Shown: positions 1-38,253 of the stretch, one piece after another
How positions within the stretch are numbered: the stretch's first letter is position 1
How the letters are laid out: each line of letters begins with the position of its first letter
NCBI GenBank assembly: GCA_030550675.1
Contig: JAUQOW010000011.1
Span: forward strand, 1 to 38,253
DNA from: Chloroflexota bacterium
GTDB taxonomy: Bacteria > Chloroflexota > Chloroflexia > Chloroflexales > Roseiflexaceae
DNA: 38,253 bases
Direction of reading: 5' to 3'
Program-made: the position numbers and the translations under genes
The notes under the pieces: generated by a model
Database searches by the model: none
Told to the model about the DNA's origin: nothing
What the model saw: the letters and a program-made list of their open reading frames with translations, nothing else

Positions 1-82
1 CAATTGAAAAGGTGGGTCGCTCCGCATCAAGCGTTCGCTGGTCGCGGGGACGCGCCTGCGTCACAGGTTCAACGAGGGTCAT
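1..82 (-). CDS. Unrecognised protein, N-terminal fragment
   Basis: The first 27 codons of a minus-strand gene run off the left edge (MTLVEPVTQARP...). I favour the ATG at 82 because AGGAGA lies 10 bases upstream. An in-frame ATG at 136 with AAAGGG seven bases upstream would add 18 residues. A TACAAT hexamer (complement of 151-156) could be a -10 box; a transcript starting there would leave almost no leader for the 136 start, which is a second reason to prefer 82. The visible part is polar, with no signal peptide or motif. I do not recognise the family. Confidence 0.45.
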   Translation of the reverse strand, partial: MTLVEPVTQARPRDQRTLDAERPTFSI

Positions 83-309
83 ACGGGGATGGTCTCCTGA
101 AAAGATGTCCTTTCCGGTCAGCACGCCTATGCTCATCGTCGCGCCCTTTCATTGTAGCATATGCCTGGAATGATTGTGACACGCAAGCGTGACATGAGGA
201 TGATGCAGGATCATGCACCGGATATGACGTTTGTCATTTTTGTAGCCCGGCGGTTGGGGAGGATTGAGAAGGGACGCCTCTACAATGCCTGCTGCCTGTT
301 GCTTCCCTC

Positions 310-435
310 TAATAGGAAGAACAACCAGATATTGGACAATCCTCGTGATCGGCGTTGGCTTCGACAGGCTCAGCCAGCGCCAACCGCTCCAAAGGTGCAG
401 GCTCGATTGTCCAGATTTTATTTGATCGCACTATA
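310..435. mobile_element. MITE-like element, copy 1 (shortened)
   Basis: The element starts AATAGGAAGAACAACCAGAT and ends in an imperfect inverted copy of that sequence (to 435). It matches the better copy at 8689-8837 through the left end, the core GGCGTTGGCTTCGACA and the segment ACCGCTCCA-AGGT-CAGG. It lacks about 25 bp of the core, the second arm of the inner inverted repeat. It encodes no protein. The ends have drifted more than in copy 2, so this copy is probably older. Confidence 0.6.
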
Positions 436-628
436 AGACCCTTGAAGTCTGGACATGCACAAGCGCAGAGCAAAGATCCTCTCGCCGGCAAGACTCCACG
501 GCTGACACTGACCCACTGGAGAAGACCTCAAGGGTCGGGCGCGTCTTTGACCTTCTGCAGGCGCGGCAGCGCTGCGCCTCTACCACGCGCTGGCGTGATG
601 TCCTAATGGGTGCGGCGGTGCGATGCCC

Positions 629-715
629 CGGCGCACGCGGTGGCACACCCCACGGGCGAGGCGTCGCCTCGGCGCACGCAATGGTACACCCCACGGGCGA
701 GGCGTCGCCTCGCCC
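629..715. repeat. Tandem 41-bp repeat with GC-rich hairpins, likely polA terminator
   Basis: Two head-to-tail copies of a 41-bp unit (629-669 and 670-710) differ at only a few bases. Each contains a hairpin. The second is perfect: GGGCGAGGC, loop GTC, GCCTCGCCC (695-715). The first has one mismatch. The array begins about 15 bases past the polA stop codon, so it may end or protect that transcript, although no T-run follows. Inferred: a REP-like dispersed palindrome. Confidence 0.6.
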
Positions 716-730
716 CTACGATACACCGGA

Positions 731-3670
731 TCACACCGGCGTCAGTTCTTCCCAATTCGGTCCTTTTTCGATCTCGACGCGCAGCGGGACGGCGAACGGC
801 GGGTGCATGTCGCTCAACACCCCTTCCATCCGGTCGCGCACCAGCGCCACTACTTCGTCCACTTCCGCTTCCGGCGCTTCAAAGATCAGCTCGTCGTGGA
901 CCTGGAGCAGCATCCGGGTGCGCAGATCGCGGCGGCGCAGTTCGGCATCGACGGCGATCATCGCCAGTTTCATGATGTCCGCCGCTGTAGACTGGATCGG
1001 ATGGTTGATCGCCTCGCGCTCGGCAGCCTGGCGTCGCGGACCGGAGGTGCGCAGGTCGAACATAGGGCGACGGCGACCGAAGAGCGATTGCACGTACCCT
1101 TCGTTCCTTCCGGTTTCCAGCGTGCGGTCAATGTAGTCGCGGATGCGGGGAAACTCATTGAACAGGCTGTCGATCAGGGCGCGCGCCTGTTCGCGCGAAA
1201 TGCCCAGGCGCTGCGCCAGCCCAAACGGGCTGATGCCATAGATGACGCCGAAGACGACAGTTTTGGCGATCCGCCGCTGATTCTTATCCACAGCATTGAA
1301 GCCGACGCCGAACAGACGCGCAGCAGTGGCGGCGTGAATGTCGCGCCCCTCGATAAACGTCTGGATCAGGTTCGGATCGCCGGTGATATGCGCCAGCACA
1401 CGCAACTCGATCTGCGAATAGTCAGCAGCGATCAGCACGTGCCCCGGCGCTGCGATAAAGCCGCGCCGCACCTCGCGTCCCTCTTCGGTGCGGGTCGGAA
1501 TATTTTGCAGGTTGGGCGAATTGCTGCTCAACCGCCCCGTCGCTGTGCCGAGCTGATTGAAATCGGTGTGGACTCTGCCGGTCTCCGGGTTAACGAGCGC
1601 CGGAAGCTCATCAACATAGGTCGATTTGAGTTTGCTCAGGCGACGGTGGCGCAGGATCAACTCGATGATGCCGGTCGTGTCGCTTGCCTGCAATTCCTCA
1701 AGCGCCTGCGCCGTCAGCGAGTAGCGCCCCGTCCGCGTGCGGTCGAGACCGGTGGTGGGCAGGTTGATCTTGGGACCGAACAGCACCTCGCTCAACTGAT
1801 CGCCAGAGTGGATGTTGAACGTTTGCCCGGCGATGGCGAAGATCTGCCGCTCGATCTCTGCAAGTTCCCGCCCCATGCGCTCGCCAAGCGCTCGCATATA
1901 TGGAACATCGAGCAGAATACCCGCCTGCTCCATCCGCACCAGCACCGGAACGAGCGGCATTTCCAGGCGATAGAAAATATCGGCGACGCTGCCAGCGGCG
2001 CGCAGTTTCGCTTCCAGCACCGGTTTCAGGCGCAGCGTCATATCGGCGTCGGCGGCGGCATACGGCGTGGCGCGCGCAATCGGCACCTCGGCGAAGGTGA
2101 CCTGGCTTTTTCCCTTGCCAATCAGGTCGCCAATCACATCGAGCGGCTCAGCGAGTTCCAGTTCATAGAACGCCAGGTCTTTCAGGTTGCGGCGTTTGTC
2201 GAGCAGCCCGGCTGCCAGCATGGTATCGAACGACAGACCGGCGACCGGGATTCCGGCGCGTTCCAGCACTTCAATGTCGAACTTGGCGTGATGGGCGATC
2301 TTGGGGCGCGCTGGATCGGCGAAGAACGGACGCAGCGCCGCGATCACTCGCTCACGCGGCAGTTGCGCCTCGCCGGTGGTATGCCCCACCGGAATGTACC
2401 ATGCCCGACCGGGAACCGTCGCCAGCGAAATGCCGACAAGGTCATCGCGCAACGGGTTCATGCCGAGCGTCTCAGTGTCGAACGCAATCAGCGGCGCAGC
2501 GGCAAGTTCGGCAATCACCGCTTCCAGGTCCTCGTCGCTGCACGCGGCGCGGTATTCGCCCGGCGCTGCGCGCAGCGGCGCTTCGACATGCGCGACGCGC
2601 GGCGGCGCAGTCTCCATATCGCCGAACAGGGTCAACTGCTGCGGTTCGGGAGAAGACCCAGACGTGGCAGGCGCTTCCGGCGCAAACATATCGACCTGGG
2701 GCGGCGGCGACGGTTCCGCTTGTGGCGGGGACGGCAACGGTTGCGGCGCCGGCGGCAACGATTGCACAGCGGTCGTGTTGCCGGTGGGAGGGAGGCGTTT
2801 GACGAGCGACGCACCAAACTCGAGTTCCTGAAAGATCGCAATCACCCTGCTGCGGTCGTAGTCGGCAAGCGTCGCTGCCGCGAGGTTGAGCGTCACCGGC
2901 GCGTCACACACGATCGTCGCCAGTTTCTTGCTGAAGAGCGCGATGTCACGCTGCCCTTCAAGATGCTTCCGGTAGCGCTTTGGCGCTTCGTCCAGATGGT
3001 CGTACAGATTCTCGATCGTGCCGAACTGATTGAGCAGCGCAATCGCGCCAGCCTCGCCGATGCCCTTGACGCCAGGAATATTGTCGGACGGATCGCCCTT
3101 CAAGCCGCGCAGATCAGCGAGTTGATCGGGACGCAGCCCTTTGTAGCGTTCCGCAACTTCTGCAACGCCGTAGCGCGTGATTGTTTTCGGTCCGCGGAGG
3201 TACGGATTGTTGAGGAGCACGGTCACGTGCTCGTTGACCAGTTGGAGCGTATCGGTATCGCCGGTAAGGATCAGGACATCAACGCCGCGTTCAGTCGCCT
3301 GGCGCGCCAGCGTGCCGATGACATCGTCGGCTTCGTACCCTTCAGCGGTGTAGATCGGAATATCGAACGCCGCCAGCACCTGTTTGATACGTTCGAGTTG
3401 CTGCTCGAACTCCGCCGGGGTTTCGGCGCGGTTCGCCTTGTATTCGGCGTACAGTTCGTCGCGGAAGGTTTTGCCGACATCGAACGCCACCGCTGCGTAC
3501 TCCGGGCGATACTCCTCGATGGCGCTGAGCATCGCCGAGGTAAACCCATAGACCGCATAGGTCGGCTCGCCGGTCGAGGAGCGCAACCCGGCTTCCGCCA
3601 GCGCGTGAAAGGCGCGATACGCCAGCGCATGACCATCGATCAGCAGTAGCAACGGACGGTTCGATTCCAC
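731..3670 (-). CDS. polA: DNA polymerase I
   Basis: This 979-residue family A polymerase fills gaps and removes RNA primers in replication and repair. Residues 1-290 are the 5'-nuclease domain (LLLIDGHALAYRAF; GDPSDNIPGVKGIG). A proline-rich linker follows at about 300-345. The 3'-5' exonuclease domain keeps its acidic residues (AFDTETLG near 397, HHAKFD, YAAADAD), so proofreading should work. The polymerase domain has ADYSQIELR (near 752), the O-helix RRIAKTVVFGVIYG with phenylalanine, and QVHDELIFE (near 925). The start is GTG with only a weak Shine-Dalgarno site. A good promoter lies just upstream (3716-3744). Confidence 0.97.
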   Translation of the reverse strand: MESNRPLLLLIDGHALAYRAFHALAEAGLRSSTGEPTYAVYGFTSAMLSAIEEYRPEYAAVAFDVGKTFRDELYAEYKANRAETPAEFEQQLERIKQVLAAFDIPIYTAEGYEADDVIGTLARQATERGVDVLILTGDTDTLQLVNEHVTVLLNNPYLRGPKTITRYGVAEVAERYKGLRPDQLADLRGLKGDPSDNIPGVKGIGEAGAIALLNQFGTIENLYDHLDEAPKRYRKHLEGQRDIALFSKKLATIVCDAPVTLNLAAATLADYDRSRVIAIFQELEFGASLVKRLPPTGNTTAVQSLPPAPQPLPSPPQAEPSPPPQVDMFAPEAPATSGSSPEPQQLTLFGDMETAPPRVAHVEAPLRAAPGEYRAACSDEDLEAVIAELAAAPLIAFDTETLGMNPLRDDLVGISLATVPGRAWYIPVGHTTGEAQLPRERVIAALRPFFADPARPKIAHHAKFDIEVLERAGIPVAGLSFDTMLAAGLLDKRRNLKDLAFYELELAEPLDVIGDLIGKGKSQVTFAEVPIARATPYAAADADMTLRLKPVLEAKLRAAGSVADIFYRLEMPLVPVLVRMEQAGILLDVPYMRALGERMGRELAEIERQIFAIAGQTFNIHSGDQLSEVLFGPKINLPTTGLDRTRTGRYSLTAQALEELQASDTTGIIELILRHRRLSKLKSTYVDELPALVNPETGRVHTDFNQLGTATGRLSSNSPNLQNIPTRTEEGREVRRGFIAAPGHVLIAADYSQIELRVLAHITGDPNLIQTFIEGRDIHAATAARLFGVGFNAVDKNQRRIAKTVVFGVIYGISPFGLAQRLGISREQARALIDSLFNEFPRIRDYIDRTLETGRNEGYVQSLFGRRRPMFDLRTSGPRRQAAEREAINHPIQSTAADIMKLAMIAVDAELRRRDLRTRMLLQVHDELIFEAPEAEVDEVVALVRDRMEGVLSDMHPPFAVPLRVEIEKGPNWEELTPV

Positions 3671-3715
3671 AGAACGCTCACTTCGCCATCCGGCGCTTCA
3701 GCGAGTAACACGGAT

Positions 3716-3744
3716 ATTCTAGCGCATTCTGTGGAGCGAGACAA
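3716..3744 (-). promoter_or_regulatory. Sigma-70-type promoter of polA
   Basis: Read on the minus strand: -35 TTGTCT (3744-3739), 17-base spacer, -10 TAGAAT (3721-3716). The -10 ends 46 bases before the polA GTG. The match and spacing are good; no experiment is implied. Confidence 0.6.
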
Positions 3745-3998
3745 ACGATCTGACGAAAAACGCGCCCTGATGGACTTTGAATCATTATTCCGCTATCCGT
3801 CTCCCTGCCCGGTGGTTGACGGTTTTTGAGACATTATTCCTCTATCCGCCTCACCGCCTGGCGGCTGAAGCCGCAGGCTACGGGCGCCAGGCTCAACTGC
3901 ACGGGCTGGACCGGGCGACACGGTTTCCCGACAGCCTTCACACTCGATACTGTTTGAAGAAACTCACACAAAGGCGCGAAGGTTTTGGAACGCGCTGA
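3745..3998. other. Intergenic region, short direct repeats
   Basis: No gene is seen. The sequence ATTATTCC-CTATCCG occurs twice (about 3782 and 3834), and octamer units ACACAAAG GCGCGAAG lie at 3966-3981, next to the 3' end of the minus-strand transporter genes. Confidence 0.5.
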
Positions 3999-4076
3999 TT
4001 ACGCGACATTTCGCAACTCCTCGCGCACAATGCGCCGCAGCAACTCTTCCAGCGATTGCCGCTCGATATATTTCAT
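3999..4076 (-). CDS. Possible 25-residue peptide coupled to the ABC permease
   Basis: An ATG overlaps the permease stop codon (TGATG) and opens a 25-codon frame, [20 protein letters not shown].., ending in TAA. The peptide would be a charged amphipathic helix with leucine/isoleucine spacing. GGAGG lies only two bases from the ATG, too close for a good ribosome site, so translation would depend on stop-start coupling. It may be the remnant of a longer gene. I do not recognise it. Confidence 0.3.
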   Translation of the reverse strand: MKYIERQSLEELLRRIVREELRNVA

Positions 4077-4909
4077 CACCTCCGCGCCAGCAGCGCCTCA
4101 CGCGCCATTGTGCGCATCCCCAACCAGATCATCGCGGCATCGATCAGCCACAGCGCGAGTCCTACGGCAAGCGCCACACCCACGCTCATATAGAGCACGC
4201 CGGTCACCTGCCCGATCACCAGCGCCAGCACCAACACCACCAGCGAGCCGCTGATCTGATACGCCTCCATAAAGGTCTGAACCCTGGCGGAGATCATGAC
4301 GGTGACCGCCATGCCCAGCACGGCGATGGCTGGCGCCACCCACAGCATCAGGGGGCGCCACGCGGCTGGCGGGAACCAGATGCGTCCCATCGCGTGCCAG
4401 CTCGCGCCATTCACCACCACCCCGTACACCAGGAACCCCAGCCACCCCAGCGCGACGGCGGGCGCCACCGACGCCAGCATCTTCCCCAGGAAGAGTTCCG
4501 TATCCGAAGCCGGGGTGTAGATCAGCGCCTCGATGGTCTTCCGCTCCTTCTCACCGACGAACGAATCGGCAGCCACGATGGTCGAGAGCATCAACGGCAG
4601 GATCAGCATGAAGAGCGCAAAAAAGTAGCCGATCATCAGTACGATCCAGGCCTGCTGCTCGTTCAGCCCTGCCAGTTCATCCGCCAGCGCCGGAATGTTC
4701 TCCTTCATCATCTGCACCGGACCCTCCGTGGAGAACAGCGGTATCGTCGTGAAATCGAGCAGAGCTGGCGCGAGAATGATGAACAGCGGCAGCAGAACGA
4801 TGAAGACCAGCGGAACGATGATCGCCGGAACCAGGGCAGCCCGGTTCTGCGCCACCTCCTTGAGATCTTTCAGGGCAATGGCAATGGTTCGCAGGACGCG
4901 CCAGTGCAT
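4076..4909 (-). CDS. ABC-2 type transporter permease
   Basis: A 277-residue integral membrane protein, [20 protein letters not shown].., with about six hydrophobic segments (near residues 25-50, 95-120, 150-175, 185-205, 215-240, 245-265). The arrangement and the [14 protein letters not shown] cytoplasmic element after the second segment are typical of ABC-2 export permeases of the CcmB/NatB kind. GGGAGGGG lies seven bases upstream of the ATG. The start overlaps the end of the ATPase gene, the usual ATPase-permease order. The partner ATPase is frameshifted while this gene is intact, so the permease may be an orphan or use another ATPase. Substrate unknown. Confidence 0.85.
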
Positions 4910-5849
4910 GACAGCCCCTCCCGTTGCTGTTGCTGCAGCTCGAAATAGACATCTTCCAGCGAGTACTGGCGCGGGTTGACCCGCATGATCGACGCGCCCC
5001 GCGCTGCCAGACACGCCACCACTGCCGGAATTGCATCGTCGCACCACGCGCACCGCCAGGCGCTCACCATCACGCTGCACATCGCTCACGCCGCGCACCG
5101 ACCAGAGGGCATCGGCGACGGCGTCCGCCAGCGGCGCTCTGAACTCAATATCGACCCACACTCCCGACCACAGCGTGCGCGCCAGTTCCACCGGCGCGCC
5201 AGGCGCCAGCAGGCGCCCCTGATTCATCACCGCCACACGATCACACAGACGTTGCGCTTCGTTCAGATTGTGGGTGCAGAGGCAGACCGTGCGCCCCTGC
5301 TGATGGCTGAGCTGCTGGATCATCTGCGTCACGTGGCGCGCTGCTTCGGGATCGAGGCCAGAGGTTGGCTCGTCCAGGAAGAGGAGGGGCGGTTCGTGGA
5401 TCAGGGCGCGCGCCAGCGCCAGCCGTTGCTTCATGCCTCTGCTGAACGTGGTGACCCGATCATTGGCGCGCCGGGAGAGATCGAAGAAATCCAGCGCCTC
5501 GTCCACACGCTGAGCCAGCTGGGATTCGGGCACACCGTACAAAGCGTCGCAGAGACCAGATCATCACAGGCAGTCAACCCTCGTAGAGCGAAGGGGTCTC
5601 GCTCAGCACGCCGGTCTGCTGGCGAAATGCGCTTCCCTGCGTCACCGGATCGAGCCCCAGCACCTGCATCTGTCCTTCGGAGGGGGTCAGGACGCCGTTG
5701 AGCAGGCGCGCAGTCGTTGTCTTGCCGGCGCCGTTAGGTCCGAGCAGACCGAAGACCTCACCCTCTTCGACGCAGAAGGTCACGCCATCCACGGCGGTAA
5801 TGGAGCCGAAGCGGCGCGTCAGGCGCTCAACATGAATCACAGCAGTCAT
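4870..5849 (-). pseudogene. ABC transporter ATPase, broken by frameshifts
   Basis: An ABC-2 exporter ATPase in pieces. The first 91 codons, from ATG 5849 behind AAGGAG, carry Walker A (LLGPNGAGKTTT) and end at a premature stop right after TPSLYEG (5574). A short stretch in another frame ([12 protein letters not shown]) bridges to the third piece from about 5542 (YGVPESQL..). That piece has the signature region ([15 protein letters not shown]), Walker B (LLFLDEP) and the H-loop (CTHNLNE). Near 5030 the frame shifts again, to [25 protein letters not shown], the expected C-terminus. At least three single-base-type shifts are therefore needed to rebuild one protein. Each motif is otherwise well kept, so the damage is recent or is sequencing error. 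Confidence 0.8.
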
Positions 5850-5985
5850 CAGCCGTCTCCTTTTTCGGAGGTCCCCTGGTTAGACGGCTGCGCTGATCGG
5901 GAATGTTGCGTGCGCCAGCGGAGGGGCGCTCCTCGCTCTCAGGGGTGTTTGCCGCGTCCCAAAGCCCTTTTTTCCTCACCCCCCA

Positions 5986-6014
5986 CCCCCTCTCCAGCGG
6001 CGCTGGAGAGGGGG
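5986..6014. repeat. 13-bp perfect hairpin repeat
   Basis: CCCCCTCTCCAGC, loop GGC, and the exact inverted complement. It is preceded by CCTCACCCC. A related hairpin with the same flank in inverted orientation is at 27158-27178, so this is a dispersed intergenic palindrome family. It is not followed by a clear T-run on the plus strand. Confidence 0.65.
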
Positions 6015-6185
6015 ATTATTTTTCAAAGTTCATCAACCGCCGGACGAATAGCATCGGGCGCATTGGCGCAATTTCCTGACCACAATCAACTCAGTGCGAC
6101 TCGCAGCGCGGTTGGTGCGGAGGGCGTGGCGTATTTGGTCAAGGCGTCTGGTCGTTTAATGGAAGAACACGAATGTGGAAATCTC

Positions 6186-6214
6186 TTTCCATCGCACATG
6201 CGGCACTCTATAAT
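6186..6214 (+). promoter_or_regulatory. Promoter-like sequence ahead of HEPN/NTase genes
   Basis: TTTCCA (6186-6191), 17-base spacer, TATAAT (6209-6214). The -10 is perfect and the -35 weak. It lies about 160 bases before the HEPN ATG. Confidence 0.4.
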
Positions 6215-6375
6215 ACGCGCAAAGAATTGGCGGATCTGGCGCCTCCGTATGGGAGGACCTTTCTTCGCAGCGCCTGTCAGCGTGAGCCGGTCGCCGCAGC
6301 GGAGATGGTCAGAGTGATAGTAAAGTTAGCAGTGCGAGAAAGCCCCTGAAGCCCGATACCCGGAACTGGCTTGAT

Positions 6376-6735
6376 ATGTCCGAGTATGATGTGGAAACCG
6401 CACGCCACATGCTGGCAACCGGGCGTTATCTCTACGTTGTGTTTATGTGTCACCTTGCGCTCGAAAAGATGCTCAAGGCGCACGTTACCGCAGTCACGTA
6501 GTCTGTTCCGCCCAAAACGCATGACTTGATTTATCTGGTCAAGCAGAGCGGACTGGCTATCCCACAGACCTATTTGGATTTCATCGGCAAGATCAACAAT
6601 GCCAGCGTGCCCACACGGTATCCGGATGATCTGCCAAAGATGATCGCGCAGTACCCAGAGTCTGTTGTCCGTGATTATCTGGAGCGAACGGAGGAGGTGC
6701 TTCAATGGTTGAAACAACACCCGAACTTAAGATGA
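6376..6735 (+). pseudogene. HEPN-domain protein interrupted by an in-frame stop
   Basis: One continuous frame encodes a HEPN protein of the PF05168/COG2250 kind: MSEYDVETARHML.., then LALEKMLKAH, then KTHDLIYLVKQ, and the tail RYPDDLPKM..YLERTEEVLQWLK. Codon 42 is TAG (6499-6501). The parts before and after it are in the same frame and together make a normal length of about 119 residues. HEPN proteins paired with MNT nucleotidyltransferases are RNase toxins or relatives. Here the stop would inactivate the protein unless read through. The frame stays open about 90 bases upstream (DTRNWLDMSEYD resembles the usual N-terminus) without a normal start codon, so the true start may also be lost. Confidence 0.75.
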
Positions 6736-7034
6736 TTATTCAACGTTTTCGCGCCGAACTGAAGAACATGGGCATTCATTGCGAACAAATTCTTCTCTTT
6801 GGCTCACAGGCAACAGGTTCCGCGAGAGAAGGAAGCGACATCGATCTGTTTGTCGTTTCGTCCGCTTGGGCGCGCTACAACGACCGTGAGCGGTTCGAGA
6901 TGCTGGGCATTGCGGCGGCGCACATTCTGGCGCCTGTTCAGGCGCGCGGCGTGACGCCTGAGGAGATTGCAACGCATCGCCTGTCGCCGCTCTGGGAGCA
7001 GGTTTTGAACGAACAGGCTATCGTTGTCGCGTAA
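6705..7034 (+). CDS. MNT-type nucleotidyltransferase (antitoxin-like)
   Basis: A 109-residue minimal nucleotidyltransferase. Residues 33-50 hold the family signature GSQATGSAREGSDIDLFV with both metal-binding aspartates. In type VII toxin-antitoxin systems such proteins silence a HEPN toxin, for MntA by adding AMP to it. The ATG has GGAGGAGG seven bases upstream and overlaps the last 31 bases of the HEPN gene, so the two are one transcription unit. Because the HEPN partner carries a stop codon, this gene may be a leftover antitoxin. The assignment to the fold is firm; the antitoxin role is inferred from the pairing. Confidence 0.85.
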   Translation: MVETTPELKMIIQRFRAELKNMGIHCEQILLFGSQATGSAREGSDIDLFVVSSAWARYNDRERFEMLGIAAAHILAPVQARGVTPEEIATHRLSPLWEQVLNEQAIVVA

Positions 7035-7059
7035 CCAGGGCAATACGTTGAGGCTTTTC

Positions 7060-8460
7060 TCACGCCTCGAACACTTCTTTCTCGACAAGCTGCACATCCA
7101 CCGGATACTTGCCGGTGAAGCAGCCATGGCAGAACCCCTTGTTCGCATTGCCGGTTGCGCGAATGAGACCTTCCAGGCTCAGGTACGCCAGGCTATCGAC
7201 CCCCAGGTGATCGCGGATTTCCGGCAGCGTTAACCGATGCGCAATCAACTCCGGGTAGGTCGCCATATCGACGCCGAGGAAGCAGGGGTGTTTGATCGGC
7301 GGCGAAGAGACGCGCATATGCACCTCAACAGCGCCAGCATCGCGCAGCAGCCGCACGATCGGACCCGACGTATTCCCGCGCACAATGCTGTCGTCCACCA
7401 GCACAACGCGCTTGCCTGCCAGGCTATCGCTCAGTGGGTTAAACTTCAACTGCACGCCCAGTTTACGCAGGCGGTCGTCGGGTTGAATGAAGGTGCGACC
7501 GATGTACCGATTCTTGATCAACCCTTCCTGATAGGGAATGCCCGATTCCTGCGCATAGCCAATCGCAGCAGGCACGGCGCTGTCCGGCACGGGAATGACG
7601 ATGTCGGCGTCGGCTGGCGCCTCGCGCGCCAGTTCGCGTCCGGCGGCGACCCGCGCAGCATGCAGCGTCTGCCCGTCCACAATGCTGTCGGGACGGGCAA
7701 AGTAAATATATTCAAACAGGCACATGGCGCGCTGCGGCGCAGGAGAGTGCGCAATCGTGCGCGGACCGCGTTCATCGAACGCCATGATCTCACCTGGCGC
7801 CAGTTCGCGTTCCAGCGTTGCGCCGATGGTTGCCAGCGCGCAGCTCTCCGACGCCACCACCCACCCCCCATTGCCGAGATGCCCGTAGCAGAGCGGGTGC
7901 AGCCCCCACGGATCGCGGACCGCATAGAGCGTATCGCGCGTCAGCACTGTCAGGCAATACGCGCCTTGAGCGCGTATCATGAAGACGCGCAGTTTTTCTT
8001 CCCAGGTGCGCCCCTCGCCGCCTGCCAGCATTTGCGTAATGACTTCGCTATCGCTCGATGATGTCAGACCGACGCCGCGCATCAACAACTCGCGCCGCAG
8101 TTGCGGCGCGTTCGTCAGGTTGCCGTTATGACCGACAGCCAGCGGACCGAGGACGCTCTCGACCACGAAGGGCTGCGCGTTTTGCAGTTTTGAGGAGCCG
8201 GTGGTGGAGTAGCGCGTATGCCCGATGGCGATATGCCCTTTGAGCGGGCGCAGGTTGTCTTCATTGAACACCTGCGCGACCAGCCCCATATCCTTATGGA
8301 GATGGATGCGCCGTCCGTCGGACACCGCGATGCCTGCGCTTTCCTGCCCGCGATGTTGCAGCGCATAGAGACCGAAGAACGTCAGGCGCGCCACGTCCTC
8401 GTGCGGCGCGTAAATGCCAAAAATGCCGCACTCATGCCCTGGCTCGTCGCCCCATGCCAT
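7060..8460 (-). CDS. purF: Amidophosphoribosyltransferase
   Basis: PurF makes 5-phosphoribosylamine from PRPP and glutamine, the first committed step of purine synthesis. The 466-residue protein starts at ATG 8460, with AGGGGG eight bases upstream. A ten-residue propeptide (MAWGDEPGHE) precedes the catalytic cysteine of CGIFGIY, the Bacillus-like class that is trimmed on maturation. The glutaminase domain shows LQHRGQESAG and GHTRYSTTG; the phosphoribosyltransferase domain shows VVLVDDSIVRGNT. Late cysteines (FCHGCFTGKYP) fit the class with an iron-sulfur cluster. A TATAAT (complement of 8570-8575) about 110 bases upstream could be its -10 box. It converges with the nucleotidyltransferase gene, with only 25 bases between. 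Confidence 0.96.
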   Translation of the reverse strand: MAWGDEPGHECGIFGIYAPHEDVARLTFFGLYALQHRGQESAGIAVSDGRRIHLHKDMGLVAQVFNEDNLRPLKGHIAIGHTRYSTTGSSKLQNAQPFVVESVLGPLAVGHNGNLTNAPQLRRELLMRGVGLTSSSDSEVITQMLAGGEGRTWEEKLRVFMIRAQGAYCLTVLTRDTLYAVRDPWGLHPLCYGHLGNGGWVVASESCALATIGATLERELAPGEIMAFDERGPRTIAHSPAPQRAMCLFEYIYFARPDSIVDGQTLHAARVAAGRELAREAPADADIVIPVPDSAVPAAIGYAQESGIPYQEGLIKNRYIGRTFIQPDDRLRKLGVQLKFNPLSDSLAGKRVVLVDDSIVRGNTSGPIVRLLRDAGAVEVHMRVSSPPIKHPCFLGVDMATYPELIAHRLTLPEIRDHLGVDSLAYLSLEGLIRATGNANKGFCHGCFTGKYPVDVQLVEKEVFEA

Positions 8461-8688
8461 GTGATTGCCCCCTGATAATGGATGTGCCGGTTGTGTGGTT
8501 GGATCGACGACGCGCTGATGCGGATGCAATCTTTCCAGGACCGCGCCCTGCCGCAATCCGCGCATGAGTATTATACCGCAATGTCGCCGATAGTTCGCTT
8601 TGCACGCAGCGATATGGCGATTGCTCGCTCAGACTCACCGCGCATCCTGTACAATGGAACAAGAGTTGCACCATATCTCAGGAACGCA

Positions 8689-8837
8689 CTGATAGGAAGA
8701 TCAACCAGATATCAGACAATTGATCGGCGTTGGCTTCGACAAGCTCAGCCAACGCCGGTTGAGCCTGTCGAAACCAACACCGACCGCTCCACAGGTACAG
8801 GCGTGTTTGTCCAGGTTTTGATTGATCTTCCTATCAG
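8689..8837. mobile_element. MITE-like element, copy 2 (complete, 149 bp)
   Basis: The ends are a perfect 16-bp inverted repeat, CTGATAGGAAGATCAA (8689-8704) and its complement (8822-8837), continuing imperfectly to about 31 bp. The core is itself palindromic: GTTGGCTTCGACAAGCTCA is mirrored by TTGAGCCTGTCGAAACCAAC. It has no coding capacity. No clear target-site duplication is visible. A second diverged copy is at 310-435. These features fit a miniature inverted-repeat element moved by a transposase encoded elsewhere. Confidence 0.75.
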
Positions 8838-8857
8838 TTCTCAGTTCTCGGTTCTTC
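8837..8857 (+). repeat. Heptamer repeat GTTCTCR x3
   Basis: GTTCTCA, GTTCTCG, GTTCTTC in register. The same unit appears five times at 32545-32579. The array starts on the last base of the MITE-like element and ends 15 bases before the ABC ATPase start codon. Confidence 0.6.
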
Positions 8858-8872
8858 GCGCAGGAGCGCACC

Positions 8873-9949
8873 ATGACATCGACGCGCGCCAATGTCATCG
8901 AGTCGCACAACGTCAGCTTGATCTTCGGCGAAAACGCTGGCGTCTTCGATCAAACCTACACCGTGCCAGAAGGGACGATCCTCGGACTGATCGGACCAAG
9001 CGGGTGCGGCAAAACCACCACCGTGCGCCTGGCGCTCGGTCTCTACCGCCCCCACAAAGGAACCATCCGCGTCCTTGGCGTCAATCCAGCGGCATTTCGT
9101 CCCGAACATCAGGCGCGCATCGGGTATATTCCGCAGCAGTTCGTACTCTACCCAAACCTGAGCGTTACGGAAAACGCCGAGTTTCTGGCGTCGCTCTACG
9201 GCATGCGCCGCCATCAGATCCGCCAGCGTCTCGATGAACTGCTCGAATTCGTCGATCTCGCCAGTGCGCGCCATCGCCTGGGACGGCAACTCTCCGGCGG
9301 CATGCAGCGCCGCCTCATGCTTGTTGGCGCGCTGATGCACGACCCGGACCTGATCTTCGCCGATGAACCAACGGCTGGCATCGATCCGGTGCTGCGCGGA
9401 CGATTCTGGGACTATTTTCGCACCCTGCGCGACCAGGGACGCACCTTGCTGATCACGACCCAGATCGTGAGCGAGGCGATGTACTGCGACTATGTCGCCG
9501 TGATGCGGCAGGGGCGCCTGTTGGCGATTGATACGCCGCAGAACCTGAAGCGCCGCGCCCTTGGCGGCGAGATCATTCACCTGACACTGGCAGACCCGGC
9601 GCACCTGGCAAAGGCGGTCAGCGCGCTGCGTCGCTGCCCGCACGTCAAGGAGGTGCGCTACGTTCCCGAATCGGACCGCGAACTGCACGTCACTGTCGAT
9701 GACGCCGGCAACTGGATCCCGGAAGTGCTCAACATCCTGGAAGACCCGGATGGACCGAACATCGTGGTTGAGAGCGCCGAGGAACTGGCGCTGACCTTCG
9801 ATGACGTCTTCATCCGGATTATCCGGCAATGGGAAAACCAGCCGATCGATCAAACCGCCGATGCAATGATGGAGAGAGAGTCCCATGGACAGCACAGCGC
9901 CAGAACGTCCCACGCAGCGCAGCCTGACAACGCCGCGCCCCGCCGATGA
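8873..9949 (+). CDS. ABC-2 type transporter ATP-binding protein
   Basis: This 358-residue ATPase should drive export through the permease encoded next. Walker A is GPSGCGKTTT (about residues 40-50), the signature is LSGGMQRRL (near 140), Walker B is LIFADEPTAG, and the H-loop region is LLITTQIVSEA. About 110 residues follow the ATPase core, a C-terminal extension seen in many ABC-2 ATPases. ATG 8873 is chosen because AGGAG lies six to ten bases upstream; an upstream in-frame start at 8822 would lie inside the MITE-like element. The 3' end overlaps the permease by 65 bases, which implies coupled translation. Substrate unknown. Confidence 0.92.
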   Translation: MTSTRANVIESHNVSLIFGENAGVFDQTYTVPEGTILGLIGPSGCGKTTTVRLALGLYRPHKGTIRVLGVNPAAFRPEHQARIGYIPQQFVLYPNLSVTENAEFLASLYGMRRHQIRQRLDELLEFVDLASARHRLGRQLSGGMQRRLMLVGALMHDPDLIFADEPTAGIDPVLRGRFWDYFRTLRDQGRTLLITTQIVSEAMYCDYVAVMRQGRLLAIDTPQNLKRRALGGEIIHLTLADPAHLAKAVSALRRCPHVKEVRYVPESDRELHVTVDDAGNWIPEVLNILEDPDGPNIVVESAEELALTFDDVFIRIIRQWENQPIDQTADAMMERESHGQHSARTSHAAQPDNAAPRR

Positions 9950-11456
9950 AGCGGCGCGCTGGTTGATCCGCGTCCGCGCTTACTTTCTCAAGGAAGTGCG
10001 CGAGATTCGTCGCCAACCGCTGCTCCTGATCAGCCTGGTTGCCGGTCCGCTCCTGGTGCTTGCGCTCTTTGGCGCAGGGTTCGTCAACAGCAACCCGGTG
10101 CTGCGCACGGCGCTCATTCTGCCCGACGATCTCCCGGCTGACATACGCGCGCAGATAGCAGGACTCGCAGGGCTTAATTTCAGGCTGGTCAACCGCGCCT
10201 ACACCCTCGCCGAAGCGCGCGCGGCGCTGGCGAGCGGCGATCTCGACGTCGTTCAGATTGTGCCGGAAGATGTATTTGGCAAGCTGCAACGCGGCGAAAA
10301 CCCGACCATCCTGATTTACTCGAATGCGATCAACCCGCTGGTTGAGGGATGGATCCAGTACCTGGCGTATGCCCAGATCAACGAGATCAACAAGGCGCTG
10401 CTGACAGAACAGACCCGTCGGGCGCAGCAACAGGCGCGCGCAGTTGGCGTGCGAATCGCGGTTGGCGCCAGTCGTCTGACCGAACTCGAACGCACGGTGA
10501 GCCGCGCCGAGCAGGACGCCATTCGCCAGGAACTGCGCACCCTGCGCGCATTGATCGTTCAGTTCCGCGATGTCATTCCGCCAGAGAACCTGTTTGCCGG
10601 TCGCAGCGATGATGTCGAAAACCTGCGCATGCGCGCGAATGACGCCATCCGCGCCCTCGACGAGGTAGACGCTCTCCTGGTTTCCGGCGATCTCGAGCGC
10701 GGGTTGGAAGAACTGCGCGACTCAAGGGAATTGTTGCTGCTGCTCGATCAGCAGATCGCCATTTTTGTCAGCATTGCGCCGGAGACGATAGTCTCTCCCG
10801 TGCAACAGCGCTACCAGAATATTCGCACTGAATCTATCGGGCAGGCAAGCGGGGCTTACCCGGCAGTGGTATACTATGCACCAGGCGTGCTGGCGTTGCT
10901 GGTGCAGCATACTGCAGTGTCGCTCGGAGCGCTGGCGCTGGTGCGCGAGCGCATGATGGGCGCCTTTGAGCTGTTTCGCGTATCGCCTGCCAATATGGTG
11001 CAACTGCTCATCGGTAAATACCTTGGCTACACGGTATTCATCGCCATTGCATCAGCAGCGCTGGCAGCAGCGATGCGTCTGCTCGGCGTACCGCTCCAGG
11101 GCGACTGGCTGCTGTTCGCGCTGTTGCTGTTGCTGCTGACGATTGCATCGCTGGGGGCGGGCTTTCTCATTTCGACCGTGGCTGGATCAGACAGTCAGGC
11201 GATTCAGTTTGCAATGATCAGCCTGCTGCTGTCGATCTTCTTTAGCGGCTTTTTCATCAGTCGGGACAGCTTCGCCGCCTGGATCGCGCCAATCACCGCG
11301 CTCATCCCGATGAGTCACGGCGTTGCAGGGTTTCAAGACCTGATGTTGCGCGGCATCACGCCGGACCCGGAGGTCTGGATTGATCTTGGGATCATTGCGA
11401 TCATCACCTTTGGACTGGTCACTTTCCTGACACAACGCCAGTTTCGTCGCGCATAG
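9885..11456 (+). CDS. ABC-2 type transporter permease, large form
   Basis: A 523-residue permease in the YhgE/ABC-2 style. There is one membrane segment near residues 45-65, a long soluble extracytoplasmic region of about 270 residues rich in charged heptad-like sequence (ELERTVSRAEQDAIRQEL), then five hydrophobic segments between about 325 and 520. The region after VLALLVQHTAVSLGALALVRERMMGAFELFRVSP is the conserved ABC-2 core. It forms an operon with the ATPase it overlaps. The large external domain suggests export of a bulky or lipid-linked substrate, but nothing in the sequence names it. Confidence 0.88.
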   Translation: MDSTAPERPTQRSLTTPRPADEAARWLIRVRAYFLKEVREIRRQPLLLISLVAGPLLVLALFGAGFVNSNPVLRTALILPDDLPADIRAQIAGLAGLNFRLVNRAYTLAEARAALASGDLDVVQIVPEDVFGKLQRGENPTILIYSNAINPLVEGWIQYLAYAQINEINKALLTEQTRRAQQQARAVGVRIAVGASRLTELERTVSRAEQDAIRQELRTLRALIVQFRDVIPPENLFAGRSDDVENLRMRANDAIRALDEVDALLVSGDLERGLEELRDSRELLLLLDQQIAIFVSIAPETIVSPVQQRYQNIRTESIGQASGAYPAVVYYAPGVLALLVQHTAVSLGALALVRERMMGAFELFRVSPANMVQLLIGKYLGYTVFIAIASAALAAAMRLLGVPLQGDWLLFALLLLLLTIASLGAGFLISTVAGSDSQAIQFAMISLLLSIFFSGFFISRDSFAAWIAPITALIPMSHGVAGFQDLMLRGITPDPEVWIDLGIIAIITFGLVTFLTQRQFRRA

Positions 11457-11504
11457 AACACAGGCGCTCATCGTTGGGAAAGAGGTATTCAGAAGGAAAC
11501 GCAT

Positions 11505-12200
11505 ATGTTTTTCAGCCCTCTCTATTTGATTGTCATGCTGCTTGGCGCAGGCATCACGCTGTGGGCGCAGTGGAAGGTGCAGTCCACCTACAAAAAATAC
11601 GCCCAGGTGCGGAATGCGCGCAACATGACCGGTCTTGATGTGGCGCGCGTCCTGATGCGCAATGAAGGTCTCGACTATGTGCGCATTGAGCAGATCGGCG
11701 GCGAACTGACCGATCATTACGATCCGCGCGCGAAGGTAATGCGCCTCTCCGCCGGTTCCATCGCCCACCCCTCAGTCGCAGCGATGGCGGTTGTCGCGCA
11801 TGAGCTGGGGCATGCGTTGCAGGATCGGCAGGGATACGCCTGGTTGCGCTTGCGCTCTGGAATCGTCGGCATTGTCAACATTGGTTCACAACTCGGCGGC
11901 ATTCTGCTGATGGTTGGGCTGGTGCTCGGCGCCTTCTCGCGAGCAGGGCTGGCGCTTGCCTGGATCGGCGTGCTGCTGATGAGCGGCGGCGCGATTTTCA
12001 GCTTAGTCACGCTGCCGGTCGAGTTCGACGCCAGCGCCCGCGCTCGCGCAATGCTCGAACGCTATGGTCTGGTGACGCGCCAGGAAGCCGAGGGGGTCAA
12101 GGCAGTGCTCGACGCCGCAGCGCTGACTTACGTTGCAGCCGCAGCGACCGCCATTCTGCAAATGGTGTACTATGTCTCGCTCCTGATGCGACGGCGGTAA
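11505..12200 (+). CDS. Membrane zinc metallopeptidase (YugP/COG2738 family)
   Basis: A 231-residue protein with an N-terminal membrane segment, the zinc motif VVAHELGHALQD near residues 96-107, two adjacent membrane segments (about 125-170), and a likely third zinc ligand in LPVEFDASARA. This matches the YugP family, integral-membrane peptidases of unknown substrate. AAGGA precedes the ATG. It begins 48 bases after the ABC permease stop and may be co-transcribed with it. Confidence 0.88.
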   Translation: MFFSPLYLIVMLLGAGITLWAQWKVQSTYKKYAQVRNARNMTGLDVARVLMRNEGLDYVRIEQIGGELTDHYDPRAKVMRLSAGSIAHPSVAAMAVVAHELGHALQDRQGYAWLRLRSGIVGIVNIGSQLGGILLMVGLVLGAFSRAGLALAWIGVLLMSGGAIFSLVTLPVEFDASARARAMLERYGLVTRQEAEGVKAVLDAAALTYVAAAATAILQMVYYVSLLMRRR

Positions 12201-12302
12201 AACCTGCGCCGCTCTGCCCAGGACTCGGACCCGACCTTCGCCGGGGCGTGAAGGTGGATCGAGGACACGGATTGCATGCGATAAGAGTATGAATGTGGAC
12301 AC

Positions 12303-12323
12303 CTAACCCCTAATCCCTAATCC
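12303..12323 (+). repeat. Heptamer repeat CTAAYCC x3
   Basis: CTAACCC, CTAATCC, CTAATCC in register. The last unit supplies the TAG stop codon (complement of 12317-12319) of the minus-strand GGDEF-EAL gene. The same unit occurs four times at 32516-32543. Confidence 0.6.
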
Positions 12324-14713
12324 GATTCACAGTTCTCGATCCCCAACCCTAACCGCTTTCCAATAAGGTCCGCCGCCGCATCAGCGTCAACAGCCGGATC
12401 AAACAGCCATCCCTGCGCACAGGTGCATCCAAGGTTCAGCAGCGTAGCGCGTTGTTCTTCCGTCTCAACGCCTTCCGCCACGACATGCAGCCCTAACTCC
12501 CTGGCGAGCGTCATGACAGCGCGCACGATCGTGGCGGACAGAGGATCGTGCATCATCGACTGGATGAACACCCGATCGATTTTGACGCCATCGACCGGCA
12601 GACGCGCCAGGTAACTCAGCGACGAATACCCGGCGCCAAAATCGTCCAGCACGACCCGCACCCCAAGTTCCTTGAGTTGCCGCAATTGCGACACCGCCAG
12701 ATCGATGTCGGTTAGCGCCACTTTCTCAGTGATCTCAATAATCAGCGCCGAGCCAGGCAAATCGAATTCGTGCAACGCCCGTTGCACCTGCTGCGGCAGA
12801 TCCGCCTGTTCAAACTGCCGGCTATGGATATTGACACTGATCGGCATGTCCGCAGCAGCGCCAAACTGATCGCGCCAGCGCCGCGCCTGCCGACAGACCT
12901 CAGCGATACTCCAGGCGCCAAGCGCCGGGATCATGCCCGCTTCCTCAGCAATCGGCAAAAAACTGTCGGGAAGCATCAAGCCGCTCAGCGGACGATGCCA
13001 GCGCATCAACGCTTCAAAGCCATAGATTGTTCCACTGGCGAGATTCACAATCGGCTGATAGTGCATCACCAGCATTTTGCGCTGCAATGCCTGCCGCAAC
13101 TCGATTTCGAGTTGCAGTTGCGTTGCTGCTGCGGTATGCATCGCCTCCTCAAACAGAACGATGCGCGAACGACCGCGCGCTTTCGCCTGATGAAGCGCCG
13201 TATCAGCATCGCGCAACAGCGCGACTGCATCCGTCGTCCGCCCATCATCCACTGCAATCCCAAGGCTGACGCCAACCGTCAGGGAATGATCCTGCACCGT
13301 AATGGGATGACTCAGCGCCTGCTGGATACGCAGCGCAATCCGCCAGATATCTTCCAGTGAACCGACTGAGTCGACCACTACAGCAAACTCGTCGCCGCCG
13401 AGCCGCGCCACCGTGTCGCCGGGACGGGTCACATGCTTCAGACGACCGGCGACGGCGATCAGCACTTCGTCGCCAATCGTGTGTCCGAGGCTGTCGTTGA
13501 TCTGCTTGAAGCGATCCAGATCGAGCAGCAAAATGCCGCATGGCGCCGCTCCCCGCCGATTGCGTCGCTCCAGCGCAAGCTGCAACCGATCAAGCATCAA
13601 TGTCCGATTCGCCAGACCCGTCAGCGGATCGTGCGACGACAGATACGCCAGACGGTCTTCGGTCAACTTCCGCTGCGTCACATCAGTATGCACGGCAACC
13701 AGGGCAATCACCTGGTCCGATGCATCGAGCACCGGATCGATATTCAGCAATACGTTGATCGAATGACCCTGACGGTCTGTCAGGCGCACTTCTCCGCGAT
13801 AGGACTCGCCGCTGCGCACCGCCGCCAGCATCGCGCGCGCCGTGCCAATATCGCGGTACAGACGCAGCAGACCGCCAGCCACCCGCAGGTCATCGAGCGT
13901 CAGTCCGGTCATCTTCTGGAAAGCAGGGTTCTGGTAGTGCGGGATTCCATCAAGATCGGCGATCACGATGCCATCGCTGGTGCTGGCGATTGCCGCCATC
14001 ATCAGGCGCAGATCAACGTCGAGGCGATGATGCCGTGAGATGCTGCGCAGAATCGCCAGATATGCGTCATCAGACTGATCGTTCAGCACGTGGAGCAAAA
14101 ACAACTCGGCTGCAATCGGCTCGCCATCCCGACGCGGAATGTCGATGGTCGTCGCCAGGTTCGAGACAATTGGCGTGCCGAATGGTTCGCCGATCAACCG
14201 CTCGGTGATCACGCCAAAGAGCGCGGCTGCGGCGGCGTTCGCCTGATTGACCCGCCCATCACGACCGATCAATAGCACGGCATCGTGGCTGCGCAGGATG
14301 AGGTCCTTCAACGCAGCCGGTTGACTGCTCTTTTCCGCCAGACGATGCGCTGCTGCGCTGCGCAAACGATTCACAATCGCATTTGCCGCCGCTTCAGAAC
14401 TGACAAAGTCATGGGCGCCAGCCGCCAGCGCCGCCAGCGCGCGCGGATCCGCGTCGTTGACCACCAATGCCAGGATGGGCACATGCGGCGCAACAGCGAC
14501 GATTGACGCGATCAACTCTAGAGGCACATCGGGGAAGGGGCTGACATCAAGAAGCACAACATCGACGCGGGACATCGATAACGTGTGCAACGCCTGATCG
14601 GGAGAAACGTGGTCAAGGGTGATCGCCAGATCGCCGAATGCTGCGCGGAGCCTGCCTGCAACTTCGTCACTCCGGGCAACCAGTAATACGCTGAGCGGCG
14701 TCTCATCATTCAT
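12317..14713 (-). CDS. REC/PAS/GGDEF/EAL cyclic-di-GMP signalling protein
   Basis: This 798-residue cytoplasmic protein can in principle make and degrade c-di-GMP. Order: receiver-like domain (1-120, VVLLDVSPFPD), two PAS domains (about 135-350), GGDEF (about 365-525) and EAL (about 540-790). The GGDEF active site is intact (RLGGDEF near 437), with an RxxD inhibitory site (RPGD) five residues before it. The EAL domain keeps YGFEALMRW, NIHSRQF, IEITEK, DDFGAGYSS and AEGVE, so phosphodiesterase activity is also likely. GTGAGG precedes the ATG. There is no membrane segment, so the signal is probably cytoplasmic or arrives by phosphotransfer. Confidence 0.93.
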   Translation of the reverse strand: MNDETPLSVLLVARSDEVAGRLRAAFGDLAITLDHVSPDQALHTLSMSRVDVVLLDVSPFPDVPLELIASIVAVAPHVPILALVVNDADPRALAALAAGAHDFVSSEAAANAIVNRLRSAAAHRLAEKSSQPAALKDLILRSHDAVLLIGRDGRVNQANAAAAALFGVITERLIGEPFGTPIVSNLATTIDIPRRDGEPIAAELFLLHVLNDQSDDAYLAILRSISRHHRLDVDLRLMMAAIASTSDGIVIADLDGIPHYQNPAFQKMTGLTLDDLRVAGGLLRLYRDIGTARAMLAAVRSGESYRGEVRLTDRQGHSINVLLNIDPVLDASDQVIALVAVHTDVTQRKLTEDRLAYLSSHDPLTGLANRTLMLDRLQLALERRNRRGAAPCGILLLDLDRFKQINDSLGHTIGDEVLIAVAGRLKHVTRPGDTVARLGGDEFAVVVDSVGSLEDIWRIALRIQQALSHPITVQDHSLTVGVSLGIAVDDGRTTDAVALLRDADTALHQAKARGRSRIVLFEEAMHTAAATQLQLEIELRQALQRKMLVMHYQPIVNLASGTIYGFEALMRWHRPLSGLMLPDSFLPIAEEAGMIPALGAWSIAEVCRQARRWRDQFGAAADMPISVNIHSRQFEQADLPQQVQRALHEFDLPGSALIIEITEKVALTDIDLAVSQLRQLKELGVRVVLDDFGAGYSSLSYLARLPVDGVKIDRVFIQSMMHDPLSATIVRAVMTLARELGLHVVAEGVETEEQRATLLNLGCTCAQGWLFDPAVDADAAADLIGKRLGLGIENCESD

Positions 14714-14930
14714 AGCGCCTCACATTCGCTGGTCACAACATACGCACTGGCGGACAGCTCTTGTTTACTGGCGTCCAGACACCGCGCCGTCTCGCAAATG
14801 AGCGGTGCATGCAGCGGCAGACACAGGTGCAATTGTGTGTTGCGAGAATAACAGACGCAACGTACTACTCGAACGAGTGGACGCTCTGAGTCTTTAGCGA
14901 TCGGGCAATCACAACGGGGTAAAAAATTGG

Positions 14931-15003
14931 CGGTCCAGGAGGGACTCGAACCCCCAACACCCAGTTCCGAAGACTGGTGCTCTATCCATTGAGCTACTGG
15001 ACC
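14931..15003 (-). tRNA. tRNA-Arg (anticodon UCG)
   Basis: On the minus strand the gene starts GGTCCAGTAGCTCAATGG. The acceptor stem GGTCCAG pairs with CTGGACC. The anticodon stem CCAGT/ACTGG encloses the loop CTTCGGA with anticodon TCG, reading CGA and other CGN arginine codons. The T-arm holds GGTTCGAGTCC and the discriminator is G. CCA is not encoded. A run of six T follows just downstream. Confidence 0.95.
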
Positions 15004-15017
15004 TTGAGTCGCTATCT

Positions 15018-15046
15018 AGTGTAGCACATGAAGTTACACATTGCAA
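15018..15046 (-). promoter_or_regulatory. Promoter of tRNA-Arg
   Basis: On the minus strand: TTGCAA (15046-15041), 17-base spacer, TACACT (15023-15018), ending 14 bases before the mature tRNA 5' end. Spacing and position fit a sigma-70-type promoter. Confidence 0.65.
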
Positions 15047-15261
15047 CGGTTCATTAATTTTTTGTCAAAAACGACCGTCGCACCGGATGCGGACGACGAA
15101 TGTGCGTCAGCAGCGATCCCACTGGCGATCAGGCGGATGTGACCGTCGTCGAGCAGCGACTCCCGACAAGCTGCACATGATCTCCAGCAGTTCTCCATCT
15201 TCCTTTGCTACACTCCAATCACAATCACAAACGACGGCTCTTATCCACAAGGAGGACGCCA

Positions 15262-15813
15262 ATGACATCACGTATACTGGCATGGTTCATCGGAGCACTG
15301 ACGGTTGCCACACTGATCTTCGCCATCCCGACAGTCGCCGCGCAGACACGTCCGGGCGCCTGTCCGTCTGGCGGGGTTTGTCCTACGGGTACGCCGCTGG
15401 CGCTCCGCTCAGGCGGCGGCGCGCAGATGCACGGACGCGATGGCGGGCTGATCGGCGTTGCCGCCGAGACGCTGGGCATGACACGCCAGGCGCTGTTGAA
15501 CGAACTGTCCAACGGCAAAACGATTGCGGATGTGGCGCTGGCAAAGAAGGTTGATCCGCTGAAGATCGTCAATGCGTTCGTGACGCCGCAGTTCGCTCGC
15601 ATCGATGCCCTGGTCAAGAGCGGCGCCATCACCCAAAAACAGGCAGACGACGCGAAGGCGAGCATGCAAGCCCACATTACCGTCCTGGTCAGTTCGCCGA
15701 TTGACAGTTGGGTGCGCCAGGCGCACGATCCGCTCATCGGGCAGCGTCCCGCCAGCGCAGGACAGGGACCGACCGCACAACCCGGCGGGCGCGGTCCTCG
15801 CTGGAGTCGCTGA
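15262..15813 (+). CDS. Small secreted protein of unknown function
   Basis: A 183-residue protein. Residues 1-27 form a signal peptide (ILAWFIGALTVATLIFAIP, cleavage near VAAQ). The mature part has a short Cys-containing segment (GACPSGGVCPTG). A helical domain follows, GMTRQALLNELSNGKTIADV, then KSGAITQKQADDAKA, the pattern of small extracytoplasmic helical-bundle proteins with LGM..L...L..GKTIADVA repeats. The tail is rich in Gly, Pro and Gln. ATG 15262 is preceded by AAGGAGG; an upstream in-frame ATG at 15205 lacks one. It lies just before a two-component system but is separated by a strong hairpin. No enzyme motif is seen. Confidence 0.75.
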   Translation: MTSRILAWFIGALTVATLIFAIPTVAAQTRPGACPSGGVCPTGTPLALRSGGGAQMHGRDGGLIGVAAETLGMTRQALLNELSNGKTIADVALAKKVDPLKIVNAFVTPQFARIDALVKSGAITQKQADDAKASMQAHITVLVSSPIDSWVRQAHDPLIGQRPASAGQGPTAQPGGRGPRWSR

Positions 15814-15881
15814 AGCCGCCCGGCGCACTCCGCCGGATAAGGCTGCCGCAATGCTTATTCCGGCGAGCGCCTTCTCCCGAA

Positions 15882-15919
15882 CAGAAGCGGGACTCACAAC
15901 GTCGTGAGTCCTGCTTCTG
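15882..15919 (+). terminator. 16-bp hairpin between secreted protein and response regulator
   Basis: CAGAAGCGGGACTCAC, loop AACGTC, GTGAGTCCTGCTTCTG: 15 Watson-Crick pairs and one G-U. Only TT follows, so it is either an imperfect intrinsic terminator or a regulatory inverted repeat. A TACAAT (15921-15926) begins two bases after it, so it may overlap the promoter of the two-component operon. Confidence 0.6.
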
Positions 15920-15958
15920 TTACAATCATGGAACAGAGTTCGCTGGCGAGGATGAGGT

Positions 15959-16654
15959 ATGCCCCAACGCATTCTGGTGGTTGATGATGATCGTCAGATC
16001 ACGCGGTTGGTCGGCGCCTATCTGGAGCGCGCCGGGTTTCAGACGCTGACCGCGCACGATGGCGCAACCGCCCTCCGTCTGGCGCGCAGTGAGCGCCCCG
16101 ATCTGATGGTGCTCGATCTGATGTTGCCCGATGTGGACGGCGCCGACCTTACGCGCACGATCCGCGCTGACCCTCATCTCGCCGCTCTGCCCATCATTAT
16201 GCTGACCGCGCGCGTCGAAGACGCCGATAAGATCGTGGGGCTCGAACTCGGCGCCGACGATTACATCACCAAACCGTTCAATCCGCGTGAGGTGGTCGCG
16301 CGTGTGCGCGCCGTCTTGCGACGCGCCAGCAGCGGCACGCCCCAGCCAGCCGCGGCGCTCGAAGCCGGACGGGTGTGGCTCGATCCGGACCGGCACGAGG
16401 TACAGGCGGCAGGTCAACCGCTCACGCTGACGCCGACCGAGTTTCATCTGCTGCGCATCTTTCTGAGCCAGCCAGGGCATGCATTCACGCGACGCGAACT
16501 GATCGAAGCAGGTCCTGGATACGAATACGAGGGCATGGAACGCACAATTGACAGCCATATCAAAAATTTGCGCCGCAAACTCGAAGCAGTCGATGCAGGC
16601 GTCAGGATCGAAACAGTGTATGGCGTGGGTTATCGCCTGAAGGTTATCGTATGA
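15959..16654 (+). CDS. OmpR/PhoB-family response regulator
   Basis: This 231-residue protein has a receiver domain (1-120: VVDDD, phospho-acceptor Asp53 in VLDLMLPD, TA in MLTARVED, Lys in YITKPFNPRE) and a winged-helix DNA-binding domain (about 135-231: LTPTEFHLLRIFL, RTIDSHIKNLRRKLE, VYGVGYRL). It should bind promoter DNA when phosphorylated by the kinase encoded next. GAGG precedes the ATG. Its stop overlaps the kinase start (ATGA), so the two are translated together. Target genes are unknown. Confidence 0.95.
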   Translation: MPQRILVVDDDRQITRLVGAYLERAGFQTLTAHDGATALRLARSERPDLMVLDLMLPDVDGADLTRTIRADPHLAALPIIMLTARVEDADKIVGLELGADDYITKPFNPREVVARVRAVLRRASSGTPQPAAALEAGRVWLDPDRHEVQAAGQPLTLTPTEFHLLRIFLSQPGHAFTRRELIEAGPGYEYEGMERTIDSHIKNLRRKLEAVDAGVRIETVYGVGYRLKVIV

Positions 16655-18102
16655 TCCGGCGATTATGGGTTCAGTTGGCGCTGGCGTTCGCCCTGGTCAC
16701 GACGCTGAGCATCATGGCGACGGCGCTGCTGGCGAACACGCAGGCTCGCGCCGATTTCCGCGCATTTCTGGCGCAGAGCCAGGTGCAGCAATTCAACCTG
16801 ATCCCGCGCCTTGCTGAATACTACGCAACGCATCGCAGATGGGACGGCGTCGAGACCGTTTTCGCCGACATTCGGGGGATGGGACCGCGCGGTATAGGAC
16901 CAGGCGGACCGGGGATGATGCGCGGACCGCTCGAACTGATCCTCGCCGACGCCAGCGGGCAGGTTGTCTATTCCAACGTCTCCGGGAGCGGGTCAACAGC
17001 GCGCCTCAACCGTGGGGATATGCAGCGGGCGATGCCAGTGATCGTCGACGATGCGACGGTTGGATATCTGGTGGCGCGCATGCAGCGTGAAACGGCGCTT
17101 TCCATCGCAGCGCAGCGCTTCCTCGACCAACTGAACCAGACTTTGATCCAGGCAGGGATGATCGCCGGCGCGCTTGGATTAATCCTGGGGATCGTGATTG
17201 CGCGCGGTCTGACAGCGCCGCTAGATCGCCTGGCGCATGCTGCACGGCGTCTCGCGTCCGGCGATCTGACCCAGCGCGCGCCAGTCGCCGGACCTGTCGA
17301 GGTTGCCAGCGCTGCGGAAGCCTTCAACACTATGGCTGCCAGCCTCGAAGCAGCCGAGCAGGCGCGCCGTCGGTTGCTTGCCGACATTGCGCACGAACTC
17401 CGCACGCCGCTGAGCGTCATTCAGGGCAATCTGCGCGCGCTGCTCGATGACGTGTTCCCGCTCGAAAAAGATGAGATCGCCACTATCTATGACGAAACGC
17501 TTCTACTCAGTCGTCTGGTTGCCGATCTGCGCGAATTGACGCTCGCCGAGGCTGGTCAACTGCACCTGAACCGCTCAGCCGTCGATGTGACAGCCATCGT
17601 GGCGCAGAGCGCGACGCTGTTCACCGCCCAGGCTGTCGAGAAACAGATCACGCTGCAAACGGAGTGCGACCCGGACCTGCCGCCTGCTCTGGCAGACGCT
17701 GACCGCGTTGCGCAGGCGCTCAACAACCTGCTGTCGAACGCGCTCCGTTACACGCCTGCGGGAGGAACCGTGCGCATCGTTGCGACGTGCGCGCGTCGGT
17801 CGGTCTGTCCCGCGCCAGACGCGGATATGATCTGTATCCGTGTAATTGATACCGGTCCGGGCATCGCCCCCGACGATCTGCCCCACGTCTTCGACCGATT
17901 CTGGCGCGCCGATCGCGGGCGTGCGCGGGCGCAGGGAGGCACAGGGCTGGGGCTTGCCATTGCCCGCCAACTTGTGCTGGCGCACGGCGGCGTTATGGGC
18001 GTTGAAAGCGAACCGGGCAAAGGCGCATGCTTCTGGTTCACCCTTCCTGTGGCGCGTGAACCTGTAACGTCTCAGCCGCTCGATGCATCATATTCCTGGT
18101 GA
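16651..18102 (+). CDS. Sensor histidine kinase (BaeS-like, HAMP)
   Basis: A 483-residue membrane kinase, partner of the preceding regulator. It has a membrane segment at about 7-30 and an extracytoplasmic sensor of about 140 residues containing a Gly/Pro/Met-rich loop (GPRGIGPGGPGMMRGP). A second segment lies at about 170-190, HAMP at about 190-240, and HisKA with phospho-acceptor His in DIAHELRTPLS near residue 246. The ATPase domain has N-box NNLLSNALRY, DTGPGIAPDD and GGTGLGLAIARQL. All catalytic elements are present. The Met-rich loop might sense a metal or the cell envelope, but this is a guess. Confidence 0.94.
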   Translation: MIRRLWVQLALAFALVTTLSIMATALLANTQARADFRAFLAQSQVQQFNLIPRLAEYYATHRRWDGVETVFADIRGMGPRGIGPGGPGMMRGPLELILADASGQVVYSNVSGSGSTARLNRGDMQRAMPVIVDDATVGYLVARMQRETALSIAAQRFLDQLNQTLIQAGMIAGALGLILGIVIARGLTAPLDRLAHAARRLASGDLTQRAPVAGPVEVASAAEAFNTMAASLEAAEQARRRLLADIAHELRTPLSVIQGNLRALLDDVFPLEKDEIATIYDETLLLSRLVADLRELTLAEAGQLHLNRSAVDVTAIVAQSATLFTAQAVEKQITLQTECDPDLPPALADADRVAQALNNLLSNALRYTPAGGTVRIVATCARRSVCPAPDADMICIRVIDTGPGIAPDDLPHVFDRFWRADRGRARAQGGTGLGLAIARQLVLAHGGVMGVESEPGKGACFWFTLPVAREPVTSQPLDASYSW

Positions 18103-18136
18103 AGGTTGGAACAAAGAATCATGGGAGAAGAGCGCA

Positions 18137-18478
18137 ATGTTCAACTTCTTCAGACGGCAACCCCGACCCGATGAAATCACGCCCGTCGAGGTGCAGCAGC
18201 GCCTCGCTCGCGGCGAACGTCTGTATCTGCTCGATGTACGCGAGCGCGAAGAGTATGTCGAAGCGCATATTCCCGACAGCGTGCTCATTCCGCTTGGGCA
18301 GTTGTCGCGGAAATTGAACAGCATCCCCAAAGACGCCACCATCATTGCCATCTGTCGTTCAGGCAATCGCAGCAGCGTCGCCGCCGACATGCTCCGGCGC
18401 GCCGGGTATAGCGACGTGCTCAACCTGCGCGGCGGCATCATCGCATGGGCGCGCGCAGGATTGCCGATTGTCACGTAA
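18137..18478 (+). CDS. Rhodanese-like sulfurtransferase
   Basis: A 113-residue single-domain rhodanese: LLDVREREEYVEAHIPDSVLIPL and the active-site loop CRSGNRSS with the catalytic cysteine, then GYSDVLNLRGGIIAWARAGLP. Such proteins carry sulfane sulfur or act in sulfur relay and detoxification. ATG 18137 has GGAGAAG upstream. An in-frame ATG at 18083 would overlap the kinase gene and is less likely. It may be co-transcribed with the two-component genes, 34 bases upstream. Confidence 0.88.
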   Translation: MFNFFRRQPRPDEITPVEVQQRLARGERLYLLDVREREEYVEAHIPDSVLIPLGQLSRKLNSIPKDATIIAICRSGNRSSVAADMLRRAGYSDVLNLRGGIIAWARAGLPIVT

Positions 18479-18486
18479 ATATCAAC

Positions 18487-18510
18487 CACGGAGACACAGA
18501 AGACGCAGAG
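18487..18510 (+). repeat. Octamer repeat after the rhodanese gene
   Basis: CACGGAGA, CACAGAAG, ACGCAGAG. A partly complementary sequence lies downstream (about 18552-18580), giving a long imperfect inverted repeat between two convergent genes, perhaps a two-way terminator. Related octamers are at 3966, 33889 and 35611. Confidence 0.5.
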
Positions 18511-18584
18511 AAGCTGTTTTGCTCCGTAGTCAGAACGCCTTCTCTTCCGCTCCGCGCTCTCTGCGTTCTCTATGGTTCCAGGCA

Positions 18585-20150
18585 TCAATCCGCAGGCTCC
18601 GCCGCCAGAACGCGGTAGTTCAGAAAAGGAAAGGGATTATCAATCTCCTCAATAGCGGCAAGCGTCATCTGATCCGCATCATCGAGCGAGTCGCGCGCTG
18701 CCAGCGCACACATCCGCTGGCAGCGCTCCAGGTGATCCCACGGACGGTGCGCTTCACCGGCATCGTCCCGGCTGAGCAGCAATAGCCAGTCGCTCGACTG
18801 CGCCAGCAACAATTCGCGCACTGCCTGGTTGAGCGCGCGTTCTCTGTCCCCGTGCGCGTCTGGAAAGCGTTGCGCCATTTCGACAACCAGATCCTCGGCT
18901 TCGCTGACAGCCCGACGGAGCGGCGCGCCTGCCAGCGAGTTCCAGGCGGAATGATCGCCTCCCGGACCCCATGACCCATCCCGCAACGTTACGGTCTGAC
19001 GGGGTCGGAAGGCGCGCAGATACGCCGAAGGCGTCGTCAGGGCAAACGGTCGGTGGATCAGAACAGTCTCCAGCAGCGCGCGCAGCCATGCGACGCCTTC
19101 AAACCAGCGCCGTCCCAGAACATCTGCATCAAGCGGAACCACGATCATCCCCGGACGATCATGACGATCGGCGAATGCGCGCAATTCACTCGTCGTCCAC
19201 TCCGCAAAATGAACGGCATGTTCCTGGGCGCGACGAAATGCGTGATACGGGTCGTATGGTTCAACCTGCGCGTCATTCTCGCCATTGCGCCAGATTGGAA
19301 GGTGAGAGACGCGATCCCGGCGGATCGCCAGATAGAGCGGATCACCAACGTAGCCGATGCCCGGCGACACGATCTGAAGCGACGCATCGACGGCGCGTAT
19401 CATCGCGATTAACCGGCGCGGCGTCACCCAGCGGGGGCGCAGGTGGGTCACATACGCGTCGGAGGCGACGCTCGCCGGATCAATGATGAAATAGCGCGTC
19501 CCATTCAGACGCAGCGCCTGCTCCAATCCGGCGCGAAAACCGCACTCCGGCAGCCAGATGCCGCGCGGTCGGCGACCAAGCAGGCGCGTGACCGTGAGAG
19601 TTCCCGCATCGAGTTGCGCGCGCACCGATTCCTGGCGCGCCAGAAGAGGCAGGTAGGCATGCGTCGCTGCGCCTCCCAGCGGTTCAACTGTTCCAACTGC
19701 GCACAACTCACGCATGGCTGCAACCAGATTACGTCCGTAGCGTTCGGTGAAACTGCGCAGAATACCCTGCCCCCAGTCGAGGTAGAAGCGCGCCAGATAT
19801 GCATGATGCCGCTGCCGTTGACGTTGCCAGCGGCGCAGCGCCGCTTCGCAGCGCGCCAGCCAGCGCTCCATCCAGACAATGAAATGCTTCTGAACCACAA
19901 TATCCGCCAGTTGCTCGAGCAAAATCGGCGAGTATGCCAGCGACACATATGGGCGCATGCCGCGTTCGTGCAGATCGTACAGCACGTTCAACACAGGGAT
20001 AATCGAAAATGCGATCATTTCGTGCAGCGGGTCTTCACCGTCGGGACGCCGACCGGCGGCGCGCAGATACGGCATATGCCCGGCGAGCACGAGCGCAAGA
20101 CCGCCCGCCATCGACCGGATCATCGCCCCGTTTGTGTGTCCGTTGTTCAC
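18585..20150 (-). CDS. Glycoside hydrolase family 57 protein (branching-enzyme type)
   Basis: A 521-residue GH57 enzyme. The family motifs are visible: LAGHMPYLR near the N-terminus (motif 1), WLPEC with the nucleophile glutamate near 200 (motif 3), VPLDADVLGRRWFEG near 339 with the acid aspartate (motif 4), and a helical C-terminal domain with DGSWGPGGDHSAWNS (motif 5 region). The family includes alpha-1,4-glucan branching enzymes and amylases; motif 5 and length favour branching enzyme, acting on glycogen-like glucan. The start is GTG and overlaps the preceding stop as GTGA, so its translation is coupled to the phosphotransferase-like gene. Confidence 0.88.
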   Translation of the reverse strand: MNNGHTNGAMIRSMAGGLALVLAGHMPYLRAAGRRPDGEDPLHEMIAFSIIPVLNVLYDLHERGMRPYVSLAYSPILLEQLADIVVQKHFIVWMERWLARCEAALRRWQRQRQRHHAYLARFYLDWGQGILRSFTERYGRNLVAAMRELCAVGTVEPLGGAATHAYLPLLARQESVRAQLDAGTLTVTRLLGRRPRGIWLPECGFRAGLEQALRLNGTRYFIIDPASVASDAYVTHLRPRWVTPRRLIAMIRAVDASLQIVSPGIGYVGDPLYLAIRRDRVSHLPIWRNGENDAQVEPYDPYHAFRRAQEHAVHFAEWTTSELRAFADRHDRPGMIVVPLDADVLGRRWFEGVAWLRALLETVLIHRPFALTTPSAYLRAFRPRQTVTLRDGSWGPGGDHSAWNSLAGAPLRRAVSEAEDLVVEMAQRFPDAHGDRERALNQAVRELLLAQSSDWLLLLSRDDAGEAHRPWDHLERCQRMCALAARDSLDDADQMTLAAIEEIDNPFPFLNYRVLAAEPAD

Positions 20151-21109
20151 TGCAATCCCTCCAATCGCGCCATCACCGCCGCCGGCAGACCCGAAAGCAC
20201 CGCCGAATCGCGCATCTCAAACGCATGAACGACATCGATCAGCAGACGCAGCCGATTCACGCGCGCATAGTGTTCGGCGGTCAACGCTCCTCCCATTTCG
20301 TACCCTTCCAGCACACTGTGGCGAAAGACTGGCGGATGGCGCGATGATAGCGCATATGCAAGATCAAACGCAGGATCGCCGCCAACTGGCGCCTCTGGCT
20401 GTATCAGACCTTCGAGTTGCACCGATTCGCCCACGGTAACCACCGCACGCGCCGGTTCGATCGCGCCATGCAGTACGCAAGGCTGATCGCAGGCAAGCGC
20501 CGGATGTTCGAGCGTCGCCGCACGGAGGGCTGCTGCAAGGTCTGAACCCAGCACCGCTTCCGCCTGGACGTTGAAATTCCGTTGCTCAAGCCAGCGCATC
20601 AGCGCCTCGCGCCACGTTCGCGCCGACCAGCGACCAGCCGGGGTTGGCGCGCCAAAGCCCGGCGCCTCGATCCGATGGATTCGCCGGAGCACACGCCCGA
20701 TCCGCCTGCCCGCCACGCGCGCGAGCGCCGGGTCATCGAGCGCGGCAAGCGTCAGACTGCCAGGATATGTTTCTAGCGCATATGTAAACGGAACATTGGT
20801 GCAGCTTAAGTCATACGTAATCAGACGCGGCGCTGGCAGATCGTGCGCCGCGAGCATGCGCAGGAAGAAGACCTCGTGCGCCAGGTCCGAATCGGGCGCA
20901 ATGACGAGCGCCACATGGCTGGTTGCAGTGGTGATGCGCACTTCGATGCGCCGATTCGTCGCACAAACGAGGGTTGCGCACCTCGGACGCGCCTTGAGCG
21001 GTTCGACAATCGCTGCCGCATAATCGCCAAGGCGCGCCAGAATGCGCCGCAACGCTTCCGAAAAAGCAGGATCGTCTGGATGGAGGTCCTGGTTCAGATG
21101 CGCCCACAC
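20147..21109 (-). CDS. Phosphotransferase-fold protein without catalytic residues
   Basis: This 320-residue protein has the APH/choline-kinase layout: an N-lobe with HVALVIAPDSDLAHEVFFLR, a hinge region, a helical C-lobe with RIGRVLRRIHRIEAPGFGAP, and the end motif GGDPAFDLAYAL. The catalytic loop expected as HGDLHPGNV reads HGAIEPARA near residue 212. The metal-binding motif expected as IDWE reads IQPE near 233. Both essential aspartates and the asparagine are therefore gone, so it is probably a pseudokinase that binds a ligand or partner. The GTG start has no clear Shine-Dalgarno site. It follows the amidohydrolase by 24 bases and overlaps the GH57 start. Confidence 0.7.
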   Translation of the reverse strand: MWAHLNQDLHPDDPAFSEALRRILARLGDYAAAIVEPLKARPRCATLVCATNRRIEVRITTATSHVALVIAPDSDLAHEVFFLRMLAAHDLPAPRLITYDLSCTNVPFTYALETYPGSLTLAALDDPALARVAGRRIGRVLRRIHRIEAPGFGAPTPAGRWSARTWREALMRWLEQRNFNVQAEAVLGSDLAAALRAATLEHPALACDQPCVLHGAIEPARAVVTVGESVQLEGLIQPEAPVGGDPAFDLAYALSSRHPPVFRHSVLEGYEMGGALTAEHYARVNRLRLLIDVVHAFEMRDSAVLSGLPAAVMARLEGLQ

Positions 21110-21133
21110 AGGCGCAAGATACCACGGAGTGCG

Positions 21134-22000
21134 CTATCGTGCAACTGGGGACAGACGATAGACGCGGCGGGCATTCTCAGACCAGAGTTTTCGCTGCGCT
21201 TCCGGCGACAGATCCGCTGTCAGCGTCGCCAGCGTTTCGACCCAGCGCCGATAACTGGTCGCCAGCAGCGCCACGGGCCAGTCGCCGCCGAACATCACGC
21301 GGTCCTCGCCGAACACCTCGAGTGCGTGCCGGATATACGGCGCCAGATCATCAACCGTCCAGCGCGTATGATCCGCCTCGGTCGCCACGCCGCTGATCTT
21401 GCACACGACATTCGGCAAACGAGCAAGCGTCGCAATGTGTTCGCGCCACGGGTCAAAGATGCCGTTGCGAATATCAGGCTTGGCAATGTGATCAAGAATG
21501 AACGTGACGCCAGGACACTGGCGCACCAATTCGATGACGGCTGGCAGTTGATAGTGATAGATGCAGATATCGAACGACAACCCGTACTCCGCCAGCAATT
21601 CCACGCCGCGAATAAACGACGGTCGGAGACAGTACGCCGGGTCCGGCTCGCCCTGGAGAATGCGCCGCACGCCTTTGACAATCGGACCGACGGCAACCAG
21701 CGCGTCAAGGATTGATCGCACACACTCGCCATCTTCCAGCGGCGCCCATGCCACGATCCCTTGAAGACGGGGGTCGTGCGCAGCCAGTCGCGCGATGTGC
21801 TGCGCTTCGAGCAACGCATAAGCAGGCGCGACGTCCACCTGCACATAGACCATCGCAGCAATATTTAAACCGGCGGTGTGCTCACAGAACGTCTGCACAT
21901 CATAGGCGCGATTAAGCAGATCATTGCCATCGAGCCAGGGAATGCGAAAACGCGCTGGATCCCACACATGAAGATGAGCATCAACGATTTCGTAGTCCAT
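21134..22000 (-). CDS. Amidohydrolase of the COG3618 (lactonase-like) family
   Basis: A 288-residue TIM-barrel metal hydrolase. It begins with the metal motif DAHLHVWDP, has HIAKPD near the middle and ends with the catalytic aspartate region MFGGDWPVALL. Relatives open sugar lactones (L-fucono- and L-rhamnono-lactone) or decarboxylate and hydrolyse ring compounds. I chose ATG 22000; an in-frame TTG at 22006 adds two residues. It sits 9 bases after the membrane-protein gene and 24 before the phosphotransferase-like gene, within one minus-strand operon. A sugar-lactone substrate is plausible next to a GH57 gene but unproven. Confidence 0.85.
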   Translation of the reverse strand: MDYEIVDAHLHVWDPARFRIPWLDGNDLLNRAYDVQTFCEHTAGLNIAAMVYVQVDVAPAYALLEAQHIARLAAHDPRLQGIVAWAPLEDGECVRSILDALVAVGPIVKGVRRILQGEPDPAYCLRPSFIRGVELLAEYGLSFDICIYHYQLPAVIELVRQCPGVTFILDHIAKPDIRNGIFDPWREHIATLARLPNVVCKISGVATEADHTRWTVDDLAPYIRHALEVFGEDRVMFGGDWPVALLATSYRRWVETLATLTADLSPEAQRKLWSENARRVYRLSPVAR

Positions 22001-22009
22001 GCGCAATCA

Positions 22010-22516
22010 TCACAGATGGCGTCGCTCCCACAACGGTTTCGGCGCCCCAATGCCAAAGGCTTTCCAAGCGGTCAGCAGATAGATCACCGTCACGACTTCA
22101 AGGATCAGAATACCCCACACTGACCACACAAATCCAGTCTCCACCCACGGATGAACGGCGACTGGAAGCCCTCGCACCAGCAGCCCGACGATTGAACCGC
22201 GCCACATCAGCGCCGCGCCTAAACCAGCCGCAGCCAGCGGACCTCCAATCACGTGCGACCACCATGCGCTCTGCAGCACCTCCCACAATCCCCAAAAAAA
22301 CCAGACAACCGTGAACGGCACAACGATGGCGAATGCGATCTCAACTGCCTGCATTGCCAGCGAGACCCCCAGCGCCGCTTTGTATGCGATCAGCGCCGCA
22401 GCGAGCAGCGCCAGAATAATACCACAAAGAACGCCAGCGCTGGCAAAAACCGCCAGAACAATCGGACGGGACGCGCGTGTTGATGATCCGACAACGCGGA
22501 CGCCAGTTCTGCTCAT
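22010..22516 (-). CDS. Four-helix membrane protein, unknown
   Basis: A 168-residue protein with about four hydrophobic segments (residues 20-48, 53-78, 90-115, 128-150) and a short basic C-terminus (KPLWERRHL). No family motif is recognised. It is the first gene of the operon leading to the amidohydrolase, phosphotransferase-like protein and GH57 enzyme. A promoter with consensus hexamers lies upstream (22600-22630). Confidence 0.7.
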   Translation of the reverse strand: MSRTGVRVVGSSTRASRPIVLAVFASAGVLCGIILALLAAALIAYKAALGVSLAMQAVEIAFAIVVPFTVVWFFWGLWEVLQSAWWSHVIGGPLAAAGLGAALMWRGSIVGLLVRGLPVAVHPWVETGFVWSVWGILILEVVTVIYLLTAWKAFGIGAPKPLWERRHL

Positions 22517-22599
22517 GCCACGTCCTCCCTCGCTGCTAACAGGGCGGAACCGATGGGTTGAGACGAAAGCGCAACTTGTGGTTTTGGGGTGTACGACCT

Positions 22600-22630
22600 A
22601 TTATAGCAGAGGTCAGACGCTGATTGTCAA
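22600..22630 (-). promoter_or_regulatory. Promoter of the membrane protein-GH57 operon
   Basis: On the minus strand: perfect TTGACA (22630-22625) and perfect TATAAT (22605-22600), with a long 19-base spacer. It lies about 85 bases before the first start codon. Confidence 0.6.
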
Positions 22631-22666
22631 GTTGCGATTTTGTCATCCTTATATGAGGAAACTTCC

Positions 22667-24301
22667 ATGTCAATGTCACACGCTGATCTTCCACCTGTCA
22701 CCGGCGAGCGTTTCCGTTCACGACGTTCCGTTGTCATGACCAGTCGCGGCGTGGTGGCCGCCAGTCAGCCGCTGGCGGCTCAGGCGGGCCTGCGCATGTT
22801 GCTCGCTGGCGGAAGCGCCGCCGATGCAGTTGTTGCCGCTGCCGCTGCGCTCAATGTTGTCGAACCGATGAGCACCGGCATTGGCGGCGACGCCTTTGCC
22901 CTGATATATGACGCTCAATCGCGCACGGTTCGGGCGTTGAATGGCAGCGGACGGGCGCCGGCCGCATTATCTCGTGAAACATTTCTGGCGCGAGGATTAA
23001 CCGGCATCCCGCTGACCGGCATGCTGCCGGTGACGGTTCCCGGCGCGGTTGATGCGTGGGTCGAACTGCTGGCGGCGTATGGGCGTCTGCCGCTTGCGCA
23101 GGCGCTCGCGCCCGCGATTGACTATGCTGAGAACGGTTTTCCGGTCAGTGAGATCGTTGCGCGCACCTGGAAATTGGCGGAACCAAAGCTCGCCGCCCAT
23201 CCCGACACGGCCCGCACCTACCTGCCGCAGGGACGCGCCCCGCGCGCAGGCGAACTGTTCCGCCAGCCAGGGCTGGCGCGCTCGCTGCGGTTGATCGCCG
23301 AAGGCGGACGCGACGCCTTCTACCGTGGCGCAATTGCCGCTGCGATCGCGGCAACCAGCGCACGCGACGGCGGCGTGCTGACCCTCGAAGACCTGGCGGC
23401 GCACCGCTCGACCTGGGAAACGCCGATCAGCACGACCTATCGCGGATACACCGTCTATGAATGCCCGCCGAATGGGCAGGGCATCACGGCGCTGATGGCG
23501 TTGAACATTCTCGAAGGATTCGATATGGCGGCGCTGACGCCGGCATCGCCAGAGGCGCTTCACCTTCAGATCGAAGCGTTGCGGCTGGCGTTCGCCGATG
23601 CAGCCGCATACGTCGCCGATCCGGCGCACGCGCATGTGCCGACCGACTGGCTCCTCTCCGCTGCGCATGCCGCCGAACGTCGCGCGCAGATCGACCCGCA
23701 GCGCGCGATGCCATCGGTTCGCGCCAGCCCGATGCCCGGCGGCCACGACACCGTGTACGTCGCCGCAGTTGATGCCGACGGTAATGCGGTCTCATTCATC
23801 AACAGCCTCTACATGGGATTCGGGTCGGGGGTCGTGGCAGGCGACACCGGCATCTGCCTGCAGAATCGCGGCGCCGGTTTTGTGCTCGACCCGGATCATC
23901 CGAACTGTGTGGCGCCCGGCAAACGTCCGTATCACACCATCATTCCGTGCATGGTCACGCGCGGCGACCGGCTATGGGCTTGTTTTGGCGTGATGGGCGG
24001 GTTTATGCAGCCCCAGGGGCACGTGCAGATGTTGGTGAACATGATCGACTTCGGCATGAACCCCCAGGAAGCGCTCGACGCGCCGCGCTTCGAGTTGATC
24101 GACCCCTACCTCAGCCAGGATGCAGTGGCGCTGGAGCATGACCCTGCGGTGGCGGCTGCGCTCAGGGCGCGCGGTCATCGCGTTGTGGATCGTCAGGGCA
24201 TGTTCGGCTTCGGCGGCGGGCAGATTATCGTGGTCGATGACGCTGGCGTGCGTCACGCCGGTTCCGATCCGCGCAAGGACGGATGCGCTGTGGCGTATTA
24301 G
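22667..24301 (+). CDS. ggt: Gamma-glutamyltransferase family protein
   Basis: A 544-residue Ntn-hydrolase that should cut itself into two subunits. The N-terminal part has SRGVVAASQPLAAQAG and GGSAADAVVAAAAALNVVEP..GIGGDAFAL. The predicted new N-terminal nucleophile is the threonine of GGHDTVYVAAVD near residue 361, followed by NSLYMGFGSGVV and RPYHTIIP. The family hydrolyses glutathione or gamma-glutamyl compounds, or in relatives acylates. No signal peptide is seen, so it is probably cytoplasmic. GAGGAA precedes ATG 22667; ATG 22673 is an alternative. It is divergent from the GH57 operon. Confidence 0.92.
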   Translation: MSMSHADLPPVTGERFRSRRSVVMTSRGVVAASQPLAAQAGLRMLLAGGSAADAVVAAAAALNVVEPMSTGIGGDAFALIYDAQSRTVRALNGSGRAPAALSRETFLARGLTGIPLTGMLPVTVPGAVDAWVELLAAYGRLPLAQALAPAIDYAENGFPVSEIVARTWKLAEPKLAAHPDTARTYLPQGRAPRAGELFRQPGLARSLRLIAEGGRDAFYRGAIAAAIAATSARDGGVLTLEDLAAHRSTWETPISTTYRGYTVYECPPNGQGITALMALNILEGFDMAALTPASPEALHLQIEALRLAFADAAAYVADPAHAHVPTDWLLSAAHAAERRAQIDPQRAMPSVRASPMPGGHDTVYVAAVDADGNAVSFINSLYMGFGSGVVAGDTGICLQNRGAGFVLDPDHPNCVAPGKRPYHTIIPCMVTRGDRLWACFGVMGGFMQPQGHVQMLVNMIDFGMNPQEALDAPRFELIDPYLSQDAVALEHDPAVAAALRARGHRVVDRQGMFGFGGGQIIVVDDAGVRHAGSDPRKDGCAVAY

Positions 24302-24319
24302 CGATGATATGAGTCAGCG

Positions 24320-24348
24320 TTGCACGCCGTCGCTAAGGCTGATATAAT
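24320..24348 (+). promoter_or_regulatory. Promoter of the T-box/Nudix/serS operon
   Basis: TTGCAC (24320-24325), 17-base spacer, perfect TATAAT (24343-24348). Transcription would start near 24355, just before stem I of the T-box leader. Confidence 0.75.
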
Positions 24349-24354
24349 ACCATG

Positions 24355-24616
24355 CAACGACAGTGACGGAGACGACGTAGGCGCTCATCAGCATCCAGAG
24401 AGCCGCCGGTTGGTGCGAGGCGGCTGCCGGGTGAACGCCGAATCCCCTCCTGAGTCGCATGGGAAAGGCGTGGCATTCCTGGCACGCTCGAACCATCGCC
24501 GGGTGCGCCCGTTAGCGCGCAGTGCAACGAGGTCGCGTGCGCCGGACGCGACGAATGAAGGTGGCACCACGGGGAACAAACTCCTCGTCCTTCAAGGACG
24601 TGGAGGTTTTTTATTG
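24355..24616 (+). promoter_or_regulatory. T-box riboswitch, specifier UCC (serine)
   Basis: Stem I is visible. GTGAC (24363-24367) pairs with GTCGC (24454-24458), GGAG (24368-24371) with CTCC (24447-24450), and GGCG (24380-24383) with CGCC (24436-24439). The internal loop has GTA on one side and GAA followed by UCC (24443-24445) on the other, the position of the specifier codon. Distal stem I has the conserved AGAGAG and GGTTGGTG. The T-box AAGGTGGCACCACGG is at 24558-24572; its UGGC would pair with a tRNA ending GCCA, as expected for tRNA-Ser with discriminator G. Uncharged tRNA-Ser(GGA) should stabilise the antiterminator and switch on the genes downstream, which include serS. Confidence 0.9.
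24581..24616 (+). terminator. Regulated terminator of the T-box leader
   Basis: CTCCTCGTCC, loop TTCAA, GGACGTGGAG with one mismatch, followed by TTTTTT. It begins nine bases after the T-box sequence, as expected for the competing terminator. The Nudix start codon lies just beyond. Confidence 0.85.
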
Positions 24617-24618
24617 AT

Positions 24619-25104
24619 ATGCAGCCGATCATCAATGGCGCACTGGCGCTGATCTATCGCCTGGCGCATGCCGCGCGCGGTGCGCTCTGGCATATCGCCC
24701 GTCCATCGCTTCTCGGCGTGCGCGCACTGGTGGTGCGCGACGATCAGGTGCTGCTGGTGCGGCATCGTGGCGGCGCAACGCCGTGGGGATTGCCCGGCGG
24801 CGCGGTTGATCCGCACGAACGGCTCGAAGAAGCTGCGCGCCGCGAGGTCTACGAAGAGTCTGGCGTGCCGGTGGAAGTTCAGCGCGTGCTTGGCGTCTAC
24901 GATGCCTTTCATTTCAATTATGTCAATTATATGATCGTCTTTGTCTGCAAGGCGCAGGGTGAACCGGGATCATCGCGCTCGATTGAAATCGCTGAAGCGC
25001 GTTTTTTTCCATTCAGCGACCTGCCCGACGGCATCGACCCCGGATCGCGTCGCCGGATCGATGAATATCTGGCTGGCGCGACCGGGATCTCGGCATTGTG
25101 GTGA
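24619..25104 (+). CDS. Nudix hydrolase (first of two)
   Basis: A 161-residue protein with a complete Nudix box at residues 61-83: G-x5-E-x7-REVYEESGV. The family hydrolyses nucleoside diphosphates linked to other groups. The N-terminus (about 35 residues) is an extra mildly hydrophobic, basic helix (GALALIYRLAHAARGALWHI) that might bind membrane. The ATG begins a few bases after the T-run of the T-box terminator, with GGAGG in the terminator stem upstream, so folding of the leader may also hide the ribosome site. Substrate not predictable. Confidence 0.9.
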   Translation: MQPIINGALALIYRLAHAARGALWHIARPSLLGVRALVVRDDQVLLVRHRGGATPWGLPGGAVDPHERLEEAARREVYEESGVPVEVQRVLGVYDAFHFNYVNYMIVFVCKAQGEPGSSRSIEIAEARFFPFSDLPDGIDPGSRRRIDEYLAGATGISALW

Positions 25105-25141
25105 GATCCCAAATGTTTTCCTGAACATCAACGGAGCGTCT

Positions 25142-25633
25142 ATGTCTGCATATACGCCTATTCTGGCAACCCTCGGTTATGTCATGTCGCCTGATGGCGA
25201 GTCGGTGCTGATGGTGCATCGTAACGCGCGTCCCGACGATGTGCATTACGGGAAATACAACGGTCTGGGAGGCAAACTCCATTCGCACGAAGACGTTGTG
25301 AGCGGCATGAAGCGTGAAATCCGCGAGGAGGCTGGCATTGAAGTGGAAGAGATGGTGCTGCGCGGCGCGCTCAACTGGCCCGGCTTCGGCAAAAATGAAG
25401 AGGACTGGTTCGCCTTCGTCTTTCGCATCGACCGCTGGAGCGGCACGCCATTCGCCAGAAACCCGGAGGGCGACCTGGAATGGGTGCCGCTGGCGCGTTT
25501 GCACGAACTGAATCTGTGGGACAGCGATCGCCTCTGGATCGATATGGTCTTTGCGCGCGACAATCGGACCTTCTTCGGCGTCGCGCCGTACAAAAACGGG
25601 AAGATGGTTTCGTGGAGCTACGTGCTGCTCTGA
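25142..25633 (+). CDS. Nudix hydrolase, 8-oxo-dGTP diphosphatase-like (second)
   Basis: A 163-residue MutT/MTH1-type protein. The Nudix box is at residues 44-66 (GKLHSHEDVVSGMKREIREE..). The opening ILATLGYVM, the segment KYNGLGGKL and the ending DNRTFFGVAPYKNGKMVSW resemble MTH1-like enzymes that clean oxidised purine nucleotides. It lies 37 bases after the first Nudix gene and 12 bases before serS, so all three form one T-box-controlled unit. ACGGAG precedes the ATG. Confidence 0.9.
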   Translation: MSAYTPILATLGYVMSPDGESVLMVHRNARPDDVHYGKYNGLGGKLHSHEDVVSGMKREIREEAGIEVEEMVLRGALNWPGFGKNEEDWFAFVFRIDRWSGTPFARNPEGDLEWVPLARLHELNLWDSDRLWIDMVFARDNRTFFGVAPYKNGKMVSWSYVLL

Positions 25634-25645
25634 AAGGAATCGCCA

Positions 25646-26914
25646 ATGCTGGACATTCGATTGATCCGCGAGCAACCCGACATGGTCAAGGCGGCGCTCG
25701 GGCGGGCAGGCGTCGATCCGGCGCAGGTCGACGCCGTGCTGGCGTTCGACGAACGACGCCGCGCGCTGCTGCGTGAAGTAGAGCAACTGAAAGCGCTGCG
25801 CAACGCGGTCTCGAAAGAGATCGGCAAAATGAGCGATCCTGTTGAGCGTGAAGCGAAGATCGCCGAGATGCGCGCCGTCGGTGATCGCATCGCCGCGCTG
25901 GACCGCGAACTCGCCGCAGTTGAGGAGCGGCAGCAGGCCGCCCTGATGGAACTGCGCAACCTGCCGCACCCTTCGGTTCCTGACGGACCGGATGAGACCT
26001 ACAATGTGGTGGTGGCGCAGGAAGGCGAACCACGCACTTTTGATTTCACGCCGAAGCCGCACTGGGAACTCGGCGAAGCGCTTGACATCATTGACTTTGA
26101 GCGCGGCGTCAAACTCTCCGGTTCGCGCTTCTACGTCCTCAAGGGGCTGGGAGCGCGACTGCAACGCGCCCTTATCCAGTGGATGCTCGATCTTCACATT
26201 CAGCAGGGATACTACGAAGTCTATCCGCCGTTCGTCGTGAAAGAACAGTGCATGTGGGGCGCGCGCCAGTTGCCCAAGTTCCGCGACAACCTCTACCGCG
26301 ATGTGGAGGACGACCTGTGGCTGGTGCCGACCGCCGAGGTGCCGGTGACCAATCTGCACCGCGACGAGATCCTGGAGGCGGATCAGTTGCCGCTGCGCTA
26401 TTGCGCCTACACCCCCTGTTTCCGACGCGAAAAGATGAGCGCCGGGCGCGATGTGCGCGGCATCAAGCGCGGGCATCAGTTCGACAAAGTTGAGATGTAT
26501 ATGTTCGTCCGCCCGGAGACCAGCTACGACGAACTCGAAAAACTGCGCGCCGACGCTGAGGAGACCTGCCGCCTGCTGGGACTGACGTTTCGCACCAAGG
26601 AACTCTGCACCGGCGACCTGGGATTCGCCGCCGCCCGCACCTATGATATTGAGGTGTGGGCGCCAGGGCAGGGCGAATGGCTCGAGGTCAGCTCGTGCTC
26701 GAATGTCGAGGCCTTCCAGGCGCGGGCAGCGAACATCCGCTACCGTCCGGGGCCGGGGGCGCGCCCGGAGTACGTTCATACCCTGAACGGCTCAGGGCTG
26801 GGCTTGCCGCGCACCCTGATCGCTATCATGGAGAATTACCAGCAGCCCGATGGCAGCATCGTCGTCCCTGAAGTCCTGCGCCCCTACATGGGCGGCATTG
26901 ATGTCATTCGATAG
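25646..26914 (+). CDS. serS: Seryl-tRNA synthetase
   Basis: This 422-residue class II synthetase charges tRNA-Ser. The N-terminal arm (about 1-105) is the long antiparallel coiled coil that grips the tRNA-Ser variable arm ([20 protein letters not shown]..). The catalytic core has motif 2 in [21 protein letters not shown] and motif 3 in [24 protein letters not shown] precedes the ATG. It is the last gene of the T-box operon, and the serine specifier of the leader agrees with this gene. Confidence 0.97.
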
Positions 26915-26989
26915 CCACAAAATCGCGTTGATAGAAACGAACGCCTGTGCTACCATTAAAGCGACGCCAGTGGGAGGCACGAGGGAGGC

Positions 26990-27066
26990 AGGTGGAAGGT
27001 GTGAAAGCGGAAGATGCGAAAGTGGAAGGTGGAAGGTGCAAAAGTGGAAGGCGGAAGGCGGAAGCA
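26990..27066 (+). repeat. Heptamer tract, unit GTGGAAG
   Basis: The clearest units are GTGGAAG GTGGAAG GTGCAAA (27022-27042), followed by AGTGGAA GGCGGAA GGCGGAA. Upstream units are more degenerate but keep the 7-base spacing. A related stretch occurs at about 32410-32440. Confidence 0.6.
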
Positions 27067-27157
27067 GGGGTCCCTGCTCCCTCGCAAGCGGAGAGTTTTT
27101 CGGCGAGCCATCGCGCTGAGTCGCCCGCTTCAGGCATCAGAACGCCAAAACGCTCCC

Positions 27158-27178
27158 CTCTCCCGCAGCGCGGGAGAG
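27158..27178. repeat. Hairpin repeat, inverted relative of 5986-6014
   Basis: CTCTCCCGC, loop AGC, GCGGGAGAG, followed by GGCTGGGGGTGAGGG. Read on the other strand, the flank CCTCACCCCC and the CTCTCC stem match the repeat at 5986-6014. Confidence 0.6.
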
Positions 27179-27302
27179 AGGCTGGGGGTGAGGGCAAAAA
27201 CAGGCGTCAGGATGCGGAAAACACCCCTCGCACCCCAAAAACTCTACCCTTGCGAGGCTTCCCGCTCCTCACTCTCAGGTTGCAGGCGGCAGGAGGATCA
27301 CA

Positions 27303-28235
27303 GTGACACGTATCGAAGAAAAAGTGCGCCGCGGCTTCGACCTGGTGCGCCGCGCTGGCGAGGATAGCGACTTGCTCGGCGCAGCGTTGCTGGCGTTTCA
27401 CAGCGCCTTGTCGGACTACCTGGACGCCGAGCTGCGCCGCAGCCCGTTGTTGAGCGATGCAGAACGCAGGGCGATTGACGAAGGCACGATGACGTGGGCG
27501 ATGCGCGCTGCGCTGGCGCAGCGCGCCGGACTGCTGACCGAGAAGCAACGCGATCGCGTGCTGGAAATCAACCGGGTGCGCGCCGGGTTCGCGCACGGCG
27601 AAGGTTTCGCTGGCACTGCGCGCAGCGTGGCCGCCTACGGCGAATTCGTCGCTGAACTCTGCGGGTTCACGCCCTCCGCCTCGACGCGCAGCGCCGCAAC
27701 TCCACGCACCCCGACGGGCGCGCACCGGGCGACGATTGATCCGACCGAAACCGCAGCCAGACCCTCGTCAGCGACGGCTGCATCCGGGTTGCGCGCACGC
27801 GCCGAAGAGCGGAAGGCGCGTCGGGCAGGGCTGATCCCGGAGAGTGGATCATTCCGGGTGGCGCTGGCGGCTGTCGCCGTGCTCTTCCTGATTGTGCTGG
27901 CGGTCATCGGCATGCAGCAGTTGACGCCTGCGCCTCCCTCGATTGCCGGGGCGCCGCCGACAACCCTCGCAGCCTCGATTGCGCCGCCGCCAACCAACAC
28001 CCCTACGCCCCGGAAAGCGCGGATTGTCAACCTGCCGCCCGGCGGACCGGGATGGCTGCGCACAACGCCCAGTTTTCGCGCGCCAACCCAACCCATTCCG
28101 CTCAGCGAAGGGCTGGAAGTGACACTGCTGGATCGCGATCCGGTCGACGCCGAGGGAACGCGCTGGCGCTTCGTGAGTGTCGGCGGATATGACGGCTGGT
28201 GCCCGGAACACAATCTGGCATTGGGGAATGGCTGA
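27303..28235 (+). CDS. Membrane-anchored protein with C-terminal SH3-like domain
   Basis: A 310-residue protein with three parts. Residues 1-120 are a helical cytoplasmic domain (EKVRRGFDLVRRAGEDSDLL.., AGFAHGEGF) resembling the HEPN-like or DUF4145-type helical folds, though I cannot fix the family. A low-complexity linker and one membrane segment follow (about 183-207, VALAAVAVLFLIVLAVIGMQ). After a Pro/Thr-rich stretch, the last 65 residues form a bacterial SH3-type domain (VTLLDRDPVDAEGTRWRFVS, GYDGWCPEHN). The GTG start is supported by AGGAGG eight bases upstream. Function unknown. Confidence 0.75.
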   Translation: MTRIEEKVRRGFDLVRRAGEDSDLLGAALLAFHSALSDYLDAELRRSPLLSDAERRAIDEGTMTWAMRAALAQRAGLLTEKQRDRVLEINRVRAGFAHGEGFAGTARSVAAYGEFVAELCGFTPSASTRSAATPRTPTGAHRATIDPTETAARPSSATAASGLRARAEERKARRAGLIPESGSFRVALAAVAVLFLIVLAVIGMQQLTPAPPSIAGAPPTTLAASIAPPPTNTPTPRKARIVNLPPGGPGWLRTTPSFRAPTQPIPLSEGLEVTLLDRDPVDAEGTRWRFVSVGGYDGWCPEHNLALGNG

Positions 28236-28245
28236 GGTCAGGGAC

Positions 28246-29493
28246 TCATCCCTCGAAACGCCGCACGATAAGCGCAGAATTGTGCCCGCCCAACCCGATT
28301 GAATTTGATAACGCTACGCGCACATCAGCGGTGCGCGCCATATTCGGCACATAATCCAGATCGCAATCGGGGTCAGGTTCTTCGAGATTGATCGTCGGCG
28401 GAATACGTCCATCGCGGACGACGAGCGCGCAGATCAGCGCCTCAACCGCGCCAGCCGCCCCCATCATATGACCGAGCATCGATTTGGTGGAACTGACCGC
28501 CAGGCGATACGCATGATCGCCGAACACCGACTTGATGGCGCGCGTTTCAGCCAGATCGTTGAGCGGCGTGCCGGTACCGTGCGCATTGATATAATCCACC
28601 GCTTCGGGCGGCAGACCGGATTTACGCAACGCCATCGCCATCGCGCGCGCCGCGCCGCGCCCCTGTTCATCGGCGGCGATCATGTCACTGGCATCGCAAC
28701 TATTGCCATAGCCGACGATTTCCGCCACAATCGGCGCGCCGCGCGCCAGCGCGTGGTCCAGGCTTTCCAGCACCAGAGCGCCGGCGCCTTCCGAAAGAAT
28801 GAACCCATCGCGGCGGGCATCGAACGGCTTGCAGGCGCGTTCGGGGTTCAGGTTATCCTCCGCCAGACCGCGCATATTTGAGAATGACGCGACAATCGTC
28901 GGATAAATCGGCGCCTCGCTTCCGCCAGCGATCACGACCGCAGCATCACCGCGACGGATCAGTTCATACGCCTCGCCGACATTGTGGCCGCCGGTGGAAC
29001 ACGCAGCGACCACCGCCATGTTCGGACCTTGCGCCCCCAACTGGATGGCGATGTAGCCGCTGGCTGCGTCGGGAATCATATTGGCGATCAGAGTCGGAGA
29101 GACGCGCCGGGGACCACGTTCGCGCAGAACGTCATGATTATCGAAGATCAGATCAAGACCTCCAGCGCCGCTGCCGAAGACCACACCCACCTGCTCCGGG
29201 TCTTCGCGCGCCATATCGAGGTGCGCGTCACGCACCGCTTCGAGTACGGCGTTGAGCGCATACCGCACATACAGCGGCATCCGGCGCGCCTCACGCGGAT
29301 CGACGGCGGGATCGAGCGAAAAACCGCGCACCTCGCCAGCAATCCGAATAGCGAGACCAGAGGCGTCAAAGCGGGTGATCGGACCAACCCCGCTGCGTCC
29401 AGCAAGGAGCGCCTCCCACATTGCCGGAACCGTGTTGCCGCACGGCGTCACAGCGCCCAGACCAGTAATGACGACTCGTCGCCCGGCGCTCAT
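28246..29493 (-). CDS. fabF: 3-oxoacyl-[acyl-carrier-protein] synthase II
   Basis: A 415-residue condensing enzyme that extends fatty acyl-ACP with malonyl-ACP. It has RRVVITGLGAVTPCG at the start, the nucleophile cysteine in VVAACSTGGHNVGEA near 164, and the two histidines in NAHGTGTPLNDLAE and KSMLGHMMGAAGA. ATG 29493 is chosen over an upstream in-frame start because it begins at the conserved MSAGRRVVITG. It follows fabD in the same operon. The usual fabG and acpP genes are not between them. Confidence 0.95.
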   Translation of the reverse strand: MSAGRRVVITGLGAVTPCGNTVPAMWEALLAGRSGVGPITRFDASGLAIRIAGEVRGFSLDPAVDPREARRMPLYVRYALNAVLEAVRDAHLDMAREDPEQVGVVFGSGAGGLDLIFDNHDVLRERGPRRVSPTLIANMIPDAASGYIAIQLGAQGPNMAVVAACSTGGHNVGEAYELIRRGDAAVVIAGGSEAPIYPTIVASFSNMRGLAEDNLNPERACKPFDARRDGFILSEGAGALVLESLDHALARGAPIVAEIVGYGNSCDASDMIAADEQGRGAARAMAMALRKSGLPPEAVDYINAHGTGTPLNDLAETRAIKSVFGDHAYRLAVSSTKSMLGHMMGAAGAVEALICALVVRDGRIPPTINLEEPDPDCDLDYVPNMARTADVRVALSNSIGLGGHNSALIVRRFEG

Positions 29494-29568
29494 GGCAGAG
29501 CCTTTCCAGTCACGCTGCAGCAACCTGGCAGCCAGCATGACAAGCACATTATGGACTTTGCACCCGCA

Positions 29569-30561
29569 TCAGATGCCAGAACCTTCCTCTTCGCTCGCTG
29601 TCTGCGCGACCAGGCGCGCCACCTCGGCATCGGTGAGCGGCACGGGTTTGGCGTGTGGCGTAATGCGCTTGATCAGCCCCGACAGCACCTGGCGCGGACC
29701 AACTTCAACGATGGTATCGACGCCGTGGGACACCATCTCCTGCACCGAGCGCGTCCACTGCACCGGACGCGTCAACTGCTGCGACAGTTCCTGCCGCAGT
29801 TCTTCAACGGTCGTCAGCGCGCGCCCGCTGATATTGGCGATCAGCGGCACCTTCGGCGGGCGCATTTGGAACCGGTCAAGCAGTTCATCGAACCGCGCCG
29901 AGGCGCTCTGCATCAACGGCGAGTGTGCTGCGATGCTCACCTGCAGACGCTGTACGAGTTTCGCACCGCGCGCCTTTGCCAGTTCCATCGCGCGTTGCAA
30001 TGCCCGATGTTCGCCAGAGATCACCGTCTGCCCCGGAGAGTTCGCATTGGCGACCGAGACCACCCCTTCCGCCTGCGCCTCCTGCACAACCTCTTCCAGG
30101 GTCTTGTCATCAAGCCCGACGACCGCCGCCATACCGCCGGGACGCTGCTCGCCGCTCTCCTTCATCAACCGACCGCGCTCGCGCACCAGTTTGAGCGCAT
30201 CCTCGAAATCGAGCACGCCAGCCGCAACGAGCGCCGTAAACTCACCGAGGCTGTGACCGGCGACGAGAGAAGGCGCACCCAGATACCCGAACGGACCAAA
30301 CCGCTCCTTGAGCGCCTCAAGACACGCAATGCTCACGGTCAAAATCGCGGGCTGAGCATTGACCGTATCGTCGAGTTCCTCCTGAGGACCCTCAAAGCAG
30401 AGTTTGGAGAGTTCGAAGCCGAGGACCTGATCCGCCTTCTCGAAAACCCGACGCGCAGCAGGCGATACCTCGCACAACTCCTTGCCCATGCCGACATACT
30501 GCGAACCCTGCCCTGGAAACACCAGCGCGATTCGCTTTTTCATATCATCAAAGGTATTCAA
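29569..30561 (-). CDS. fabD: Malonyl-CoA-[acyl-carrier-protein] transacylase
   Basis: FabD moves malonyl from CoA to ACP. The 330-residue protein shows FPGQGSQYVGMGKEL, the serine nucleophile in AGHSLGEFTALVAAG near 105, and the histidine in IAAHSPLM. The start is probably TTG at 30561: AGGAGG lies five bases before it, while the in-frame ATG six codons later (30543) has no ribosome site. A promoter with perfect -35 lies at 30682-30710. It is the first gene of the fabD-fabF operon. Confidence 0.95.
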   Translation of the reverse strand: MNTFDDMKKRIALVFPGQGSQYVGMGKELCEVSPAARRVFEKADQVLGFELSKLCFEGPQEELDDTVNAQPAILTVSIACLEALKERFGPFGYLGAPSLVAGHSLGEFTALVAAGVLDFEDALKLVRERGRLMKESGEQRPGGMAAVVGLDDKTLEEVVQEAQAEGVVSVANANSPGQTVISGEHRALQRAMELAKARGAKLVQRLQVSIAAHSPLMQSASARFDELLDRFQMRPPKVPLIANISGRALTTVEELRQELSQQLTRPVQWTRSVQEMVSHGVDTIVEVGPRQVLSGLIKRITPHAKPVPLTDAEVARLVAQTASEEEGSGI

Positions 30562-30681
30562 GCGATCCTCCTGACGCAGGGATGTGCTCGAGCGACCGAC
30601 TGCCGGGCGCCGCCTTTGGCGCTGCGACAGACAACGGCAGATGCGCGGGCTGTTCCGGCGCCCGCCAAAAAACGACTCAGG

Positions 30682-30710
30682 AGTATATCAATGAGCGCCA
30701 TGGTTGTCAA
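30682..30710 (-). promoter_or_regulatory. Promoter of fabD-fabF
   Basis: On the minus strand: perfect TTGACA (30710-30705), 17-base spacer, TATACT (30687-30682). Transcription would give a leader of about 115 bases before the fabD TTG. It lies back to back with the promoter of the gene at 30798. Confidence 0.75.
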
Positions 30711-30756
30711 ATATTTGTGCATTTTGCCACAATGACACAGCGACGGATCAATCTGG

Positions 30757-30762
30757 TATAAT
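30757..30762 (+). promoter_or_regulatory. -10 box of the c-di-AMP receptor-like gene
   Basis: Perfect TATAAT, 35 bases before the start codon. ATGACA (30732-30737) is a candidate -35 with a 19-base spacer. Confidence 0.5.
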
Positions 30763-30797
30763 GCTCGCTACGCTGGTATTCAGCCCAAGGAGCGCCC

Positions 30798-31040
30798 ATG
30801 AAGCTGCTGATCTTCGTGACCGATGATAGTGTCGCGGATGCGACAGTTGATGCGCTGGTCGAGCAAGGGTTTCGCGTGACCCGCCTGGCGTCGACCGGCG
30901 GTTTCCTCCGCAAAGGGAGAACGACGCTGCTGGTTGGCGTGGAAGACGCCGCTGTCGATCGCGCGCTGGATCTGGTACGCAGTACAGCGCCTGGCACGCT
31001 CTCGATCACCCTGGATCTCGAACGCTACGAGCGCCTGTGA
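30798..31040 (+). CDS. Compact cyclic-di-AMP receptor-like (DarA/PstA) protein
   Basis: This 80-residue PII-like protein has the family landmarks KLLIFVTDDSVADATVDALV, FRVTRLASTGGFLRKGRTTL and LLVGVED, then the last strand TLSITLDLERYERL. DarA/PstA proteins are usually close to 109 residues. The 25-30 residues between the VED helix and the final strand, which hold the large B-loop in PstA, are absent here. Ligand binding is therefore uncertain. AAGGAG precedes the ATG. The stop overlaps the GTG of the glycosyltransferase (GTGA), so the two are co-translated. Confidence 0.75.
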   Translation: MKLLIFVTDDSVADATVDALVEQGFRVTRLASTGGFLRKGRTTLLVGVEDAAVDRALDLVRSTAPGTLSITLDLERYERL

Positions 31041-32221
31041 AGATCCTCTATGTCGCCAGCGGCATTCCTGTTCCTGGCACGCTTGGCGGTTCCATCCATA
31101 CGCTCGAAGTTGCACGCGGGCTGGCACAGCGCGGGCATACGGTCGATGTCGTTGCATGTTCCCGCGTCGGCGCTTTTGAGATCGCGTCGCTCGCGCGCCC
31201 GACATCATCTCGCATCGGGAACGTGCGCCTGCACCATATCGATATCCCTAAAGCTCTGAGTCTTCTTGCCGCTCCGGTGATCATGCGTCTGGCGCGCGCC
31301 TTGAAACCCGACATCATCATGGAGCGGTACTACAATTTTGCTGGCGCGGGCATGCTGGCTGCGCGACGACTCGGCATCCCATCGATCCTCGAAGTCAATG
31401 CCCTGATCATCGATCCGCCAGCAGTGCTGAAACGCCGCCTTGACGATGCGCTCGGCGGACCGATGCGCCGCTGGGCGACGGCGCAGTGCCGCATGGCGGA
31501 CCGGATCGTGACGCCGTTGCATACCACGGCGCCGCCCGACATTCCCCGCGCAAACATCGTCGAACTCCCATGGGGCGCCAATGTGGAACATTTCTGCATT
31601 GATCGACCGTCTGCCGTCGCCGCACAACCGACAGTCGTGTTCCTTGGTTCATTCCGCGCCTGGCATGGCGCGCTCGACGCGGTGCGCGCCGGCGGCATTC
31701 TCGCAGGGCAGGGACGCGACTTCCGTTTCCTGTTTATTGGCGACGGTCCGCAACGCGCAGCAGCGGAACGGCTGGCGTCGCGCTGGCGTGAACGGTTCAC
31801 CTTCACCGGCGCTGTGCCCTATGAGGAAGTTCCTGCACTGCTGGCGCAGGCATCAGTGGCGGTTGCGCCGTTCAATACCGCAGCGCATCCTGCGCTGCGC
31901 GCCGCCGGGTTCTTCTGGTCGCCGCTGAAGGTGTTCGAGTACATGGCTGCGGCGCTGCCCGTGGTGACGATCGACATTCCGCCGCTCAATCAGATCGTGC
32001 GTCACGGCATCGAAGGGCTGCTCTACCCCGAAGGCGACACCGACGCACTGGCAGCAGCAATCGCACATCTGCTCGATCATCCGGACGAGGCGCGCGCTAT
32101 GGGAGCGCGCGGACGCGAGCGCGTTACCGCACACTTCTCGTGGGCGCGACATTGTGAGGAGCTGGAACGAGTCATGCGAGAGATTGCAGGGCGACGTTAC
32201 ACGTTGAACGTCGCACGTTGA
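31037..32221 (+). CDS. Glycosyltransferase family 4 (first)
   Basis: A 394-residue GT-B enzyme. The N-lobe opens KILYVASGIPVPGTLGGSIHTLEVARGLAQRGH; the C-lobe has TVVFLGSFRAWHG, FLFIGDGPQ, VPYEEVPALLAQ and the donor-binding FEYMAAALPVVTID. It should transfer a sugar from a nucleotide donor in envelope polysaccharide or glycolipid synthesis. The GTG start overlaps the upstream c-di-AMP-receptor-like gene. The last residues (TLNVAR) and the stop codon fall inside a heptamer array (32194-32228), so the natural C-terminus has been replaced or extended by repeat DNA. Confidence 0.88.
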   Translation: MKILYVASGIPVPGTLGGSIHTLEVARGLAQRGHTVDVVACSRVGAFEIASLARPTSSRIGNVRLHHIDIPKALSLLAAPVIMRLARALKPDIIMERYYNFAGAGMLAARRLGIPSILEVNALIIDPPAVLKRRLDDALGGPMRRWATAQCRMADRIVTPLHTTAPPDIPRANIVELPWGANVEHFCIDRPSAVAAQPTVVFLGSFRAWHGALDAVRAGGILAGQGRDFRFLFIGDGPQRAAAERLASRWRERFTFTGAVPYEEVPALLAQASVAVAPFNTAAHPALRAAGFFWSPLKVFEYMAAALPVVTIDIPPLNQIVRHGIEGLLYPEGDTDALAAAIAHLLDHPDEARAMGARGRERVTAHFSWARHCEELERVMREIAGRRYTLNVAR

Positions 32222-32228
32222 ACGTTGC
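32194..32228 (+). repeat. Heptamer repeat ACGTTGM x5
   Basis: ACGTTAC, ACGTTGA, ACGTCGC, ACGTTGA, ACGTTGC in perfect register, covering the last codons and the stop of the first GT4 gene. Confidence 0.7.
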
Positions 32229-32515
32229 CCGAAGGAAGGATACAGGTGCGAAGGTTGCAGGTTGAAAGTGGGAACGTACCCGACCCTTGAGGTCTTTGCC
32301 GGGGATCGGGCGCTGTGATGGAACCTCTTGGCGAAATGATTTCTGTCTCCTGTTCAGACGTGCATAACCTCAAGAGTCTTGATGAGAACGCGGCACATTG
32401 AACACGGGAAGGCGGAAGGTGGAAGGTGGCAAGGCGGGAAGAGCGCAGGCAGGAGGGTTACAGGTTATAGGCGGGAAGGGTGAGGGTTACAAGGCGAGAA
32501 GCCAGCAAGGAACTC

Positions 32516-32543
32516 CTAACCCCTAACCCCTAACCCCTAACCT
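32516..32543 (+). repeat. Heptamer repeat CTAACCC x4
   Basis: Three exact units of CTAACCC and a fourth ending in T. The same unit is at 12303-12323. The next array begins two bases later. Confidence 0.75.
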
Positions 32544-32544
32544 G

Positions 32545-32579
32545 GTTCTCAGTTCTCGGTTCTCGGTTCTCAGTTCTCT
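32545..32579 (+). repeat. Heptamer repeat GTTCTCR x5, abutting a start codon
   Basis: GTTCTCA, GTTCTCG, GTTCTCG, GTTCTCA, GTTCTCT. Only four bases separate the array from the ATG at 32584, and no Shine-Dalgarno site is present. The same unit is at 8837-8857. Confidence 0.75.
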
Positions 32580-32583
32580 CACC

Positions 32584-33852
32584 ATGCACATTCTGCTCCC
32601 AACCGACGTCTTTCCCCCCCGCTGCGGCGGCGCTGGCTGGAGCGCACACGCGCTGGCGCTGGCGTTGATCGCGCGCGGGCATATCGTGACCGCCATTGTT
32701 CCGCGCGAAGGGCATCACGGTCGCCTGACGAGCGCAATACTCGGCGTTCCGACGATTTCCTTCGGCTACCGCGCGACGCACATTCCTTTTGTGCGCAACT
32801 ATGCACGCAACGAGCGGCTGTGGTCCCGCCTGGCGCAGGTGATTGTCGAGGCAGGCGCCGCACAAACCCCCCGTCCAGCGACGATCATCCATGCCCAGCA
32901 TGTCCAGGCGGCGCCAGCCGCCGTGATGGCAGGGAGACGTCTTGGCGCGCCGGTGGTGATCAGCGTGCGCGATCACTGGCCCTGGGATTATTTTGCCACC
33001 GGGTTGCACGGCGACCGCATCCCTTACCCGCACCAGACATGGGCATCGCTGGCGACCGACCTGCCTGCCCGGTTGGGACCGCTGCGCGGCGCGGCAGCGC
33101 TGCCTGCCATCCCGTATATGCTCGCGCATCTCGCGCGTCGTCGCGCCGCACTGCGCCAGGCGAACGCGGTGATCGCCGGCAGTCGCTACATCGCTCAACG
33201 TCTGGCAAACCTGGTCGAACCCCAACGATTACACATCATTCCGAATATCGTCGATCCGGCGGCGATCGATGTCGTGATCGCCACCCCGTCGAACCTGGTC
33301 GCGCCCGATGAGCGTTTTGTTCTCTATGTCGGCAAACTCGAACGGAACAAGGGAGCGCATCTGCTCGGCGAGATTGTGCGTCAGGCGGGCGCCGCGCTGA
33401 GCCGCCACACCCTTGTCATCGCCGGCAGCGGTCCGTTACAGGCAGAGCTGGAAAACGCCGTGCGCGCAAGCGGAGTGCGCGCCCGATTTCTCGACTGGAT
33501 TGACCATGACGACGTGTTACGCCTGATGGCGCGGTGCGATCTGTTGCTCTTCCCATCGGCATGGGGCGAACCGCTGAGCCGCGTGCTGCTCGAAGCCTGC
33601 GCCTGCGGCGCACCCATCCTGGCGATGCCCACCGGCGGCACGCCCGACATCATTATCGACGGTGAGAGCGGCGCCCTTGCGGCGACGGTCGCTGATTTCG
33701 CACGTCGCCTGGCAGCATTGCTCGAACAACCCGATGAACGCCGCGCGCTCGGCGCTGGCGCGCGGCGCATGGCAGAGCGCCGCTTCGCGCCCGACGTTGT
33801 TGCCGGGCAGGTGGAGAGGCTGTATCAGTCGCTGATAGAACCAGCGCGATAG
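32584..33852 (+). CDS. Glycosyltransferase family 4 (second)
   Basis: A 422-residue GT-B enzyme: HILLPTDVFPPRCGGAGWSA at the start, IHAQHVQAAPAAVMAGRRLG, VISVRDHWPWDYF, then VLYVGKLERNKGAHLL, VIAGSGPLQAELE and the donor-binding loop GEPLSRVLLEACACGAPILA with both expected glutamates. It likely builds surface glycans together with the first GT4. No Shine-Dalgarno site precedes ATG 32584; the leader is a heptamer array. Either translation is leaderless or SD-independent, or the repeat array has replaced the native leader. Confidence 0.88.
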   Translation: MHILLPTDVFPPRCGGAGWSAHALALALIARGHIVTAIVPREGHHGRLTSAILGVPTISFGYRATHIPFVRNYARNERLWSRLAQVIVEAGAAQTPRPATIIHAQHVQAAPAAVMAGRRLGAPVVISVRDHWPWDYFATGLHGDRIPYPHQTWASLATDLPARLGPLRGAAALPAIPYMLAHLARRRAALRQANAVIAGSRYIAQRLANLVEPQRLHIIPNIVDPAAIDVVIATPSNLVAPDERFVLYVGKLERNKGAHLLGEIVRQAGAALSRHTLVIAGSGPLQAELENAVRASGVRARFLDWIDHDDVLRLMARCDLLLFPSAWGEPLSRVLLEACACGAPILAMPTGGTPDIIIDGESGALAATVADFARRLAALLEQPDERRALGAGARRMAERRFAPDVVAGQVERLYQSLIEPAR

Positions 33853-34310
33853 TGCGTTTCCGCCCAGGCGACCACGATAGGGAAGCGCACACAAAGGCGC
33901 AACGGCGCAGAGATTTTGCTTGCGAGTCTGACGATGACGTCCCAACTTCCTTCTCTCGAGGGACATCCTTGATACGATCTAACCCCTGGCGACAGCACGA
34001 ACAGCGGTATGACCGGTACTACCTGCTTACACCACTAATGTCTCACGTACCTCTTCTCTCTCATCCGCTAGCATGGACCATGCGGCGCACTCCACGATGA
34101 GCGGGTCTGCAACTATGCCGTACCGCTGACCGGGCACATGCGAGAGGGCGCGGTGCGAAAAGAGACGCGACACCGACTGTGCGCAGGATGACAGGTTCAC
34201 ATGAACCATCGTCCCGGCACGCTGAACTGCCAGCGTCGTCGGAAGACGCCGCCTCCCTTGTGTGAACCCTTGCACGATGCGCCGCGACCTGCCCGCATTG
34301 TCCGGTCTCT
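33853..34310. other. Intergenic region, no clear gene
   Basis: It begins with octamer repeats (33889-33912). Short open frames occur on both strands, for example 82 codons at 34027-34275 on the minus strand. None has a ribosome site with a recognisable protein. Confidence 0.5.
33889..33912 (+). repeat. Octamer repeat after the second GT4 gene
   Basis: ACACAAAG, GCGCAACG, GCGCAGAG, then ATTTTG, starting 37 bases after the stop codon. The copy at 3966 also begins ACACAAAG and is followed by TTTTG. Confidence 0.55.
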
Positions 34311-35611
34311 ATGAGGAGGAGAAGTGTACGCTCTTCGCTGACTGGAAAGGTTACGCTGGCAGCGCTGATCATCCTGGTCCTGATTATCGGCGCCGTTGCA
34401 GGAACATCGCGGGTCATTAAAGACATCCACCAGTCTATTGATCATCTCACTAATCACACGATCAGACGCATCACTCGCGCCGACGCCGCCAGCAGCTCCA
34501 TCTCACGCGCGCTCGCCGAAGCGCATGCTGCCGCCGCCTCCAGTTCCCGCGCCAAAATCGCCGTTGCGCGCGTGTATCTCGCCATGGCACGCAATGAACT
34601 GGCGCTTATGCGGGGACAGGAGACGCACGATCTGGCAGCCGACATCCTCGCCGATCAGCAAATACTGCAACAACGCTATGCGCGATTGCTGGAAGAGACG
34701 GAAATGGCGCTGCTCTCTCGAAAACGCTATCATCGAGAACGACCAGGAGGCAATTAACGATCACACGACGACCCTGATCAGGCTGTCGGGCTACAGCGGG
34801 CAACTATCGGAAGCCATGTCTTTTCTTGGGTTGAAAGAATTCCGCACGACCGAATCCGGATTGCGCGCCAATGTCGGCATAGCAAATATGGTGTCGGGAG
34901 GCGCCAATTTTGTCCTGGTTCTCACTGCCGCCACTGCGCTCTTCCTGCTGCACCGACACGTGGTGCAACCGCTCAAAGCGCTGTCGGCGGCGGCGCAGGC
35001 GATGAGCGAACGACGCAGTGCAGCGCCGGTGCAGATCACCAGCCGCGACGAAATCGGGCGACCGCAACGCGCCTTCTTTCAATGAGATGACCGCGGCGCT
35101 CGCACAGCAAACTCGACGCCTGGAGGAGCAGATTGCAGTCGCCGAAGCGGAGCAAGCCCGGATGCACCTCCAGGAGAAACTCGCCACCATCGAAGAGCGG
35201 CGCGAAGTCATTCGCGCTATGAGCGTTCCGCTTCTCCCGCTCACCAGCATGTCAGCAGTCGTGCCGTTGGTCGGCGCTATTGATAGCGCGCGGCTCGCCG
35301 TTCTGAGCGACCGGGTCTTGCACTCAGTCGCCGACAAACGGTTTCGGCACGTTGTGTTTGACATTACTGGCGTGCCGATTGTGGACGAGGAAGTTGCACA
35401 CGGATTGCTGAAGATCGTTCGTGCGCTGCGATTACTCGGCGTCGAGGCAGTGCTGGTCGGCATCCGCCCCGAAGTCGCCCGGGCGCTCGCGCCGCTCGGT
35501 GATGCGCTTGCTGGTGTGACCACCTGCAGTACGCTTGAACAGGGGATTGAGAGCGTCCTCAAAGGGACGCGTCAGCCAATCGAGCGCTCGCAGCATGTCA
35601 TGAACGCATAA
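34311..35611 (+). pseudogene. HAMP-STAS (RsbR-like) membrane regulator, frameshifted twice
   Basis: Three overlapping frames make one protein of about 430 residues. Part 1 (34311 to about 34715): membrane segment ALIILVLIIGAVAG and a helical sensor region. Part 2 (to about 35065): ENAIIENDQEAINDH.., second membrane segment LVLTAATALFLLHRHVV and HAMP (QPLKALSAAAQAMSE). Part 3 (to 35611): coiled coil EEQIAVAEAEQARMHLQEKL and a STAS domain (PLVGAIDSARLAVLSDRV, VFDITGVPIVDEEVAHGLL) of the RsbR stressosome type. The first shift lies in CTCTCTC near 34717; the second near TTCTTTC at about 35070. Domains are otherwise well kept, so the damage is recent or a sequence error. Confidence 0.8.
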
Positions 35612-35634
35612 CGCGAAGACGCAAAGCCGCAAAG
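35611..35634 (+). repeat. Octamer repeat ACGCAAAG x3
   Basis: ACGCGAAG, ACGCAAAG, CCGCAAAG, beginning at the last base of the STAS gene stop codon. It is the cleanest of four octamer tracts in the window. Confidence 0.65.
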
Positions 35635-35646
35635 TGATGGAAGCAG

Positions 35647-35683
35647 ATCCGTGTCATCCGTCGCATCCGTGCAAATCCGTGTT
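35647..35683 (+). repeat. Nonamer repeat ATCCGTGNN x4
   Basis: ATCCGTGTC, ATCCGTCGC, ATCCGTGCAA (one extra base), ATCCGTGTT. It follows the octamer tract by 12 bases. Such sequences occur between genes in several phyla; the function is unknown. Confidence 0.6.
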
Positions 35684-35715
35684 CTATTCACGCTGCCCGT
35701 TCCCCTGCACTGCCA

Positions 35716-37380
35716 TCAGACTCGCGCCGATGAGCGCCAGCGCCGCGCCGCCAGCCAGCCGACACCCCCGGCGGCGAGCGCCGCGCCAGCCCATACCATT
35801 CGTTCACGCCGCAGATCACTGAGGACGACGCGCGCGGTATTGTAGCCGCTTGCGGCAAAGACGCCGCCGCCAGGATGCGTGCTCGCGCCAGTGAGGTATA
35901 ACCCGCGGATCGGTGTGCGGTACTTCGCCAGCTCCGGCAGCGGGCGGAAGAAAAACATCTGGTCGAACGACATCTCAACATGCATGACATTCCCGCGCAG
36001 CAGCCCCAGACGTCGCTCGATGTCGAGCGGCGATTGAATGAAGCGGTCGATGATCTTGCCGCGCATATTCGGCGCATGGCGATAGAGCACTTCGAGAATG
36101 CTGTCTGCCGCCTCCTCGCGAATATCGTCCCAGTGACGCCCATCGGCGAGTTCGTAGGGGAAGTACTGCGACCAGAGAAAGACCGTATGCTTTCCCTCCG
36201 GCGCAACCGTCGGATCGATGGCGGAGAAGGTCATACAGATCACCGCTGGCTCGCGCGATGGCAGCCCGCGTTGATAATCGGCAAAGGCATTGCGCAGATA
36301 TTGAAGCGACGGGCAGAGCATCTGCAACCCGTGGTGGCTCCAGTGCGGCTTGCCGCCCGACGGCGCGCCGGGATAGTCGGGCAGCTCCTCAGCAGCGCAG
36401 CGCACCGTCATCCCAAAGCCGTTGCCGACGCGAATATTCCGCACCCGCTCCGCCAGACCCGGCGGCAGATGGTCAGCGCCAACCAGATCGAGCATGGTGG
36501 TGACCACGTGGGCATTCGACACCACTAGCGGTGCGCTGATGCGGTCGCCGCTCTGCAACTCGACCCCCTGCACCCGCCCGCCCTGCACCAGAATACGTTT
36601 CACCGGCGCATCAAGCCGCACTTCGCCGCCAGCCGCCACCAGAGAACGCGCCATTGCCTGCGTCAGCATGCCGCTGCCCCCTTTTGGATGCTTGGCGCCG
36701 CTGAGGTGCATCATTGCATACCAGCCAAAATGGTCGCCAGACCCAATCTCATCCGGCGGCGGACCGGACTGCGCACCGAGCCATGCCATAAATGCGCGCA
36801 TCGGTTCACTTTCAAACTGCTCGACGATCAGTTGCCCATACGATGTGAACAGACGGCGCACGGTTTCGAGCGCGCTGTTCCATCGACCAATTCTCAATTG
36901 CGCCTTAATCATGCTGCTGAACAGGCCGGTCACCGTCGGCGGGTTGAGGAAGGTCTCGAACACCGCTTCATTGATCGGGCGCCAGAAGGCGAGGAAGCGC
37001 CGGTACGCCTCGGCGTCGCGCGGCGACACGCGCGCAATCGATTCGCAGGTTTTATCGACATCACGGTAGAGCGCAATCGCGCCAGAACCGTCGGGAATGG
37101 GGTAGAACGCATACGGGTCCATGTCGCAGTACTCAAGCCCATAACGTTCGAGTTCAAGATCGCGGATCACGGGGGTCAGGTGGATCATAATGTGCGCCGA
37201 CGATCCGACATCGATCCGATAACCGGGGATCACTTCTTCGGTGCAGACGGCGCCGCCGACGATCGGACGGCGTTCGAGCACCAGCGTGCGCAACCCGGCG
37301 CGTTGCAGATACCCGGCGCACGTCAGACCATTGTGCCCGCCGCCGACAATAATGGCGTCGTAGTCGTATTTGTGAGGCAT
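35716..37380 (-). CDS. FAD-dependent oxidoreductase of the phytoene desaturase/CrtO family
   Basis: A 554-residue COG1233-type flavoprotein. The dinucleotide-binding motif is AIIVGGGHNGLTCAGYL at the N-terminus with LVLERRPIVGGA. The C-terminal FAD motif is GLYLTGASTHPGGGVFAASG, followed by a single hydrophobic tail segment (VWAGAALAAGGVGWLAA) that may anchor it to membrane. Family members desaturate or ketolate carotenoids, which would fit a phototroph, but relatives of this exact type are often uncharacterised. ATG 37380 is chosen because GGGGAG lies upstream; an in-frame start at 37401 is possible. No other carotenoid gene is in the window. Confidence 0.85.
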   Translation of the reverse strand: MPHKYDYDAIIVGGGHNGLTCAGYLQRAGLRTLVLERRPIVGGAVCTEEVIPGYRIDVGSSAHIMIHLTPVIRDLELERYGLEYCDMDPYAFYPIPDGSGAIALYRDVDKTCESIARVSPRDAEAYRRFLAFWRPINEAVFETFLNPPTVTGLFSSMIKAQLRIGRWNSALETVRRLFTSYGQLIVEQFESEPMRAFMAWLGAQSGPPPDEIGSGDHFGWYAMMHLSGAKHPKGGSGMLTQAMARSLVAAGGEVRLDAPVKRILVQGGRVQGVELQSGDRISAPLVVSNAHVVTTMLDLVGADHLPPGLAERVRNIRVGNGFGMTVRCAAEELPDYPGAPSGGKPHWSHHGLQMLCPSLQYLRNAFADYQRGLPSREPAVICMTFSAIDPTVAPEGKHTVFLWSQYFPYELADGRHWDDIREEAADSILEVLYRHAPNMRGKIIDRFIQSPLDIERRLGLLRGNVMHVEMSFDQMFFFRPLPELAKYRTPIRGLYLTGASTHPGGGVFAASGYNTARVVLSDLRRERMVWAGAALAAGGVGWLAARRWRSSARV

Positions 37381-37594
37381 GGCTCGCTCCCCTGTGAACA
37401 TGCGGCAGCGCCCGCATGGTAGCGCGCAGCAACGGGAACGTCAAACAAGCGATGAGTGATGAGCGATGAGTGAAGGAATTCGAATTATTGCGATATTGCC
37501 TGCATTTTGATCAGAAAAATCATCACTTTGATCGATATACTTACAGTCATAACACGAGAGTAAAGCGGCGCCGAAACACAACTCTGAACACGCT
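37381..37594. other. Divergent intergenic region, AT-rich, heptamer repeat
   Basis: GATGAGT, GATGAGC, GATGAGT in register at 37451-37471. Then comes an unusually AT-rich stretch (37480-37560) with TTTGATC twice (near 37507 and 37533) and TATACT just after, which may contain the promoter and operator of the gene at 37595. Confidence 0.5.
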
Positions 37595-38253
37595 ATGATC
37601 ACCAACCTCCAGCGATGGCTTGACCGCCTGCCCTATGACTCGCCGCTCACGCTCCGTCAGGCGCGTCTGTTGCAGACAATGCTGTTGCTCATTAGCGGCG
37701 GCGCGGTGACAGGGATTGTACTCAGTCCGACTGCCAATCTGACCCTTGAAAGTTTGACCGTTTCCCTGGCGCTGTATAGCGTGGTTTTGATTGGCACGCT
37801 GGCTGGACTGGCAGTGCTGCGACGCGGCGCCCTCCAGGTGGCAGGAACGATTATCATTATCACCCTGGTGATCGTTCTCATCCTGGCGATGGCAGCATAC
37901 GGACGGCAACACGTCGAGTATACTCTACCCGGTCTGATAGCGCCGATCGTGCTTGCTGGACTGATTATGGGACGTCGGGCGCTCTGGATCACATGCAGCA
38001 CTGCGATTGTCAGCGTCACGCTGATAACGCTGGGGACCATCCATCTGCCACAATGGTTTGGGATCGTTCACACGCCCGATCCCGGACCCTTTGCCTTCAT
38101 TGCAGGCTATGCCCTTGTTGTCGCGGTCATCAGCCTGTTGCTCGATCGTTTTAGCGGCGCATTGCGCGAGGCGCTCAGCCAGGCGCATGAGCGCGAACGT
38201 GAACTGGAAATGCTGCGCGACTCGCTCGAGCGGATGGTTGCTGAACGCACCGC
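37595..38253 (+). CDS. Membrane sensor protein, N-terminal part (probable histidine kinase)
   Basis: The first 219 codons of a gene cut by the window end. Six hydrophobic segments follow each other (about residues 25-45, 53-75, 82-100, 110-126, 130-150, 163-183). They lead into a charged coiled coil (LREALSQAHERERELEMLRD..) that begins the cytoplasmic part. This layout is typical of sensor kinases or diguanylate cyclases with a membrane-embedded sensor; the output domain lies outside the window. No good Shine-Dalgarno site precedes ATG 37595. Confidence 0.7.
   Translation, partial: MITNLQRWLDRLPYDSPLTLRQARLLQTMLLLISGGAVTGIVLSPTANLTLESLTVSLALYSVVLIGTLAGLAVLRRGALQVAGTIIIITLVIVLILAMAAYGRQHVEYTLPGLIAPIVLAGLIMGRRALWITCSTAIVSVTLITLGTIHLPQWFGIVHTPDPGPFAFIAGYALVVAVISLLLDRFSGALREALSQAHERERELEMLRDSLERMVAERT

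Follow-up and report, generated by a model that had tools for sequence, protein, structure and literature searches.

Upstream of a gene for a GH57 glucan branching-enzyme-like protein, a Roseiflexus genome (contig C345) encodes an APH-type phosphotransferase fold whose catalytic loop and metal motif are degenerate. What does such a protein do, and does it act through the enzyme encoded next to it? We analyzed a window of 38,253 nucleotides containing this locus (Table 1). The original prediction, made from the sequence of the window, was that the intact frame overlaps the GH57 start, that the gene is kept and that its product may serve the GH57 enzyme as a scaffold or glucan-sensing subunit. 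Indeed, the open reading frame runs uninterrupted on the minus strand from a GTG start at 21109 to a TGA stop at 20147, and this stop and the GH57 GTG start share 4 nt (GTGA). The gene lies downstream of genes for an amidohydrolase and a small protein, and Pfam searches identified GH57 and branching-enzyme C-terminal domains in the downstream neighbor and Amidohydro_2 in the upstream one. Promoter and terminator scans gave no signal above shuffles.

Table 1. Features of the pseudokinase locus, in window coordinates
Feature	Coordinates	Strand	Basis
APH-fold pseudokinase, 320 aa, GTG start	20147..21109	-	ORF, Pfam, AlphaFold, orthologs
Degenerate catalytic loop HGAIEPARA, residues 214-222 (catalytic Asp = A216, catalytic Asn = R221)	20444..20470	-	alignment
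Degenerate metal motif IQPE, residues 236-239 (metal Asp = Q237)	20393..20404	-	alignment
GH57 glucan branching-enzyme-like protein with BE_C domain	18585..20150	-	Pfam
Amidohydro_2 (PF04909) hydrolase; nearest curated model L-fuconolactonase, well below cut-off	21134..22006	-	profile matches
Small protein, 168 aa, probably membrane-embedded, no family match; heads apparent operon	22010..22516	-	

Fold and active site

Residues 58 to 279 of the protein matched Pfam APH (PF01636) with an E-value of 9.7e-13 and a score of 48.9 bits, above the cut-off of 23.2, and 23 of 26 orthologs matched the same family. An AlphaFold model computed with the 26 orthologs as input had a pLDDT of 94.5 and a pTM of 0.90. 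Foldseek aligned this model to APH-type kinases with an E-value of 2e-9, and VIA-align gave Z scores of 20.4 to PsiK and 20.1 to APH(4)-Ia across 278 to 285 residues. The protein thus has the two-lobed APH fold, with a high-confidence model and Z scores of about 20. Its assignment as aminoglycoside/maltokinase-type holds for the shared fold and has no further support for maltokinase: there was no match to any NCBIfam maltokinase model, and we dropped that identity. Fructosamine kinase (FN3K) was likewise dropped, as PF03881 was matched by only 1 of 26 members, with an E-value of 0.0076.

To place the catalytic residues, we aligned a profile of the 26 orthologs to APH(7'')-Ia, its top sequence match among solved structures (E-value 1.7e-4). 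The family is in register with the HGDLHGTN and VDF motifs of this enzyme, which places HGAIEPARA (residues 214 to 222) at the catalytic loop and LIQPE (residues 235 to 239) at the metal region. Thus A216 replaces the catalytic Asp of an active APH kinase, R221 its catalytic Asn and Q237 its metal Asp, in agreement with the predicted loss of both aspartates and the asparagine. The β3 Lys/Arg position is also lost (V69), and the αC Glu is kept (E79).

The losses extend well beyond this genome. In a survey of 52 aligned orthologs, the catalytic Asn at position 221 was kept in none, the catalytic Asp at position 216 in 10 (gone in 42) and the metal Asp at position 237 in 11 (gone in 41); Lys or Arg at position 69 was present in 32 and E79 in 23. 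No ortholog has all five canonical residues, and a single one, G069, has four (Arg, Glu, Asp and metal Asp). The ten that retain the Asp of HGD include all seven aligned members of genus g8. Decay unique to this genome was dropped as an explanation, since orthologs show the same losses; retention of HGD among orthologs had been named in advance as an outcome that would overturn the pseudokinase reading, which stands. On the tree, parsimony required minima of 3 changes at D216, 6 at D237, 5 at E79 and 2 at R69, indicating that catalytic erosion happened repeatedly.

Conservation is concentrated elsewhere in the protein. The conservation percentiles of positions 216, 221 and 237 are 49, 81 and 75, in the middle of the ranking or its variable half, and the top 8% most conserved positions include H145, H214, G215, G244, D245 and D249. 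The fold-stabilizing residues H145 and D249 fall within the top 6%, and R135, R139, R142, W161 and W166 are also among the most conserved positions.

Distribution and gene neighbors

Profile searches found the pseudokinase, as a single-copy gene, in 59 of 67 genomes of Roseiflexaceae (f1) and of family f4, which we take to be Chloroflexaceae. True orthologs had E-values below 1e-35 and mostly below 1e-90; the other two families of the order and the rest of the class yielded no ortholog, only weak paralogues (1e-8 to 2e-14), and a search of 400 genomes of the phylum gave only three matches outside the two families (1e-10 to 1e-13). The two families are mostly photosynthetic Chloroflexales, and the set of genomes with reaction-centre genes (PF00124) is almost identical to the set with the pseudokinase. 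We dropped a link to phototrophy, because G006 has the pseudokinase without PF00124 and G029 has PF00124 without the pseudokinase; these exceptions suggest that shared ancestry explains the overlap.

The genes around the pseudokinase change from lineage to lineage, and the sole constant is the pseudokinase itself. The usual order in Chloroflexaceae is two TIGR03663 membrane proteins (glycosyltransferase-like), then the pseudokinase, then 6-phosphogluconolactonase (pgl), which lies directly downstream in 29 of the 39 pseudokinase-bearing genomes of that family, sometimes with overlapping stop and start codons. In four Roseiflexaceae genera the amidohydrolase lies directly upstream. The recurrence of lactonase neighbors raises the possibility that the protein supports a sugar-lactone step non-catalytically, as regulator or partner, acting with 6-phosphogluconolactonase in Chloroflexaceae and with the lactonase-like amidohydrolase in part of Roseiflexaceae. 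Consistent with this, glucose-6-phosphate dehydrogenase is present in all six Roseiflexus genomes (G000-G005), and none of the six matched either 6-phosphogluconolactonase family searched, pgl (TIGR01198) or the YbhE-type lactonase (PF10282). However, pgl is located elsewhere in G047, G080 and G081, and in genus g8 the pseudokinase adjoins cysteine synthase and neither lactonase. In addition, the amidohydrolase scores far under the fuconolactonase cut-off, which leaves a lactone as no more than a candidate substrate, and it is deleted in two Roseiflexus genomes that retain the pseudokinase (G001 and G004, both drafts, in which assembly error is possible though the junctions are clean). We therefore regard a dedicated role at the lactone step as unlikely; with low confidence, a lactone or pentose-phosphate link is the best concrete guess that the neighbors offer.

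Several observations concern these neighbors and their pathway in their own right. The amidohydrolase (21134-22006) is a candidate 6-phosphogluconolactone hydrolase in Roseiflexus; as a replacement 6-phosphogluconolactonase it was dropped, given the YbhE-type lactonase of several related genera and the lack of an intact amidohydrolase gene in G001 and G004. The C-terminal domain of 6-phosphogluconate dehydrogenase was matched over ∼117 of 290 positions in the f1 and f4 genomes with a match, which probably carry a short-type enzyme; the match in G055 spans only 29 positions and that in G042 is full length. An obligate partnership with the TIGR03663 pair was rejected: TIGR03663 matches occur in 82 of 82 genomes of the order, including those free of the pseudokinase, and in Roseiflexaceae these genes are located elsewhere, not beside it. 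In the Chloroflexus-type genome G045, one TIGR03663 membrane protein is fused to an NHL-repeat β-propeller and lies beside a second TIGR03663 protein (L042:4834-8316).

Binding, catalysis or partnership with GH57

The pattern used to define APH/choline-kinase-type pseudokinases was that described for the bacterial spore kinases (BSKs) (PMC2860764), namely catalytic residues lost, the fold-stabilizing His/Asp pair kept and the gene under selection. The family shows all three features. Ortholog frames are open, without internal stops, and dN/dS was 0.06 to 0.31 in 11 ortholog pairs, which shows purifying selection. Because the orthologs share the pattern of losses under such selection, the losses do not reflect chance or recent decay. 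With the fold confirmed and the catalytic losses family-wide, the pseudokinase reading was upheld, as was the expectation that the gene is kept.

We consider it probable that the protein is a conserved, lineage-specific pseudokinase of the APH fold (choline/aminoglycoside kinase-like), most likely a non-catalytic metabolite-binding or adaptor protein. As judged from the sequences, it would lack phosphotransfer activity, and the retention of the fold but not of the catalytic residues suggests that it works by binding. A small-molecule kinase ancestor may have lost its phosphotransfer machinery during the history that Roseiflexaceae and Chloroflexaceae share, the folded protein being retained after catalysis was gone. 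Selection would then act on the C-lobe core and on the acceptor-side segment from αE to the GRW motif (R135, R139, R142, H145, R160, W161 and W166), and not on the ATP/metal center. This segment is the natural candidate binding site, with a sugar phosphate, a lactone or a protein as a possible ligand.

Alternatively, the protein might still be an enzyme, either a kinase or another nucleotide-dependent transferase with a rearranged active site. Kinase-fold enzymes that lack some of the canonical residues exist, and H214, G215 and E233 are conserved here. Moreover, ten orthologs retain the catalytic Asp and G069 has four of the canonical residues, so some members could have weak or altered activity. 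Against this, none of the positions that contact nucleotide or metal in the canonical center is invariant: variation is seen at the β3 Lys/Arg, the αC Glu, the Asp and Asn of the catalytic loop and the metal Asp. We judge continued catalysis improbable, with compensation by substitute residues assessed from the alignment and not from geometry.

That the protein is a scaffold or glucan-sensing subunit of the GH57 branching enzyme, as was proposed for this locus, is very unlikely. The stop/start overlap in Roseiflexus suggests translational coupling, and five of the six genomes of the genus have the same arrangement. However, the adjacency is limited to Roseiflexus. Elsewhere in Roseiflexaceae and throughout Chloroflexaceae, GH57 is remote or on another contig. 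It has a contig of its own apart from the pseudokinase in genus g5 of Roseiflexaceae, and complete genomes of the Chloroflexus type place at least hundreds of kilobases between the two genes (in G045, GH57 is at 3.40 Mb and the pseudokinase at 0.06 Mb). The two genes also occur separately, with a GH57 relative and no pseudokinase in thirteen genomes of families f2 and f3 and a pseudokinase and no GH57 match in ten (G043, G051 and eight genomes of genus g8). In G004, residues 84 to 405 of GH57 are deleted (∼1.0 kb), leaving a deletion remnant, and ∼0.65 kb of the amidohydrolase is also gone, with clean junctions at L032:5835-5845 and L032:7199-7201; the pseudokinase in between is intact and 82% identical. 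G001 likewise lacks the amidohydrolase and retains the pseudokinase; both are draft genomes, in which such gaps could be assembly errors. The pseudokinase is not an obligate GH57 subunit, and its position next to GH57 is an accident of one genus. Finally, a decaying pseudogene or neutral relic, which the drift of the catalytic residues might have indicated, is exceedingly improbable and already contradicted by the selection data; the gene is also found in nearly all complete genomes of two families, its ortholog frames are open, and it persists where both neighbors are deleted.

Returning to the binding-protein reading, a more specific form of it is that the pseudokinase takes part without catalysis, as sensor or partner, in the sugar-phosphate or lactone metabolism or the envelope glycosylation of Roseiflexaceae and Chloroflexaceae, within an apparently undescribed family whose members grade from HGD-retaining to fully degenerate. 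We put this forward tentatively, as possible but on the whole doubtful. A literature search found no paper on the protein, and the family seems not to have been named before; other APH-fold pseudokinases are already known. Bacterial APH-fold pseudokinases have been little studied, and this one occurs across its two families roughly as widely as the photosynthetic reaction center. Being single-copy and widespread, with intermediate stages of catalytic loss preserved, the family offers a way to study the roles of a kinase fold that no longer catalyzes. The GH57 neighbor, specific to one genus, also illustrates the risk of inferring function from a single operon.

Relation to known kinases and pseudokinases

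Among active kinases, APH(4)-Ia and APH(7'')-Ia have the same fold as the pseudokinase (Z of 20.1 and 17.2) at 12 to 17% identity, but retain the catalytic Asp, Asn and metal Asp where the pseudokinase has A216, R221 and Q237. Maltokinase (Mak) of the GlgE pathway is an APH-like kinase encoded beside glucan branching-enzyme genes in other bacteria (PMC2885305). Unlike Mak, the pseudokinase matches no maltokinase model, lacks the catalytic residues and has no conserved GH57 neighbor. LxmK of the lexapeptide dehydratase complex (9dk3) is an APH-like fold in complex with a partner protein, with a Z of 18.3 to the pseudokinase; its partner and active-site context differ, and no lyase partner gene was seen beside members of the pseudokinase family.

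The BSKs (YtaA/CotI, CotS, YutH and YsxE) are APH-type pseudokinases already known, in which the fold-stabilizing His and Asp are kept while catalytic residues go (PMC2860764). Like the Chloroflexales family, they have an APH/choline-kinase-like fold in which the catalytic Asp and other motifs were lost repeatedly and independently, and in both groups some members are linked to glycosyltransferase genes. The retained His/Asp pair is H158/D220 in PKA numbering for the BSKs and H145/D249 in the Chloroflexales protein. The BSKs belong to spore-forming Firmicutes and are associated with the spore coat, an association that does not extend to the Chloroflexales family; the likeness described here is one of pattern.
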